A program made the translations under genes and the position numbers. From contig JALCRV010000013.1 of assembly GCA_022652945.1 (NCBI GenBank), positions 1 through 60,742 on the forward strand: a DNA stretch of 60,742 bases, written 5' to 3'. This document shows, piece by piece, positions 1 to 60,742 of this stretch. Each line of letters opens with the position of its first letter. Position 1 is the stretch's first letter. The DNA is from Bacilli bacterium (lineage in GTDB: Bacteria; Bacillota_I; Bacilli_A; RFN20; CAG-288). The notes under the pieces were generated by a model. That model had not been told where the DNA came from. It made no database searches and worked only from the letters and a program-made list of their open reading frames with translations.

Positions 1-1
1 C

Positions 2-226
2 GCCAAAGCCGCCCATGCCCCGGAGCCGACTAAGTCTGCTTCTGCACCCATCCCTGCACCTGCACCTATCCCTCCTCAAGAAACCAAGAAGCCGCTCTTT
101 GGTCGCCAGCCGAAAGAAGCCGCACCCATCGTGAAGGAAACTAAGCCTGTTGAAGCAAAACCGGCTGAAGCAAAACCTGTCGAAGACAAAAAGACCGTTC
201 CGGCTGCTGAGAATCCCAAAAAATAA
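2..226 (+). CDS. C-terminal end of a truncated gene (Pro/Ala/Lys/Glu-rich tail)
   Basis: An open frame runs in from the window edge and stops at a TAA at 224-226. The 74 visible residues are low complexity: Pro-Ala-rich, then alternating acidic and basic residues, with repeats of the type KPVEAKPAEAKP. No catalytic motif or membrane segment is visible. Such tails are usually disordered linkers on larger proteins, so the function lies in the missing upstream part. The start is outside the window. I am confident it is coding (codon pattern, long open frame, promoter and gene directly after) but cannot name it. Confidence 0.6.
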   Translation, partial: AKAAHAPEPTKSASAPIPAPAPIPPQETKKPLFGRQPKEAAPIVKETKPVEAKPAEAKPVEDKKTVPAAENPKK

Positions 227-258
227 ACGACTAAAATCCATACTCTGCGCACTTATCT

Positions 259-285
259 GAAAGTCGACTGACTTTTGTTTCTTTT
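259..285 (+). terminator. weak intrinsic terminator after the partial gene
   Basis: A short stem, AAAGTC paired with GACTTT around a 4-base loop (260-275), is followed by a T-rich stretch to about 285. It lies between the stop of the partial gene and the gtrA-like promoter. The stem is short, so termination is probably partial. Confidence 0.35.
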
Positions 286-296
286 AATCGTATAAT
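268..296 (+). promoter_or_regulatory. predicted sigma-A promoter of the GtrA-family gene
   Basis: A CTGACT -35-like element at 268-273 and a perfect TATAAT at 291-296 are separated by 17 bp. They lie 36 bases before the start codon of the next gene. The -35 overlaps the preceding terminator stem. Prediction from consensus only. Confidence 0.5.
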
Positions 297-331
297 AAAC
301 CGAATCGTTAGAAAGAGAGTTCATCGCGATT

Positions 332-1240
332 ATGGATAACAATGAGAACATAACGGAGAAGAAAGACGAAAAGACTGAGCAGGAAAAAAAGCCCGCTTTT
401 TATAAAACTGAGCTGTTGGTCAACGGCTTAGCTATCCTTTTATTTTCCTTAGCGGTCGGGCTGATCTCCCTGATCTATAAAGGTCCGAGCGATATGCGCT
501 CTTTAGTTCTCTCCGCCCAAAGCACTTTGAACTACGACTTCAATCTGATCCCTTACGCTCTGATTTTTTCTTTAGTTGATGGCTTCCTCCTGACCGGATT
601 AAATCTTCTTTTCCCTTATAAGGAAGAAAAAGCTCAGGTTAAAAGCCTGCGGAACTGGATTGTCTACACAGTTCTTTTCCTTTTAGGCTTGCTCGCCTAT
701 TTCGTCATGGCTTTCGGGCTGATGGCTTTCTCTCTTTCTGCCCCCGTGTCTTTTGGACTCGCTAATCTCATTTTCTCCATCTATATCTTCCTGATGATTA
801 AACTTTACTTCTTCCAAGCGATCGAAGATAAAGGCAAGTTTTGGGAGATTGTCCGTTTTGCCTTAGTCGGAGTCATCGCTTCCTTATTCGATTTCACTAC
901 CTGCTACCTGTTTGAATTCAAGATTCTTCCCCAGTCCTGGGTTCCGATTGCCTTGACAATTGTCTCGGTCACAATGGGCTTTATCGTCGGGGTTACAATT
1001 AATTATCTCTGCTCGGTATACATGGTCTTCAAAGCCACGACTGAGAAGAGCATCGGTAAGACCGGAAAAGGAAAATTCCTCTTTGTCTTTTTAGGCGCGG
1101 TCGGTCTTTTTATGGGCTATGGACTCCAATGGTTTTTCTTCGACCTTCTGAAAGTCGGGTACGTGGTGACTTTCATTATCCGGACCTTGATTGTTCTCGT
1201 TTGGAACTACTTATCGAGGAAAGCTTGGATCTTCAAATAA
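332..1240 (+). CDS. GtrA-family multispanning membrane protein
   Basis: 302 residues: a charged cytoplasmic N-terminus (1-25), four hydrophobic segments (about 28-48, 72-92, 108-130, 135-160), then a GtrA-like domain (about 172-301). The GtrA signature is seen in the EIVRFALVG opening and in two segments ending in aromatic/basic turns (NYLCSVYMVF and NYLSRKAWIF). GtrA proteins are small four-helix membrane proteins linked to polyprenyl-linked sugar translocation or cell-surface glycosylation. This one is about twice the usual 120-150 residues because of the extra N-terminal membrane half, whose role is unknown. No glycosyltransferase is adjacent. The family call is good; the substrate is unknown. 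Confidence 0.7.
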   Translation: MDNNENITEKKDEKTEQEKKPAFYKTELLVNGLAILLFSLAVGLISLIYKGPSDMRSLVLSAQSTLNYDFNLIPYALIFSLVDGFLLTGLNLLFPYKEEKAQVKSLRNWIVYTVLFLLGLLAYFVMAFGLMAFSLSAPVSFGLANLIFSIYIFLMIKLYFFQAIEDKGKFWEIVRFALVGVIASLFDFTTCYLFEFKILPQSWVPIALTIVSVTMGFIVGVTINYLCSVYMVFKATTEKSIGKTGKGKFLFVFLGAVGLFMGYGLQWFFFDLLKVGYVVTFIIRTLIVLVWNYLSRKAWIFK

Positions 1241-1335
1241 CAACTTTCAAACCAAAAGAACATAATTCAGTCTTGAAATCAGGAAGACAGTCGGTTATTA
1301 TATTCCTTGCAACCGCAAGATAGGCTTGTGGCTAT

Positions 1336-1409
1336 GCAGGCGTAGTTCAGTGGTAGAACACAACCTTGCCAAGGTTGATACACGGGTTCGATTCCCGCCG
1401 CTTGCTCCA
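1336..1409 (+). tRNA. tRNA-Gly (anticodon GCC)
   Basis: A complete cloverleaf: a 7-bp acceptor stem (GCAGGCG with CGCTTGC, one G-T), a D arm containing AGTTCAGTGGTAGAAC, an anticodon stem CAACC/GGTTG with loop TTGCCAA giving GCC, and a T arm containing GGTTCGATTCC. The 3' CCA is encoded (1407-1409). It is a monocistronic unit closed by a terminator. Confidence 0.97.
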
Positions 1410-1422
1410 TCTTAAAAGAGAT

Positions 1423-1450
1423 GCTCTGATTGATGATCAGGGCTTTTTTT
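1423..1450 (+). terminator. intrinsic terminator of tRNA-Gly
   Basis: An 8-bp stem (GCTCTGAT with ATCAGGGC, loop TGATG, 1423-1443) is followed by seven T residues. It lies 13 bases after the tRNA. Confidence 0.85.
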
Positions 1451-1494
1451 ATGTTTCAGAAATAAAAAGCAAAGTAAAAATTAGGCTCAGTCTT

Positions 1495-3357
1495 TTAACT
1501 TAGTTCGGCCTGTCCGGTGTACAAGGCGAAATAGCGGCCTTTCTGCTTAAGCAAATCCTCATGGTTCCCTCTTTCGATGATTTGGCCTTGTTCCAAGACC
1601 AAGATTGCATTGGCGTTCCTGACCGTGGAAAGCCGGTGAGCAATCACGAAAACGGTCCTTCCTTCCATCAACTTATCCATCCCTTCCTGAATCAGATGCT
1701 CAGTATGGGTATCAATCGAAGAAGTCGCCTCATCAAGAATCAAAACGGGCGGATTAGAAATCGCAGCTCGGGCAATCGCCAGAAGCTGCCTTTGTCCTTG
1801 AGAAAGATTAGCGCCATCCGCGGTCAGATAAGTCTGATAGCCCTGGGGCAGACGCCGGATAAAGGAATCAGCGTTAGCCAACTTGGCCGCCATCACGACT
1901 TCCTCTTGACTCGCATCAAGTTTTCCGTAGCGGATATTTTCTTCGATGGTCCCGCTGAAAAGATGAGTATCCTGCAAAACCATGCCCAAAGAGTTTCTTA
2001 GATCATCTTTCTTGATTGCAGAAATATCGATTCCGTCGAAAGTAATCGCCCCTGAATCAATGTCATAAAAACGATTGATCAGATTGGTAATGGTTGTCTT
2101 CCCCGCCCCTGTTGACCCGACTAAAGCGATTTTTTGGCCGGGCTTGGCATAGAAGGAAACACCCTTCAGGACCGGATGATTCTTCACGTAAGAAAAAACC
2201 ACATTATCGAAACAGACATCGCCTTTTAAAGGGATTAAAGAAACTTGGTCATCCGTTTCCCTTTTCCATGCCCAGGAACTCGTTCGGCTCGATGCTTCTT
2301 TTAAATCGTCTTCCGCATCCAGTTCGGTCGGAACCAAGGTGATTTTTCCTTCATCGCTTTCTTTTTTCTCATCGATCAAGTTAAAAATCCTTTCGGCGGC
2401 CGCTAAAGCGTTAAGCAAAAGATTCGCCTGCGCGGTAAACCTGTTTATCGGCATAGCGGTCTGGCGGACAAAGACCAAGTAAGCAGCGATGGTCCCTAAG
2501 TCACCTAAATACCCGTAATAGACTAAAAGACCGCCTACGATCGAAACAATCGCGTAGTTGATGTAACTTAAGGACATCACCATCGGAACCATAGTATTGG
2601 AATAATTCAAGGCCGAGGAAGAAGCTTCCATCAGCTCGGAGGATTTGTTTTCGAAAGTCTTGATGGCTTCTTTTTCATGGAGGAAAACTTTGACAGTCTT
2701 CTCCCCGCGGATAATCTCATCAGCGTAACCTTCCAGTTCCCCGAGAGCTTTCTGCTGGAGGGCGTAATAATGTTTGGATTTCTTGCCAGCGTGAATGATA
2801 TAGATGAACATCAGGATGTAGAAGACAAAAACAATTAAGGACAGTTGCCAGGACAGGATGAAAATAAAAATCATCGTGCCGACAATCTCGACGAAATACT
2901 GAATCAAAGGAGCGAAGGCATTGTTTAAGGCATCAGAAACCGAATCGATATCGTTCGAGAAAGTCGACATTACGTTGCCGAACGAGTGGGTATCAAAGAA
3001 AGAAATCGGCAGATCCTGGATATGTTTGTACATATCCTCTTTCATTTCATAGACGACATCCTGAGCGAGGACGGCGATAATCTGAGTGTAACCTAAAGAA
3101 GCTAAAGCTCCAGCTAAGTACACTAAACCAATGATTACGCAAGGCCAGATTAAAGTCTCCGGGGTGGAGTTCGGGTCAGAAGCGAGATTGATAATGAACT
3201 TAATCGCATAGGTCCCGACCAAAGTCGCTAAGGCTGCAATCGTCACCAAAATAGCAACGATAGTTAAAGCCCAAGTATGCTTACCGAGGTATTTGATGAA
3301 GGCTTTGGCGGTCTTTTTCAGATCTTTAGGCCTGGCATACGATAAAATCCTAGCCAT
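1495..3357 (-). CDS. ABC exporter half-transporter, subunit with the consensus catalytic site
   Basis: A six-helix transmembrane domain (first ~320 residues) is fused to an ATPase. Walker A is GSTGAGKTT (around residue 415), the signature is LSQGQ, Walker B is LILDEATSS with the catalytic Glu, and the switch is IAHR with His. The start is placed at 3357: this ATG overlaps the partner stop by 8 bases and has a GGGGG-type ribosome site 9 bases upstream; a longer frame to 3384 lacks one. With its partner it matches heterodimeric type IV exporters (BmrCD, LmrCD, TM287/288), which expel drugs or lipid-like molecules. A linker of about 40 residues before the ATPase is rich in charged residues and Ser. 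The substrate is not predictable. Confidence 0.9.
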   Translation of the reverse strand: MARILSYARPKDLKKTAKAFIKYLGKHTWALTIVAILVTIAALATLVGTYAIKFIINLASDPNSTPETLIWPCVIIGLVYLAGALASLGYTQIIAVLAQDVVYEMKEDMYKHIQDLPISFFDTHSFGNVMSTFSNDIDSVSDALNNAFAPLIQYFVEIVGTMIFIFILSWQLSLIVFVFYILMFIYIIHAGKKSKHYYALQQKALGELEGYADEIIRGEKTVKVFLHEKEAIKTFENKSSELMEASSSALNYSNTMVPMVMSLSYINYAIVSIVGGLLVYYGYLGDLGTIAAYLVFVRQTAMPINRFTAQANLLLNALAAAERIFNLIDEKKESDEGKITLVPTELDAEDDLKEASSRTSSWAWKRETDDQVSLIPLKGDVCFDNVVFSYVKNHPVLKGVSFYAKPGQKIALVGSTGAGKTTITNLINRFYDIDSGAITFDGIDISAIKKDDLRNSLGMVLQDTHLFSGTIEENIRYGKLDASQEEVVMAAKLANADSFIRRLPQGYQTYLTADGANLSQGQRQLLAIARAAISNPPVLILDEATSSIDTHTEHLIQEGMDKLMEGRTVFVIAHRLSTVRNANAILVLEQGQIIERGNHEDLLKQKGRYFALYTGQAELS

Positions 3358-5083
3358 TTTCCAAGACCCCCTTAAGTTGAGCATTGTACAAATCTTGGTA
3401 CAGAGGGTTATCTTTTAGCAGACTCTCGTGATTGCCGATTTCTACGATCTTTCCTTCTTTCAAAATCAAAATCTTATCCGCTTCCATCACGGAGAGCAGA
3501 CGCTGGGAGATGATGATTTTCGTCATACCCTTTAAAGAAGCTAACGAAGTCCGAATCCGTTTTTCAGTCGCGGCATCGACCGCGGAGGTCGTATCATCGA
3601 GAATCAGGATCTTCGGCTTTTTCAATAAAGCGCGGGCGAGACAGAGTCTTTGTCTTTGCCCACCGGAAATCTGGCTGCCACCTTCACCGACTTGAGTATC
3701 TATCCCTAAAGGAAGGCGCGAGACAAATTCATCAGAAGCGGAAAGGGCTAAGACTTCTTGCAATTCAGCTTGAGTAGCATTCGGATTAGCCCAGAGTAGA
3801 TTATCTTTGATAGAACCGGAGAAGAGATTATTCTTCTGCAGAACCATCCCGACCCCTGAGCGCAAATTTTCTAAGGAATAAGAACGCACATCTTCTCCAT
3901 CGATTAAAACCGCCCCTTCAGAGACTTCATAAAGTCGGGGAATCAGCTGGACTAATGTCGATTTCCCAGACCCGGTCGGGCCGAGGATACCTAAAGTAGT
4001 TCCCGCTGCCACTTCAAGGTCGATCCCATCGAGGACTTTTTCTTTCGCCTCTTTAAAATAACGGAAGGAGACATTCTTAAAGCTGATTTCACCGTCGGTG
4101 ACCTGCTTTTCACTCTCCCCGGAGAAGATATCCGGCTTTGCCTTTAGGACTTCATTGATGCGGTAGACGGAAGCCAGCGATTTCGAAAGAAGGTTAAAGG
4201 CGTTAGAAAGCATCATCAAGGAATTGAAAGTCTGCATGACGTAGGAGAGAATACCGGTCAAAGCGCCCGGCAGAACCACGTCAGAAACAATCATATTGCC
4301 CCCGAACCACATGAAGAGAACAGTCGCCGCATACATGATGAATTGGAAGGCGGGGATATTCAAATTGTTGATTTTAAAGACATCTTTGGTGGTCTGGTTG
4401 TATTCCTTATCCAAAGCGGAGAACTTCTCACATTCATAAGGTTTCCTGACGAATGACTTCACAGTCCTGATGGCAATCAGCGTTTCCTGGATCTTCCCGT
4501 TTAGGCTGTCCAACTGCTTCTGCATCACAATGTATTTTGGGGCTACCGCTTTAAGAATCAAGTAGACAAAAAGGGCTAAGACCGGAGAAAGGAAAACGAA
4601 AATCAATGCTAGTTCCCAGTTAATCCAAAGAGGCAAGATGATTCCTAATATCAGCATGATCGGCGCGCGGAAGAGCGGGCGGAATAAAGAAGTAGAGACA
4701 TTTTGGATTGCCATGGAATCATTGATGACTCTCGTCAGCAGTGAGGAAGGCTGGAAGGCATCGAGATTAGCGAATGAGTATTCTTGTATTTTCTTAAACT
4801 GGGCTTCGCGGACCAACTTCCCGAGGCGGGCGGAAGCTAGGGCAGCGAATTTCGAGAAAAGCAAGCCGTTAATTAACGACATCACCGCGCAAATAGTGAT
4901 AATGCCACCGTAAAGATAAATTAAATCGAGGTTTTTTCCTTTTACCCCTTCATCGATCATCTTCGCCATGACGAAAGGGATAAATAACTCAAAAATCGTC
5001 TCCGTGACCACGCAAACAACCGCTATCAGAAAATCCTTTTTATCTTTTTTGATAAATCCGAAGATTGTTTTAAAATCCGACAT
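3350..5083 (-). CDS. ABC exporter half-transporter, subunit with a degenerate ATP site
   Basis: 577 residues with six predicted membrane helices and a C-terminal ATPase. Walker A is GPTGSGKST (around residue 372) and the signature is ISGGQRQRL. Walker B reads LILDDTTSA, so the catalytic Glu is Asp, and the switch His is Gln (IISQRL). The downstream partner keeps Glu and His. This asymmetry is the hallmark of heterodimeric exporters such as TM287/288, where one of the two ATP sites binds but barely hydrolyses ATP. It is the first gene of a two-gene operon with an 8-base overlap. Confidence 0.9.
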   Translation of the reverse strand: MSDFKTIFGFIKKDKKDFLIAVVCVVTETIFELFIPFVMAKMIDEGVKGKNLDLIYLYGGIITICAVMSLINGLLFSKFAALASARLGKLVREAQFKKIQEYSFANLDAFQPSSLLTRVINDSMAIQNVSTSLFRPLFRAPIMLILGIILPLWINWELALIFVFLSPVLALFVYLILKAVAPKYIVMQKQLDSLNGKIQETLIAIRTVKSFVRKPYECEKFSALDKEYNQTTKDVFKINNLNIPAFQFIMYAATVLFMWFGGNMIVSDVVLPGALTGILSYVMQTFNSLMMLSNAFNLLSKSLASVYRINEVLKAKPDIFSGESEKQVTDGEISFKNVSFRYFKEAKEKVLDGIDLEVAAGTTLGILGPTGSGKSTLVQLIPRLYEVSEGAVLIDGEDVRSYSLENLRSGVGMVLQKNNLFSGSIKDNLLWANPNATQAELQEVLALSASDEFVSRLPLGIDTQVGEGGSQISGGQRQRLCLARALLKKPKILILDDTTSAVDAATEKRIRTSLASLKGMTKIIISQRLLSVMEADKILILKEGKIVEIGNHESLLKDNPLYQDLYNAQLKGVLENG

Positions 5084-5189
5084 CTTTCTTTCTAACCTAT
5101 TGGCAAAGTGCGCCCTTTTTTAATTTACATTTTAATGATACTCTTCCCAAAATAAATTAAGGAGGTAAATTAAAAGAATAAATGGGAAA

Positions 5190-5240
5190 ATTTAAAAAGC
5201 GGGTAGAAGGATTTTCATTAAGTTCCTTTTAGCCCGCTTT
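5190..5240 (-). terminator. intrinsic terminator of recA
   Basis: On the minus strand, AAAGCGGGCTAAAAGGA pairs with TCCTTCTACCCGCTTT (one bulge, 5196-5240) and a T-rich run follows. It lies 12 bases after the recA stop. Confidence 0.8.
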
Positions 5241-5252
5241 AACAGAAAAACT

Positions 5253-6287
5253 TTATTCGGCGTCTTCGCCTTCGGGGGAAGAGGGTGCGAGAGTGAGTTT
5301 AGCTCTAACATCCGCTTCGACTTTCTTTGCCGCTTCCGGATTATCGTTCAGATACTTCTCGACCGAAGGAATTCCCTGTCCGAGTTTTTCATCTCCTAAA
5401 GAGAACCAAGACCCTGATTTATGGATGATATCGTACTCGACAGCCAAATTGATAATCTCATCTTGCTGGGAAATCCCGTGACCGTACATAATTGCGGTCT
5501 CGGCTGCTTTGAAGGGAGGAGCGACTTTGTTCTTCACGACTTTGATCTTCACATTATTGCCGACGATATTCCCGGAGTTATCCTTGATAGCTTCTCCACG
5601 GCGGATATCGATGCGGATCGAGGCGTAGAATTTCAACGCTCGGCCACCGGAAGTCACTTCTGGATTGCCGTAGATGATACCAGTCTTTTCACGAAGCTGG
5701 TTAATGAAGATGACCGTGCAAAGAGTCTTATCCAACTGCCCAGCTAATTTACGTAAGGCTTTCGACATCAATCTCGCTTGGAGACCGATGGAATTGTCGA
5801 GCATATTGCCTTCCAATTCAGCCTTAGGAACCAAAGCTGAGACCGAATCGACGACTATCAGATCAAAGGCGCCGGATTCCGCCAGACGATCGACAATCTC
5901 CAAGGCTTGTTCTCCATAGTCCGGCTGAGAAAGAATCAAGTTATCGATATCGACTCCCAAAGCTTTTGCATAGACGGGGTCAATAGCATGTTCAGCATCG
6001 ATGAAAGCCGCACGACCACCAGCTTTCTGAGTCTCCGCAATCGCTTGAAGAGCCAAAGTAGTTTTGCCGGAGGATTCCGGTCCAAAGATTTCGATGATTC
6101 TTCCTTTCGGATACCCGCCGATGCCTAAAGCGCTATCCAGCAACAAAGAGCCGGAAGGAATCACCCCCTCCTGACAGGAAGGACGATCGCCAAGGCGCAT
6201 AATTGCGCCTTTGCCGTACATCTTCTCAATATCTTTCAACGTCGCTTCCAGAGTCTGATCAATCTTGTTTTTTTCAACTGTAGCCAT
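5253..6287 (-). CDS. recA: RecA recombinase
   Basis: 344 residues, normal RecA length. Walker [10 protein letters not shown] is at 69-77, followed by the AFIDAEHA motif, the [16 protein letters not shown] stretch and the [14 protein letters not shown] region of the L2 loop. RecA forms filaments on single-stranded DNA, catalyses strand exchange and triggers LexA-type repressor cleavage. A GAGAGG ribosome site lies 10 bases before the ATG. The acidic C-terminus is short. It has its own terminator and sits downstream of pgsA-pncC, the usual Firmicutes neighbourhood. I found no convincing LexA box in the 60 bases upstream. Confidence 0.98.
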
Positions 6288-6347
6288 AATTATTTTCCTC
6301 TCTATAATTATATTCTTTTTTTGAATCTTTTTTAGGAATATACGCGC

Positions 6348-6809
6348 TCAAGATAAAAGCTTTGTCAACATTCGGATACCGAAAGCAATCGAATCTTCGC
6401 GTATTTGCTTCCGCCCGCCCGTAAAAACATTTTCAAAGACCTGAACAGAACCATTAAGGAAAATCCCAATGTAAACCAACCCGACCGGTTTTCCCTCTAA
6501 TGCGGTCGGCCCCGCGTTGCCAGTAAAGGAAATCGCAACTTCGGTCTTGAAAAAATCTGCCGCTTCTTTTACCATCTCGCTGGCCGTCTCTTTTGAGACA
6601 GCCCCGTAGGCCTTCAAAGTTTCCTGTTTGACGCCCAAGCGCATCTTGATATCATTCACATAGGTAACTAAGGTCCCTTTAAAATAAGCCGAAGCACCAG
6701 GGTGAGAAGTGATAGTATAGCCAAAGCCTCCGCCGGTCAGAGATTCGGCTGCGGACAAGGTATAACCTTTAGCCAATAAAAGATCACCGAGCAGATATTT
6801 ATCTTCCAT
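6348..6809 (-). CDS. pncC: nicotinamide-nucleotide amidase (CinA C-terminal domain protein)
   Basis: 153 residues matching the stand-alone CinA C-terminal domain: AAESLTGG at 20-27 (the catalytic Ser region), VTYVNDIKMRLG, and SFTGNAGP, followed by the conserved KPVGLVYIG segment. The family hydrolyses the amide of NMN to nicotinic acid mononucleotide in pyridine-nucleotide recycling. The N-terminal molybdopterin-like domain of full CinA is absent, as in PncC. It overlaps the end of pgsA by 11 bases, so the two are translationally linked, and precedes recA. Confidence 0.88.
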   Translation of the reverse strand: MEDKYLLGDLLLAKGYTLSAAESLTGGGFGYTITSHPGASAYFKGTLVTYVNDIKMRLGVKQETLKAYGAVSKETASEMVKEAADFFKTEVAISFTGNAGPTALEGKPVGLVYIGIFLNGSVQVFENVFTGGRKQIREDSIAFGIRMLTKLLS

Positions 6810-7449
6810 CAGTCTTTTTTTCTCCGTTTCCAGTCTGGCTTTCCCCGTTCATATTCGAAAAAACCGCCCGGCCATCATAAAGATAGATGCCACCGGAAAT
6901 CAAAGAGAGGACTAAGGCGATAGCAATCAGAACCGTGGTAAATATATAGGTTTTGTCGCCTAAAAGGTAATCCAACGGAAAACCGTTCAAAAAGATAAAC
7001 GGCAGGACGATCATCTGGGCAACTGTCTTGGCCTTGCCCCATTTGTTGGCGGCGATGACAACACCATTGGTGGCTGAAAGGAAGCGAAGACCGTCAACCG
7101 CCAAGTCGCGGATGATGAAGAGGACAGCAAAGATAGCCGGAAGATAGTCGGGCTTATAGACAGCGAGAAGGATGATGGAGGAATTGACCAGGGCTTTATC
7201 AGCTAAAGGATCCATGAACTTTCCGAAGTCTGAAACCAGATGCCTTTTTCGGGCGATATTCCCATCGAGAGTATCGGTGATGGCTCCGACGACAAAAATA
7301 ATCGCGCAGAGGAGATCGATCAGAGTAAAACCGGTAGTCCCGAGGATTCCGGGTGTCCAACCGCAAGCGGAATAGGGAAAAACCATAAGGATTATCAAGA
7401 CGAGCGAGAGGATAAACCTTCCGACCGTTAATTTATTGGGGATATTCAT
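6799..7449 (-). CDS. pgsA: CDP-diacylglycerol-glycerol-3-phosphate 3-phosphatidyltransferase
   Basis: 216 residues with several membrane helices. The CDP-alcohol phosphatidyltransferase signature is complete: D59, D62-G63, A66-R67, G76, D80, D84. PgsA makes phosphatidylglycerophosphate, the committed step of anionic phospholipid synthesis, at the membrane. I place the start at 7449 (MNIPNKLT), because the alternative ATG six codons upstream sits inside the GGAGG ribosome site. The C-terminal tail is hydrophilic and overlaps pncC. Confidence 0.92.
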   Translation of the reverse strand: MNIPNKLTVGRFILSLVLIILMVFPYSACGWTPGILGTTGFTLIDLLCAIIFVVGAITDTLDGNIARKRHLVSDFGKFMDPLADKALVNSSIILLAVYKPDYLPAIFAVLFIIRDLAVDGLRFLSATNGVVIAANKWGKAKTVAQMIVLPFIFLNGFPLDYLLGDKTYIFTTVLIAIALVLSLISGGIYLYDGRAVFSNMNGESQTGNGEKKTDGR

Positions 7450-7563
7450 CAAAATATCTTCCTCCATATATATGAGTATTATAAACTAAAAAAACCATGA
7501 GAAAAACACAAATAAAAAGAAAAAGCATGCGTTTTATCTCCATTGTCTAAAAGGCGGGAGAAA

Positions 7564-8097
7564 CTAAAAGAGCGCTTTAGTCCCCAGCGTCAAAGAAGTG
7601 TATTCCACCTCTTCCTTTGATAAACCGATAATCAGAAAAGAAAGATTTACGAGCCCATAATTGGTCGCCAGTTCTTTATCTTCCTTGCCACCCTGGCAAT
7701 GTGAATAGACGGAAGTATAATCGTCTTTTAACAAATTAGCCTGCAAAACGAAGGTATCTTTAGTCTCTAAGGGAATCCCGTTAGTAGTAACGGTATATGT
7801 GCCGTTCCCATGCAGATCTATATAATTCTTCCCTTCCGTTTCCGGGTAGGAAACATACTTAAAATCCAAGACGATTTTCTGAACAATTTTTGTCCCTAAG
7901 ACCGTGCCGGAAGGAAGCTTGGCGGAGGCGATTGTCGACGAATAATTTTCCATAATTTCTTCTTCTTTGGCCGCGATATTAGGTTCGTAGACTTTTAAAA
8001 GAATCAAAGCGGTAGCCAAAATCAAAAGAATATTAACGACAAGACCGCTAACCCAACCCCATAAGAAACGATGCTTATGTTCTTTAGTCTTTTCCAT
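7564..8097 (-). CDS. hypothetical single-pass membrane-anchored protein
   Basis: 177 residues: a basic N-terminus, one hydrophobic segment (about 14-36), then an extracytoplasmic domain of about 140 residues that looks beta-rich (alternating hydrophobics, LDFKYVSY, GNGTYTVTT). A Cys is present but there is no lipobox. I do not recognise the family. It stands alone between pgsA and rnpB. Codon use resembles the neighbours, so I accept it as a real gene. Confidence 0.6.
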   Translation of the reverse strand: MEKTKEHKHRFLWGWVSGLVVNILLILATALILLKVYEPNIAAKEEEIMENYSSTIASAKLPSGTVLGTKIVQKIVLDFKYVSYPETEGKNYIDLHGNGTYTVTTNGIPLETKDTFVLQANLLKDDYTSVYSHCQGGKEDKELATNYGLVNLSFLIIGLSKEEVEYTSLTLGTKALF

Positions 8098-8225
8098 TTT
8101 CCTTCCCCCTTATTAATATCATCTTCTTTTTTATTATAGTAGTTTGCCCTCTTCATTTCCTCCCTCTATAAATGAACTTCTTCAGAAGGAAGCTAAAAAG
8201 AAAAATCAACAAGGAAAAGAAACAT

Positions 8226-8262
8226 TTTAAAGGGCTGGGGAATTATCTCCAGCCCTTTAAGA
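8226..8262 (-). terminator. hairpin terminator downstream of rnpB
   Basis: AAAGGGCTGG pairs with CCAGCCCTTT around an AT-rich loop, about 8 bases after the RNase P RNA 3' end. The following sequence on the minus strand is only moderately T-rich. Confidence 0.65.
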
Positions 8263-8267
8263 AAAGT

Positions 8268-8615
8268 GAGTACCGATCCTATAAGCCATGTTCTGTCGAG
8301 GATGAAAATTTATCTAAGGTTTCCCTTACCTTCTTAAGTTCAATTCCCTGAGAAGATTTCCCTTACCATAATTTAGGTTTCTCGCTTATGGGGCTTTCCA
8401 ACGTTTCACCCGGAAGTTTCCCTCCGTTTCGTCACTGTGGAGCTTTAGGGCTTTTAGCCGTGAGTTTCCCTTTAGGTTATCAGCCGCCGTCAAGCACTCC
8501 TGCCTGCCCAGAGTTATTTATTTCCTCTGGCATAAACTTTACCCCCATCGCAGAGGGTGCGAGCATGGACTTTCCTCTAGCGTCATGAAGACGCCAGCAA
8601 TCATCCGGATCGGCT
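8268..8615 (-). ncRNA. rnpB: RNase P RNA
   Basis: The minus strand carries the universal P4 strand GAGGAAAGTCC followed by ATGCTCGCAC (near 8570), and the 3' conserved ACAGAACATGGCTTATAG (near 8280-8300). The ends pair as P1 (GCCGATCC with GGATCGGT), giving about 348 nt. Several GGGAAACT/GGGAAACC loops are visible. RNase P RNA removes 5' leaders from pre-tRNAs with the RnpA protein. The promoter -10 TATAAT (8621-8626) places the 5' end near 8614. Ends are good to a few bases. Confidence 0.96.
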
Positions 8616-8618
8616 AGT

Positions 8619-8632
8619 TAATTATATACTAT
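8619..8632 (-). promoter_or_regulatory. promoter core of rnpB (14-bp element shared with gpsB)
   Basis: On the minus strand this reads ATAGTATATAATTA, with -10 TATAAT at 8626-8621, about 7 bases before the RNase P 5' end. The same 14 bases occur at 9037-9050 upstream of gpsB. No good -35 is visible for either copy. Confidence 0.6.
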
Positions 8633-8991
8633 TCGACGGTGTTCGGATCGACTCCCTGCTTGAAAAGCGCTTGCTCCAGAGCAGAAATCCTTTTCAATAA
8701 GTCGAGATTGGATAAGGAAGCGTTGTCGTTATCGGAGATATTCTTCAGTTTCTCGCTCATGACCGCTAAATCGGCTTCTTCCTTTGTCAATCTTTTATTC
8801 AGCATATCGTTGAGGGATTTCAACTCCTCAATCTTTCTTTCCGATTCAGCTGCGTATTTCTCCATAGTTTCATAATCGGAGATAACCGTGTCCAAAAACG
8901 AGTCGACCTGCAGACAGTTATAGCCGGGTTTTGTCCCTTCGAACTGCTTATGCAGAATCTTATTCGAATCAAGTTTAAGCGCGATAGGCAT
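8629..8991 (-). CDS. gpsB: GpsB/DivIVA-family cell-division protein
   Basis: 120 residues. The N-terminal DivIVA-like membrane-binding domain is seen as FEGTKPGYNCLQVDSFLDTV (about 18-37), followed by a long coiled coil (about 40-115, heptads in ERKIEELKSLNDML). GpsB links peptidoglycan synthases and division proteins at the septum. The location directly upstream of rnpB on the same strand is the conserved Bacilli arrangement, which favours GpsB over full-length DivIVA. An AAAGGAAGG ribosome site precedes the ATG by 9 bases. Confidence 0.85.
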   Translation of the reverse strand: MPIALKLDSNKILHKQFEGTKPGYNCLQVDSFLDTVISDYETMEKYAAESERKIEELKSLNDMLNKRLTKEEADLAVMSEKLKNISDNDNASLSNLDLLKRISALEQALFKQGVDPNTVE

Positions 8992-9036
8992 ATATATTAA
9001 CCTTCCTTTCTAATGCGATTTGGAGGATTTCATTAA

Positions 9037-9050
9037 TAATTATATACTAT
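9037..9050 (-). promoter_or_regulatory. promoter core of gpsB (same 14-bp element as rnpB)
   Basis: ATAGTATATAATTA on the minus strand with -10 TATAAT, about 46 bases upstream of the gpsB start. On the plus strand the same bases contain TATACT with a weak -35-like TTGGAG 17 bp upstream, so it could fire both ways. Confidence 0.5.
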
Positions 9051-9057
9051 CGGTAGA

Positions 9058-9089
9058 CCTCAGAGTCACCCTAAAAGGGATCTTTGGGG
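9058..9089. promoter_or_regulatory. 12-bp interrupted hairpin in the gpsB/2H-gene divergent region
   Basis: CCTCAGAG (9058-9065) pairs throughout with CTTTGGGG (9082-9089), allowing G-T pairs, and encloses an inner CCCT/AGGG hairpin with loop AAA. It lies between the divergent gpsB promoter and the start of the next gene, in its likely 5' leader. There is no T-run, so it is not a classical terminator. Role unknown. Confidence 0.4.
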
Positions 9090-9126
9090 CTCAATATGCC
9101 GAGAAATTGGGTTGAAGGGGTGCTAA

Positions 9127-9687
9127 ATGTATTTCTGGATTGCGGCTTTGCTGCCGGAAAGCTCGGAAAAGCATATCAGAGATGTCTGTCTGCCTTTAAT
9201 TAGGGCGGAGGATATTTCTAATACCGCTTTTTTATTGACTCAACACATTTCGTTAAAAATATCTTTCTGGGCGGACGATAAAGATGCCCAAGCCATCAAA
9301 GAATATCTCACTTTTTTCTTCCAACGTCAGACGCCTTTTAAGATCATCACAGATAAAGTGGAATCTCAAGGTGAGATTCTCTGGCTGAAGATCAAAGACA
9401 ATCCACAGTTAGAAAGACTGCACGAAGAATTGACGGAAGGCTTGGAAAACTCTTTTAAAATTCTCCCGCATAAATTCGACCATTCTTTCATCTACCACAC
9501 CACGATCGCTATAGATAAGAGAAAAGAAAAGATCGCTTGGCTTTTTAATCAAGTGAAGGATAAATGGCAAGAAAAGGAAGTCTTGATTTCTTCTTTTGTC
9601 ATCGGCACTTCTCCCGACGGAGAAATAAATACGTGGAAAGAAGTCAGGAAAATCAGCGTTGCGCCTTCTTCCACCGATGAGAATTAA
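9127..9687 (+). CDS. 2H phosphoesterase superfamily protein (LigT/YjcG-like)
   Basis: 186 residues with the two defining HxT/S motifs, H40-I-S42 and H124-T-T126, at the expected spacing of about 80 residues. 2H enzymes hydrolyse or form 2',5' phosphodiester and cyclic phosphate bonds in RNA or small nucleotides. A GAAGGGG ribosome site lies 8 bases before the ATG. It is a single-gene unit pointing toward recU. The exact substrate cannot be read from sequence. Confidence 0.75.
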   Translation: MYFWIAALLPESSEKHIRDVCLPLIRAEDISNTAFLLTQHISLKISFWADDKDAQAIKEYLTFFFQRQTPFKIITDKVESQGEILWLKIKDNPQLERLHEELTEGLENSFKILPHKFDHSFIYHTTIAIDKRKEKIAWLFNQVKDKWQEKEVLISSFVIGTSPDGEINTWKEVRKISVAPSSTDEN

Positions 9688-9692
9688 AGTAT

Positions 9693-10289
9693 TCAGTCTT
9701 TAAAGTAGAGTTGGTCTACCGCATCCAAATACATAAGTCGCGGGGAGAATCCTTCTTTGATGAGGATACCCTTTTCTTTTAATAAGGAATAAGGGAATGA
9801 TTTGCGGGAGTTTTCCTTCAAAGCTGATAGAATCTCCCCGCAATCGAGAAGATAGGTCTCACCGTAAGCTTTCATACGGATGACAAAGAAAGCCAGACCC
9901 CCGAGGGCTTTGACCCCTTGGAGATGGGTTATCTGCTGCGGGCGGATATTAGCGAAAGCGAAAGAAGTCTTATTGATAGTTTCCTTAGCCTCAAAGTCGA
10001 GGTATTTTCCACGGTAAAGACCGTTATAATCAGTCGTGGATTTAGCCGCGAAATACGCTAAAGTGATCTTCGACTTATCGAGCTTATCCATCCTGACCAC
10101 TCTGATCGGGGTAGGTCTTTTATAAATCAAGCAACGGCCTTGGGCATTATAAACATCCGAAGAGGAATTCAAATCATCCTCTAAGCCCATGCCTCTTTTA
10201 GCAAAATTATCCAAGGCGACAGGTTTTCTTTTTTTTGTTCCCTGTCCAGCTTCCGGCTTATAAATCTCTCCGTTAGGATATCTGATCAT
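9693..10289 (-). CDS. recU: Holliday junction resolvase RecU
   Basis: 198 residues, normal for RecU. The catalytic core is recognisable: STTDYNGLYRGKYLDFEAKET with the acidic cluster and EAK, then TSFAFANIRPQQITHL, and a C-terminal half with LLDCGEIL. RecU cleaves four-way junctions and modulates RecA. It starts on a TAATG junction sharing one base with the upstream exonuclease stop, so the two are translationally coupled. In most Bacilli recU pairs with a penicillin-binding protein gene; here it pairs with a nuclease. Confidence 0.93.
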   Translation of the reverse strand: MIRYPNGEIYKPEAGQGTKKRKPVALDNFAKRGMGLEDDLNSSSDVYNAQGRCLIYKRPTPIRVVRMDKLDKSKITLAYFAAKSTTDYNGLYRGKYLDFEAKETINKTSFAFANIRPQQITHLQGVKALGGLAFFVIRMKAYGETYLLDCGEILSALKENSRKSFPYSLLKEKGILIKEGFSPRLMYLDAVDQLYFKD

Positions 10290-11023
10290 TATTCAAAGTA
10301 AATATCGAGGACTTTATCCATATCCTCGGGGGAGAGAGTCTTCCCATCGACCAACTGAACAACAAGAGACTTAATCGGCTGAGGAATGATATTGGAATTT
10401 TTCAATAAACGCTTATAGGAATCCTTAACCAAGCTCTTGTCAGAAGAGAAAGCCTGGAAGATATGGTAAAGATCGGTCGCATCGACCAGAGGATCATGAG
10501 CATCCCCGGAAGGCGGCAAATTAAAGAATTCTCTCATATGGGTCAAAGAGACCATTTCGTTTTTCTTTCCGCGGATATAACGGGAAAAGAAAGTCCCGAT
10601 ATCGACGTTGGAGCGGATCAGATAATTTACGAAGGATTTCAAGAAAGGTGTCGGGGCATCGGCTAAACGGTAGGAGCAGGAAAGCATATGCGCATCCTGA
10701 TCACCGTAAGTCAAGACTTTCAGTTTAGTAGAGCGGTCTCCTAAAAAGGCGTTTAGTTTATCCATCGCCTCTTCAAAGGTGATCCCTTCCTTTTCCAAGA
10801 TTTCATCAGTGATCCCCGTCATTGCGGTGACCACGGGCCCGAGTTGAGTCTTAGCTTTGATGAAGCATTTAAAAAAGGCCGGTTTCCCTAACGGCCGATA
10901 GCTTTCATCGCAGTCGCATAAGACGGCTCCGATTGCGATTGTCTCATGTCCGAACTGCGTGCCTTCCAAATCTAAAAAAAGGAGGTGGGCGCAATCATCG
11001 AGGACAGATTTAAGTAACTTCAT
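10289..11023 (-). CDS. DEDDh-family 3'-5' exonuclease
   Basis: 244 residues. ExoI is FLDLEGT (D18, E20), ExoII has Asp in YGDQDAHM (about 108-110), and ExoIII is HDPLVDATD (H176, D181), giving a complete DEDDh set. The C-terminal 60 residues are a helical extension. Relatives include DnaQ-like proofreading subunits, RNase T and oligoribonuclease-type enzymes; I cannot separate DNA from RNA specificity. Overlap with recU (TAATG) suggests a recombination or repair role. No ribosome site is obvious before the ATG. Confidence 0.82.
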   Translation of the reverse strand: MKLLKSVLDDCAHLLFLDLEGTQFGHETIAIGAVLCDCDESYRPLGKPAFFKCFIKAKTQLGPVVTAMTGITDEILEKEGITFEEAMDKLNAFLGDRSTKLKVLTYGDQDAHMLSCSYRLADAPTPFLKSFVNYLIRSNVDIGTFFSRYIRGKKNEMVSLTHMREFFNLPPSGDAHDPLVDATDLYHIFQAFSSDKSLVKDSYKRLLKNSNIIPQPIKSLVVQLVDGKTLSPEDMDKVLDIYFE

Positions 11024-11116
11024 GAAGATAAAGGATATTTCTTTCGTGCTTATTATATATCAATATTTACTTCCGGTTGAATAAAAAAACATCTTGAGGG
11101 AAATTTAAAATGGAAT

Positions 11117-12013
11117 CTAGCCTAAAAGGAAGCCGAGAATATCATTATTGGCTTCTTGGCTTTCTTCCCATTCCGGCCAAGTCACCGAGAAAACATGTTC
11201 CAAGGTATGGGATTTTCTCTGATATTCATGGTACTGATGCTCCACTCCAGCTTTTTGCAGTGCTTCGTGAATGCTCTTGGCTTCTTTATAAAGAATCGCA
11301 TCATCTTCAGTCGTCAGAATGAAAACATCCTTGAGAGGATACTTCCCAATATCATTAAATAAATCAGCGGAGACCAAGTCTTTAATCGCCTCCTGCTTCT
11401 TCTTTGAAAATAAGCATCCGATTGAACGCGAGGAAGGATCAGTCAAGACTTTAGTGGAACCCGCCGGGCAATTAGCGGCGACTTTAATCCGATAAGAAGG
11501 AAGGTTGACACCGTAGAGTTCAGCTAGTTCAGGGGAATTTAGGATAAAAGCTGCCAAGAGGACAAAATGCCCACCGGCAGAATCCCCGGTCAAAAGCACT
11601 TTAGACAAATCAAAGCCGTAAGTCTCTTTATGTTCTTCCACCCAATGGAAAACCTGAAACAGATCTTGTTCGACTTCTTTAAAGCCTGCCTCCGGCATTA
11701 AGCGGTAATTGATATTCACCACCTTCACACCCTTAGAAGCAAAATATCTAGACTGGAATGAATTGATTTCCTTCAGGCATGTTACATACCCACCGCCATG
11801 CATATCGATAATGAGCGGAAGTTTTTCGTTCATTTTGCCTTTGGGAGCTACTACATCGAGAATGTTGTATTTGCGGTTTTCCCCGTAGGACAAATCCGAA
11901 ACGGTCTCTACTTGATCCAAATAAAGATCTTTTCTTCCGTCAGCGCAACGCTTTAAAAAGGCTTTGTGCTGAAAGTTGCGGGCAAAAGCTAAACCGAAAG
12001 ATTTTCCAATCAT
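11117..12013 (-). CDS. alpha/beta-hydrolase, hormone-sensitive-lipase family esterase
   Basis: 298 residues, cytoplasmic (no signal peptide). The oxyanion-hole motif HGGG is at 72-75 and the nucleophile GDSAGG has Ser145. The acid is probably in TTEDDA (237-238) and the His in KSHTLEHV (269 or 273). The family hydrolyses short-chain carboxyl esters or acetylated sugars. It lies 12 bases downstream of the metallo-beta-lactamase-fold gene on the same strand, so the two are likely co-transcribed. Confidence 0.85.
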   Translation of the reverse strand: MIGKSFGLAFARNFQHKAFLKRCADGRKDLYLDQVETVSDLSYGENRKYNILDVVAPKGKMNEKLPLIIDMHGGGYVTCLKEINSFQSRYFASKGVKVVNINYRLMPEAGFKEVEQDLFQVFHWVEEHKETYGFDLSKVLLTGDSAGGHFVLLAAFILNSPELAELYGVNLPSYRIKVAANCPAGSTKVLTDPSSRSIGCLFSKKKQEAIKDLVSADLFNDIGKYPLKDVFILTTEDDAILYKEAKSIHEALQKAGVEHQYHEYQRKSHTLEHVFSVTWPEWEESQEANNDILGFLLG

Positions 12014-12025
12014 ACAAGCCTCCTA

Positions 12026-12862
12026 TTAAAGATGATTCTTATTGTAAAAGATGAAATTACCATGGCTGAAAACAATCGAAGCCTCCATTCCAACCATTGA
12101 GATAGTCTTCAGAGGTTTCTTGCCTTCGATAATCTTCTGGGCAGCTAAAGCCAGTTTCCTAACATCACGAGGATGGACAGCAAAAGGCAAATGCCCTGTG
12201 TAACGCTTCCTGATTTGATGAGCTTTCAAATACGCATAATACTTTTCCATCTCTTCTTTAAATGACGTCATAGAAGAGGATTCTTCCAAGAAGAGCCACA
12301 CACCGTTCGGGGCTCCATCCCCATCGAAAGCTACATGGTATTTTTCATCGATGAAACTGATGCCCCCGGCCGTATGACCCGGAACGGCAATCAAGTTCAC
12401 TCTTCTATCGCCCAAATCAAAAAATGGCATACCGTCTAAAGGGAGAAGTTGACGATGCGCAGAGAAAGCCATCGCTTCGACTGTCTTTTTATATTCTGGA
12501 TCAGAAGTGACTTTTTCGTCGGGCTTTAAGCCGATTCCCTCATAGAAAAATCTTTTGATATTCTCCGGTGAAGAATGAGTCTGATAGACTATAAAATCTT
12601 TGCGGGACAAATATGCTTTTTGGAACTGGTAAGCCCCTAAGGCATGATCGACATGCCCATGGGTGCAAGCACAGATTACTTCTTTATCGGTGATAGAGGC
12701 ACATATTTTCTTTAAATCGAGATCGCCGTACCCGGAATCGATCAATAAAGCACGTTCACTTCCGACCAGCAAGTAAAGAAAGACTTTTGTGAGACCTAGC
12801 CCAAAATCAGTTATACGATAAGCATTATCGTAAATCTTCTTGATTTTGTACTTTATCTCCAT
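12026..12862 (-). CDS. metallo-beta-lactamase-fold hydrolase
   Basis: 278 residues. The metal motif THGHVDHA (H68, H70, D72, H73) is complete, followed by a third-His motif in VPGHTAGG, an Asp ligand in FDGDG and a late His in TGHLPF. This is the glyoxalase-II-like/lactonase branch of the fold. Substrates range from thioesters to lactones and phosphodiesters, so the name stays general. It is the first gene of an operon with the esterase, which suggests stepwise hydrolysis of one ester-type substrate (inference). Confidence 0.85.
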   Translation of the reverse strand: MEIKYKIKKIYDNAYRITDFGLGLTKVFLYLLVGSERALLIDSGYGDLDLKKICASITDKEVICACTHGHVDHALGAYQFQKAYLSRKDFIVYQTHSSPENIKRFFYEGIGLKPDEKVTSDPEYKKTVEAMAFSAHRQLLPLDGMPFFDLGDRRVNLIAVPGHTAGGISFIDEKYHVAFDGDGAPNGVWLFLEESSSMTSFKEEMEKYYAYLKAHQIRKRYTGHLPFAVHPRDVRKLALAAQKIIEGKKPLKTISMVGMEASIVFSHGNFIFYNKNHL

Positions 12863-12964
12863 ATTAATTCCTCTACTGCTTTAATCATAAACCAAAAGGA
12901 ATTAAAAAGTATAATAAAAACTCGAAATTAATGCCAGAAAGGCTATATTTTTGCTTTTTCCTAT

Positions 12965-13801
12965 TTAGAAGGAGACAATAATTCCACCTTCCAAGGAGTA
13001 GAAGGAACAAAGCAAGCGATCAGGGACCAATCTAATTTCCTTAAAATGGTATAAGGCTGCAATATTTTCTTTGAGTTTCTTAGCGATCGTATCATCTTCC
13101 ACGAAAGAGATAATGCATGTTTTCTCTTCAGGTTTGGTGATGACCTCACCTAAATCAGCGGCTAAAGTCAAAAGTGCCTTTTTCATCGTGTGCGCTTTCT
13201 TAAATAACTTAATCTCGCCTCTTTCATCTGCCTGGCAAATAGCTTTAATCCCAACGGCTCCGGCGATAAAGGCGACGATTGGATTGATTCTTCCCGCTTT
13301 CTGCAGAGTCTCAAAAGAATCCAAGAGGAAGAAAAGCTTCAGACTTTCCGCATAAGCCTCTATCTCATTTTCGATTTCTTCAAAGCTCTTGCCTTCTTTA
13401 ATTAAGGCATAGGCTTTCTCTACGATCAGAATCATGTTTCCGGAGGTGGCTTTCGAATCCACAACGTGAACCTTGACTCCCTCTAGGCCGACGGAAGCGA
13501 CATAGGCAGAATTAAAGGATCCGGACATCTTCGAAGAAATGGTAACCGCAATGACATTCTCAGCATCTTGATAAGCATCGATATAGTCTTGGGGCGAAGG
13601 GCAGGAAGTAAACGGACGCCACTTGGCAGCATGGAAAGCCGCCAGCATCTCTTTTACATCGCCATCTTTATTATCCGTAAAGTCTTTGCCATCGATTCTG
13701 ATTTTCAAAGGAACGACTTCAAAGCCGACCTCGGGATCATCGATAAAACCCGGAAGGAGATTTGAAGAGGAATCAACAACGATTTTGTACTTGTATTTCA
13801 T
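12965..13801 (-). CDS. DegV-family fatty-acid-binding protein
   Basis: 278 residues from the ATG at 13801, chosen because an AAGGAAG ribosome site precedes it; the longer GTG start at 13822 would overlap that site. DegV signatures: IVVDSSSNL at the start, SCPSPQDY, TISSKMSGSFNSA, and VDSKATSG. DegV (FakB-type) proteins bind a fatty acid and present it to the FakA kinase for phospholipid synthesis. FakA is not in the window. A second paralogue lies at 59663-60532. Confidence 0.85.
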   Translation of the reverse strand: MKYKYKIVVDSSSNLLPGFIDDPEVGFEVVPLKIRIDGKDFTDNKDGDVKEMLAAFHAAKWRPFTSCPSPQDYIDAYQDAENVIAVTISSKMSGSFNSAYVASVGLEGVKVHVVDSKATSGNMILIVEKAYALIKEGKSFEEIENEIEAYAESLKLFFLLDSFETLQKAGRINPIVAFIAGAVGIKAICQADERGEIKLFKKAHTMKKALLTLAADLGEVITKPEEKTCIISFVEDDTIAKKLKENIAALYHFKEIRLVPDRLLCSFYSLEGGIIVSF

Positions 13802-13934
13802 AAATTTCGTCTTCCTTTTCACCGCTTAAGCCAAATAAGTAAACGTTTTGTTAAGCTCGAATAAAGTTTAGCAGAGGAATCAAGAATCGATATATATTTC
13901 AGCGGTTTAGAATTCTATTTTTGCGTTACCTCAA

Positions 13935-13992
13935 AATAGAGCCTAAACAAAAGGCTCTACCGGCTCTCTACTTCCGGTAGAGTCGCTCTATT
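13935..13992. repeat. nested and competing inverted repeats upstream of the XRE gene
   Basis: An outer pair AATAGAGC (13935-13942) and GCTCTATT (13985-13992) encloses a perfect 9-bp pair, CTCTACCGG (13955-13963) with CCGGTAGAG (13974-13982). A third pairing, GAGCC with GGCTC (13939-13956), competes with the inner one. It ends a few bases before the -35 of the XRE promoter, a position suited to an operator. Confidence 0.6.
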
Positions 13993-13998
13993 CGCTAT

Positions 13999-14027
13999 TT
14001 GACTTACCCTAAAGATAGCCTTATAGT
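13999..14027 (+). promoter_or_regulatory. strong predicted sigma-A promoter, leaderless geometry
   Basis: TTGACT (13999-14004), a 17-bp spacer and TATAGT (14022-14027). The ATG begins 9 bases after the -10, so transcription should start at or one to two bases before the start codon. No ribosome-binding site is present. Confidence 0.7.
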
Positions 14028-14035
14028 AATCCTGT

Positions 14036-14773
14036 ATGGCAAAGAACACAGATATTAAAGCTGTCGTTTCAAATAATCTGGTCAGATTCCGCAAAGAAGC
14101 GAAATTAACCCAGACACAGGCAGCTGAAAAGATCAATTATTCCGACAAAGCTATCTCCAAATGGGAAAGAGGAGAGTCTTTACCTGATGTCTACGTTTTG
14201 AAGCAGATTGCGGATGTCTACGGCGTAGAGTTGGACGATATGCTCCACGAAGAGACAACCAAGGAAAAGATTCAATCCTTCTATCGCAACCGCAATGTGA
14301 TTGCCGTCTTATCTGTTCTCTTAGTCTGGCTGATCATGATGATTGTTTACGTCATCATGGAATTAGTGAATAATGCACTTCCAAACTGGCTTGCTTTCAT
14401 CTATGCCATTCCGCTTTCCTTCATTGTCGCTTTGGTCTTCAATAATCTCTGGGGCGGTAGAATCTACAATATGATCATCGTTTCCGGCTTGGATTGGGGT
14501 GTCGCGCTTTCCTTAGTCCTCTCCTTAGGTTTCATCGATTCCTTAAAAGAGAAAATCTGGTACTTATACTTCATCGCAGCAATCTTCGAAGTTATGATAA
14601 TCCTCTGGTATCTTTTGGACTTCTCCAAAATGAAAGCTATCCATCCGAAAGCCAAGACCATCAGCCCTGAAGAATTCCAGCTAGCGAAAGAAGACGACGA
14701 TAAAGATAAGAAGCCAGAAGAAAAAGTCACTCTGGAAGAACATAAATCTGAAGAACCTAAAAAGGATGCCTGA
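14036..14773 (+). CDS. membrane-anchored XRE-type transcriptional regulator
   Basis: 245 residues: an XRE/Cro helix-turn-helix (about 10-68, with LTQTQAAEKINYSDKAISKWERG), then four hydrophobic segments (about 88-112, 117-137, 146-166, 176-195) and a charged, Glu/Lys-rich C-terminal tail. This layout keeps the DNA-binding domain at the membrane, as in many Firmicutes stress-sensing regulators. It is a single-gene unit; the stop codon lies in the loop of its own terminator. The palindromes upstream are candidate autoregulatory operators. Target genes are unknown. Confidence 0.8.
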   Translation: MAKNTDIKAVVSNNLVRFRKEAKLTQTQAAEKINYSDKAISKWERGESLPDVYVLKQIADVYGVELDDMLHEETTKEKIQSFYRNRNVIAVLSVLLVWLIMMIVYVIMELVNNALPNWLAFIYAIPLSFIVALVFNNLWGGRIYNMIIVSGLDWGVALSLVLSLGFIDSLKEKIWYLYFIAAIFEVMIILWYLLDFSKMKAIHPKAKTISPEEFQLAKEDDDKDKKPEEKVTLEEHKSEEPKKDA

Positions 14774-14786
14774 TGGCATCCTTTTT
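14759..14786. terminator. bidirectional terminator between the XRE gene and nth
   Basis: A perfect 12-bp stem, AAAAAGGATGCC with GGCATCCTTTTT, has a 4-base loop TGAT that contains the TGA stop of the XRE gene. A- and T-runs flank both sides, so it can serve both convergent genes. Confidence 0.9.
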
Positions 14787-14796
14787 CCAACGTCTC

Positions 14797-15441
14797 TTAT
14801 TCTTTGAAATCCTTCAATCTTTCTTGGCAAAAGCTTAAAGGGCACTGCTCGCATAATCTTTTATCGGAAGCCAAGCAGAGATTTCGTCCAAACAGAATCA
14901 TCTGCCGGTGGAAGTTCATCTTATTCCCTCCCTGGTAATTCGCTTCCAGGATTGCTTCAATTTCGTCTGGTTCTGCCTTTAAAGGGACGATCCGAAGTCT
15001 TTTAGCAATCCGGCTGACATGAGTGTCGACGGGAATAAACGGCGCATCATCTCTCTCTCCTAAAAAAACTCCGGCAGTCTTATGCCCAACTCCTGGCAAA
15101 GTTTGCAGCACTTCCCTTTCATGAGGAACCTTTCCTTGATAGTCTTGAACAAGGGTTTTAGCGAGCAGAAGAATATTATGGGCTTTTGATGGCCCTAAAC
15201 CAACCGGTTTAATAATTCTTAAAATGTCCTTTTCATTAGCATCCGCTAGATCCTGCAAAGAGGGATAAGCCTTAAACAAGAGAGGCGTTATCTGATTCAC
15301 CACTTTGTCACGAGCTTGGGCGGAGAGAATGACCGCAATCAGAAATCCATATTCAGAACTTGAATGCAAAAAACATTCCGTCTCCGGATAAAGAGAGGTT
15401 AGAAACAGACTGAGGCTCGCAACTTTTTCTTTCCGGTTCAT
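14797..15441 (-). CDS. nth: endonuclease III (DNA glycosylase/AP lyase)
   Basis: 214 residues. The helix-hairpin-helix LPGVGHKTAGV carries the catalytic Lys, PVDTHVSR the catalytic Asp, and four C-terminal Cys (C-x7-C-x2-C-x4-C) bind the 4Fe-4S cluster; the overall span equals the Escherichia coli cluster although the inner spacing differs by one. Endonuclease III removes oxidised pyrimidines in base excision repair. The start at 15441 gives the classical ATGA overlap with dnaD; a start six codons upstream is open but less likely. Confidence 0.93.
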   Translation of the reverse strand: MNRKEKVASLSLFLTSLYPETECFLHSSSEYGFLIAVILSAQARDKVVNQITPLLFKAYPSLQDLADANEKDILRIIKPVGLGPSKAHNILLLAKTLVQDYQGKVPHEREVLQTLPGVGHKTAGVFLGERDDAPFIPVDTHVSRIAKRLRIVPLKAEPDEIEAILEANYQGGNKMNFHRQMILFGRNLCLASDKRLCEQCPLSFCQERLKDFKE

Positions 15442-16094
15442 TTGCCGTTGGGAACCCAAGGCTTCGATAAAATATCAATCGTTTCCTGGTCTCCTTGACG
15501 CCAATTCTCTTTGCGGGTGGTGTAGCCTTCTTTATTGATATCACCGCTCTTTTGGATAGCTAAAAGGATTTTATCAACCCCAGCTAAGGAGACGGCCTTA
15601 TTCTGAGCCTGAAGTTTATAGACCGCTTCTTTTATCATCCCTTCGGTTGCACCGGTTTTAAGCCAGAGAGAAATCCTATCGACTTCTCTTCCGGTTAACG
15701 GGCGCCCTAACTGTTCTTCAAAATAGGTATATAGAGTATTCACAACTCCTTTATCGGGTTCTTTTCCCGCTTCGTTTGCTTCGATAACGATATCCTTCTT
15801 TAAATCCGCGAGAATCTTTTCTTTTAAAGGCTTTAAGGTCGTCACCAGTTTTTCTTCTTTGGTCAAGTAAGCAATATATTTTTTCTCGAGCAGTAAAACG
15901 AGGATTTTATCGATTTCTTCTTTCGAAAGAGTCATATAGGAGACCAAATCATTGGCGGTCACAGGGCCTTTTAAGGAGGCGAGGATATCATCGAGGACAA
16001 AAACCACCGCCAAGGATTTCTCATCCAGGCCGTAAGCCTTATAGTGTTTGACAATCAATCTTTTCCAATCTAAGTCCTGATAATCTAAATCCAT
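15438..16094 (-). CDS. dnaD: DnaD-family replication initiation protein
   Basis: 218 residues. An N-terminal winged-helix-like region (about 1-95) is followed by a DnaB_2/DnaD domain with the typical YFEEQLGRPLTGREVDRI segment (about 127-146) and a Trp-containing basic tail. DnaD is needed for primosome assembly and helicase loading in low-GC Firmicutes. The dnaD-nth order with a 4-base overlap is the conserved Bacilli arrangement and supports the call. Confidence 0.88.
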   Translation of the reverse strand: MDLDYQDLDWKRLIVKHYKAYGLDEKSLAVVFVLDDILASLKGPVTANDLVSYMTLSKEEIDKILVLLLEKKYIAYLTKEEKLVTTLKPLKEKILADLKKDIVIEANEAGKEPDKGVVNTLYTYFEEQLGRPLTGREVDRISLWLKTGATEGMIKEAVYKLQAQNKAVSLAGVDKILLAIQKSGDINKEGYTTRKENWRQGDQETIDILSKPWVPNGK

Positions 16095-16135
16095 ATTTTA
16101 TCCTCCCGCCTTGTTTAAGAAATAACAGTAATATC

Positions 16136-16807
16136 TTAACATGACTTAACACCTAAAAGAGCCAGCATCTTCCTTTTCCCTTCCGGAGTGAATTTCTTTA
16201 GTTCCGACTCGACTTTCTGAGGGTTCAATTCTTGAATCAGAAAGATGTGCTCTTCGCAATAATCCGCCAAGTTGTCTTCAAGCCTGAAGCCTAAAGATGA
16301 GGCAAAACGGTAAGCGCGCAATATTCTTAAAGGATCCTCATTGATTCTTGTTTCAATCGGCCCAATCATTCTGATAAGCTTTTGCTCCAGATCTTGTTGA
16401 CCTTTCTGGGGATCCTTGATTTTTAAAGCTGCATCAAGATAAATCGCATTGATTGTGAAGTCTCGCCTTAGAGAATCCTCTTTAAAGGCGTCACCTTTTA
16501 AAAAGACTAACTCGGTAGGATGTCTTTGATCCTGATAATTATTTTCTTTGCGGAAAGTCGCCAAAGTAATATCGTATCCGCGATATTTAAACTCCACAAT
16601 CCCGAAGCGAGCGAAGGCAAAATTGAATTTCTCTTCATTCTTAAAAACTTTCTCCGCTTCTTGAGGTGCCAATGAAGTTGCAAAATCGAAATCCTTAAAA
16701 GGCCTCTTTAAGAGATAATCTCGGCTGGAGCCGCCAACTAAATAAAGATATTCGCCTTTCGGCATTTTCCGATTTAGATAATCGAAGACTTCCATTACTT
16801 CATCCAT
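16136..16807 (-). CDS. very short CCA-adding-type tRNA nucleotidyltransferase
   Basis: 223 residues covering the class II nucleotidyltransferase head and neck: LVGGSSRDYLL (24-33), the metal-binding pair in DFDFAT (D39, D41), the RRDFTINAIYLD motif, and the neck EDPLRILRAYRFA. The gene ends about 40 residues after the neck, whereas typical bacterial CCA enzymes have 380-450 residues with body and tail helices. The frame ends naturally, with no visible broken remainder between its stop and the hup-side neighbour's other side. It may add CCA, only C or A, or be a related poly(A)-type enzyme. Both tRNA genes here already encode CCA, so the role would be repair. Confidence 0.75.
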   Translation of the reverse strand: MDEVMEVFDYLNRKMPKGEYLYLVGGSSRDYLLKRPFKDFDFATSLAPQEAEKVFKNEEKFNFAFARFGIVEFKYRGYDITLATFRKENNYQDQRHPTELVFLKGDAFKEDSLRRDFTINAIYLDAALKIKDPQKGQQDLEQKLIRMIGPIETRINEDPLRILRAYRFASSLGFRLEDNLADYCEEHIFLIQELNPQKVESELKKFTPEGKRKMLALLGVKSC

Positions 16808-16840
16808 GCCATAATTCTAGCATGATATCCTCAGAGTTGG

Positions 16841-16879
16841 AAAAAAGAGCAAAAGAAAACCGAGGTCTTAGACCCCGGC
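16841..16879 (-). terminator. intrinsic terminator of hup
   Basis: CCGGGGTC pairs with GACCTCGG around loop TAA on the minus strand (16860-16878), followed by a T-rich stretch (16841-16859). Confidence 0.85.
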
Positions 16880-16913
16880 TTTCAATTCATAGTCCTTTTG
16901 GACCGAAAGAGGT

Positions 16914-17183
16914 TTAGAGCTCTTCCTTAAGGTGTTTGGCACCCTTGAAGCCAACAACCTTAGTTGCAGGAATGTCGATGACTTCTTTAGTGGCAGGATT
17001 GAGGCCCTTGCGAGCAGCTCTCTCTTTGACGACGAAGCTGCCGAATCCGGCAATCTTGACTTCCTCACCCTTCTTGAGGGCTCCGGCGATCTCATCGAAG
17101 ACTTCTCTGACAATCGCATCAGCCTGAGTCTTAGTCAATTGGCACTTCTCAGCAACAACAGCGGAAAGTTCAATGATATTCAT
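16914..17183 (-). CDS. hup: HU-family DNA-binding protein
   Basis: 89 residues from the ATG at 17183, which has an AAAGGAG ribosome site 8 bases upstream; a longer frame to 17216 has none. HU features: the GFGSFVVKERAARKGLNPAT stretch with the DNA-intercalating arm (RKGLNPATKEVIDIPAT) and the N-terminal dimer helices. HU bends and compacts DNA. It is located downstream of gpsA, as in many Bacilli, with its own terminator. Confidence 0.95.
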   Translation of the reverse strand: MNIIELSAVVAEKCQLTKTQADAIVREVFDEIAGALKKGEEVKIAGFGSFVVKERAARKGLNPATKEVIDIPATKVVGFKGAKHLKEEL

Positions 17184-17329
17184 AGATATCGCTCCTTTGT
17201 AAGAATAATTTACCATTAAGATTTTAAAATGTCAAAAAAACCGCATATTTCGCCTTAAAACCAGAAAAAAAGCAAAAAAAACTTAATTTTTTAACCGCTT
17301 ACAATCAATTTTAGTTAGTTTTTAAGTCT

Positions 17330-18328
17330 TTAAACTTCCTTTTTTAAGGACCTCGACATCAACATGTTAATAATTTGTGAGGGCTTTTGGCCTTCGTAGA
17401 GAATAGCGTAAACTGCATCGACAATCGGCATCGAGACTTTTTCCTTGCTAGCTTGGATATGGATTATTTCGGCGGTTTTGACGCCCTCAACCGTTTGCTT
17501 GTTTTCTTTAAGGAAACGAGCGGCGGAATCATCCTTTCCAATCATAAGACCGGCTTGGAAATTCCGGGATTTTAAGGAATTGCACGTCATCAAAAGATCG
17601 CCGAGCCCTGTTAAGCCTAGATAGGTTTCCATCTTGCCGCCTTTTTTCACCCCGAAGCGAGACATCTCCGCTAGGCCTCTAGTAATTAAAGCGGCTCGAG
17701 TATTATCTCCGTAGCCCAGTCCGGACATCATTCCACTAGCTAAAGCAATCACATTCTTTAAAGCGGAGGCGTATTCCGCTCCGATTTCATCTTCGTTTGT
17801 ATAGACCCTGAGATAATTATTCGAAAATGCCTTCTGAATTTTCTCCGCGGCTTTTAAATCTAAAGAAACCGCTGATAAAGCCGTCAGTTTTCTTTCGATC
17901 ACTTCTTCTGCAAAAGAAGGGCCGAGTAAAGAAACGATCGCTTCTCTTTTCTCTTCAGGCACGACTTCCCTGATCAGGCAGGAAAGGCGCTGATAAGTAG
18001 TCGGATCGAAGCCTTTTCCAACCGAGAGGAAAAGGGCCTTTTTCCGCATTAAAGGGACTAACGAAACGAGTAACTCTCGATAGGCCTTGGTCGGAACAGC
18101 AATAATGAAACAATCCGCGTTTTCCACGGCTTTTTCTAAAGAAGCGGTGGCTTTTAGCGAGACAGGCAAAAGATGGGAAGGAAAGTATCGAGGATTAAGA
18201 TGTTCTTTTTCAATGGCTGTGACAAGGGACAAGTCTTTAGCGTAAATAATAGTCTTCAAGCCATTATCAGTTAAGACTTGGCTTAAAGCCGTGCCCCAGC
18301 TGCCACCGCCGAGGACTGCAAATCTCAT
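17330..18328 (-). CDS. gpsA: glycerol-3-phosphate dehydrogenase [NAD(P)+]
   Basis: 332 residues. The Rossmann motif GGGSWGTAL is at 7-15, followed by NPRYFP, the SVGKGF segment, the GPSFAEEV motif, and the active-site AEYASALKNVIALASG with Lys. It makes sn-glycerol-3-phosphate for phospholipids, feeding PgsA. Its ATG overlaps the der stop by four bases (ATGA), so it belongs to the cmk operon. Confidence 0.96.
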   Translation of the reverse strand: MRFAVLGGGSWGTALSQVLTDNGLKTIIYAKDLSLVTAIEKEHLNPRYFPSHLLPVSLKATASLEKAVENADCFIIAVPTKAYRELLVSLVPLMRKKALFLSVGKGFDPTTYQRLSCLIREVVPEEKREAIVSLLGPSFAEEVIERKLTALSAVSLDLKAAEKIQKAFSNNYLRVYTNEDEIGAEYASALKNVIALASGMMSGLGYGDNTRAALITRGLAEMSRFGVKKGGKMETYLGLTGLGDLLMTCNSLKSRNFQAGLMIGKDDSAARFLKENKQTVEGVKTAEIIHIQASKEKVSMPIVDAVYAILYEGQKPSQIINMLMSRSLKKEV

Positions 18329-19659
18329 ATGATCTTATCCTTGCCTTGGCCTTTCCGGCGGCAGAGGATTTGTAAAGGAGTGTTATCTAATTTAAAGGTT
18401 GTTCTGATAGTGTTTTCAATATACCGGAGGTAGGAGAAATGCATGTATTTAGGAGAATTGACAAAGAGGACGAACGTCGGCGGGCAGGTCTTGACCTGAG
18501 TTACGTAAGAGATTCTTACCCGGCCTCCGTTGAAGTTCGGGGCTTCGTTCATCATCTGCGCATCGAGAACAACGGAATTGAGAATTGAAGTCTGGACGCG
18601 CTTATTGAAGTCCTCATAACAACTATCGATTGCTTTGAAGAGAACTTCCAGATTCGGCTTATATAGAGCGGAAAGATAGACGATAGGAGCATATTCCAGG
18701 AAAACGAAGAAGGACTTCAAAAGCTCGGTGAATTTTTTCTGATCATCGGCGCTATGGGAATGCAAATCCCATTTATTCACGACGATGATAACCGGCTTAT
18801 TATTCTCAGTCGCAATCTGGACGATATGTCTATCCTGTTCAAGAAGGCCCTCGGAAGCATCGAGAACCAGCAAAACGATATCGGAGCGAGAGACGGCATC
18901 CATCGCTCTTAAAGCTGCATATTTATCTATGGATTCATAAATCTTTCCGCGTTTTTTCAAACCTGCGGTATCAACAATCACATATGATTTATCGTTTCTT
19001 TGAAATGGCGTATCGATAGAATCTCTGGTCGTGCCTGCAATCGGGGAGACGATTACTCTTTCTTCCCCTAAAATAGCATTAGTCAAAGACGATTTCCCAA
19101 CGTTAGGCCTGCCGATTAAAGTAAAAGTAATCTTCCCAGTTTCTTCGGGGATATCTTTATGCGGAAGTTCTTTAACAATCGCATCGAGCAGATCGCCGAT
19201 GCCGATTCCGTGCAAACCGGAGACGATAATCGGCTCTCCGAAACCGAGAGAATAAAAATCGTAAGAACGATCTTTCATCTCGACATTATCGATCTTGTTG
19301 CAGGCGAGGATAATCTTTTTATCTTTTACTCGATAAAGCATCCTGGCGACAGATTGATCATCATTAGTCAGACCCGTCTTGCCATCGACTAAAAAAACGA
19401 TGACATCCGCTTCATCAATCGCCAGTTCTACCTGAGCTTTGATTTCCTGCTGGAAGGGAACATTCTGAATCTCGATGCCGCCGGTATCGATTAAAATAAA
19501 CTGCTTGCCGAGCCATTCGCAGTTAGCATAAATACGGTCTCTAGTAATTCCGTGTTCCTCGGAGACGATGGATTTCCGCTCTTTGATTAAGCGGTTAAAA
19601 ATCGTGGATTTCCCGCTGGAGGGAGCTCCGACGATGGCGACTTTGCCTAAGATTTTCAT
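18325..19659 (-). CDS. der: ribosome-assembly GTPase Der (EngA)
   Basis: 444 residues with two tandem G domains, each with its own P-loop: GAPSSGKST (first) and GRPNVGKSS (second), plus DTGG/DTAG G3 motifs and NKID/NKWD G4 motifs. A C-terminal KH-like domain follows. Der matures the 50S ribosomal subunit. It overlaps cmk and gpsA by 4 bases each. The first G1 has Ser-Ser in place of the usual Asn-Val. Confidence 0.96.
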   Translation of the reverse strand: MKILGKVAIVGAPSSGKSTIFNRLIKERKSIVSEEHGITRDRIYANCEWLGKQFILIDTGGIEIQNVPFQQEIKAQVELAIDEADVIVFLVDGKTGLTNDDQSVARMLYRVKDKKIILACNKIDNVEMKDRSYDFYSLGFGEPIIVSGLHGIGIGDLLDAIVKELPHKDIPEETGKITFTLIGRPNVGKSSLTNAILGEERVIVSPIAGTTRDSIDTPFQRNDKSYVIVDTAGLKKRGKIYESIDKYAALRAMDAVSRSDIVLLVLDASEGLLEQDRHIVQIATENNKPVIIVVNKWDLHSHSADDQKKFTELLKSFFVFLEYAPIVYLSALYKPNLEVLFKAIDSCYEDFNKRVQTSILNSVVLDAQMMNEAPNFNGGRVRISYVTQVKTCPPTFVLFVNSPKYMHFSYLRYIENTIRTTFKLDNTPLQILCRRKGQGKDKII

Positions 19660-20330
19660 TTGATATTTTTTTCTTTCAGTTGTTCAGCGATGATTTTCTC
19701 GCATTCGCTGACCACTTCATCGATCGAAAGATCGGAAGTGTCGATGATAATAGAATCGGAAGCGGGACGCAGAGGAGAAATCGCCCTGGAAGAATCGATT
19801 AGATCTCTTTTCTTCAGATTATTCAAGCAATCCTCATAAGAAGTCGAAAGCCCCTTTTCGGTATTCTCTTTAAAGCGACGCTCAGCTCTTTTCTCCACCG
19901 AAGCAACTTGGTAAATCTTCACATCCGCATTGGGTAGGACTACGGTGCCGATATCTCTCCCATCCATAACGACCGAGAGGGATTTAGACATCTCACGTTG
20001 CTTAGCGACTAAAAATTCCCTGACCTGTTTATAGGTGGATACATAGCTGACAGCATCGGAAACTTCGTTGGAGCGAATCTTGGTGGTAACATCTTCCCCA
20101 TTAAGGAAAACTTTTCCTTCCACCGTCAATTCGATAACGCAATCATCCAATAAAGCATCGACTTTCACCTCATTTTTCGGATCGATACCTTTTTCTAATG
20201 CCAGAAGCGTGACCGCCCGGTACATCGCCCCTGTATCGATATGGACCAAGCCCAATCTTTTGGCTAAACGATCAGCAATCGTGGATTTGCCTGAACCGGA
20301 AGGCCCATCGATCGCAACAGAATAAATCAT
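19656..20330 (-). CDS. cmk: cytidylate kinase
   Basis: 224 residues from the ATG at 20330. The P-loop is DGPSGSGKST, then HIDTGAMYRAVTL, VVMDGRDIGTVVLPNA and RRFKE follow, all characteristic of Cmk. It phosphorylates CMP and dCMP. The start overlaps the preceding stop as ATGA and has a GGAGG site 6 bases upstream; the frame is open 75 bases further but without a ribosome site. Confidence 0.96.
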   Translation of the reverse strand: MIYSVAIDGPSGSGKSTIADRLAKRLGLVHIDTGAMYRAVTLLALEKGIDPKNEVKVDALLDDCVIELTVEGKVFLNGEDVTTKIRSNEVSDAVSYVSTYKQVREFLVAKQREMSKSLSVVMDGRDIGTVVLPNADVKIYQVASVEKRAERRFKENTEKGLSTSYEDCLNNLKKRDLIDSSRAISPLRPASDSIIIDTSDLSIDEVVSECEKIIAEQLKEKNIK

Positions 20331-20746
20331 ATGATTCCTCCTAGGTGCAGCCATATTAAGACCACGGCGGCAATTATCAAGGCCGAGACAACAATGATCA
20401 ACCAAAGCCTCAAAGTCTTAGCTCGATTTTCTTTCCGCTGACGTTTTTTGACGGAGCGATATTTTTTATCTAATTCCTTTTTCTCCAAGGCCATCGTGTA
20501 ATCATCATTTTGTTTTATCAAATCATCGATGGAGATAGAAAGGGTATTCTTCTTGATGTGCGAATCCTTCAACTCATCTTCGTTCAAGGAGTCCTCATGA
20601 ATGATTGGAATCCCATCGCTCGGAGTCTGACCGTTCAATCCGTATTTTTTATCTCGGTCAGGGTCGTCAAAAGAGAGGGTGTCCATTTTATCGATTTGAT
20701 CACGTAAGGAGGCATACAAGCCTACTCTTGTCTCTTTTTCCGCCAT
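20327..20746 (-). CDS. hypothetical tail-anchored membrane protein
   Basis: 139 residues: a hydrophilic, acidic N-terminal region, a strongly basic stretch (about 90-110, KKYRSVKKRQRKENR) and one C-terminal hydrophobic helix (about 113-135). The basic patch before the helix predicts a cytoplasmic N-terminus. I do not recognise the family. It is the first gene of the operon with cmk, der and gpsA, all linked by 4-base overlaps. Confidence 0.7.
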   Translation of the reverse strand: MAEKETRVGLYASLRDQIDKMDTLSFDDPDRDKKYGLNGQTPSDGIPIIHEDSLNEDELKDSHIKKNTLSISIDDLIKQNDDYTMALEKKELDKKYRSVKKRQRKENRAKTLRLWLIIVVSALIIAAVVLIWLHLGGII

Positions 20747-20824
20747 ATTCTTTGTTAAATCCTACACAACTACTATATAATATCAGAAACACCGGCAAAA
20801 TGTTCTCTTAGGAAATGTTTTCTC

Positions 20825-20854
20825 TTGTTAAATACCCCCCAATGTTGGTATATT
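20825..20854 (+). promoter_or_regulatory. predicted promoter of tRNA-Leu
   Basis: TTGTTA (20825-20830), an 18-bp spacer and TATATT (20849-20854), placing transcription start about 10 bases before the tRNA. Confidence 0.55.
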
Positions 20855-20870
20855 CTATATGTTCGCATTT

Positions 20871-20957
20871 GCCCGGATGGCGGAACTGGTAGACGCGCAG
20901 GACTCAAAATCCTGTGGTGGCAACACTATGCGAGTTCGATTCTCGCTCTGGGCACCA
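20871..20957 (+). tRNA. tRNA-Leu (anticodon CAA)
   Basis: 87 nt. Acceptor stem GCCCGGA/TCTGGGC, anticodon stem CAGGA/TCCTG with loop CTCAAAA giving CAA, a class II long variable arm (TGGTGGCAACACTATG region), T arm GAGTTCGATTCTC, and encoded CCA. Confidence 0.96.
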
Positions 20958-20971
20958 TTCTAAAAAGCAAG

Positions 20972-21008
20972 AGCCAGATTGTCTAAAAGCAGTCTGGCTT
21001 TTTCTTTT
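20972..21008 (+). terminator. intrinsic terminator of tRNA-Leu
   Basis: AGCCAGATTG pairs with CAGTCTGGCT (20972-20999, one G-T) and a T-rich run follows. Confidence 0.85.
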
Positions 21009-21033
21009 CCCCTTTCAATCTGAAGGCAAAAAA

Positions 21034-21198
21034 TTATTTCTGAAGTTCCATCCGAAGAATATTAAGTAAATCATCCGGATTCTTAAAGCAACAGAAAAGT
21101 TCATTTTTATGAAGAATTCTTAATTGAAAGTCTTCTCCATGAAATGTTTTAAAAATACTTTTACTGGTGCATAAATGATCAAACACGAACAATCCCAT
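21034..21198 (-). pseudogene. possible small ORF or gene remnant (54 codons)
   Basis: In the 350-base gap between the tRNA-Leu terminator and the next gene, the minus strand has a 54-codon frame starting MGLFVFDHLC and ending LLNILRMELQK. The frame stays open another 17 codons upstream of its ATG (including PSGKAEPRHSS) before a stop, and no ribosome site precedes the ATG. The composition looks protein-like and the end resembles a natural C-terminus. It may be the decayed 3' part of an older gene. No family recognised; low confidence. Nothing else is visible in the gap. Confidence 0.3.
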
Positions 21199-21359
21199 TA
21201 AGGAAGTCGAGCTATGCCTGGGCTCAGCCTTACCAGATGGAAAATGTATATATATAATTTATCCAATTATCTTCAAGGAAAGCACGAACACGGACAACAA
21301 ACTTGAAGAGATGATGAATCGTCATCCGAATTAAACTCTATCGAAAAAGGAAAATGCCC

Positions 21360-22064
21360 TTAAATATGTTCCGGCAGAACTACACCCGTCGTCTTAAAGA
21401 CGGTGGCAAGGAATTCAAAGGCTCCTGTGTCCTTACCGGAAATAACCTGAGTATGATAGCGTAAGCAAACTCCCGTCTCTTGATCGATGCTGTATTTAAT
21501 ATCGACGGCAGAATCGAAATAAGCGGCGTGGAAAACGAATTTATCGCATGATCTGCCGGCGATATTTTCAATCCCATCTCTTTCAAGATCTGTTAAGGAA
21601 ATCTCATATATCAACATGAAGTTTAAGAAACTAGAAGTAAAAGCTTCGACTTCTTCTTTGTCATATTTTATTCCTTCAACCAAAGCTAGTTTCCCATCAT
21701 CATTAGGAAGATAGACATCGAATTTTTCTCCGTTTTTTAAATAGAGTGCTTCCCCGCCATTATTGTCTTTAAAATAGTAACCATCAGAATTTCTCGCCAC
21801 GCTTATCATTACCGGCTCCTCTTCGACTCCATTGGATTTAGTGATGAAAGAATAAGTCAGCCAGTAATCTTTAAGCCTCGCGTTTATGTATTCTTCACCG
21901 TAAAGAATGGAATCGACAGATTCTTCCTGAGTGGAAATAGTGTTAGGATTGGAAATTTCGCTGACAGTCATACTGCTGCTCCCGGTTAAATTTAGTGAAC
22001 TCAGGTTGCAGGAGGTCAAAACGAATAAGGAGCAGGAGAAGAGTAGGACTATGGCTTTTTTCAT
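21360..22064 (-). CDS. hypothetical lipoprotein
   Basis: 234 residues. A signal peptide ends in the lipobox LTSC (Cys19), followed by a short Ser-rich spacer and a probably beta-rich domain of about 190 residues with alternating hydrophobic strands (LKDYWLTYSFITKSNG, YYFKDNNGGEALYLKNG, CDKFVFHAAYFDSAVDIKYSID). Two Cys in the folded part could form a disulfide. The strand pattern recalls LolA-like or DUF lipoproteins, but I cannot assign it. It lies 80 bases after the LuxR-type membrane regulator, same strand. Confidence 0.65.
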   Translation of the reverse strand: MKKAIVLLFSCSLFVLTSCNLSSLNLTGSSSMTVSEISNPNTISTQEESVDSILYGEEYINARLKDYWLTYSFITKSNGVEEEPVMISVARNSDGYYFKDNNGGEALYLKNGEKFDVYLPNDDGKLALVEGIKYDKEEVEAFTSSFLNFMLIYEISLTDLERDGIENIAGRSCDKFVFHAAYFDSAVDIKYSIDQETGVCLRYHTQVISGKDTGAFEFLATVFKTTGVVLPEHI

Positions 22065-22143
22065 AAAAACAATTCCTTTCTGTTCTACCCTAAAGGTAAA
22101 AAGAAAAGAAGAAGTTTACAATTCATTAGTTCTAATGAGAGAG

Positions 22144-23520
22144 TTATTCTCGGGTCTTTTCAGCTAAATAACCACGGCAAAGCAGAACTAACTCAACGCG
22201 ACTATTGATGTTCAGTTTGCGGTAAAGGCTAGTTAAATAAGTGTTGATTGTCGGATAGGATAAGGACATTTCAAAGGATATCTGTTTAAGAGTCAGACCG
22301 GAAAGCAAATAAATGGCCACTTCTTTCTCGCGCTTGGATAGATGGTAATCATCGAAAAATGAATCGATCGGGGCCTTATAAGTAACATCGCTTCTTTTTA
22401 AATCCGAGATCCATTCTTTCTTATTGAAAAGCAGAGGCGTCAGAATAAAGACCAGCAAAGATAGTAAAAGAATAACACTCCCCCAAATCAACAAGTGATT
22501 TTCCTCAAAAGGAGGATAAAAGATATCGACGGCGATAAAGGAAGCATAGGTAACAGCGGAAATAATGACTCCGGAATAATAAAAATGAAAGTCTTTGTAT
22601 TTCTTAGTGTATACACCGACGACATAGTAAAGAGAAAGCAGACCTAAGGCGTGGGAAAGCGAAGAGAAAAATGAGGTCAAATAAAGTAAGAAGGGATAAT
22701 GAGGAATTAAAAACAAACCTAATCCAGCTAGAGAAGAAAAAGCAAAAGAGGTATATAAAGCAAAAGTGAAATCTACGTAACGGCTTTTTAAGAATAGATA
22801 AGCTAAAATGACGCCCGAAATACTTCCTACGCATAGGAGAAAGATGTTCCAATCACCTTTGGAGCTTAAGAAGCGACTCAGGCTTAAAGATATAATTCCG
22901 TTAACCGCATAACTCAATAAGGCCAAAGCCAATAACCATCTTTCCGGATAGACAAAAGCGAGCTCTGTTTTTTCATTTACAGGTAGCTTCTGTTTAAAAA
23001 AGGCGAACATGATAACCAGGAAAGAAATCGTTTCAAAAAAGTATTCCCAAGAAGCAAAAAGATATAAAAAGACAGAGAAAACAAAACCTAAACAAAGCGA
23101 AACAAATTTGACATGGTTCGAAAAGGACAGAAAGAAATCCAGACCGAAAAGGCCTCCGATCACTCCCAAAGAAAAAAGTGCTAGATAGCTGAAGATATCA
23201 TTAAAAAGGCCATCGTTACTGAGAAAAGAACAGAAAGACAAGATCATTGAGCACAGGCAAAGCAAGATGATGTGTTTCCGCTTGAATCTCATTCCGAGAA
23301 AGACCCCAAAACAGATTGCTAAAAAGAAAACCACACGAGCTAAGAAGATAATTAACTTCCCATCAGAAGGATAAAAGTGAAAAAGCGAGGAGGAAAAACA
23401 AACCGTATCGATTAAAAGTAGAAAAAAGATCCACCCCAAGAAAGAAGGAATCAATTCTTTGTTAGACTGAAAAAATGATTTTAAGCTAAACTGATTCGAC
23501 TTCGGGGTGGTAGCACTCAT
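22144..23520 (-). CDS. polytopic membrane protein with C-terminal LuxR-type DNA-binding domain
   Basis: 458 residues. About eleven or twelve hydrophobic helices fill residues 25-375, resembling an MFS-like body, and a LuxR/GerE helix-turn-helix occupies about 395-450 (SKREKEVAIYLLSGLTLKQI, then YPTINTYLTSLYRKLNI). Such membrane LuxR regulators are common in gut Actinobacteria and some Firmicutes, and are thought to sense a ligand through the membrane body. The ATG follows an AAGGAT site by only one base and an extended -10 (TGCTACAAT) by about 24 bases. It is located just downstream of the amylase genes; control of starch use is a reasonable inference. Confidence 0.8.
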   Translation of the reverse strand: MSATTPKSNQFSLKSFFQSNKELIPSFLGWIFFLLLIDTVCFSSSLFHFYPSDGKLIIFLARVVFFLAICFGVFLGMRFKRKHIILLCLCSMILSFCSFLSNDGLFNDIFSYLALFSLGVIGGLFGLDFFLSFSNHVKFVSLCLGFVFSVFLYLFASWEYFFETISFLVIMFAFFKQKLPVNEKTELAFVYPERWLLALALLSYAVNGIISLSLSRFLSSKGDWNIFLLCVGSISGVILAYLFLKSRYVDFTFALYTSFAFSSLAGLGLFLIPHYPFLLYLTSFFSSLSHALGLLSLYYVVGVYTKKYKDFHFYYSGVIISAVTYASFIAVDIFYPPFEENHLLIWGSVILLLSLLVFILTPLLFNKKEWISDLKRSDVTYKAPIDSFFDDYHLSKREKEVAIYLLSGLTLKQISFEMSLSYPTINTYLTSLYRKLNINSRVELVLLCRGYLAEKTRE

Positions 23521-23641
23521 ATCCTTGCTGTTCAGCCGTATTGTAGCATATCCGCAGCTTCTATAAATACTACAAAAAGCACTAAAACATTAGGCGAAAT
23601 GCGAATATTTTATTAAAACAAGTGATTTCCAGCCACTTCTT

Positions 23642-26380
23642 TTAGGAGACCTGGATCAAAGCCGCGCTATAGGCCGGGAAATCAGCTAAAGTAGCTCCGT
23701 TATAACTAGCTTTTAAGGAATAGGAAGCAAAGCCATTCCCTGCGGAGATAGCGCTGGAGGAGAAGTTAATGATGACCATATATTCGCTGGTGCCAAGTTT
23801 ACGATGGACGTTGAAGATATTGCTGTTTCCGCCCCAATCGTAAGCGACATAATTCCCTTTGATCAAAGCTGGAGTCGAGGCTTTCATAGAAGCAAAATCC
23901 TGGATGGCTTTGAAATGAGCGGAAGTCGCAGCGGTATCCGCTCCAGGAACCAAGGCGGAAGCATTAATACTATCTAAACCGATTCCGGTGCCGGAGCCGG
24001 TGATGTTATAGCCAGTGGTAAAAGAGCCATCTCCGACTTTGCCATCAGCAGTCCATTTCATCGGTTGACGATAAGCTAAATCAGAATAGGAACTGCTCTT
24101 ATTTGTGCCGTCTTTGAAATTACCGGTCATGCCTAACTCATCGCCGTAATAAATCCACGTGCAACCCGGCAACATCAGTTCAGCGATTTCTGCGCAAGTA
24201 GCAGACTTTAAGTAGTCTTCATAATTATCACTGGTCAGATTCCCCTGCACCAGGCTTCCATCGACCATCGTTCCAGCCACTTGATTGATGCAACGGGCGA
24301 TATCGTGATTGGAGGTGAAAGCACCATTGATAAAACTGTAGCCATCGGAATCAGAAGGAAGCATGCCACCGGTGCGATAGCGGTTGTCAGCAGACATGAC
24401 CGAAGCCAAATTCCAATTGCCGGAATAGGTCAAAGCCGAATTGGAGTTAACCCCATCAGCGGAATAAGCAGAACCGGAGCTTTGCCCATCATAAGACTGA
24501 ATCGGCTGGCCAAGAGAAGAATTACGTCCATAGCTGGCGGCCGCTGTGATGTTGTAATAAGAATAGAAATCAAATAGAGAATCAAAGCCTTCATAATAAG
24601 GAGCGACATGGTAAGCATGACCATCGAAGTTTTCTCCGACAAAGAAGCAATCCGGATAATCTTTCTTTACCTCGTAATTGATCTCTCTCCAGAAGTTCAA
24701 GTTCTTGCTTAAGTTAGAAGAATAGTTCATAGTTCCCGAGACATCGGAGATAATCGTATCGTCAGTAGCAGTAGCAACTTCATCTTGTAAGAAGATATGC
24801 TTCACTGCGTCCATCCGGAATCCGTCCACTCCAATTTGGCACCAATTCTTGGCCATAGCGCTCACGGCTGCCCTAGTCGAGGCGTAGGAATAATTCAGTT
24901 CAGGCATCGAGGATCCGAACTTGGCGTAATAGCTGTAGACGTGGTCACCGTAAGGATACCAATACTTTTCCTGATTGATATTATCAGCATCAGTTTCATG
25001 ATTTCCCCACTGGTAGAAACCGCGATAATTCTTATCTAGTTTGGCGGAACTGATAAACCAAGGATTAGTGGTGGAAGTATGGTTTAAAACCAAATCCATA
25101 ATGACCGCTAAGCCTTTAGTATGCGCATCCTTTAAAAGGAGCTTGTAGTCTTCCATCGCCGTGCTGCTATCCACCTTCCCCGAGGCTTTCAAAGCTGCCG
25201 GTGAGACTGTCGAGCCGAACTTCGGGTCGACTTGGGTATAGTCGGTGATGTCGTAACCGTGGTAAGAATCGGAAAGTTGAATCGGTGTAAGCCAGATAAC
25301 ATTGACTCCTAAGGATTTAATGTAATCCAGTTTCTGGTCAATACCATAAATATCTCCGAAGCCATCGCCATCAGAATCGGCAAAACTAGCCACCATTATC
25401 TGATACCCGACACCCGCGCCGTTTTGCAGATAGGAAGCGGTGGCATCACCGTTAAGGAATTTATTGGAAGTAGCCATCAAAGCCTTATCGGTCCAGTCGG
25501 CATCGGTATACTTCGATTGTCCATAAGTGACGTTGGTCCCATCATCAGAAGCAAAGGGGTCGGGAGTAGTTCCGATGGGGATTGGCTTAGGATTTTGGAC
25601 ATCATCCTGAGCCACGAAGACATGATAAGAAGTCGTCCCATCCGAATTAGCGAAAGCATAATCAGCTAACTTGATATAAAGATTAGAACCATCGTTGATC
25701 CAGAAACCGCTGGAATTGATACGTGATTCGCTCTTCACAATCTGCAGGCCGACCATCGTTTCTAAATTACCTGCAGCATCGGTATATTTAACACTCGTCC
25801 CCCCGATGGATTTATAGGATTTATCATATCCGCCGTCGTATGTTCCCATTAAATCGATATCGATATAAGTTCCGCCGAATTTATCGACCGTGGCATCACC
25901 GGAAGCCGACATCTTATCTTGGCTCGTCGTTCTGCCCTGCCAGTCGAACTTAGCCCCTTCTCCGGAAACCGGTTTATAAGGCCAGGCCCAGACATCGAAA
26001 GGAGCGTAACTATCAGCGGTGTTTTCACTCCTTAGATAGTGATAATAGAGGTGGTTAGACTTTGAATTCTTTTTTAAATCCGCCAGGTATTGGTCGACCG
26101 TATCGGAAGAAGCGGAAGACAAGCTGCTGGCTGAGGAAACCGCTGAAGAACTGACTGTAGAATTAGAAGAATTGCTGGAAGAAGAGACTCCAGAAGACGA
26201 AGCAGCCTGACTGCTATTGGAAGAGGAAGCCGCCAAAGATTCAAGTGAGGAAACTGCGGCCTGAGAGGAAGCTTGACCGCTGGAAGAAATCACTGAGCTG
26301 GTCGTACCGCCATGCTGGCAACCGGTGACGATTAATAGAATCGCTAGACCTGGTATCAACGACTTTCTTTTTAAATTCAT
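23642..26380 (-). CDS. secreted alpha-amylase-family (GH13) lipoprotein
   Basis: 912 residues. The lipobox VTGC is near residue 21, then a Ser-rich tether (about 27-95). A roughly 250-residue N-terminal beta domain precedes the GH13 barrel. Conserved regions: VIMDLVLNH (I), GVDGFRMDAVKH (II, nucleophile Asp near 522), FFVGENFD (III, acid Glu near 583) and FTSNHDIAR (IV, Asp near 694), then a C-terminal beta domain. It hydrolyses alpha-1,4-glucan outside the cell while tethered to the membrane. Its GGGAGG ribosome site lies within the end of the pullulanase gene 6 bases upstream, so they form an operon. Confidence 0.93.
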   Translation of the reverse strand: MNLKRKSLIPGLAILLIVTGCQHGGTTSSVISSSGQASSQAAVSSLESLAASSSNSSQAASSSGVSSSSNSSNSTVSSSAVSSASSLSSASSDTVDQYLADLKKNSKSNHLYYHYLRSENTADSYAPFDVWAWPYKPVSGEGAKFDWQGRTTSQDKMSASGDATVDKFGGTYIDIDLMGTYDGGYDKSYKSIGGTSVKYTDAAGNLETMVGLQIVKSESRINSSGFWINDGSNLYIKLADYAFANSDGTTSYHVFVAQDDVQNPKPIPIGTTPDPFASDDGTNVTYGQSKYTDADWTDKALMATSNKFLNGDATASYLQNGAGVGYQIMVASFADSDGDGFGDIYGIDQKLDYIKSLGVNVIWLTPIQLSDSYHGYDITDYTQVDPKFGSTVSPAALKASGKVDSSTAMEDYKLLLKDAHTKGLAVIMDLVLNHTSTTNPWFISSAKLDKNYRGFYQWGNHETDADNINQEKYWYPYGDHVYSYYAKFGSSMPELNYSYASTRAAVSAMAKNWCQIGVDGFRMDAVKHIFLQDEVATATDDTIISDVSGTMNYSSNLSKNLNFWREINYEVKKDYPDCFFVGENFDGHAYHVAPYYEGFDSLFDFYSYYNITAAASYGRNSSLGQPIQSYDGQSSGSAYSADGVNSNSALTYSGNWNLASVMSADNRYRTGGMLPSDSDGYSFINGAFTSNHDIARCINQVAGTMVDGSLVQGNLTSDNYEDYLKSATCAEIAELMLPGCTWIYYGDELGMTGNFKDGTNKSSSYSDLAYRQPMKWTADGKVGDGSFTTGYNITGSGTGIGLDSINASALVPGADTAATSAHFKAIQDFASMKASTPALIKGNYVAYDWGGNSNIFNVHRKLGTSEYMVIINFSSSAISAGNGFASYSLKASYNGATLADFPAYSAALIQVS

Positions 26381-26386
26381 AAACTA

Positions 26387-29300
26387 TCAGGCCTCCCTTT
26401 CTACGATAAGCATCTCATAGCGATAAATAGTTAATGAGTTACCGCTGACCGTTATCAGACTGCCCTGAGTACGCATATTGCTGTAAAGGACTTTCAAAGT
26501 CCCATTGCCACAACCGATAGTTGCGGATTCTCCGCTCATTCTTCCGCCTAAGAAGACATAGACATCTTTCTTAGAGGCATCGATTTTCGAATATTGAGTC
26601 TGGGCGGCCAGGATCGGACGATAGCTATTATCGCTGCCTTTGGCTACTAAGTCGTCCCAGAGGCGGGTTATCTTTCTGGTGACACCGTTATCATTAAACG
26701 TCCCCTGAATATAAGTGTCATAATCAGCACCGAGGACACCATCTTTAACAAGCTGTTTACGTGTTTGAATCGCTTCTTTGAATTTCAAGAACTCATTGTA
26801 GAAGGTGACCTTTCGATCCCATTTAAATGAATTGACGGCATCTCCGAATGCGTAGCTGTTTCTAATTAAGCGATTCCCAGAAGACATAGTTACATAGTCA
26901 TTAGCATCAATCAAATCCCAGTTAGGATCATCCGGCTTCATAATCTTCTGGCGGAAGATTTCTTCTCCGCCTTGGAAGAAGGCGATGCCTTGGCTCATCA
27001 GGATATAGGCGCTGGTCGCAAGGCTGGCTTCCCTGACTTCGCTGTTCTCATCAGTATCAGCTTTCGCCCCGGCGTTATAGCAGTAATTCAGTTGATCATA
27101 AAGGGTGTAATTATCGTGGCAGCTCACATAATTGACGGTCTGTTCCGGACGAGTCTTCTGCGGGGTTGTGTTATTCGTGATATTCCGATTCTCGCCCAGG
27201 TAGACACAAGCAGCATTATATAAAGTGTTCTCGTTTAAGTCGGTCCCGCCTTGGCTGATAAAGCCGTAACTTGGAGCGGCTGAGCCGTAGGTCGTATTTC
27301 CTTTTAAGGCATCACGACCACAATCATTAAAGCAACCGACCGAGCCTTTGCCATTATCAGCCAGATCGCGATAAACCTGATAAGTCCCGGCTTGGGTATT
27401 AGTCGACTCTCCGCTGCCTCTCCAGCCCTCTCCATAGACCACAATCTTTGGATCGACAGAATAGAGTTTATCTTTTACTCCGCGCATCGTTGAAGTCTCG
27501 ATGGCTCCCATCAAATCGAAACGGAAACCTTTGATCCCGTATTCCTTGGCCCAGAAGGCGGCGGAATCCACTACGTATTTTGAGCCCATCTTTCGCGCAG
27601 TATTAAAAGTATTATGGACTCCCGTCTCATCGATCGCTTGGCCGGAGGCATCGTATTTAAAGAAGTAACCCGGCATCGTCTTGGAGAACGGATTGTCATT
27701 GATGGCGTTCATATGGTTATAAACGACATCCATGATGACACGGATGCCGTTATCCGCGCATTTCTTAATTAGATTCTTATATTCCTTTATCCTTGTGGCA
27801 TAGTTAAAAGGATCTGAGGAATAAGCCCCTTCGACTAAATTGTAATTCTGCGGATTATAGCCCCAGTTATATTTCGGGGAGACAAGTTTGCTCACCCCAT
27901 CGACGGTCTTAGAATAAGTTCTTTCATCGTTAGCTTGGTCAAAGACCGGCAAAAGCTGAACTGCATTGACACCTAATTCCTTTAAGGAATCAAACCCGGT
28001 GGAGACCGTGGTCCCGCCTTTAGTGTAGGTAGTTCCTTCTTCGACGAAAGCATTATAAGTTCCACTGGCATATCCCTTGTTAGAAATCCAAGTCTCATCA
28101 GCGGTGAAATCCCGGACGTGGACTTCGTAGACCGTTAAATCAGCAGCATTATCGATCGGAGCGGTCGTATTAAGATTATCTAAGGAAGTCCTGAAGCCAT
28201 CCGGATCGGTCTTGGCTAATTCAGTCGGATTGAGAATCGGGCTTCTAGCTCCGTTGATTCCGGAAGCGTAGGCGTAAGGATCGATTGTCTCATTCTCCTG
28301 CCCGCCGGTAAAGACGCTATAAGTGTAATAGGAGAAACCGGTAAGTTGAGCCGCGCTCGGCGTAAGACTCCAGACGCCTTTCTCACCTTTAGTCATCGGA
28401 AGCGGTGAGTAATAATCATTGCCTTCGTTTCCTTCGATTCCCAAGGTTGTCGGAGTGGGATTGTTATAAAGTCTCAATCTGACAATGGAAGCGCTCGGAG
28501 CCCAAAGTTTAAAGGTCGGATTGTTATCCGCATCGAAGCTTAAACCCAGATCATTTCCTTCATAAGTATAGTTATCGACGAATTTCTGTTCGTCGAAGAG
28601 ACGGTTAAAGCTGACATAGGTGTATTTGTAACTTTCCGTCTCCGGCGGGAAATAAGCCTCGAGATAATAAGTGACGGAAAAATCGATGTCGTTATCCAAA
28701 GTCACCGTAATCGAATTGGAGGCCGGGCTTTCATCCTTAATAAGGTACTTAGCCTTTAAAGAAGACCAGTAAATCTTCTTAGCGGCAAAATAAGAAGGCG
28801 GTAAGGCATAAAGCTTATAGCGGCTGATCAGACCAACTTCTTCAGCCGGCCTTTCATCGTTTGCTCCGGTTCCCTTGATCTGAATGGTCCGCCAATCTGA
28901 AAAGTAAGCGGAGCCGATCGAATCCCCGAGCGCGGCCTTTTTAGTGTTGTAAGTGTTGTAATTGCCGTTGACGTTTTCAGTGCAGTAGACCGTTATCCTT
29001 TGCTTCTCGCCCACAGTCTCTAAAGTCGTAGCGTAATCATTAAAGACGATGTTCATATCTTGGCTCTGACCGCTCCACGTCCCTTGGAATTTCACAATGA
29101 AATTCAAAGCGATGATTTTCTTGCCTTGGTAAGGGGCAGCGGTCAGATCGATATCTTTATAGATGCCGAAATCATCTGGTTTATCAAGATTATCAAAAAC
29201 CACTTCTCTACCTTCACCGCCCGACTCCCAAATCCATAAAGCCCGATCCGCGTAATTTGCGTTATCGTTCCGATAATAGAAACGGACAAGCCCCGCCCAA

Positions 29301-29581
29301 CCATCCGGCAGAGAAGTCGCACCGGAATCGCTTGAACTGGACAAACTGCTGGAGACTGAAGAGGTGTCCTCGGAAGAGACCCCTGAAGAAGAAGAAAAAG
29401 AAGAACCGGCTGCAGAAGAGGCCTGGGAGGAGGAGGTCTTTTCAGAAGAGACTACATTTTCGGAGGACGATGTAGAATTCTCACCAGCCGAGCTGCTGGA
29501 AGATGAATTGTTGCTTTTTTGGCAGGAAGCCAAGGAGATCACAATCCCCAACAGCAAGAAACTTATGAGTGCTTTTTTCAT
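26387..29581 (-). CDS. type I pullulanase lipoprotein (CBM41-CBM48-GH13)
   Basis: 1064 residues from the ATG at 29581, which has a GGAGG site 6 bases upstream. Lipobox LASC is near residue 19; a Ser-rich tether follows to about 90. Next come a CBM41-like starch-binding domain (opening GWAGLVRFYYR), a CBM48 domain (PTFKLWAPSASIVRLRLY) and the GH13 barrel with the pullulanase motif YNWGYNP (near 572), VIMDVVYNH, FRFDLMG (Asp near 687), YGEGWRG (Glu near 718) and SCHDNYTL (Asp near 823). The last residue of the usual YNWGYDP motif is Asn. It cleaves alpha-1,6 branches, complementing the downstream amylase. Confidence 0.94.
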   Translation of the reverse strand: MKKALISFLLLGIVISLASCQKSNNSSSSSSAGENSTSSSENVVSSEKTSSSQASSAAGSSFSSSSGVSSEDTSSVSSSLSSSSDSGATSLPDGWAGLVRFYYRNDNANYADRALWIWESGGEGREVVFDNLDKPDDFGIYKDIDLTAAPYQGKKIIALNFIVKFQGTWSGQSQDMNIVFNDYATTLETVGEKQRITVYCTENVNGNYNTYNTKKAALGDSIGSAYFSDWRTIQIKGTGANDERPAEEVGLISRYKLYALPPSYFAAKKIYWSSLKAKYLIKDESPASNSITVTLDNDIDFSVTYYLEAYFPPETESYKYTYVSFNRLFDEQKFVDNYTYEGNDLGLSFDADNNPTFKLWAPSASIVRLRLYNNPTPTTLGIEGNEGNDYYSPLPMTKGEKGVWSLTPSAAQLTGFSYYTYSVFTGGQENETIDPYAYASGINGARSPILNPTELAKTDPDGFRTSLDNLNTTAPIDNAADLTVYEVHVRDFTADETWISNKGYASGTYNAFVEEGTTYTKGGTTVSTGFDSLKELGVNAVQLLPVFDQANDERTYSKTVDGVSKLVSPKYNWGYNPQNYNLVEGAYSSDPFNYATRIKEYKNLIKKCADNGIRVIMDVVYNHMNAINDNPFSKTMPGYFFKYDASGQAIDETGVHNTFNTARKMGSKYVVDSAAFWAKEYGIKGFRFDLMGAIETSTMRGVKDKLYSVDPKIVVYGEGWRGSGESTNTQAGTYQVYRDLADNGKGSVGCFNDCGRDALKGNTTYGSAAPSYGFISQGGTDLNENTLYNAACVYLGENRNITNNTTPQKTRPEQTVNYVSCHDNYTLYDQLNYCYNAGAKADTDENSEVREASLATSAYILMSQGIAFFQGGEEIFRQKIMKPDDPNWDLIDANDYVTMSSGNRLIRNSYAFGDAVNSFKWDRKVTFYNEFLKFKEAIQTRKQLVKDGVLGADYDTYIQGTFNDNGVTRKITRLWDDLVAKGSDNSYRPILAAQTQYSKIDASKKDVYVFLGGRMSGESATIGCGNGTLKVLYSNMRTQGSLITVSGNSLTIYRYEMLIVEREA

Positions 29582-29617
29582 AGTTTTCCTCCACATATAA
29601 AGTTACATCTTGCCTAA

Positions 29618-29626
29618 ATTATACCA
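29618..29626 (-). promoter_or_regulatory. extended -10 promoter of the pullulanase-amylase operon
   Basis: On the minus strand TGGTATAAT, a TG-n-TATAAT extended -10, lies about 37 bases before the pullulanase start. No clear -35, as expected for this promoter class. Confidence 0.55.
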
Positions 29627-29943
29627 TTGTCTTCTGGATAAGTTGAAATCGGGGCAATCCCATTCATTTTTCCCTGAAAACCACTTCAAAAGTATTACTA
29701 TCTTAGAAAAAATATCAAAAAAAGATGTAAAAAAGCAGGCTTAATAGCATGTTAAAGAAGTAATTTCCCAAGCTAATGTTTCCATAAAGTAATAAATGAG
29801 TAAAAACACAGATGTATTTCAATAAATAAAAAATCTGAACCCTTTTCTCAAACTGACATTTTTAAAAGCCACATAGGATGCTAATTCGTTTTTATATGAA
29901 ACGAGAAGCAATGAAAAAACCTTACAAGATTTTCTTGTTTTTC

Positions 29944-29970
29944 TTATCATAACGATAACATTTTTATAAT
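29944..29970 (+). promoter_or_regulatory. inverted repeat overlapping the promoter of the prepilin-like operon
   Basis: TTATC-ATAAC-GATAA (29944-29958) sits where the -35/spacer of the promoter should be, and TATAAT follows at 29965-29970. No consensus -35 is visible, which suggests dependence on a bound regulator. The implied leader is about 130 nt. Confidence 0.45.
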
Positions 29971-30002
29971 AATATTTAGTAAGTGGAAAATTGTTTGTTT
30001 TA

Positions 30003-30088
30003 GGTTAGATTATTGCTTAGAAGAGATGAAAGTGTTGCCCTAGGCTATTTTTCTAACCGTCATATTGCTTTTCTCCTCTTGAGAAAGC
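30003..30088 (+). promoter_or_regulatory. structured 5' leader of the prepilin-like gene
   Basis: Two pairings are visible in the leader: GGTTAGA (30003-30009) with TCTAACC (30052-30058), and GCTTTTCTC (30067-30075) with GAGAAAGC (30081-30088, one bulge). The second abuts the GAAAGGA ribosome site at about 30089-30096, so it could affect translation. It matches no riboswitch family I know. Confidence 0.4.
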
Positions 30089-30105
30089 AGAAAGGATCCA
30101 TTCAA

Positions 30106-32901
30106 ATGGGTAAGCTTAGAAAGAAGTTGGTTAAAGCTTTTACGCTAGTTGAATTAATTGTCGTCATGGCGATTATCGCTATCCTCGCTGGTGTCAGTAT
30201 CGGCTCTTATATAGGTATTACTAATAAGGCCAAGAAAACAGCAGCTTTAGCGGAAGCCAATCAGATCCGCACTCAGCTGTACGCTATCGCCTCCGAAAAC
30301 GGTGGTTTCAAGAGCGGACCGCTTAGCGGGCATAGTATCTCCTTCCCGGATGATATCAATTACTTCACCGCTGAGCTTCTCGCTGCTTCCAGTTTGAAGA
30401 AAGCCAGCGGAAGCACTGCTTATAATCCTTATATTGCTTTCAACTTCTACTCGGATGAATATAAGACTCCCGTTGATTCCTCAATTAGCAACTATGTCCG
30501 TTTAGCCATCGGATACTTAATAGCGGCTAACAATGGCAATATCAATACTGAAACCGTCAATAAGTATGCGAATGAAGTCTACGTCGATACGACGGATGGA
30601 ACGATTTCCACTTTCGATGTTGTGAAGGATGGAACCTGGGCTACCGCTTATGTCAATTCGGAAGCGACTTCGTTCTCCAGAACCACCACGCCTACTATTT
30701 CAACTGTCGCAGTTTCTCCGACCACTACTGAAGATTCCACTCTGGAAAGCGGAGCTACTTGGACTAACTGGTATGCCAATGACAATTACACTAGATTCCA
30801 GACAAGACTAAGCGCAGTTAACCCTTCAAAAAACGATAATGATAGTGTCCCTGCAACTACCGCCTTTATGAAGACTGCCACTTTTAGAATCGGTACTGAT
30901 AATTCCGTTAACTTAGCTCCTCACGTCGAAGCTATCGCTAATGGTTCTCCTATTTCCTTATCAAAATTAAATAAAGGTGCCGCTCATGAATCTATTACTT
31001 GCAAATACTATCTCTCTACCGATTTAAAGAATGAAATGAGCGCGACTGATAAAGCCACATACTTCGATGCTACAGTCGATCCGGCTGCCTTAGGCGATAT
31101 TAAGTTAAATGCTGCTGCCGCTGGTAAGTCTTTCGTTTTGACCTTCCAGTATGGAACCGGCACTAATTCTAGTTTCCCGAATGTCTCTTATGCTTTCGAT
31201 GCAGTTGAAGGTTATAACATCAACGATGTTTATGATCTATTCGCATTGAATAACGAAACCAGCTATGACGGGTTGGAAGGTGGAGAATCCACCAGCGCTC
31301 GTAATACTGCGATTGCCACTTATCTGACAAGTAACCACAAAACTCCACATATTAACTACAAAGGTGGAATTTTCCAAAAAGATATCATTCTTAAAAGCTC
31401 GAATATTCCCTCTTGCTTCATTTGGCAAGCTGGTGAGCACGGGACTTACACCTATAAAGATTCCGAAGGAACTAGCCATTCTGTTGATTGGGCTGTAGAT
31501 CCGGCAGTCGTTGGTTCCTTAAAAGATGAAAGTTATTTGGTTCTTCATCGCCACAGCGCCGAGCATCCGACATTTGATGTCTATGGCAACTATTTCAAGC
31601 TTTCTTTAAGTGCTGACTTCCCGAAGATTGCTTCGGATTCCTTCCCTCCTAGTAACTGGTCTGATCCTACTGGGCAGCTTCCGGCCAACGGTGCGACAGT
31701 TCAGTCTCACGCAGCAATCTTCTCCGATAAAGCGCAACAGTATCTAAATGTAAATGCCCAAGCCCAAACGCTTTATACCAACGGGTTATATAAGACATTT
31801 ATGACTTCTTTCCATGATCTCGCTTCTACCGGAAACCATGGTGTCAGTAATATCGCTGATACTGCACACGCAGGCGTCAGCTTCTATAAGGCTTTCAGAA
31901 ATGCAACGATGGATGATTGCTTAATTAACAGTTATTACATCCCTGTTATGAATAACGGCCAATACGTTCCAGTCAACGATGGAGATGGAACAGTAACCAA
32001 CAAAGGTGTTGCTCCGATTATCAATATCTCGAGCAGCCGTTTAATTGATTCTGGCAATGCAGCCCTGTTTGTCTCTAAAGAAGGAACTATTAATGTCACC
32101 GATTCCGAAGTGAAGAGAGCTGGTGGCCCGTTAGCTATTCTTGCCGAAAAGAGATATAGCCTTACTGAAAAGACAGAAGCTAAAGCCACTTATGCCGCAG
32201 ACAATAAGGATCCGAGAAACGGTGGCTGGATCAACATTATTTCTTCTTCCATTGAGAACTGGGTAGCAGGATCTGGCGGCTGGTTCAAAATTAATGGAGT
32301 TGAAGGCTCATTTGACCAAGTTAAGCAATTTGATCCTTTATTCAATGCCCTCAATAAATCGTTTATTAAAAAAATTGGCTCGAACAAGGATATTAACTTA
32401 ATTGCGATTACCATGGGCGATAAAGATTCAGCAGCTGACGGAGGCTATTTTGGAGGAGTAAGAGTCAACGGAGCTAGTTACATAGAATACGAAAATGGTA
32501 GATCCGCAATGGAAAACAGCGGTATGCCTGCCGCGTTATCTGTTGCCCCGACCAGTGATTATGGTTGCATGTATTTAGCAGAAAATTGCAATTTGAAGTC
32601 AACTCCTATCTTTAAAACGGTAAAAGTGGGAGTCGATGCCGAAAACAATCCTACTTATAATAATTATTACGGATGCTTTACGACACCAACCCCGACTTCA
32701 ATTTCAAATACTACTGCCTTTATTGGTGGATCGGCCACAATCGATTCTAATTTTGGAATCAGTGATTATTTGACGATGTATTATTCTGGACAACTTCCAA
32801 TCAAGGGTGCATATAACCAAGGGGCCGGAGCAGGAAATTTTGCATCCTATGCCGGTTCGGACGCTTACGGTATCCTGATGGCCTTAAATGATTTAGCCTA
32901 A
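30106..32901 (+). CDS. giant prepilin-like (type IV pseudopilin N-terminus) surface protein
   Basis: 931 residues from the ATG at 30106, chosen for its AAAGGA site 9 bases upstream. The N-terminus is a class III signal: basic leader MGKLRKKLVKA, then FTLVELIVVMAIIAILAGV with Phe at +1 and Glu at +5. The residue before the cut is Ala instead of the usual Gly. The N-methylated helix is followed by about 880 residues, far beyond ordinary pilins of 120-200. The body is rich in Ser, Thr, Asn and aromatic residues; around residues 630-760 repeated short strands (INISSSRLIDSGN, INVTDSEVKRAGG, INIISSSIENW) suggest a right-handed beta-helix. Likely a surface-anchored adhesin or filament subunit. First gene of a four-gene operon; no pilus ATPase, platform or prepilin peptidase is in the window. 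Confidence 0.75.
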   Translation: MGKLRKKLVKAFTLVELIVVMAIIAILAGVSIGSYIGITNKAKKTAALAEANQIRTQLYAIASENGGFKSGPLSGHSISFPDDINYFTAELLAASSLKKASGSTAYNPYIAFNFYSDEYKTPVDSSISNYVRLAIGYLIAANNGNINTETVNKYANEVYVDTTDGTISTFDVVKDGTWATAYVNSEATSFSRTTTPTISTVAVSPTTTEDSTLESGATWTNWYANDNYTRFQTRLSAVNPSKNDNDSVPATTAFMKTATFRIGTDNSVNLAPHVEAIANGSPISLSKLNKGAAHESITCKYYLSTDLKNEMSATDKATYFDATVDPAALGDIKLNAAAAGKSFVLTFQYGTGTNSSFPNVSYAFDAVEGYNINDVYDLFALNNETSYDGLEGGESTSARNTAIATYLTSNHKTPHINYKGGIFQKDIILKSSNIPSCFIWQAGEHGTYTYKDSEGTSHSVDWAVDPAVVGSLKDESYLVLHRHSAEHPTFDVYGNYFKLSLSADFPKIASDSFPPSNWSDPTGQLPANGATVQSHAAIFSDKAQQYLNVNAQAQTLYTNGLYKTFMTSFHDLASTGNHGVSNIADTAHAGVSFYKAFRNATMDDCLINSYYIPVMNNGQYVPVNDGDGTVTNKGVAPIINISSSRLIDSGNAALFVSKEGTINVTDSEVKRAGGPLAILAEKRYSLTEKTEAKATYAADNKDPRNGGWINIISSSIENWVAGSGGWFKINGVEGSFDQVKQFDPLFNALNKSFIKKIGSNKDINLIAITMGDKDSAADGGYFGGVRVNGASYIEYENGRSAMENSGMPAALSVAPTSDYGCMYLAENCNLKSTPIFKTVKVGVDAENNPTYNNYYGCFTTPTPTSISNTTAFIGGSATIDSNFGISDYLTMYYSGQLPIKGAYNQGAGAGNFASYAGSDAYGILMALNDLA

Positions 32902-32909
32902 TCAGACCT

Positions 32910-35381
32910 ATGACTCAGACTGCCAAAAGATATGTCTTGATATCGGCAGTATGTTTCATTTACTTTCTAGTTGCTTTACTTACTTCAATAACCTATAAAT
33001 CTTACAGTTTTAGTCTTTATGAAGGTGTAGAATTCCTCACTTTCATCTTGGCTTCCAGCCTCCTTTTCTTGCTGGGAGCCAAGGTGAGGAGGAATTTTTC
33101 TTCTGTTGAAGATCCTAAGAAGTTAAAGGATAAGTTCCTTAACAAAATCGCTGACCATGAGAACCGGATTATCTTTTATAGGAAACTTTTAGCCTTCGCT
33201 CTTCTGATTCTTTTTATGGCCCGCTTTTACGATACCAATGAAGACTATCTTCAGGAAGTCGTAAAGCTGACTTCCGATTTCATGGCGCCTTGGGAAGTCG
33301 GAATCGGAGCTATCCTTTCAAACTGGTGGATCGGAGCTTTAATTTTTATCTTAATCGGGGAGTTCTTCCCTTCCGATTTCTTCCGCGCTGTTGAAAGGTT
33401 TGTCTCAGGGCTCGTCGTCGTTCTCTCCATCTGTTTCTTCCCTCAGATCACCCAGGGAATCGTCGGAGACGTCCAGAAGTATGTCTTTAACGGAAGAGCC
33501 TTGATGATGGGAGTGGAATTAGGCTTGATGGCTGGCTTTGTTTTTGATCGTTGGTGTAAGGAGCCTTCTTTTAACCTAGGTAAAAAGACTTGGTATTCCG
33601 TCCTGGTGGGTTTTATCCTTCTCGTAATCTGTACCATCGGGGATTACCTCCCGATGAACCTTTTTGGGAAAAACATCGGTAATCTCAACGGGCCTTATAA
33701 TTTCAATCTAGCCCATCGTTTCTATATTTACCTTTGTTTCATCCTTCCCGTTCTTTATTACAATCTCTTGTATCCTTTCGATAAGAAGCACCGGAAGGCC
33801 TTTATGTTCTTTATCTCCTTCGCGGTCTTCTTCTCTTATGCGGCCGTCAGAAGAAGGCTGACTTTTATGTATATCCAAAATGCCCCGTTGCATCTTTGCA
33901 ACACGGCGATGTATATCATGCCTTTCACCTTAGCCTTTTCTAATTACTTTGTTTTCTACTTCACGATGTTCGTGAATGTCATCGGGGCTTTCTTAGCGAT
34001 GATGATGCCTAACTACGCTTCGACTATTCCGATTCTTTCCTCCAATGCCATCGAGTTCTTCATCAACCACATGTACGCGGCTTTTATGCCGGTTCTGATT
34101 ATCATTTTAGGTATTTATGAAAGACCGAAGATTAAATTCTTCATCTATTCGATGATCGGTTTTTTAATGTATTTCGTCTTGGTGGCTTTCCTTAATATCT
34201 ATTATGATGGAGTCGCTCATCTAGGTCTGGATTTCTTCTTCCTGAATTCTACCTTTATCTCAGATAAGTTAGGCTCCTGGGCTATCAATATCTTCAACGA
34301 CAAGACCAGCGTAAATATCAACGGCAATACCTTCGTCTTCCGTCCTTTATATCTGACTTTGTTCTACTTAATCTACGTCGGTCTCTCAATCGGGATGTGG
34401 TACGTATATGAAATGCTGTTCCTAGGTCTTGATCAATTGATAATCCTAAGAGAAAGAAGACTGGTAGCTGAGAAAGGGAGGGCGGAATATATGCTTAAAA
34501 AGAAAGCGGAAGAAGAAAAAAAGAAAGCTTCAGGTGAAGAGGAAAAGAAACCTCAGACCTTAGAGGAACTCCCCGCCTCCATCACCATCGATCATGTCTT
34601 TAAGACTTATGAAGGTGGCATGAAAGCCGCTATCTCTAATTTCTCCGTCAATCTCGAAGCCGGTCATATCTATGGGTTTCTCGGGAAAAATGGCGCTGGT
34701 AAATCCACGCTTATTAAGGCGATTGTCGGTTTACATCCTTTCGATTCAGGTACCATCAAAATCTGCGGGTACGATATCAACTACCAGCCGATCGAAGCGA
34801 AGATGTGTTTAGGTTACGTCCCGGATAATTACGCCCTTTATGAAAACCTGACCGGAAGACAATATATCCAATATATCGCTTCGATTTATAAAGTCTCGAA
34901 AGCCGATCTGGAGACGAGGGCTTTCGATCTGACACGCCGGTTGGAAATGACAGAGTTTTTCGATATGCCGATTCGTTCCTACTCCCACGGTATGAAGCAG
35001 AAGATCACAATTATCGGAGCTTTAATCCATGAGCCGAAGATCTGGATTCTCGATGAACCGATGACCGGGCTTGATCCGTATTCGATTTTCCAGATTAAAG
35101 AGACGATGAGAGACTACGCCCAGAAAGGCAACATCGTTTTCTTCTCTTCCCATATTATCGATGTCGTCCAGAATCTCTGCGATAAGATCATCATCATCAA
35201 GAACGGTGAAATGGTTGAGCAGAACGATATGGATTACTATCAGAAAGCCCACGTCAATCTCGAGGAGCATTTCCTCGAATTGACTAACGATACGAAGACT
35301 GAAGAGTTCTATTTAGCAAGGGCTTTGAAGAAAAAGAAAGATAAGCTAAAGGAAAAGAATGCAAAAAAGCAAGGAAAATAG
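32910..35381 (+). CDS. YwaF/TMEM164-like membrane domain fused to an ABC ATPase
   Basis: 823 residues. Residues 1-530 contain about a dozen membrane helices; the second half of this part (about 270-420) resembles the YwaF (TIGR02206)/TMEM164 family, with the HLCNTAMYIMPF motif. After a Lys/Glu-rich linker (about 530-553) comes a complete ABC ATPase: Walker A GKNGAGKST (about 592-600), signature YSHGMKQK (about 691), Walker B WILDEPMTGLD (about 712) and switch SSHI (about 748). The ATPase is of the ABC-2 exporter type. It begins 8 bases after the prepilin-like gene and overlaps the permease by 23 bases. I know of no described protein with this fusion. Confidence 0.75.
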   Translation: MTQTAKRYVLISAVCFIYFLVALLTSITYKSYSFSLYEGVEFLTFILASSLLFLLGAKVRRNFSSVEDPKKLKDKFLNKIADHENRIIFYRKLLAFALLILFMARFYDTNEDYLQEVVKLTSDFMAPWEVGIGAILSNWWIGALIFILIGEFFPSDFFRAVERFVSGLVVVLSICFFPQITQGIVGDVQKYVFNGRALMMGVELGLMAGFVFDRWCKEPSFNLGKKTWYSVLVGFILLVICTIGDYLPMNLFGKNIGNLNGPYNFNLAHRFYIYLCFILPVLYYNLLYPFDKKHRKAFMFFISFAVFFSYAAVRRRLTFMYIQNAPLHLCNTAMYIMPFTLAFSNYFVFYFTMFVNVIGAFLAMMMPNYASTIPILSSNAIEFFINHMYAAFMPVLIIILGIYERPKIKFFIYSMIGFLMYFVLVAFLNIYYDGVAHLGLDFFFLNSTFISDKLGSWAINIFNDKTSVNINGNTFVFRPLYLTLFYLIYVGLSIGMWYVYEMLFLGLDQLIILRERRLVAEKGRAEYMLKKKAEEEKKKASGEEEKKPQTLEELPASITIDHVFKTYEGGMKAAISNFSVNLEAGHIYGFLGKNGAGKSTLIKAIVGLHPFDSGTIKICGYDINYQPIEAKMCLGYVPDNYALYENLTGRQYIQYIASIYKVSKADLETRAFDLTRRLEMTEFFDMPIRSYSHGMKQKITIIGALIHEPKIWILDEPMTGLDPYSIFQIKETMRDYAQKGNIVFFSSHIIDVVQNLCDKIIIIKNGEMVEQNDMDYYQKAHVNLEEHFLELTNDTKTEEFYLARALKKKKDKLKEKNAKKQGK

Positions 35382-37050
35382 ACAATCCCTCAAGGATAAA
35401 TATCTGATTGATTTCCGCGCTTCTTTTACTATGGTCAGGATGATGAGCCAAGACTCTTACCGGATCAGTTTAAAAGACTCCAGAAAGCAATCTTTGATTA
35501 AGATTGTCACCTTCCTCGGCCTCTTTATCGGACTCTCCTTCCTTTTTAAAGCCTTCTTCCAATTAGCGGAGATGCTGAATATCTTCTCCATCATGCCTTT
35601 CGTCCCTTTGGCGGTGCCGTCTTTAGTCTCGACCATCATCTTTATCATCGGGTTCATCCACGCGTTAGGCGAAGTCACGAAGACTTTATATTTCTCCCCC
35701 GATTTAAAAGTGATGGCCACCTTCCCCGCTAACGGTTTAACCGTCTTCACCGCCCGTCTCGCCACCGTCTTCTTAAAGGAATTAATCAATGATTTGCTGG
35801 TGGAAATCCCCTTCCTTTTCGGTTACATCCTAAATTCATCTTTACCGGTTTATCTGATTGTCCAGGTGCTTATTACCTGGGTCATCTATATCATCTTTGA
35901 GTTACTTCTCGCGACTCTTTTATCAGTCCCGGTCTTCTTTATCAGAAAGTTCTTCCACCGCCATAAAGCCGAAGAGTACTTCTTAACGTCTCTTCTTTTC
36001 TTCACCGGGATGGGCTTTGCTATTTACTTCATGTCCTTAATGCCGCAGAACATCGATATCTTCACTAACTGGGGGCCTTACTTTAACAAGATCCAACAGA
36101 TTTTAACTTACTACCGGACGAACTTCCGCTTCTTCTACGGGATGAGCCAGCTCTCGTGCGGTACGGTGGAAGGTTATACTTTACAGTTCTTCCAAGGCGA
36201 TAGCTTATTTAGCCTAGCGATCATCTTAATCTCGACGATTCTTTTGCTTCTTTTAGATGTTTTCTTAGTTAATCCGATTTATCTGAAGATGGCTACCTCA
36301 GACTCTAACTTAGGTAGTGATTATAACCCGCAAGCAAAAGGCAAGTATCTAGCTTATCCTCTCTCTCAACTGCAGAAGGATATCTCCATCTTCGCTCAGA
36401 ATAATTCATTATTCACTTCCTTCGTCCTGCCTTTAATCCTCGAGCCTTTATTGGTGATGCTGATGAGCAAGATCTTCGGAGCGATGTCTACGGATGCGAT
36501 GGGAGATATCTTAGTCAATGTCGTCTCCTTGCTTTTGATTCTCCTTTGTCTTTTAAACTCCAATTCCGCTTTAGGTACTTTGTTCTCCGATGAAGGAAGG
36601 GCTTATTCCTTATCGCGTTCCTTCCCGGCTAAAGAGACGGATCTATTAGGCTCTAAGCTATTTGTCCCCGCGGTTTTAATTACCTTCTCCACCATCGCTT
36701 CCGTGACAATCTTCGGCGAAGTCAAAGGTTTAGATCCTTACGCGATCTTCTTCTTATTCTTTACCGTCCTCTTTTTCGCCTTAGGCCATATGCTTTTCTC
36801 AATCGGGCTAGATATCCAAGGGGAGAAAGATAACTTCGATAACGATAAACAGAAAAGGCAGAATTCGCTTTTAGTTACGGTGACGGCTTTCATTATTGCC
36901 TTCGCAATGGCCATCCTTTATTTCCTTTTCTTAAGGGAAAGCAAGGATTTCATCCCGGAGCTGAAGATTTCCATCTTCGCTTCTTTGTATTTCTGCTTTA
37001 ATGTCTCTTTGTTCTTGAAGAAAGCTAAGTACATTTATCGGGAGGGTTAG
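35359..37050 (+). CDS. ABC exporter permease
   Basis: 563 residues with about twelve hydrophobic helices in two groups separated by a region around 300-350. The FSPDLKVMATFPANGL segment after the first helices is the cytoplasmic coupling stretch seen in ABC-2-like permeases whose proteins act as putative exporters. It overlaps the upstream ATPase gene by 23 bases, implying translational coupling and a shared complex. The substrate is unknown; operon position suggests a link with the prepilin-like protein. Confidence 0.75.
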   Translation: MQKSKENRQSLKDKYLIDFRASFTMVRMMSQDSYRISLKDSRKQSLIKIVTFLGLFIGLSFLFKAFFQLAEMLNIFSIMPFVPLAVPSLVSTIIFIIGFIHALGEVTKTLYFSPDLKVMATFPANGLTVFTARLATVFLKELINDLLVEIPFLFGYILNSSLPVYLIVQVLITWVIYIIFELLLATLLSVPVFFIRKFFHRHKAEEYFLTSLLFFTGMGFAIYFMSLMPQNIDIFTNWGPYFNKIQQILTYYRTNFRFFYGMSQLSCGTVEGYTLQFFQGDSLFSLAIILISTILLLLLDVFLVNPIYLKMATSDSNLGSDYNPQAKGKYLAYPLSQLQKDISIFAQNNSLFTSFVLPLILEPLLVMLMSKIFGAMSTDAMGDILVNVVSLLLILLCLLNSNSALGTLFSDEGRAYSLSRSFPAKETDLLGSKLFVPAVLITFSTIASVTIFGEVKGLDPYAIFFLFFTVLFFALGHMLFSIGLDIQGEKDNFDNDKQKRQNSLLVTVTAFIIAFAMAILYFLFLRESKDFIPELKISIFASLYFCFNVSLFLKKAKYIYREG

Positions 37051-37052
37051 AA

Positions 37053-37529
37053 ATGAAAAAGAGCGTTGTCATCTCGATTATCTGCCTAGCCTTGCTCTCG
37101 ATTATTTTCGTGGCCTTTTTCGGGGTGACCCCGGCCGGGATTATCCCGACGGTCTATATCCAGTCAGTGGAGATTAAGGATATGTCCGGCAACAAGATCA
37201 CGAAGCTGACCGCGGAAGGAGAAAAGACCATCACCGTGAAATTCCAGCCGACTCTGGAAGTCGAATCAGTTAAATATATGCAGTACTTCTTCACCACCAA
37301 GATCATGCCTGAAGACGCTACCCTCTCCGCTATCCGTTATTACTGCGCGGAAAATGACTTTGTGAAAGTCGAAAATCCGAAAAATGGTGCCTTGCTTATT
37401 AAGCAGATGAATCTAGCCACCTCCTCTTCTCCTTACTACATCTGCAATATCACCTGCGCAGCTGATGATGGTGGCTTAGCGGGGATTGAAGATAATCTTA
37501 AGCTGGTGATTGATTACCGTCAGGCTTAG
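37053..37529 (+). CDS. small membrane-anchored extracytoplasmic protein of the prepilin-like operon
   Basis: 158 residues: one N-terminal helix (about 5-27) as uncleaved anchor or signal, then a beta-rich domain with an Ig-like feel (VYIQSVEIKDMSGNKITKL, ITVKFQPTLEV, PEDATLSAIRYY). Two Cys late in the chain (YYICNITC) could pair with the Cys in YYCAEND. No lipobox. It follows the permease by 2 bases and is the last gene before a strong terminator. No family recognised; it may act as a minor component or chaperone (inference). Confidence 0.6.
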   Translation: MKKSVVISIICLALLSIIFVAFFGVTPAGIIPTVYIQSVEIKDMSGNKITKLTAEGEKTITVKFQPTLEVESVKYMQYFFTTKIMPEDATLSAIRYYCAENDFVKVENPKNGALLIKQMNLATSSSPYYICNITCAADDGGLAGIEDNLKLVIDYRQA

Positions 37530-37531
37530 AT

Positions 37532-37560
37532 AAAAAGCTCGGCGATTCACCGAGCTTTTT
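37532..37560 (+). terminator. intrinsic terminator of the prepilin-like/ABC operon
   Basis: AAAAAGCTCGG pairs perfectly with CCGAGCTTTTT (11 bp, 7-base loop). The symmetric A/T flanks may also end the convergent transcript from 38.5 kb. Confidence 0.92.
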
Positions 37561-37603
37561 AGATATCTTAATCGCTTTTTAGATTATCGAGTAAGTTCTC
37601 TTT

Positions 37604-38518
37604 TTATTTCTTCTCTTCCTTTTTTAAGGTGGTGAGGAAGAAACAGAAAGGCGGAAGGATCGCCATTAATGAAAGCAGATAAGGAGCTAAGTTCCAGCTC
37701 TTCATATAGTCAATCGGGAATAGGGCGGTCGCATCTTCGACGATGAAGTTAGGTTTCACCAGTAAGGCGATAATAAAACTGAGCGATAAGACACATCCGA
37801 TAATCAATAGAATCAAGGAGACTTTCTTTTTCGCTTCCTTATTTAAGAAGGCTTTAGGCATAAAGAACCATTCGTGATAGAAGAAGAAAAAGCCCGGAAC
37901 GCCTAATAAGAGCCAGAGAATAAACATATTAAACCAAGTGGAAGAGCCGTAATTTGCAATGAAGATTTCGCTTAAGAAGGCTCCGGTTAGATAAGAGGAA
38001 AGCAAGAAGAAGAGACCGAGGAAGAAAGAAGAAAAGACTTTCTTGACCTTTCCGCCTTGGAAAGGATAATAAACCTGCTGAGGATCTTCTTTATAACGGA
38101 AACCGGTTAGTGTCAGATAAATACTAGCTCCGAGAATAGCTAGATCCAGCAGCAGATAATCTAAAGGGAACAAAGAAGAAAGGACTCCGCTTACTAAAGA
38201 AGCGTAAGTCTTATCGATTAAATTGATGATGGTCATCAGCACGGCGAAGAAAGAAAGGCCAGCGAGAATGATTCCGTTGATTTTATAAGTCAATTTAAGC
38301 TTCTGGCTGTCTTTCGGGAAGATAATCAGATGAAGGACGATCAATAAGTAGAATAACGAGATCACCGAGAGATAGAATGGCAACATTCTTTTTAAGACGC
38401 TATCGGTGCTCCCAAGGAAATTATTGAAAGAGCCTAAAGCGGTCACCGTAATAACAGAAAAGAGGATATAAAGCAAAGACTCAAGAATCAGGAGAACCAA
38501 ATGCTTCGTGATTTTCAT
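37604..38518 (-). CDS. hypothetical multispanning membrane protein
   Basis: 304 residues with eight or nine hydrophobic helices spread over the whole length and a short charged C-terminus. A loop around 143-158 is polar and carries KEDPQQVYYPF. No catalytic motif and no recognised family. It overlaps the upstream metallophosphoesterase gene by 4 bases (ATGA), so the two proteins are likely co-produced. Confidence 0.65.
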   Translation of the reverse strand: MKITKHLVLLILESLLYILFSVITVTALGSFNNFLGSTDSVLKRMLPFYLSVISLFYLLIVLHLIIFPKDSQKLKLTYKINGIILAGLSFFAVLMTIINLIDKTYASLVSGVLSSLFPLDYLLLDLAILGASIYLTLTGFRYKEDPQQVYYPFQGGKVKKVFSSFFLGLFFLLSSYLTGAFLSEIFIANYGSSTWFNMFILWLLLGVPGFFFFYHEWFFMPKAFLNKEAKKKVSLILLIIGCVLSLSFIIALLVKPNFIVEDATALFPIDYMKSWNLAPYLLSLMAILPPFCFFLTTLKKEEKK

Positions 38519-39618
38519 AAGCCTTTGACCTCCTCTTGGATAAGCGTATAAGCTTCATCATCCTGCATGTAGTAATGGGTCAGATCGAAGCTCCCGTCCC
38601 CGTGTAAAGTAGATAAGGAGCCACCGATCACATCGAAATCACGATTAGTCGAATGCGCGTAATATAATTCCGTCCCGCTTTTTACTCCATACCCGACAAA
38701 GGCCGTGCCTTTCAAGGAAGTATACTTACTTCCCCAGTCATTAGAGTGATCGTGGCCGCAGAAGAAACCGCGGACATTATGGCTCACCCCCGCATCGAAA
38801 AAGCCCGTATCTTTATAACCGACCCAGTTTTTCAATAGAAGATTCTTTTTAGCGAACTGGTCGAGCAAATCTTTAGGACCGGTCTTATAAGAGCCTTTCT
38901 CCAACAGTTCCCCGATTAAACCATCCTGGTTTTCCAGATAACTATAAGCCCACTGGAATAAGGGGATATGGAAGTAAGCTAAAGAGGGGACCTCGCTTCC
39001 GTTTTGAGTTTTCGAGTACTCCGCCGCTTGGTTAAACCAATTCACCTGATCTTCATGGATAACATCGTAGTTATAATAAACTCCGTTATAGGATTGCGGA
39101 TAAGAGTTGGAATCAAGAGAATACAGATTCCACTTTGCCTTCTTCGTAGTGGAATCCATCAAGGAAACAACGTAATTTCCTCTACCGAACACATCATCAT
39201 CGACTTCGTTATAATGAGAGTTTTTGACATTCTTAAAGCGGTTAGAAAGCCAGTTAGGAGAATACTCTCCTTCCCGGTCGTGATTACCCCAGGTGATTCC
39301 GAAAGGGACATTCCAGTTCTCAATGACTTTAATCAAAGCCTCCGCCGTGGAAGTGGTTGCTCCTAAAAGGCTATCCCCAGTAATCATGATATAATCCGGA
39401 GCGATCTTCTTTACTAAGTTCTCTAAGTAAGCCCCTTGATGGTTAGCATCGGTATTGACGGACCAATGCATATCCGTAATCTGCAAGACCTTATAACCTT
39501 CGTGGAAAGTCAAAGATTCATCAAAATACGATGAGATGGGGACAACCTTGGGGCTGCCACAAGAAGTCAGAGAAAACAGAGACAATAAGAGAAAAGTCTT
39601 CATGCAATTGATTTTCAT
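38515..39618 (-). CDS. calcineurin-like metallophosphoesterase lipoprotein
   Basis: 367 residues. The signal peptide has lipobox LTSC (near residue 20). All metallophosphoesterase motifs are visible: QITDMHW (D-x-H), TGDSLLG, TWGNHD, an internal AYFHIP, and CGHDHSND. The family hydrolyses phosphomonoesters or phosphodiesters, here outside the membrane. The first ATG follows a TATAAT by 9 bases with no ribosome site, so it may be leaderless; an in-frame ATG five codons later is possible. It pairs with a membrane protein. Confidence 0.85.
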   Translation of the reverse strand: MKINCMKTFLLLSLFSLTSCGSPKVVPISSYFDESLTFHEGYKVLQITDMHWSVNTDANHQGAYLENLVKKIAPDYIMITGDSLLGATTSTAEALIKVIENWNVPFGITWGNHDREGEYSPNWLSNRFKNVKNSHYNEVDDDVFGRGNYVVSLMDSTTKKAKWNLYSLDSNSYPQSYNGVYYNYDVIHEDQVNWFNQAAEYSKTQNGSEVPSLAYFHIPLFQWAYSYLENQDGLIGELLEKGSYKTGPKDLLDQFAKKNLLLKNWVGYKDTGFFDAGVSHNVRGFFCGHDHSNDWGSKYTSLKGTAFVGYGVKSGTELYYAHSTNRDFDVIGGSLSTLHGDGSFDLTHYYMQDDEAYTLIQEEVKGL

Positions 39619-39767
39619 AGTGCTTTAATTATATAACTTCTCTTCTCTCGTTTCCTAGTCTAAAAAAACATCAGTTTTCTAACCGAGGCCTTTTTGACTA
39701 GTTAATTTGCTAATCTTCAAAAGATGGCTTAAAATCCAAAGTGTTTAATAAATAAATCTTAATAATT

Positions 39768-40409
39768 ATGGAAAAGAAAAAAAGTCTCTTCTTTGATCTC
39801 GACGGTACCTTATGGGATGCTTTAGATCCTTTAACTGAATCTTGGAATCAAGCGATGAAGGACGCTAAAAAGCCTTTTAGCTTCTCCAAAGCTAAAATGC
39901 AGACCTTCATGGGTCTGACTCCGGAAGAGACCTGTCCTTTAGCCTTCCCCGGGACCAGTTTAAAAGAAGGCTTGGAGTTATTCCATCTAGAATTAGTCGC
40001 GGAAATTAAGTATCTAGCCTTACATCCGGGGATCCTTTATCCGGAAGAAGAAAAAATCATCGCTGGCTTAGCTAAAAAGTATCCTTTATATATCATCTCT
40101 AATTCCGATAAAGGATATGTGGAGAATTACTTACAAGCCTGCCATATGGGTAAGTATTTTAAAGATCATGTCTGCGTCGGCGATACCGGATTAGTCAAAT
40201 GGCAGAATATCCTTTATATGAAGAATAAAGAGCACGTATCGGATGTGATTTATATCGGGGATACCTTAAAAGATAAGACCGAAGCCGAAAAAGCCGGCGT
40301 GAAGTTCATCCACGCGGCTTACGGCTTTGGGAAAATCGCTGATGATCCTTATAAGATAAATAGCCTTACTGAGTTACCTCCTTTAGTCGAAATCCTCTTC
40401 AAAAACTAA
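39768..40409 (+). CDS. HAD-superfamily phosphatase (phosphoglycolate-phosphatase-like)
   Basis: 213 residues. HAD motif I FFDLDGTLWDA (Asp nucleophile and acid), motif II IISNSDKG, a Lys in the AEKAG region and motif IV YIGDTLKD. An alpha-helical cap lies between motifs I and II (subclass IA). Substrates of this class include phosphoglycolate and sugar phosphates. No clear ribosome site precedes the ATG. It is divergent from the metallophosphoesterase gene and 90 bases before the transporter. Confidence 0.82.
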   Translation: MEKKKSLFFDLDGTLWDALDPLTESWNQAMKDAKKPFSFSKAKMQTFMGLTPEETCPLAFPGTSLKEGLELFHLELVAEIKYLALHPGILYPEEEKIIAGLAKKYPLYIISNSDKGYVENYLQACHMGKYFKDHVCVGDTGLVKWQNILYMKNKEHVSDVIYIGDTLKDKTEAEKAGVKFIHAAYGFGKIADDPYKINSLTELPPLVEILFKN

Positions 40410-40500
40410 GTCTTTTACCCCACTAAAAAGGAAATACCCAAAAAGAAGTGTTTAATTGAAAGCCCTTTCATAGTATGATTATTTTAGCGAGGTAAAAATT

Positions 40501-41955
40501 ATGGAAACACCCAGTCCTTCAGCCAACAATCTGAACCCGAGTACAAGTTTAAGTGAAGATAACAAGCCTTTTGTCCTTAATTACAAAAGGACTTTTTTAA
40601 TCGGCTTTGCTTTCTTCGGAATCCTCCTCCTTTGGCAGGTCTACGATTCCTGGTGCCCTAACTTCCTGACCGAACTATTTAAGGAAGCCTTAGGAGCCAG
40701 CGAAGAAAGAGACGTCCAGTACTTAGTCGGAATCATGATGGCCATGGATAATGTCGCGGCCTTGATCATGATGCCGATCTTCGGCAATCTCTCCGACAAA
40801 ACCCACACGAAATTAGGTAAGCGTATGCCTTATATCTTAGTGGGGACGTTCGTATGCGCCGTGGCCTTCCCTTTTATCCCGGTCCTTTTCCATTACCATA
40901 ATCTAATCGGGACTTTAGCGATCATGGCGGTCGTGGTCTTCTTCGCTATGATGTATCGGAATCCGGCGGTCGCTTTGATGCCGGATATCACTCCTAAACC
41001 CTTAAGATCGAAAGCCAACGGTATCATCAATATCATGGGCTACTTAGGCGGAGCGTTCGCCGCGGTGGTCGGTATCTTCTTCCAAGTCACCAAATACTTA
41101 GGCGATAGCGGGGATGAATACTGGGTTAATCGGACCGCTAATATCTGGACGATTGAGATTCCTTTCTTAGTCGCTTCCGGCTTAATGGTCATTTCCGCTG
41201 TCGTCTTAATCTTCACCATCAAAGAAAATAAGTTAGAAGAAGAAATGAAGCCGGAGATGGAAAGAGGCGAAAGATTAGCGGCGATTGAAGATAAAATCGA
41301 TGACGATAAACCGATGACAAAAGCCAATAAGACGATGCTCTTCTTGATCCTCGGAGCTGAGTTCTTCTGGTTCATGGCGGATAACGGCATCGGAACCTTT
41401 ATGAGTAACTATGCGGTCTATCATCTTTACGCCAATTCCGGAGCCAATTTGATCAATACAATCGTCGGCGGAGTCGGAAGTGTCATCGGCTTTGTAGTCG
41501 GGGGCTGGCTAGCCGGCAAGATCGGACGAAAGAAGACAGTTTTAGGTGGATTGGCCTTAGCGGGGTTAGCTTACTTGATTTGGCTTATCGTATCCTACGC
41601 CTTCCCTGCGGTGAAACCCGCCACCGGGAAGAACCCGTTCCCGTTCTATCTATATATCGTCTGGGGGATTAAGGGATTCGGCATGTCTTTAGTCCATATC
41701 AATTCCTTCCCGATGGTGGTTGAACTCTGCTCGGCTAAAAAGGTCGGTAAATTCACCGGCTATTATTACGCTTCTTCCATGGCTGCTCAGACGATCACTC
41801 CCTGCCTTTTAGGCTTGTTGATGTTGATTCCGAATTTCGGCTTTGATCTGCTTCCGGCTTACGCCTTAATCTGCATCGGTATCTCCTTAGCGATTTTCTG
41901 CTTTATCAAGAACATCAAAAAAGATATCCCTGAGGCGAAAAAAGCTTTAAAATAA
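40501..41955 (+). CDS. MFS transporter of the SLC45/GPH (sugar-type) group
   Basis: 484 residues with twelve predicted helices. The family motif between helices 2 and 3 reads FGNLSDKTHTKLGKRMPYILVG (split here as SDKTHTKLGKRMPY), typical of sucrose/maltose-type and glycoside-pentoside-hexuronide carriers; the second half has GKIGRKKTVLGG. The central cytoplasmic loop (about 240-275) is charged. A GAGG site lies 9 bases before the ATG. With the amylase and pullulanase nearby, import of maltose-type sugars is a reasonable guess, not shown by sequence. The next gene is 9 bases away. Confidence 0.8.
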   Translation: METPSPSANNLNPSTSLSEDNKPFVLNYKRTFLIGFAFFGILLLWQVYDSWCPNFLTELFKEALGASEERDVQYLVGIMMAMDNVAALIMMPIFGNLSDKTHTKLGKRMPYILVGTFVCAVAFPFIPVLFHYHNLIGTLAIMAVVVFFAMMYRNPAVALMPDITPKPLRSKANGIINIMGYLGGAFAAVVGIFFQVTKYLGDSGDEYWVNRTANIWTIEIPFLVASGLMVISAVVLIFTIKENKLEEEMKPEMERGERLAAIEDKIDDDKPMTKANKTMLFLILGAEFFWFMADNGIGTFMSNYAVYHLYANSGANLINTIVGGVGSVIGFVVGGWLAGKIGRKKTVLGGLALAGLAYLIWLIVSYAFPAVKPATGKNPFPFYLYIVWGIKGFGMSLVHINSFPMVVELCSAKKVGKFTGYYYASSMAAQTITPCLLGLLMLIPNFGFDLLPAYALICIGISLAIFCFIKNIKKDIPEAKKALK

Positions 41956-41964
41956 GTCTGTCCT

Positions 41965-42720
41965 ATGAGAAAAGAAAAAGTAATCGAAAATATCAATCCG
42001 TTGATCTTAAAGGGCATCGCTCACCGCGGGCTCCATAATCAGGAACTGACCGAAAATGGGCTAAAGGCTTTTCAGAATGCCCGTGAACACCAGCTGGCTT
42101 TTGAGTTGGATATCCATCTGACCAAAGATGGTGAACTCGTGGTCTGCCACGATTCCGAGTTAATGAGAACGACTGGTAAAAAAGGGATTATCGAAGATCT
42201 CACTTTAGAGCAGATTAAGAAAGATTACCGTCTGCTCGATGGTGAACAAATCCCTTCTTTTCAGGAAGTGCTTCAGGCCAACGCGGAACAGGTCCCGATT
42301 GTCGTTGAGCTGAAAGTCTATCAAAAGAACTATGTCCCGTTAGCTAAAAAAGCCTGCGAGGAACTGAAGATGATTAAAGACAAGCGGAACATCATGCTTA
42401 TCTCCTTTGATCCACGGGCTCTGCTTCATATGAAAAAGTCCGGATTTATCCGTTCCCTTTTAGTTACCTTAGATAACCATCATCAGTGGACTTATCATCT
42501 GCGTTTCCTTTTCGAGAGTCTGGATCTTGATTATCGATTCGTCAACGAAAAAAGAGCCCAGCGTTATCAGAAGAGACATTTTGTCAATGTCTGGACCATC
42601 GACAGCAAAGAAAAGATGGATTTGGTCTTGCCTTATACCGATACGGTCACTTTCCAACTGATGGATGAAGCCTACGTCAATGCCTGTTTAGAAAAGAAGA
42701 ACGAAAAATATTTAGGCTAA
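41965..42720 (+). CDS. glycerophosphodiester phosphodiesterase
   Basis: 251 residues. GDPD motifs: AHRGLHN near 18-24 (catalytic His), TENGLKAF, ELDIHLTKDGELVVCHD (Glu, Asp, second His), and the PSFQEVL/VVELK segments. No signal peptide, so it is cytoplasmic. It releases sn-glycerol-3-phosphate from glycerophosphodiesters. It is co-directional with the MFS transporter (9 bases apart), which raises the alternative that the carrier imports a glycerophosphodiester. Confidence 0.9.
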   Translation: MRKEKVIENINPLILKGIAHRGLHNQELTENGLKAFQNAREHQLAFELDIHLTKDGELVVCHDSELMRTTGKKGIIEDLTLEQIKKDYRLLDGEQIPSFQEVLQANAEQVPIVVELKVYQKNYVPLAKKACEELKMIKDKRNIMLISFDPRALLHMKKSGFIRSLLVTLDNHHQWTYHLRFLFESLDLDYRFVNEKRAQRYQKRHFVNVWTIDSKEKMDLVLPYTDTVTFQLMDEAYVNACLEKKNEKYLG

Positions 42721-42764
42721 ATATTTATCTGGAAGGAAGATGATTCAATCCCTTTTCTTTTGCT

Positions 42765-42792
42765 TTGAGTAAGAATACTCGGGCGCTATAAT
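42765..42792 (+). promoter_or_regulatory. predicted sigma-A promoter of the STAS/PP2C operon
   Basis: TTGAGT (42765-42770), a 16-bp spacer and TATAAT (42787-42792), about 26 bases before the first start codon. It shows the cassette is transcribed separately from the GDPD gene by ordinary sigma-A. Confidence 0.65.
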
Positions 42793-42817
42793 ATCCTTGG
42801 ATTAGGAGCAAGAAAAT

Positions 42818-43114
42818 ATGATTGTACATTCAGATAAAAAAGGCCAAGAGCTTATAATTTCCTTAAGCGGGAGTGTTAATACTCAGACCGCCGGGCAGTT
42901 TGAGGAAGCTTTAAAAGCTCAGATTGCTGACGTCACCAAATTAACTATCGATATGAAAGATGTCGATTATGTCTCCTCAGCGGGTCTAAGGGTCTTCCTG
43001 TGGGCTGTTAATCAAATGGATGAAAAAGGCGATTTGAAAGTCATCAATCTCAAGCCGGAAGTGAAGGAAGTCTTCGACTTAACCGGCTTTAGCGATATTT
43101 TGAATATAGGATAG
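42818..43114 (+). CDS. STAS-domain anti-sigma-factor antagonist
   Basis: 98 residues, a single STAS domain. The phosphorylation site region is VDYVSSAGLRVFLWA (Ser near 51-52) and the C-terminal helix is EVKEVFDLTGFSDIL. In RsbV-type partner switching the unphosphorylated STAS protein captures an anti-sigma kinase. An AGGAG site lies 9 bases before the ATG. It is the first gene of a three-gene operon, 8 bases before the phosphatase/kinase gene. Confidence 0.88.
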   Translation: MIVHSDKKGQELIISLSGSVNTQTAGQFEEALKAQIADVTKLTIDMKDVDYVSSAGLRVFLWAVNQMDEKGDLKVINLKPEVKEVFDLTGFSDILNIG

Positions 43115-43122
43115 ATCACTTT

Positions 43123-44913
43123 ATGGATTATCAAGCTTGGCGGGAGATGATTATCTCCTTAATCGGAACCATCGCCGTCATCGATTTAGTCGCGGTCGTT
43201 TTAAACGGGATGCATCATATCTCGAAAATCCGCGGTGACAACAATAAATGGGTGAAGTACGTTTTCCTCGGGATTGTCGGCGGGCTTTTTGGTATCTATG
43301 CGACTATTAGCGGCTACAAGATGCCGGAGACGGGGGCGACTGTTAGTATCCGCGATGTCGGGCCGATGATGGCTGGCATCCTCGGTGGGCCTTTAGCGGG
43401 TTTAATCGCCGGGCTAGTCGCTGGTCTTCATCGTCTCTTATACGGGCTTCCCGATGTCACCATCGGGACTTCGATTCCCTGCTCAATTTCAACTTTTCTT
43501 ATCGGCACCCTGGCTGGTTTAGGCTCCAAGGCCTTCTCTAAATCCAAGAGGAGAACCTTCGAGGCTTTCCTGATCGGTGGGATTATGGAAGTCCTCCATC
43601 TTTTGATTGTCTTTATTTATGAATGCCTTGTCTTCACACCAGAAAAAGGCTGGGCGCTAGTAGCTGGTATCGCCTTGCCTTTTGTTCTCTGCAATGCGAT
43701 CGGGTTCGGTTTGATGGTTTATGTCCTGGATATGATCGATAAATACCGCCTGACAGAAAGTCACGCTAAACAGGTGGAATCCGAGCTCAATGTTGCCAAT
43801 AGTATCCAGTCTTCGATGTTGCCTCATATCTTCCCTTATTTCCCCGGGAGGAAGGAATTCAGCCTTTTCGCCTCGATGAATCCTGCGAAGGAAGTCGGGG
43901 GAGACTTTTACGATTTCTTCTTTGTCGATGAGAACCACTTTGCTTTTTTGATCGCTGATGTCTCCGGTAAAGGAGTCCCAGCGGCTTTGTTCATGGTCAT
44001 CGCTAAGACCTTGATTAAGAACAATCTCCAATCAGGGCTTTCCTTAGCTGAGGCGATGAATAAGACTAACCAGGAATTGCTGGAAGGCAATGAACAACAT
44101 ATGTTTGTTACCGCTTGGGTGGGGGTTTTAGAGATTTCTACTTTGAAGCTTACTTTTGTCAATTGCGGGCATAATCCTCCTCTATTAGCCCTCCATGGTA
44201 AGCCGATTGAGTTTTTAAGAAATCTTTCCGGCTTCATTCTGGCTGGGAGCAAGAAGACAAAGTACAAAGAGTACACCCTTAATCTCCAGCCGGAAGATAA
44301 GCTCTTCCTTTATACCGATGGAGTCACCGAGGCGATGAATAAGTCTGAGGAGCAATACGGGGAGAAGAGATTGCTTGAGCTCTTGAATCAGACTGACCCT
44401 ACGACACCTCCTGATAAGTTCATATCTCATGTCCTTGATGATCTTAAAGGCTTCACTAAAGATGCTGAACAGTCGGATGATATTACGATGGTTGCTCTTA
44501 AGCTTAATGATTTCTACGTAACGAAGAATTTCGAAGCGAAGAATGAAAACTTCGAAACGATCTCCGCTTATATGGAAGAGACGCTAAAAGAAAAAGGCGT
44601 GGGAGCTACTATCATTACGAAGATGGATATCGTCCTTGATGAAATTTTCTCTAATATATGTAAATATTCCGGAAGCAAAGATGTCGATTTCGGTTTGCTG
44701 GTCATAGGTGGAAAGCTGAAGATGAAGTTTACCTACGGAGGCGACTTTTTCGATATTACGAAAGTCAAAGAGCCTGACTTCACTCTTCCTTTAAAGGAAC
44801 GGGGAGAGGGAGGATTAGGTCTTTATATGGTTAAGAAGATGTGCGATGAAGTAAAATACGAAACGGATGGGACACATAATATCGTCACTATCGCTAAAAC
44901 ATTTGCTAACTAA
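43123..44913 (+). CDS. membrane sensor with 5TM-LytS-like, PP2C phosphatase (SpoIIE/RsbU) and RsbW-like kinase domains
   Basis: 596 residues. Residues 5-205 hold six or so helices with the 5TMR-LYT pattern (VGPMMAGILGGPLAGLIAG and HRLLYG). A short coiled linker (about 207-230) leads to a SpoIIE-type PP2C domain (about 235-455) with EVGGDFYDFF, IADVSGKGVPAALFM, YTDGVTEAMN and QSDDITMVAL. Residues 460-596 form an RsbW/SpoIIAB-type HATPase with the N box DEIFSNICKY and the G2 box GGLGLYMVKKM. One protein thus holds both the phosphatase and the kinase that should act on STAS partners. Ligands of the LytS-type module are unknown. Confidence 0.85.
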   Translation: MDYQAWREMIISLIGTIAVIDLVAVVLNGMHHISKIRGDNNKWVKYVFLGIVGGLFGIYATISGYKMPETGATVSIRDVGPMMAGILGGPLAGLIAGLVAGLHRLLYGLPDVTIGTSIPCSISTFLIGTLAGLGSKAFSKSKRRTFEAFLIGGIMEVLHLLIVFIYECLVFTPEKGWALVAGIALPFVLCNAIGFGLMVYVLDMIDKYRLTESHAKQVESELNVANSIQSSMLPHIFPYFPGRKEFSLFASMNPAKEVGGDFYDFFFVDENHFAFLIADVSGKGVPAALFMVIAKTLIKNNLQSGLSLAEAMNKTNQELLEGNEQHMFVTAWVGVLEISTLKLTFVNCGHNPPLLALHGKPIEFLRNLSGFILAGSKKTKYKEYTLNLQPEDKLFLYTDGVTEAMNKSEEQYGEKRLLELLNQTDPTTPPDKFISHVLDDLKGFTKDAEQSDDITMVALKLNDFYVTKNFEAKNENFETISAYMEETLKEKGVGATIITKMDIVLDEIFSNICKYSGSKDVDFGLLVIGGKLKMKFTYGGDFFDITKVKEPDFTLPLKERGEGGLGLYMVKKMCDEVKYETDGTHNIVTIAKTFAN

Positions 44914-44930
44914 GGGGGGAATAGCAATAT

Positions 44931-46112
44931 ATGAGTAACGTAAATAGCCATCTCGATAATGGCAAGCTTATTGTCGAAATAAGCGGGCATGTCGATTCTT
45001 CTAACTCCGCGGCTTTAGAGGCTGATATCAACAAGATCAGAACGGACCATCCCGAAGGTGATATCGTCCTTGATGCCTTGCATCTTGAGTACATCTCTTC
45101 GGCGGGTTTAAGAGTGATCCTGCGTCTTTCCCAGAAGGAAGATAGCCTTAAGTTGATCAATGTCTCCTCGGCTGTTTATGAGGTTCTGGAGATGACAGGG
45201 TTTACCGAGATGCTGACCATCGAGAAAGCCTACCGTGTTATCTCGATTGAAGGATGCGAAATCATCGGCCAAGGGGCGAACGGGAAAGTTTACCGCCTCG
45301 ATCCGGATACCATTATCAAGGTCTACAATAATCCAGATTCCTTGCCGGAGATTAACCGTGAAAGAGAACTGGCCAGGAAAGCCTTCGTCTTAGGTATCCC
45401 GACCGCGATTCCTTACGATGTCGTGAAAGTCGGAAGTGGTTACGGTTCGGTCTTTGAGTTATTGAATGCTAAATCATTCTCCAATCTTATCAATTCCAAT
45501 CCGGAGAATATCGATACCTACATCAAGCTTTACGTGGATCTTTTAAAGAAAATCCACTCGACAGAAGTCGGAGAAGGAGAGATGCCTTCGATTAAGGAAA
45601 CCGCTTTGAATTGGGCGGAATTTTTAAAAGACTATCTGCCATCTGAGCAAAGCGGCAAATTGATTAAACTCATCCAGGATGTCCCTTCTAGGCATACGAT
45701 GATCCACGGGGATTACCATACCAAAAACGTCATGATGCAGAATAATGAAGTCCTGCTAATCGATATGGATACCCTTTCTTACGGCCATCCGATTTTCGAG
45801 CTGGCTTCGATGTATCTAGCCTACGAAGGTTTCGGGATTATCGATCGGAACGCTATAACTGATTTTATGGGAATCCCTTATGAAACCGCTGTGGATTTCT
45901 TCCATCGTTCGGTAAAGATGTACCTGAATACCGAGGATGAGAAGCGTTATCAGGAAGTGAAGGACAAGGCGATGCTGGTTGGCTTTACCAGACTGATGAG
46001 AAGAACCATCAGAAGATATGGCTTGGAGTCGGAAAAAGGCAAACCGCTGGCTGAGGCTTGTAAGAAGAATATCATTGAGTTATTAGGTCGAGTTGATTCT
46101 TTGGATTTCTAA
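44931..46112 (+). CDS. STAS domain fused to an APH-fold (TIGR02172-like) kinase
   Basis: 393 residues. The first 100 are a STAS domain (LEYISSAGLRVILRL with the phospho-acceptor Ser). From about 105 an aminoglycoside-phosphotransferase fold follows: nucleotide loop IGQGANGKVYRL, Lys in TIIKVYN, catalytic HGDYHTKNVMM and metal site LIDMDTLSYGHP. The kinase half resembles the TIGR02172 family of unknown substrate. A GGGGGG-type ribosome site lies about 10 bases before the ATG. The fusion places small-molecule or protein phosphorylation under partner-switch control (inference). Confidence 0.85.
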   Translation: MSNVNSHLDNGKLIVEISGHVDSSNSAALEADINKIRTDHPEGDIVLDALHLEYISSAGLRVILRLSQKEDSLKLINVSSAVYEVLEMTGFTEMLTIEKAYRVISIEGCEIIGQGANGKVYRLDPDTIIKVYNNPDSLPEINRERELARKAFVLGIPTAIPYDVVKVGSGYGSVFELLNAKSFSNLINSNPENIDTYIKLYVDLLKKIHSTEVGEGEMPSIKETALNWAEFLKDYLPSEQSGKLIKLIQDVPSRHTMIHGDYHTKNVMMQNNEVLLIDMDTLSYGHPIFELASMYLAYEGFGIIDRNAITDFMGIPYETAVDFFHRSVKMYLNTEDEKRYQEVKDKAMLVGFTRLMRRTIRRYGLESEKGKPLAEACKKNIIELLGRVDSLDF

Positions 46113-46123
46113 CCTTTCTTTTT

Positions 46124-46160
46124 ACCCCTTTATAGCTCTATCGCTTGAAGGGGTTTTCTT
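46124..46160 (+). terminator. intrinsic terminator of the partner-switching operon
   Basis: ACCCCTT (46124-46130) pairs with AAGGGGT (46148-46154), followed by TTTTCTT. The stem is short, 7 bp, with a 17-base loop. Confidence 0.6.
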
Positions 46161-46271
46161 ATAGGCCAAAAATTATCCGTCATAAGAAACATAAATATTA
46201 GATTTTTCAATAAATAAGCGGAATTTATATACTTTAAAGCCATATATTTAAAGTAGAAAGAAGCGAAACAT

Positions 46272-46832
46272 ATGGAATTCATCATCGAGGCTTACGATAA
46301 AAAAGACAGAGTTGGCGTAGAGAATATCTGCAAAGAAACCGCCGCTCCGTTTTTCCAAAAGAAGAAACTGATTGAAGCAGTTCCTCTGATGTTTATGTCC
46401 TACTTTTTAGATCATGAACCCAGCTTGTGTTTGATTGGAAAGGATAAAAGCGGTTCTGTAGCCGGCTACGTCTTATCCTCGATTGCTCCTTATGAAGAAT
46501 ATAAGAAAATGATGAAGAAAGAATATTACCCGCAGATGAAAAAGCTTTCTTTCATCAGCCCTTTGATTTTCGATAGCGTTCTTGCGATTATCAAAAATGA
46601 TGAAGGGATGCAAGCCCAGATGCATATCGATATCTCCCCCGCTTATCAAGGCCAAGGCCTAGGGAGCAGATTAATCAAAGAATTGCAGGATGTTTTAAAA
46701 AAGGCTGGCAAAAACAGCGTCGATGTGACCGGGATTGAAAAGAGCGGCCGGAATCTGAATTTCTATTTAAGGAACGGATTCAAGATAATCAGAGAGTATA
46801 AAGGCCAGGTTGACTTAAGGCTTTCTTTTTAA
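46272..46832 (+). CDS. GNAT-family N-acetyltransferase
   Basis: 186 residues. The acetyl-CoA motif A is HIDISPAYQGQGLGSRLIKEL (about 117-137, with QGQGLG) and motif B is NLNFYLRNGFKII. The substrate is unknown. It is a single-gene unit, convergent with the tetR gene and only 3 bases from its stop. Confidence 0.85.
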   Translation: MEFIIEAYDKKDRVGVENICKETAAPFFQKKKLIEAVPLMFMSYFLDHEPSLCLIGKDKSGSVAGYVLSSIAPYEEYKKMMKKEYYPQMKKLSFISPLIFDSVLAIIKNDEGMQAQMHIDISPAYQGQGLGSRLIKELQDVLKKAGKNSVDVTGIEKSGRNLNFYLRNGFKIIREYKGQVDLRLSF

Positions 46833-46835
46833 GGC

Positions 46836-47408
46836 TTATTTTACTTCTTCTTTTTTACCGAGCATCTTATCGACAACTTCGATAGAGTATTTACCTATCT
46901 CATCTAAGGAGAGATCGGTTTTTCCTTGGAAGTAATCTAAATACAGGCTGACAATCCCATCGGAAAGAATCGAGATCACGGCTTTCGCTTTGGATAAGGT
47001 AATACCTGGCAGAAGAAAGTCATTTTGGATTTCCTTTAAGAATTTATTCTCCAGATTAGTGAAGAAATAATCCGGGATATAGTTCACGACATGTTTAAAG
47101 GCCTGTTCTTTTTCCTTTAATTTACCGGTGACCGTCAGAATGAAGTTATCGATATTGCCGTTAGTAAGTTTCGAATCATTCCAAGCGGCGGATAGTTCTT
47201 CCATCATTTCATCTTCAATCCCATTAGCCACTTCAGAGATATTGGCGTAATGGTTATAAAAAGTCCCACGGTTAAGTCCCGCTTCATTGCAGACATCGGA
47301 AACCGTGATAGAGTAAAAATCTTTGCCCTTCTTTAATAAAGAGACAACGCCATCTTTGATCATTCTTTTTGAACGCAGGCTGTTCCTGTAGGTTTTCTTC
47401 GTGGACAT
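46836..47408 (-). CDS. TetR-family repressor
   Basis: 190 residues. The N-terminal helix-turn-helix is ITVSDVCNEAGLNRGTFYNHYANI (about 33-56); the rest is an all-helical ligand/dimer domain of the TetR_C group often found with ABC exporters. It is divergent from the two-ATPase ABC operon. Its promoter (TTGACA at 47479-47474, 16 bp, TATAAA at 47457-47452) has a 16-bp palindrome at the transcription start, so it is probably autoregulated. A matching palindrome faces the ABC operon. Confidence 0.88.
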   Translation of the reverse strand: MSTKKTYRNSLRSKRMIKDGVVSLLKKGKDFYSITVSDVCNEAGLNRGTFYNHYANISEVANGIEDEMMEELSAAWNDSKLTNGNIDNFILTVTGKLKEKEQAFKHVVNYIPDYFFTNLENKFLKEIQNDFLLPGITLSKAKAVISILSDGIVSLYLDYFQGKTDLSLDEIGKYSIEVVDKMLGKKEEVK

Positions 47409-47426
47409 ATTTGGAATTTCCTTAAT

Positions 47427-47442
47427 TGTTCATTTTTGAACA
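47427..47442. promoter_or_regulatory. TetR operator 1 (16-bp palindrome)
   Basis: TGTTCA-TTTT-TGAACA. It lies just downstream of the tetR -10 (47457-47452), covering the first transcribed bases, where binding would block tetR transcription. Confidence 0.7.
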
Positions 47443-47451
47443 TGTAAGTAT

Positions 47452-47479
47452 TTTATATGTGTATTAAACTACATGTCAA
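47452..47479 (-). promoter_or_regulatory. predicted promoter of the tetR gene
   Basis: On the minus strand, consensus TTGACA (47479-47474), a 16-bp spacer and TATAAA (47457-47452). Start site expected near 47445. Confidence 0.65.
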
Positions 47480-47528
47480 TTAAATTAGCTTTGTTACAAA
47501 GACGATTTTAAACAACTTTATAGAGTCT

Positions 47529-47544
47529 TGTTCAATATTGAACA
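47529..47544. promoter_or_regulatory. TetR operator 2 (perfect 16-bp palindrome)
   Basis: TGTTCAATATTGAACA, sharing both half sites with operator 1. It lies 76 bases before the ABC operon start. A TATAAT at 47587-47592 is the likely -10 of that operon, which would put the operator near -55; a second promoter closer to the palindrome is possible. Confidence 0.7.
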
Positions 47545-47619
47545 TTATGGCTATTTTTGTACATAGCGAATCATTGATCCCCTTCCTATAATTAACCGGA
47601 AGAAAGGAGGAGACGAAAG

Positions 47620-48555
47620 ATGAGCGTAATTGAAATTAACAATCTGACCAAAGATTACGGCTCGGGAAGAGGTGTCTTCTCAGTGTCTTTTCAGGTTGAA
47701 AAAGGCGAGTGCTTCGGGTTTTTAGGCCCTAACGGAGCCGGAAAGTCTACAACCATCCGTCATCTGATGGGCTTCAGCAAACCGGATTCAGGTGAAACGA
47801 AAATTCTTGGAAAAGATAGTTTCCATCACTATAGCGAAGTATTAAGTCACGTCGGATATATCCCGGGAGAAATTTCCCTGCCGGTCGGACTTACCGGATA
47901 TGAATTTCTCAAGATGGAGCAGGATCTCCAGGGAGTTAAAAATGATGAGATGCAGAAAAAGATGCTTTCGTTATTTTCTTTGGAGGATAACGTCTTAAAA
48001 GGCGAGACTAAAAGAATGAGCCTCGGTGTCAAAAGAAAGCTAGCTATCGTGGCAGCTTTCCAAGGTGATCCGGATGTCTTAGTCCTCGATGAGCCGACTT
48101 CCGGCTTAGATCCTTTAATGCAGGAAGTCTTTATCGATTTCATCCATGAAGAGAAGAAGAAAGGCAAGACCATCTTACTGTCCAGCCATATTTTCTCCGA
48201 GATTGATTCCACCTGCGATCGGATAGGAATTATTAAAGACGGCAAGCTGGTTTCTGTGTTTAAAGCGGATGATCTAAAACATGCTTCTGTGAAGTATTAC
48301 GAAGTCGCTTTCGCTTCTCAAGAAGGGTACGAAAGATTCATCTCTCTCCATTCCGCTTCCAGCGTCATGAAAATCCTTCAAAAGGATGACAAAAACCGGA
48401 TGGTTTTCATCTCCGCGGAAGATAAAGATGTCGATCGTTTAGTCGAGCATTTCTCCCATTACGAGTTGGAGTCCTTCACTAACAAAAAAGAGACGCTCCA
48501 AGATTACTTTATGAAGTTCTACAAGGAAGAAAAAGAATACGGAGGCAAATTATGA
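47620..48555 (+). CDS. ABC-2-type exporter ATPase, first of two
   Basis: 311 residues: Walker A GPNGAGKST, Q-loop/GYIPGEI region, Walker B LVLDEPTSGLD and switch SSHIF. The signature reads MSLGVKRKL in place of LSGGQ. About 80 C-terminal residues extend beyond the ATPase core. It has an AAGGAGG site 9 bases before the ATG. Its ATG-side neighbour overlaps by 4 bases. Controlled by the divergent TetR protein (inference from operators). Confidence 0.88.
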   Translation: MSVIEINNLTKDYGSGRGVFSVSFQVEKGECFGFLGPNGAGKSTTIRHLMGFSKPDSGETKILGKDSFHHYSEVLSHVGYIPGEISLPVGLTGYEFLKMEQDLQGVKNDEMQKKMLSLFSLEDNVLKGETKRMSLGVKRKLAIVAAFQGDPDVLVLDEPTSGLDPLMQEVFIDFIHEEKKKGKTILLSSHIFSEIDSTCDRIGIIKDGKLVSVFKADDLKHASVKYYEVAFASQEGYERFISLHSASSVMKILQKDDKNRMVFISAEDKDVDRLVEHFSHYELESFTNKKETLQDYFMKFYKEEKEYGGKL

Positions 48556-49472
48556 ACGAAGTAATTAAATTTGCTGATTTAACAAAAGACTACGGCTTCG
48601 GGAGAGGAGTCTTTAAGGAAAATCTAGTAATCAACCAAGGCGAAATGCTTGGTTTTGTCGGAACAAACGGCTCAGGTAAGACCACCTCCATCCGTTGCTT
48701 GATGGGGTTTATCAAGCCAACGGATGGCTGCGTTTACGTTAACGGATTAGAAAGTTACCATAACGCTTCCTTAATCGCTAAGAGCATCGGCTATGTCCCC
48801 GGAGAAATCGCCTTCCCCGATTTACCAACCGGCAATGACTTTCTTAAATCACAAGCGGAATTCCTAGGTTTGAAGGATATGAGCTACGCCAATGAATTAG
48901 TTTCAAAATTGCAGCTGGATCCTAGAGCAAACTTGAAAAGGATGAGCAAGGGGATGAAGCAGAAGACCGCGATTGTCGCAGCCTTGATGGCTAATCCACC
49001 CATCATCATCCTTGATGAGCCGACCACCGGCTTAGATCCTCTGATGCGACAGGCCTTTGTGGATATTATTAAAGCCGAGCATCAGAAAGGTAAGACCATA
49101 ATGATGTCGAGCCACATGTTTGAAGAGGTGGAGGACACCTGCGATCGAGTAGCCTTGATCAGCGATGGGTATCTGATTGATTCGGTCTATATGAAAGATA
49201 TTATTAATCGCCCGCTGCAGGATTTTAAGATTGAGTTTCAGGAAACGGAAGACTATCTGCGTTTTCAAAATCCAGGTTTCAAGATTATCCGTAAGCAGGA
49301 TCAATATAACCAGGTGACAGTCGAGCTGGAGAGAAAAGAAATCAATAAGTTATTCTCCGCCCTAGCTAGTTACCACCTAAGATTTATCAGCGAAGTTCCT
49401 TATACGTTAAATAAGCACTTCCAAGAAGTGCTGAAGGAGAAAAAACAAAATGTTCAGCAAAGCCTTATTTAA
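48552..49472 (+). CDS. ABC-2-type exporter ATPase, second of two
   Basis: 306 residues and clearly a paralogue of the preceding ATPase (shared openings DLTKDYGFGRGVF and GYVPGEIAFP). Walker A GTNGSGKTT, signature MSKGMKQK, Walker B IILDEPTTGLD, switch SSHMF. It overlaps the first ATPase by 4 bases and the permease by 23 bases. Two different ATPases with one permease suggests an ATPase heterodimer. Confidence 0.88.
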   Translation: MNEVIKFADLTKDYGFGRGVFKENLVINQGEMLGFVGTNGSGKTTSIRCLMGFIKPTDGCVYVNGLESYHNASLIAKSIGYVPGEIAFPDLPTGNDFLKSQAEFLGLKDMSYANELVSKLQLDPRANLKRMSKGMKQKTAIVAALMANPPIIILDEPTTGLDPLMRQAFVDIIKAEHQKGKTIMMSSHMFEEVEDTCDRVALISDGYLIDSVYMKDIINRPLQDFKIEFQETEDYLRFQNPGFKIIRKQDQYNQVTVELERKEINKLFSALASYHLRFISEVPYTLNKHFQEVLKEKKQNVQQSLI

Positions 49473-51285
49473 ACAGTCCGTAAAAGCTAACGGTTGGATG
49501 TGGGTCATCATCACCGCAGCTGAGTGTTTTATGCTTAGTTGCGTCATGGTAATCTCGGGTAACGGAAACGTCGGTCAGGTCAAGAACTCCGTCGAAGATA
49601 CCATTATCAAAGGCGAAATCGATTCCGCCTTAAAAAGCCGGGCTTTATATTATTACGATCTTTCCGATGGAGGCTTAGAAAACTTCGATAATTACTATGT
49701 CGCCGATTTCCAAGCTGACTATCAGGACGTTTCCTCTTATATTCCGACCTTCGATGCCTGGGCTTTAACTAAACCGGTCAAGACTTCAAGCGAAACGGAT
49801 GAAGAATATCAGGCTCGTTTAACCGCGTGGCAAGCCAAGATGCCTAAAGGTCAGACTATCAGTGAGCAATACTATCAACTGCTCTTCCAGAATTGGTCCT
49901 CTGCGATGCCTAGTCAAACCTCTTACGCTTCCTCAGACGATTACTTAAAAGCGATGCAGACCTGGCAGGCTAATAAGCCGGATGCTTTGAAGACTTCTTC
50001 CCAAGCTGCCTTTTATCAAGCAACAAATGAATTAAAAGACGCTGTCTTGAAGGAAGCGGAAGCTAACGGATATAAAGATAACAGCCAAGAATCAAACGAG
50101 ATGCTGGGAGCGGTCATGTACGCCTTAAAGCCCACCTCGGATTTTAATTCCATCTTTACCGCTAATTCAGAAGAAGTACCGGCAGATTACGATGTTTCTT
50201 CTCTGATTCAGCATATCAATAGCGGGGATATTCAGACTTATTTGTCTTCAGATGAAAGAAACAGTTATCGCCAGGACAGAAGCCGCATTTCTTCTTCGGT
50301 CTTCCTCGGGGACAATATGTCTAAACAGTCTACCGTGGATACGCTTTTAGAGACCTTATCTAAATACGGAGTCGATGAGACTAAATACGCCACTTTCGGC
50401 TATACATATACAAACATCAAGGGCATGTCTTCTTCCGCCATCGTTTCCTTCCAGGCTCGTTTTGATTACGAGTTGGAAGCCATCGATAAGAAAAACAGCG
50501 AGGGCGGATATGCTTCCAATGATGATTATCTGAAAGCGAAGGCTGATCTTAAAGTCTCCTTGAAAAAGGAACTCTCGTTATCCTTGCTGGCTTCTTTGCC
50601 TACTGATGTCTCCAAAGCGATTGAAGATGTCGGGCAGATGGATCTATACGGATTAATCGTCGGCAGCGTCTTTTATAAGATCGCGGGTCTGCTGCTCCCG
50701 ATTATCTACGCCATCATGGCTTCCAATAACTTAGTCTCCACCCAGGTCGATACGGGTTCGATGGCCTACGTGCTTTCCACGGGGACTAAAAGAAAGACCG
50801 TCACCTTTACGCAGATTTGTTTCTTGATTCTTTCTTTGCTGGGGATGTTTATCTGCACATTGATTACCTCCTGCATCTGCTGGTCTTCAGTTAGTGTCAG
50901 CGACAGCGGTTTGAACTATGCTAAGCTCTGTCTGATTAACTTAGGAGCCTTCTTAGTCCTGTTCGCTATTTCCGGATTGAATTTCTTCACTTCCTGCCAT
51001 TTCGACCGGACGAAAAATTCGATGGCTTTAGGTGGTGGGCTTTCGATTTTCTTCCTGGTCGCTACCATTCTCGGCTTATTCGGTTCTCCAGTCATCCCGA
51101 GCGTCGTAAGATTCCCGGCTTTAAATAACTTCAATTACGTCTCTTTGATTACTCTCTTCGATGTGATTTCCATCACTGATCAAACGACGGATTTCATTTG
51201 GAAATTCGCTATTCTGTTCGCAATCGGGCTATGTGGCTACATCGCGGGATCTATCCGCTTCGATAAAAAGGATTTGCCTTTATAA
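49450..51285 (+). CDS. ABC exporter permease with a large extracytoplasmic domain
   Basis: 611 residues. One helix (about 16-36), then an unusually long extracytoplasmic region (about 38-398), then six helices (from about 400 to the end). The outer domain is rich in Tyr, Ser and Gln and has three related segments: TDEEYQARLTAWQAKMP (116-132), YASSDDYLKAMQTWQANKP (159-177) and YASNDDYLKAKADL (354-367). The membrane part resembles ABC-2 permeases (antibiotic or peptide export). The last gene of the TetR-controlled operon. Confidence 0.8.
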   Translation: MFSKALFKQSVKANGWMWVIITAAECFMLSCVMVISGNGNVGQVKNSVEDTIIKGEIDSALKSRALYYYDLSDGGLENFDNYYVADFQADYQDVSSYIPTFDAWALTKPVKTSSETDEEYQARLTAWQAKMPKGQTISEQYYQLLFQNWSSAMPSQTSYASSDDYLKAMQTWQANKPDALKTSSQAAFYQATNELKDAVLKEAEANGYKDNSQESNEMLGAVMYALKPTSDFNSIFTANSEEVPADYDVSSLIQHINSGDIQTYLSSDERNSYRQDRSRISSSVFLGDNMSKQSTVDTLLETLSKYGVDETKYATFGYTYTNIKGMSSSAIVSFQARFDYELEAIDKKNSEGGYASNDDYLKAKADLKVSLKKELSLSLLASLPTDVSKAIEDVGQMDLYGLIVGSVFYKIAGLLLPIIYAIMASNNLVSTQVDTGSMAYVLSTGTKRKTVTFTQICFLILSLLGMFICTLITSCICWSSVSVSDSGLNYAKLCLINLGAFLVLFAISGLNFFTSCHFDRTKNSMALGGGLSIFFLVATILGLFGSPVIPSVVRFPALNNFNYVSLITLFDVISITDQTTDFIWKFAILFAIGLCGYIAGSIRFDKKDLPL

Positions 51286-51288
51286 AGA

Positions 51289-51861
51289 CTAGTCAGCAAA
51301 AACAGCTTTTCCGTTTTCAAACCCGATGATTGAAGCTCCGGCTACAACTTTGTAGCCGAGCTTTTCAATTCTCTCTCTTCCGCCTTGGAACTTCTTTTCA
51401 ACCGCGACTCCGACTCCTTGGATCAAAGCTCCCGCCTGATCGCAGATATCGATTAGGCCCAAAGAAGCATTCCCTTCGGCCATGAAGTCATCGATAATTA
51501 AAACTCTTTCGCCTTTCTTGACGTATCTTTTATCAACGGTAATTGTCGAGATGATATCTCGGGTAAATGATTTAACTTGCGAGGTATAGACGTTAGTCGT
51601 ATCGACTATTTTAGATTTGCTCTTTTTAGCGAAAACTACTGGGATATCACCTAAATGCTCGGAGGCGCAGACCGCGAAAGCAATCCCGCTTGTTTCGATG
51701 GTGAGGATCTTATCGATGTCTTTAAAGTCTTTTGTCAAATATGCGCAGATTGAGTTAAGGAGTTTAACATCAATCTGGTGATTGATGAAGGAATCAACCT
51801 TCAGTATTTCTCCGTTAATGACCACACCGTCTTTTAAGATCCTTTCTTCTAGTTCTTTCAT
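51289..51861 (-). CDS. xpt: xanthine phosphoribosyltransferase
   Basis: 190 residues, the normal Xpt length, from the ATG at 51861 (GGGGTG site 7 bases upstream). Motifs: VDSFINHQIDVKL, TIETSGIAFA, the PRPP-binding VLIIDDFMAEGNA, and VEKKFQGGRE near the end. It salvages xanthine to XMP. The extended -10 TGCTATTAT (51894-51886) leaves a leader of about 20 nt, too short for its own riboswitch. Convergent with the ABC operon, stops 3 bases apart. Confidence 0.94.
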   Translation of the reverse strand: MKELEERILKDGVVINGEILKVDSFINHQIDVKLLNSICAYLTKDFKDIDKILTIETSGIAFAVCASEHLGDIPVVFAKKSKSKIVDTTNVYTSQVKSFTRDIISTITVDKRYVKKGERVLIIDDFMAEGNASLGLIDICDQAGALIQGVGVAVEKKFQGGRERIEKLGYKVVAGASIIGFENGKAVFAD

Positions 51862-51885
51862 TTGCTTCACCCCTTTTTTGTTTTC

Positions 51886-51894
51886 ATAATAGCA
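51886..51894 (-). promoter_or_regulatory. extended -10 promoter of xpt
   Basis: TGCTATTAT on the minus strand, 25 bases before the xpt start. No clear -35. Confidence 0.45.
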
Positions 51895-52067
51895 CGAACT
51901 TTTCAAGGAAAGTTTTTCTTTAGCATAAAGACATTCTTCCGCTTTACTTTTATGTTTTTGATTAAAAGTCCCTTTAATCAAGGCTCTTTATAGGATGAAG
52001 TAAAATAATGGACAAAGCAAAATTGAAAAAAATCAAACCGAAGAGGCTTTAAAAAATCGCCGGCAGG

Positions 52068-52090
52068 TTATTTATATTATATATAAATAA
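52068..52090. repeat. 23-bp AT palindrome
   Basis: TTATTTATAT (52068-52077), a TAT loop, then ATATAAATAA (52081-52090): a perfect 10-bp inverted repeat made only of A and T. It contains -10-like hexamers on both strands, so it may be a promoter core for the adjacent structured element. Confidence 0.6.
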
Positions 52091-52156
52091 GACGAACCCT
52101 CGGGAGCGCTTTCATTGCAAATTAACTGTTTAACAGGTTTATTTCGCCTTCGTCTT
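52089..52156. ncRNA. candidate structured RNA element between xpt and the nucleoside importer
   Basis: AAGACGAA (52089-52096) and TTCGTCTT (52149-52156) form a perfect 8-bp closing stem around about 52 bases that include CCCTCGGG and a CTGTT/AACAG hairpin (near 52126-52136). On the plus strand TTTTGC follows. It matches no RNA family I can recall. Strand is unknown. Confidence 0.35.
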
Positions 52157-52186
52157 TTGCCATAATAAGAAGGTCAAATCAATGAC

Positions 52187-52251
52187 ATTCGTATAATTGC
52201 CCTAATTGGTGGGAAGTATCTACGTTGAACCGCAAATTCAACACTACGAAT
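52187..52251 (+). promoter_or_regulatory. purine riboswitch aptamer (guanine-type core) with an atypical P2
   Basis: P1 ATTCGTA/TACGAAT; J1/2 TATAAT; P3 GTTGAA/TTCAAC with loop CCGCAAA; J2/3 GTATCTAC; J3/1 A-C-T, with C at the ligand-pairing position (guanine type; adenine types have T). All expected core residues are present. P2 is unusual: CCC pairs with GGG around TAATTGGT, with a bulged G, two bases shorter than the Bacillus xpt aptamer. Loop GG can still pair with the CC of L3. It controls the nucleoside importer that starts 86 bases downstream; a hairpin CAAAATC/GGTTTTG follows directly. Confidence 0.78.
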
Positions 52252-52337
52252 CAAAATCATTTGCCTTGGTTTTGTCTTCAGTAGAAAGACTTTCTTTTCA
52301 ATTTTTAGCAATTATCGGGAAAAGGGGTTAAAACCAC

Positions 52338-53660
52338 ATGAAGAGTCAATTGAAGTTCGCGTTAGTTTCGCTCGTCGCTTTCGCTGGAATCGCTGGCCTG
52401 GCCGGCTGCGGGTCCATTACTACTTCTTCTGCTGCTGGGACTTCTTCTGCTGCTGGTAACGATGGAAAGATCGGCGTCATCCTTGTCGGAGATGAGAGCG
52501 AAGGCTACACCGAAGCCCATATGAAAGGCATCGATGAAGCGGCCGCTAAACTGAAGATTTCCGATCGTATCATTTACAAGAAGAAGATCGGCGAAGACAA
52601 TAACTGCACTGCTGCTATCAATGATTTACATTCCGAAGGCTGCAAACTGATCGTTTCGAACAGCTACGGCCATCAGGATTATATGTGCGATGGAGCCAAA
52701 AACTACACCGATACGACCTTTATCGCGATGACCGGCGATTATGCCGCCATCTCGGGAAGATCCAATTTCCGCAACGCTTTCGTCTCCATCTATCAGGCTC
52801 GTTATGTCTCGGGTGTGGTCGCTGGTATGAAGCTTAAGTCTTTAATCGATGCTGGAGCTCTGGATGAGACCTTCAACAAAGATGATAAAGGCAACTGGAA
52901 AGTCGGCTACGTCGGCGCTTATTCTTACGCTGAAGTTATCTCCGGCTTCACTTCTTTCTACCTCGGAATCAAATCCGTCGTCTCCAATGTCGCGATGGAT
53001 GTCCAGTTCACTAATTCCTGGTTCGATATCGCCGCTGAAGGCTCTGCGGCTGATGCCTTGGTTAAGGAAGGCTGCGTCATCATCGGCCAGCACGCCGATT
53101 CTACCGGCGCTCCGGCTAAGGTCCAGTCTTTATTAGGGACCGCCAGACCTAACTCCACCAAGAAATATGTCTGCTACTCCGTCGGCTTCAATATCGATAT
53201 GGCCTCCGTTGCTCCCGATGCCGCATTAACCTCCGCTCTCAATATTTGGGAAGTCTATTATGAATATGCCTTCAGCCAGTTCCTCGCTGGTAAAGACATC
53301 GTCAACGATTGGTGCAAAGGCTACGAAGCTTCCGCTGTCGATATTTCTCCCCTTAACACCAAAGTTGTCGCGGATGGAACCGCTGCGAAAGTCACCGAAG
53401 TTGTCTCTAAGATCAAAGATGGCTCGCTTCAGGTTTTCGATACTTCTTCCTTCACCGTCGACGGCGCGAAAGTAACTACCACCGAAGTCAATCTTTCCTA
53501 TATGGATTGGACGACCGATCCGGCTACCGTGGTCTATCAGGGAGAAAAAGTCAATCCGATCAAGACTGAAAAAGGGATTACCTATTTCTCTGAATCGACC
53601 TATCGCGCTGCTCCGTATTTCGATATGAAGATCGATGGTATCACTTGGTTAAACAAATAA
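52338..53660 (+). CDS. BMP-family nucleoside-binding lipoprotein
   Basis: 440 residues. Lipobox LAGC (Cys25) is followed by a short Ser/Ala spacer and a PnrA/BmpA-type periplasmic-binding fold: KIGVILVGDESEGY, HMKGIDEAA, KLIVSNSYGH, FRNAFVSIYQARYVSGVVAG, and VIIGQHADSTGAP. These proteins bind purine nucleosides outside the membrane for an ABC importer. Preceded by a purine riboswitch, which supports a guanosine/purine-nucleoside substrate. An AAAGGGG site precedes the ATG. Confidence 0.9.
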   Translation: MKSQLKFALVSLVAFAGIAGLAGCGSITTSSAAGTSSAAGNDGKIGVILVGDESEGYTEAHMKGIDEAAAKLKISDRIIYKKKIGEDNNCTAAINDLHSEGCKLIVSNSYGHQDYMCDGAKNYTDTTFIAMTGDYAAISGRSNFRNAFVSIYQARYVSGVVAGMKLKSLIDAGALDETFNKDDKGNWKVGYVGAYSYAEVISGFTSFYLGIKSVVSNVAMDVQFTNSWFDIAAEGSAADALVKEGCVIIGQHADSTGAPAKVQSLLGTARPNSTKKYVCYSVGFNIDMASVAPDAALTSALNIWEVYYEYAFSQFLAGKDIVNDWCKGYEASAVDISPLNTKVVADGTAAKVTEVVSKIKDGSLQVFDTSSFTVDGAKVTTTEVNLSYMDWTTDPATVVYQGEKVNPIKTEKGITYFSESTYRAAPYFDMKIDGITWLNK

Positions 53661-53678
53661 TAAAGAAGTCTTCTAAAA

Positions 53679-53712
53679 GAGGGGGCTAAATGCCCCCTCC
53701 TTTGCGTTTTTT
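53679..53712 (+). terminator. intercistronic attenuator between the binding protein and the ATPase
   Basis: GAGGGGGC (53679-53686) pairs perfectly with GCCCCCTC (53692-53699), followed by TTTGCGTTTTTT. It is inside the operon, 18 bases after the lipoprotein stop, so it should reduce downstream transcription and give excess binding protein over transporter. Confidence 0.8.
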
Positions 53713-53722
53713 AAGGATAGGT

Positions 53723-55267
53723 ATGCTAAAAGCAATCGAACTCAAACACATCAGTAAAACCTTCGGCCGCATTAAGGCCAATAACGATGTCTCCCTGGAT
53801 ATCAACCACGGGGAGATTTTGGCTTTATTAGGGGAAAACGGTTCCGGTAAGACGACTTTGATGAATATGCTTGATGGAATTTACTATCCGGATGAAGGAC
53901 AAATTTTTATCGATGGCAAGGAAGTGAAAATCACTTCTCCGAAAGTCGCTTTCGATAATGGGATTGGGATGGTCCATCAGCATTTTAAATTGATCGATGT
54001 CTTCACCGCCGGGGAGAATATCGTCCTGGGGCTAGAAGGCAAGATGATGTTAGATATGAAACAGGTCAATGAGAAGATCAAAGCGCTCTGTCAGAAATTC
54101 GGATTCAAATTAGATCCCGAGAAGAAGATTTACGACATGACCGTCTCGGAAAAACAGGAAGTGGAGATTGTTAAGCTCCTCTACCGCGGGATGGATACTT
54201 TGATCCTTGATGAACCGACCGCCGTTTTGACTCCGCAGGAAACGGATAATCTTTTTGCAGTCTTAAGAAAGATGAGAGATGATGGCAAATCCATCATTAT
54301 CATCACCCATAAATTAAATGAGGTCCTTTCCCTTTCCGAAAGGGTCGCGATTTTACGTAAAGGCGAATTAGTGAAGACCATTAAGACCAAAGATGCGACA
54401 GAAGGGCTTTTAACCGATCTGATGGTCGGGGAGCATGTGAAATTAGCGATCGAAAGAAAAATGCCTATCCATCCCCAGGTTGTATTAGAAATTAAGAATC
54501 TCACGACCGTCGATGAATACGGGGTGAAGACTTTAGATAATGTTTCCTTCCAGGCCAGAAGCGGCGAGATCTTAGGAATCGCTGGGGTTTCCGGAAGCGG
54601 GCAAAAGGCTTTGCTAGAGGCGATCGCCGGACTCCAGAAAGCGGAAAGCGGTTCTTCGATTATCTATCATTATAATTCTGAGCCGGGCGAAGAAAAGAAT
54701 CGGCATCTGAACGAAGAATGCGAACTGCTGGGCAAGAGTGTCAAGCAGATTAAAGCCTTAGGTATTTCTCTCGCTTTCGTCCCCGAGGATCGTCTGGGGA
54801 TGGGCTTAGTCGGAGATATGGGCATGGTTGACAATATGCTGTTAAGAAGCTACGAGAACGGCAGAGGTGTTTTTCTTAAATATAAAGAGCCGAGCGAACT
54901 AGCTAACCGCATTAAAGAAAGACTCATGGTTTCGACCCCTTCAGTCAAAACACCGGTCCGTAAACTTTCCGGTGGCAATGTCCAGAAGGTCTTGGTCGGA
55001 AGAGAAATCTCTTCCGCTCCGAAAGTCCTGATGGCTGCCTATGCGGTCCGCGGGCTTGATATTAATACGTCTTACACGATCTACAGTATTCTTAATGATC
55101 AGAAAAAAGCAGGTCTTTCAGTTATTTATGTCGGGGAGGATTTGGATGTCCTCTTGGAGTTAGCGGATCGGATTATGGTCTTGTCTTCCGGAAGGGTCAC
55201 CGGGATTTTAGATGCTAGAAAGACTACAAAAAAAGAAGTTGGAGCGCTGATGGCGGCGGATAGGTAA
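53723..55267 (+). CDS. nucleoside ABC importer ATPase (two ATPase domains)
   Basis: 514 residues from the ATG at 53723 (AAGGATAGG site directly upstream; the longer frame lies in the terminator). The first ATPase has GENGSGKTT, a signature-like MTVSEKQEV and LILDEPTAVLT. The second has a non-canonical P-loop GVSGSGQKA, LSGGNVQKV, and the altered Walker B LMAAYAVRGLD. This pattern, one active and one degenerate domain, is normal for the YufO/NupB family. It energises the BMP importer. Confidence 0.93.
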   Translation: MLKAIELKHISKTFGRIKANNDVSLDINHGEILALLGENGSGKTTLMNMLDGIYYPDEGQIFIDGKEVKITSPKVAFDNGIGMVHQHFKLIDVFTAGENIVLGLEGKMMLDMKQVNEKIKALCQKFGFKLDPEKKIYDMTVSEKQEVEIVKLLYRGMDTLILDEPTAVLTPQETDNLFAVLRKMRDDGKSIIIITHKLNEVLSLSERVAILRKGELVKTIKTKDATEGLLTDLMVGEHVKLAIERKMPIHPQVVLEIKNLTTVDEYGVKTLDNVSFQARSGEILGIAGVSGSGQKALLEAIAGLQKAESGSSIIYHYNSEPGEEKNRHLNEECELLGKSVKQIKALGISLAFVPEDRLGMGLVGDMGMVDNMLLRSYENGRGVFLKYKEPSELANRIKERLMVSTPSVKTPVRKLSGGNVQKVLVGREISSAPKVLMAAYAVRGLDINTSYTIYSILNDQKKAGLSVIYVGEDLDVLLELADRIMVLSSGRVTGILDARKTTKKEVGALMAADR

Positions 55268-55271
55268 GAGT

Positions 55272-56420
55272 ATGGAACAAGTAAAGAATACGAAAGCAGA
55301 AAAGATTAAAGAGCCGCTCTTCCGCATCGTCGGCAGAGATGATTTGGATTGGAAGCAAAAAGCTTTAGTCCGTCTGATCTGCCTTTTCAGCGGAGTGGTC
55401 TTATGCATTATTTCCCTCTGGATTATCGGTAAAAAGAATCCCTTCCCGGCGGTGGGTATTATCTTCCAAGGGACTTTTGGGAACTCAGCGAAATTCTGGC
55501 AGACCATTCAGGAAATGGTGCTGCTTTTAGGTATCGGACTGGCCTTAGTCCCGGCTTATGAGATGCGCTTTTGGAATGTCGGAGCTCAGGGACAAGTCCT
55601 GATGGGAGCTTTAGGATGCGCAGTCGTGATGATCTACGGCAAGAACTTACCTTCGAGCTTAGTGATCTTTTTGTCCTTGATTACCGGGGTTGCTTTCGGA
55701 GCAATCTGGGGTTGGATTCCTTCTTTCTTTAAGGCTAAATGGAATACCAATGAAACTTTATTTACTTTGATGATGAACTACATTGCCATCCAGCTCGTAT
55801 CTTTCGCTACTATTAACTGGAAAGGGGTGAAGACTTCCATGGGTTATATCAATAACCGCACCTATATCGGCTGGTTAGCTTCGATCAATAATAATCCGGT
55901 CCTGATGCCGATGCTTTTAGTCTTAATCCTCACCGTATTTATCTATATCTACATCAATAAGACCAAGCACGGCTACGAGCTGAAAGTCATCGGTGAATCG
56001 ATCAATACCGCCCGCTATTCCGGCATCAAGGTCAAATGGACAATCATGAGGACCTTGCTGTTATCGGGTGCCTTATGTGGCTTAATCGGGTTTATTTATG
56101 TGAGCGGGATCGATCATACGATCTCGACTTCCACTTCCGGCTCCTACGGCTTCACTTCGATTATCGTCTGCTGGTTAGCTAATTTTAATCCCTTCTTAAT
56201 GATCGCCTTCTCTTTCGGTATCGTTTTTCTTAATAGGGGTGCTATTAATCTGAAGAACCAAGCCTACGCGGAGTCTTTAAACGAATATTCCTGCGAATTG
56301 CTGGTCTTTCTTTTAATCCTAGCTGTGATGCTTTCCGAGTTCTTCATCCGCTACCGCTTAATCATCAAGACTCCTTCATTCCTGAAAAGAGCGAAAAAGG
56401 AGGAAGTGAAAAATGGATAG
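55272..56420 (+). CDS. nucleoside ABC importer permease, first subunit
   Basis: 382 residues, about nine or ten helices, YufP/NupP type. Family motifs: EMRFWNVGAQGQVLMGA, FKAKWNTNETLFTLMMNYIA and the coupling-loop ELKVIGESINTARYSGIKV. It starts 4 bases after the ATPase and overlaps the second permease by 8 bases. Forms the membrane channel with YufQ-type partner. Confidence 0.92.
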   Translation: MEQVKNTKAEKIKEPLFRIVGRDDLDWKQKALVRLICLFSGVVLCIISLWIIGKKNPFPAVGIIFQGTFGNSAKFWQTIQEMVLLLGIGLALVPAYEMRFWNVGAQGQVLMGALGCAVVMIYGKNLPSSLVIFLSLITGVAFGAIWGWIPSFFKAKWNTNETLFTLMMNYIAIQLVSFATINWKGVKTSMGYINNRTYIGWLASINNNPVLMPMLLVLILTVFIYIYINKTKHGYELKVIGESINTARYSGIKVKWTIMRTLLLSGALCGLIGFIYVSGIDHTISTSTSGSYGFTSIIVCWLANFNPFLMIAFSFGIVFLNRGAINLKNQAYAESLNEYSCELLVFLLILAVMLSEFFIRYRLIIKTPSFLKRAKKEEVKNG

Positions 56421-57399
56421 TTTTATCGCCTGGATTGTCTTCTCCGTAGTCTACGGCTCCATCATTATGATGGGCGCTTCCGGAGAGACCTTAACTGAAA
56501 AGTGCGGGCATCTGAACTTAGGGGTGCCGGGGATTATGTATATCAGCGGGTTTATCTCTTATTATGCGACCTACTGCTACGAAAAGAGCACGGCGAACCC
56601 GAGCGCCTTCTTAGTTATTCTGATTGCCTTAGTCACCTCTTTAGGAATCGGAGCTTTCTTCGGCTTCCTTTATTCCTTGATGTGCGTGACCTTTAAATGC
56701 AACCAGAACGTCATGGGCTTAATCATTTCCTCTTTCTGCGTCGGCTTTGGTAAGTTCCTTTCTTTCTTAGTCGGTATCACCACCGCTTCGATGGCGGAGT
56801 TCTCCGGCGGGGTCTTTAATGCAGTGATCCCGGTCCTTTCCGAAATCCCGGTAATCGGGCCCTTGCTTTTCGGCTACGGCTTTATGGTCTATCTGACTAT
56901 CGTCGTCGCAATCCTGCTGCATCTTTTCCTTAAGAAGACGAGAAAAGGGCTTAACCTCCGTTCGGTCGGAGAATCTCCCTCGGCGGCTGATGCGGTCGGC
57001 ATCAATGTCACGAAATATAAATATATCGCCACGACTGTCGGCTGTGGGATGGATGGCTTAGCGGGTATGATTTATGTCTTAGGTTTCGGTGATGGATTAT
57101 GGTCAACCAATAATAATATCGAAGCGATCGGCTGGTTAGCGGTGGCTTTGGTGATCTTCGCTTCCTGGAAGCCTTTAAGGCTGATCTGGGGATCGATTAT
57201 CTTCGGTATTCTCTTCTGGGCTTATAGCTACCTGCCGCAGATTATTTCTTTGCCTGCGATCGCCGGCTTCCAGGAGCTATTGAAGATGCTGCCTTACTTA
57301 GCGACGATCTTAGTCTTGATTATCAATTCCGCTAAGAAGAAAAAAGAAAACCGCCCTCCGATGTCTTTAGGTCTTTCTTATTTCCGCGAGGATCGCTGA
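56413..57399 (+). CDS. nucleoside ABC importer permease, second subunit
   Basis: 328 residues, about nine helices, YufQ/NupQ type. Motifs: GETLTEKCGHLNLGVPG, the CNQNVMGLIIS segment, and the coupling-loop LRSVGESPSAADAVGINV. Completes the four-gene importer. TGA stop; no terminator is obvious before the asnA promoter 30 bases on. Confidence 0.92.
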   Translation: MDSFIAWIVFSVVYGSIIMMGASGETLTEKCGHLNLGVPGIMYISGFISYYATYCYEKSTANPSAFLVILIALVTSLGIGAFFGFLYSLMCVTFKCNQNVMGLIISSFCVGFGKFLSFLVGITTASMAEFSGGVFNAVIPVLSEIPVIGPLLFGYGFMVYLTIVVAILLHLFLKKTRKGLNLRSVGESPSAADAVGINVTKYKYIATTVGCGMDGLAGMIYVLGFGDGLWSTNNNIEAIGWLAVALVIFASWKPLRLIWGSIIFGILFWAYSYLPQIISLPAIAGFQELLKMLPYLATILVLIINSAKKKKENRPPMSLGLSYFREDR

Positions 57400-57429
57400 T
57401 TCAAATTTTAAAAAGCGCAATTGAAGTGA

Positions 57430-57435
57430 TATAAT
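57430..57435 (+). promoter_or_regulatory. -10 of the asnA promoter
   Basis: TATAAT 28 bases before the asnA start, with a weak TTTAAA-like -35 about 17 bp upstream. The gap between genes is only 63 bases, leaving no room for a T-box leader. Confidence 0.5.
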
Positions 57436-57462
57436 AGCCTATCTTTTAGTTAGGACCTCACC

Positions 57463-58473
57463 ATGGAAAAACTTGTTATCCCATCTGATTATTCTTCGCC
57501 TTTATCCTTATACGAAACAGAAAATGCCATTAAGGATATCAAAGATATTTTTCAAAAGGGTTTAGCGGAAGAATTGAATTTAAAAAGAGCGACCGCTCCG
57601 TTATTTTTAGATGCCGCTTCCGGCATGAACGATAACTTAAACGGCGTAGAAAGACCGGTCGCTTTCGATATTAAGGATAAGCCGGGCCTGAAAGGTGAAG
57701 TCGTCCAGTCTTTAGCTAAATGGAAACGTTACGCCTTAGGCCGGTATGGCTTTTCTTTGCATGAAGGCCTGTATTGCGATATGAACGCTATCAGGAGAGA
57801 TGAAGAACTAGATAACATCCATTCCCTTTATGTCGATCAGTGGGACTGGGAAAAGATCATCGGCTTGGAAGATAGGAATATCCCTTATCTTGAACAGACT
57901 GTTCGCTCTATATATAAGGTATTAAAGGAAACGGAAGACAAGATGTCTTCTTCCTATAGTTATATAAAGAAGATTCTCCCTGAGGATATTTTCTTTATCG
58001 ACTCCGAGAAACTGCTTTCTTTATATCCAAAGTTAAGCCCAAAAGAAAGAGAATATCAGATCTGTAAAGAAAAGAAGGCGGTCTTTATCGAAAGAATCGG
58101 AGAGAAACTCTCCGATGGCCAACCTCACGATAAAAGAGCTCCAGATTACGATGACTGGCAGCTGAACGGTGATATCTTGGTCTACTATCCGGTCTTAGAT
58201 ATCGCTTTAGAGCTTTCTTCGATGGGTATCAGAGTTGATGCTTCTTCCTTAAAAAAACAACTGACAGAAGCTAACTGCTTATCCCGCTTAAAGCTTCCCT
58301 TCCAGAAAATGGTGATGGAAAATAAAGTACCTTACACCATCGGCGGAGGGATCGGGCAATCCAGATTATGCATGTACTTCTTAAGAAAAGCCCATATCGG
58401 AGAAGTCCAATCTTCCTTATGGGATGAAAAGAATATCTTGGAAGCGAAAAAGCACGGGATTACAATCCTATAA
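57463..58473 (+). CDS. asnA: aspartate-ammonia ligase (asparagine synthetase A)
   Basis: 336 residues, normal AsnA length. Class II synthetase-like motifs: NLKRATAPLFLDA, GMNDNLNGVERPVAFDI, VVQSLAKWKRYAL, MNAIRRDE, SLYVDQWDWEK and the C-terminal IGGGIGQSRLCM. It makes asparagine from aspartate, ammonia and ATP. Monocistronic with promoter and terminator of its own. Confidence 0.96.
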   Translation: MEKLVIPSDYSSPLSLYETENAIKDIKDIFQKGLAEELNLKRATAPLFLDAASGMNDNLNGVERPVAFDIKDKPGLKGEVVQSLAKWKRYALGRYGFSLHEGLYCDMNAIRRDEELDNIHSLYVDQWDWEKIIGLEDRNIPYLEQTVRSIYKVLKETEDKMSSSYSYIKKILPEDIFFIDSEKLLSLYPKLSPKEREYQICKEKKAVFIERIGEKLSDGQPHDKRAPDYDDWQLNGDILVYYPVLDIALELSSMGIRVDASSLKKQLTEANCLSRLKLPFQKMVMENKVPYTIGGGIGQSRLCMYFLRKAHIGEVQSSLWDEKNILEAKKHGITIL

Positions 58474-58506
58474 AGAATCGATTATTGAAATTTATTATGA
58501 AGAAAA

Positions 58507-58540
58507 CAGCTGGGGCGAAACGCCTCAGCTGATTTTTTTA
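58507..58540 (+). terminator. asnA terminator overlapping the end of the convergent gene
   Basis: CAGCTGGGGCG pairs with CGCCTCAGCTG around AAA (one G-T and one G-T-like pair), followed by a run of seven T. The stem contains the last codons and TGA stop (58525-58527, minus) of the convergent acetyltransferase gene. Confidence 0.88.
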
Positions 58541-59646
58541 ACGTAGGATCTTCTTCTTTTATGGATGACTGAATCGAAGCGAGACCAGGTATTCTGAATC
58601 GCCAAGTTATTCTCTAGATTCAAATTAGTCTCCGCATAACTGACTTCCCCGTTAACCAAGTAATCCAAAGCGTGGCAGAGGATGGCCCAGTCAATACCGG
58701 TGTTCTTATATTCCGGCAGAACCCCGATTAAACCGAAATCCAGGATTTCGGGATGCTTGATGGATTTAAGGAGGCGGAAAAGACAGAGGGGAGTAAGATG
58801 GCCTGAGCTTTTCTGAATCGCTTTAGAAATCGAAGGGAAGCCTAAGCCGAAAGCGACCACCCGATTATTCTCATCGAGAATCATCGGGACGCGCTTTTTA
58901 TCGATGACTAAGCGGAAGGCTTTAATTAGGCTCTTGATCTGCCTTTCGGTGAAAGGAACCGTCTGATAGATTTCGTTGTAGGTCTTATCGACGATTTCAA
59001 AAAACTGCCGACCGTAGACCTTTAAAAACTCATCGGTGGAATTAATCTCAGCCAGATGGAGTTTGAATCTTTTCAGCATCAATTCAGAAATCTTTTTAAT
59101 CCGGGGATCGATGACTTTAGGAGCGAAAAGTTTCCGCTCCGTCCAGTCGACTTCTTTCTTATACCCCAGAGCATCGATATGCTTAGGATAGTAATCGTAA
59201 GTGTAGGTCTCTTCGTAGGTCGAAAGCTCATTGAAGCCTTCGATTAAAAGGCCTTCTCTTTCCATATCGGAAAAGCCGAGAGGTCCGACCACCTCTTCCA
59301 TGCCTTTTGCTTTGCCCCAGTCTTCCACCGCGTGAAAAAGAGCTTTGGAGACTTCAAGATCATCGATTGTATCCCAGCGGGTGAAACGGACTCTTTTCTG
59401 CTTCCATTTCTCGTTGGCAGCTTTCTGTAGAATGCCTGAGATCCTGCCGACCATCTTGCCATCTTTATAAGCGTTAAAATAAACCGCTTCAGATTGGTCA
59501 TAGTAAAGATAGTCCTTACGGAAAATCTTCTTTTCATCTCCGTAGAGGGGTGGGACGTAATAAGGATTGCCTTTATATAGTTTTAGCGGGAAGTTAAGAA
59601 ATTCCCTTTTTTGCTTAAAGGTCTTTACCTCTTTTATTTCAATCAT
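58525..59646 (-). CDS. YghO-like GNAT-fold protein
   Basis: 373 residues. The N-terminal motif FLNFPLKLYKGNPYYVPPL and the VGPLGFSDMEREGLLIEGF segment are characteristic of the YghO/YhcN-like acyltransferase group, which has two GNAT-like halves; the C-terminal LIGVLPEYKNTGI and the ETNLNLENN segment belong to the second. Biochemical function is not established for the family. It is co-directional with the degV gene 16 bases upstream, so possibly lipid-linked (inference). Confidence 0.75.
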   Translation of the reverse strand: MIEIKEVKTFKQKREFLNFPLKLYKGNPYYVPPLYGDEKKIFRKDYLYYDQSEAVYFNAYKDGKMVGRISGILQKAANEKWKQKRVRFTRWDTIDDLEVSKALFHAVEDWGKAKGMEEVVGPLGFSDMEREGLLIEGFNELSTYEETYTYDYYPKHIDALGYKKEVDWTERKLFAPKVIDPRIKKISELMLKRFKLHLAEINSTDEFLKVYGRQFFEIVDKTYNEIYQTVPFTERQIKSLIKAFRLVIDKKRVPMILDENNRVVAFGLGFPSISKAIQKSSGHLTPLCLFRLLKSIKHPEILDFGLIGVLPEYKNTGIDWAILCHALDYLVNGEVSYAETNLNLENNLAIQNTWSRFDSVIHKRRRSYVKKIS

Positions 59647-59662
59647 GGCTGGAAGTCAGTGT

Positions 59663-60532
59663 TCATCGATGCTTGGAATGGAAGCAGATGCCTACGCAAT
59701 CCGGACCGCAATGGGCCCCTGCAGTGGGGTTAACAGCGATATAGATGATATCGAGCTTTTTCTTTAAAGATCTCTGTAAGAGTTCGCCGGTTCTTTTCGC
59801 GAGAAGCGGGCAATCGCAGTGAGCGATGATGACCTTATGATCCTCGATATGGTCTTCTAAATCATCGACATAATGGATCAAGGCGTTGATCGCCCCTAAA
59901 CGCCCACGGGCTTTAGAGATAGATTTCATCTGACCATCGGCATCCATAAAAATCAAAGGGCGAATCCCGAGGATATTGCCCATGGCCGCTGTTAAGCCGG
60001 AGACTCTTCCGCTGCGAGCGAAGAATTTCAGGTTATCAGCGTAGAAATAAGTAGCGAAGTGATCGACTTCTTTATTGCCGTAATCGATGATTTCTTCCGG
60101 GGTCGCTCCTTTCAGGTAGAGTTCTCCCATTTCATAAATCAGATTTAAAGAGCAGATAGTGATGCCCTTAGTATCGAAAGTATAAAGTTTACGATCCGGA
60201 TATTTTTCTTTTAAGGATTCATAGGCCAGATTCATCGCGTTGAACGTTCCGCTCATCGCTTGGGAGAAATGGATATAGAGAATATCCTTCCCTTCCTTGA
60301 AGGCTGGCTCGAAATAGCTGATGTATTTTTCAGGGCTGAGTCCGAAGGTTTTCGGAATCGCACCGAATCTCAACGACTGATAGTAATGATGGACTTCGAA
60401 TTTATCCCAGGTCTCATATGGATAGATTTCCTTATCCTTTTCCATATAGCCCATACTGATCAGACCGGCGTGGTATTTGGCTGCAATCTCAGGCGTAACA
60501 TCGCAATCCGTATCTAAAAATAGAGTATACAT
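59663..60532 (-). CDS. DegV-family fatty-acid-binding protein, second paralogue
   Basis: 289 residues. DegV pattern: FLDTDCDVTPEIAAKY at the start, the KTFGLSPEKY and HFSQAMSGTFNAMN segments, FDTKGITICS, and ARSGRVSG. It has a Thr/Asp-Cys opening where the first paralogue has DSSSN. A Cys-rich end (AHCGPDCVG) is intact. A GGGGG ribosome site lies 7 bases before the ATG. FakB-type proteins of one species often differ in fatty-acid preference. Confidence 0.83.
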   Translation of the reverse strand: MYTLFLDTDCDVTPEIAAKYHAGLISMGYMEKDKEIYPYETWDKFEVHHYYQSLRFGAIPKTFGLSPEKYISYFEPAFKEGKDILYIHFSQAMSGTFNAMNLAYESLKEKYPDRKLYTFDTKGITICSLNLIYEMGELYLKGATPEEIIDYGNKEVDHFATYFYADNLKFFARSGRVSGLTAAMGNILGIRPLIFMDADGQMKSISKARGRLGAINALIHYVDDLEDHIEDHKVIIAHCDCPLLAKRTGELLQRSLKKKLDIIYIAVNPTAGAHCGPDCVGICFHSKHR

Positions 60533-60742
60533 GCATTAGCCCCCTTTAGACTAATTCCTCGCAGTCATTACTAAAATGATAACTTTTCACCCCCTTTAAA
60601 GTCAATTAAACTCATCAGGTTATGAGTTTGTAGGTTTTTTACATCGGGTGTTTTTTCCGCCCGGCAAAATACGGCGTTTTTTTGAAATAGTTAGGAAAAC
60701 GGCCTCTTTTCTATTAGGATATTAGCGGGAACCCCAGTTTCC
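60533..60742. other. window-end intergenic region
   Basis: AT-rich, 210 bases to the window end, upstream of the degV gene. It contains short G/C inverted pairs (CGGG with CCCG around 60645-60665) and T-runs near 60630-60690. No open frame or tRNA is visible. It probably holds the degV promoter and perhaps a terminator of a gene beyond the window. Confidence 0.3.

Follow-up and report, generated by a model that had tools for sequence, protein, structure and literature searches.

Organization of the Operon

The window, which is the whole stretch of 60,742 nucleotides analyzed here, contains four collinear genes on the forward strand (positions 30106 to 37529), with spacings of 8, −23, and 2 bases in an ORF check of the window. 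The first gene (30106..32901) encodes a large surface protein of 931 aa, which was characterized through its ORF, an N_methyl match, a profile of 13 relatives, and an AF2 model. Eight bases downstream lies the gene of an 823-aa protein in which a TMEM164-like domain is fused to an ABC ATPase (32910..35381; ORF, Pfam, and 62 aligned copies). The gene of a 563-aa ABC-2 (type V) permease (35359..37050), assigned by its AF2 model, fold matches, and PF16949, overlaps the fusion gene by 23 bases and is followed after 2 bases by the gene of a small single-pass membrane protein of 158 aa (37053..37529; ORF, with Big_2 matches in relatives). An intrinsic terminator with an 11-bp stem (37532..37560, forward strand) closes the operon; its fold of −16.8 kcal/mol (z of −5.4) is equaled by 0 of 200 shuffles.

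An earlier note on this DNA had described the operon layout, the sizes and spacings, the prepilin N terminus of the 931-residue protein, and the 11-bp terminator, all of which are confirmed by the ORFs, Pfam, and folding. The single promoter region that it had placed upstream is not supported, since 9 promoter-like sites are observed upstream of the operon compared to 18 expected, which is not beyond chance. The operon does face starch genes as described, with two lipoprotein-type proteins carrying alpha-amylase, CBM48, and pullulanase-associated domains; relatives do not share this neighborhood. Elsewhere in the window, at 47620 to 51285, an ABC-2 permease and another two ABC ATPases are encoded separately from the operon.

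The Large Surface Protein

The large protein is composed of a class III leader, a pilin domain (residues ∼12 to 167), a linker, and a conserved core (residues ∼240 to 800). The prepilin leader MGKLRKKLVKA (30106..30138, forward strand) consists of 11 residues with a predicted cut before FTLVE, and its A/FTLVEL motif is common to two pilins of the type IV pilus (T4P) locus of the same genome. N_methyl (PF07963) matches residues 9 to 30 with 26.9 bits against a cutoff of 21.2, and E5 is present. The head shows 75% identity over 40 residues with one pilin of its own genome and 36% identity over 162 residues with another, and it is a complete pilin domain, including the globular part after the helix. 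The possibility that the head results from a chimeric assembly was rejected, as the fusion is in frame and the same architecture is found in two other genomes. By its sequence, the large protein in this genome is best called a modular pilin.

The conserved core (30823..32505, forward strand) is predicted from conservation and the AF2 model to form a right-handed β-helix. The model of the large protein has a mean pLDDT of 46, with core blocks mostly at 50 to 80. Among the matches listed, the VIA matches of the core are right-handed β-helix or β-solenoid proteins with Z scores of 10 to 13.6; NosD is absent among the VIA matches listed. Foldseek gives no match of the large-protein model at an E value of <0.001, and a sequence search of solved structures yields only weak matches, to the N-terminal Ig-like part of the protein. 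The β-helix assignment is thus a low-confidence prediction. Near-invariant residues of the core are mostly Gly and Asn, the only charged ones being D474 and K595, which suggests a role in binding or as a scaffold rather than in catalysis.

The TMEM164-ABC Fusion

The TMEM164-like acyltransferase domain of the fusion protein (residues 267 to 460; 33708..34289, forward strand) matches PF14808 with 53.2 bits against a cutoff of 25 and contains H269-R270, H328-x-C330, and H387. The ABC ATPase domain (residues ∼559 to 790; 34584..35279, forward strand) has intact Walker A, SHGMKQK signature, Walker B, and H-loop motifs, and ABC_tran matches residues 576 to 718 with 89.3 bits. Both domains thus exceed their cutoffs within one chain, and the fusion of a membrane domain to an ABC ATPase that had been read from the sequence stands. 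A sequence search of solved structures finds nothing for the TMEM164 domain.

For each of H269, R270, H328, C330, and H387, 61 of 62 aligned fusions have the same residue, and the ATPase motifs are invariant across them. The residues C330 and H387 presumably correspond to C123 and H181 of human TMEM164. The deviating fusions are those of genome G137, which has lost H328, C330, and H387; of G068, with Q in place of H269; and of G062, with L in place of R270. H328, C330, and H387 are present in all three systems with a pilin-headed large protein (this genome, G000, and G060 and G068). The fusion of G137 (L149, 6715 to 9018) keeps its ABC domain, so that acyl transfer would not be essential everywhere. 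In G137, tandem large-protein genes follow the fusion gene, as they also do in G136 (L148).

With its near-invariant His and Cys residues kept, the fused domain is a putative acyltransferase of the TMEM164 (ATGY) type. The Bacillus lipoprotein acetyltransferase LhaT and the human lipid acyltransferase TMEM164 are members of one superfamily of lipid-metabolizing proteins, ATGY (PMC12345273). PcrB, which makes the LhaT donor Ac-HepG, was found in 0 of 39 genomes (this genome and 38 relatives), with a positive Bacillus subtilis control. The open-access literature searched contains no description of a bacterial YwaF/TMEM164 domain fused to an ABC protein. We know of no earlier fusion of an ATGY/TMEM164 acyltransferase with an ABC ATPase.

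The Permease and the Small Protein

The AF2 model of the permease (mean pLDDT of 73.6) shows about 12 membrane helices arranged as two bundles in one chain. Its fold is that of the ABC-2 exporters, with Z scores of up to 16.2 over 206 residues; almost the full chain aligns with the mycobacterial efflux pump 8k1m (Z of 12.4 over 435 residues), and the second half matches NosY in the fold comparison. PF16949 is found in 7 of 16 permease members, and some members match PF16949, PF12730, or PF01061. Neither a sequence search of solved structures nor Foldseek at an E value of <0.001 returns a match for the permease. According to the model, the protein adopts a type V (ABC-2) exporter fold; neither direction nor substrate follows from this, ABC-2 folds being common. 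The two bundles of the 12-helix chain would pair with two ATPases, which implies two acyltransferase domains per complex. An Ig-like (Big_2) match is found in 3 of 17 family members of the small protein.

Occurrence of the Four-Gene Module

In almost every locus examined (∼55 in Bacilli and Clostridia, judged where contigs were long enough), the fusion, permease, small, and large genes are adjacent. Searching named genomes with the TMEM164 half yielded 13 loci in Bacilli and Clostridia, and relatives of this genome gave more. Within the 279 genomes of the order, the fusion occurs in 63 and the core of the large protein in 58, and all 58 core-bearing genomes also carry the fusion (hypergeometric P of 1e-54, calculated from these counts). 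In nearly all fusion-core pairs, the distance is about 2.4 kb upstream or 4 to 6 kb downstream. The remaining 5 of the 63 fusion-bearing genomes lie below the core threshold, and each has a lipoprotein gene, either complete or truncated at the contig boundary, after the small gene.

The gene order is not constant. In some lineages, this one included, the large gene lies ahead of the fusion gene; in most, it follows the small gene, and in G060 and G068, it lies on the opposite strand. No recurrent neighbor genes were found beyond the four; the recurrent clusters are shared by close relatives or are mixed general families. The binding to starch or food particles that the earlier note had offered as one possible role is therefore unsupported. 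An even draw over the phylum shows full-length fusions in a minority of genomes and shorter, stand-alone TMEM164-like ORFs in others.

The four-gene cluster is not due to chance, since it recurs together in dozens of genomes, and the dedicated four-gene surface system proposed in the earlier note is borne out by this co-occurrence. Comparison of sequences and genomes marks the ABC ATPase-TMEM164 fusion, the permease, the small single-pass protein, and the large secreted, anchored protein as one module. This module is apparently an undescribed envelope machine conserved across many uncultured Bacilli and Clostridia; of the genomes sampled from the order, about one in five has it.

Exchange of the Lipid Anchor for a Pilin Head

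Among 54 large proteins that were aligned, 53 have a lipobox Cys; only that of the window has Val at this position. Two more pilin-headed large proteins were found, in G060 and G068, which belong to another family. The heads show 57 to 75% identity (over 40 to 68 residues) with pilins of their own genomes, compared to only 33 to 38% across the two clades. The fusion tree gives two independent origins of the pilin head, forced by supported branches, and 0% of bootstrap trees have a single origin.

The earlier note had remarked on the lack of PilB, PilC, and PilD, which is true of the window; the genome-wide search that it had suggested, however, finds all three together with pilins in one locus on contig 3, separate from the contig of the operon. 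A PilC match above the cutoff occurs in 13 of 279 genomes of the order, with the borderline G083 counted as negative; many of the genomes are incomplete MAGs, in some of which PilC may be missed. Five system-bearing genomes have a clear PilC. The large protein is pilin headed in three of them (G000, G060, and G068) and has a lipobox in the other two (G030 and G062). All of the ∼48 system-bearing genomes without PilC have a lipobox, so that among system-bearing genomes of the order pilin heads are found only with a clear PilC (Fisher P of 4e-4, a count that treats related genomes as independent, the pilin-head origins being two independent events).

The anchor was thus exchanged for a pilin head at least twice, each time in a lineage with pilus genes. 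The conserved part of the large protein is, by comparison of the sequences, the core and not the anchor, which is a lipid in most lineages and a complete pilin domain in this genome and one other clade. The pilin head is a late, local addition and does not define the system. Since nearly all relatives have a lipoprotein in place of the pilin-headed protein, the ABC genes did not evolve to handle pilins.

Between PilD and PilC, the T4P locus of this genome (contig 3, 85915 to 102633) also encodes a 714-aa protein and an ABC ATPase with a 570-aa permease; a 1,096-aa protein with a BspA-type LRR match is likewise encoded in the locus. The permease encoded there is at most marginally similar to that of the operon (hhalign probability of 37%).

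Comparison with Known Systems

The fused domain resembles the TMEM164/LhaT (ATGY) acyltransferases in its conserved His and Cys residues and differs from them in its fusion to an ABC ATPase and in the lack of a detected PcrB donor pathway. In permease fold and ATPase motifs, the complex is similar to the type V (ABC-2) exporters (8k1m, NosFY, and ABCG/ABCA). In contrast to these, an acyltransferase domain is fused to the ATPase, and a large surface protein is obligate. NosD is the extracellular β-helix protein of NosDFY. The pairing of an ABC transporter with an extracellular protein is likewise found in NosDFY, and the second half of the permease matches NosY; however, no NosD Pfam match exists in 13 large-protein members, the β-helix model is of low confidence, and no link to copper or N2O reduction is seen. 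Contrary to LolCDE/MacB (type VII), the FtsX/MacB Pfam domain is absent in 16 permease members.

Modular type IV pilins are known from Streptococcus sanguinis (PilB and PilC) and Thermus thermophilus (ComZ, with a β-solenoid) (PMC8179133, PMC9934059). The protein of the window is similar to these in that a large functional module is grafted on a complete pilin domain, with pilus machinery in the same genome. Unlike in those pilins, the module is the lipid-anchored partner of an ABC-acyltransferase complex in relatives and is encoded with the ABC-acyltransferase genes, away from the pil locus. ABC exporter genes lie in the pil cluster of Myxococcus as PilGHI (PMC6060248), an association with T4P resembling that inside this genome's own pil locus. 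Here, in contrast, the ABC-bearing pil locus is separate from the operon.

Proposed Function and Alternative Explanations

The best explanation, judged about as probable as its negation, is that the four genes encode a conserved envelope machine, in which an acyltransferase is built into an ATP-driven exporter that works with an anchor-swappable extracellular β-helix protein. Two fusion copies on one 12-helix type V permease would place the acyltransferase inside an ATP-driven exporter or flippase. At the membrane, a lipid or lipid-linked substrate would accept or donate an acyl group, and the lipid-type substrate would be moved outward by the ABC complex. Outside, the small Ig-like and large β-helix proteins would receive the substrate, bind it, or be modified by it. 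In this genome, the pilin-headed protein would be matured, most likely by the genome's own PilD, after which either the pilin helix keeps it in the membrane beside the ABC complex or PilB/PilC carry it outward, with the pilus tip as the probable place. The large protein may be displayed on pili here. Placement at the tip would, however, take the protein away from the ABC complex, which is awkward for a permanent partnership; the weak β-helix model and the lost acyltransferase residues of G137 also count against this explanation. Tentatively, the ABC-driven TMEM164-type acyltransferase might lipidate or load a dedicated external β-helix client, re-mounted on a lipid anchor or a pilus.

It is rather doubtful that the large protein is itself the target of the ABC complex, which would extract, release, or acylate the body of this protein to bring it to the outer surface or hold it there, a Lol- or Mac-like handling of a single dedicated client. 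The strict one-to-one linkage of client and transporter and the constant secretion and anchoring of the client would fit, but the type V permease fold without FtsX/MacB does not. Lipoproteins and pilins, moreover, reach the outer leaflet by Sec without Lol- or Mac-like help. An ordinary drug or peptide exporter with the large protein and acyltransferase domain as accessory or regulatory parts is unlikely; the mycobacterial efflux pump is the closest whole-chain fold, but the surface partner is obligate and the acyltransferase signature near invariant.

A LhaT-like remodeling of the N-terminal acyl group of the lipoprotein partner is distinctly unlikely, despite the common superfamily and the lipobox in 53 of 54 partners. 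H328, C330, and H387 persist although the partners in the window, G060, and G068 have no lipobox, which speaks against a role confined to the N-terminal cysteine of the partner, and no PcrB donor source was detected. In the reading of the earlier note, the extraction or anchoring of a pilin-like adhesin would fall to an ABC complex in place of a pilus motor; the pilin head beside ABC genes and the ABC exporter inside the T4P locus favor this, but it is very improbable because the genome encodes PilB, PilC, and PilD, the head matches the genome's own pilins, and most systems have neither a pilin head nor PilC in the genome.

The operon is genuine, and it is of greater interest than the earlier note had suggested, though for another reason: it is apparently an acyltransferase-ABC module not described before, whose surface protein can be swapped. 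Pilus-bearing genomes have replaced the lipid anchor with a pilin more than once, a natural experiment in which the partnership of the core with the ABC complex, and not the tether, is conserved. This replacement suggests a possible route to modular pilins, the recruitment of an existing lipoprotein effector.

Pilin-headed proteins also occur outside the module. G030 encodes several of 500 to 900 aa on contigs 12, 14, and 16, which are candidate modular pilins, and its own system protein keeps the lipobox. In G062, the small gene is followed by a lipoprotein of >4,200 residues (L152, 7179 to 20000, continuing in L153); L153 begins with a weak core match, and the same contig carries a T4P locus. 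Contig 15 of G062 encodes two proteins of >600 aa whose pilin heads (2962 to 3297 and 7102 to 7431) share 54 to 55% identity with that of the large protein of G060.
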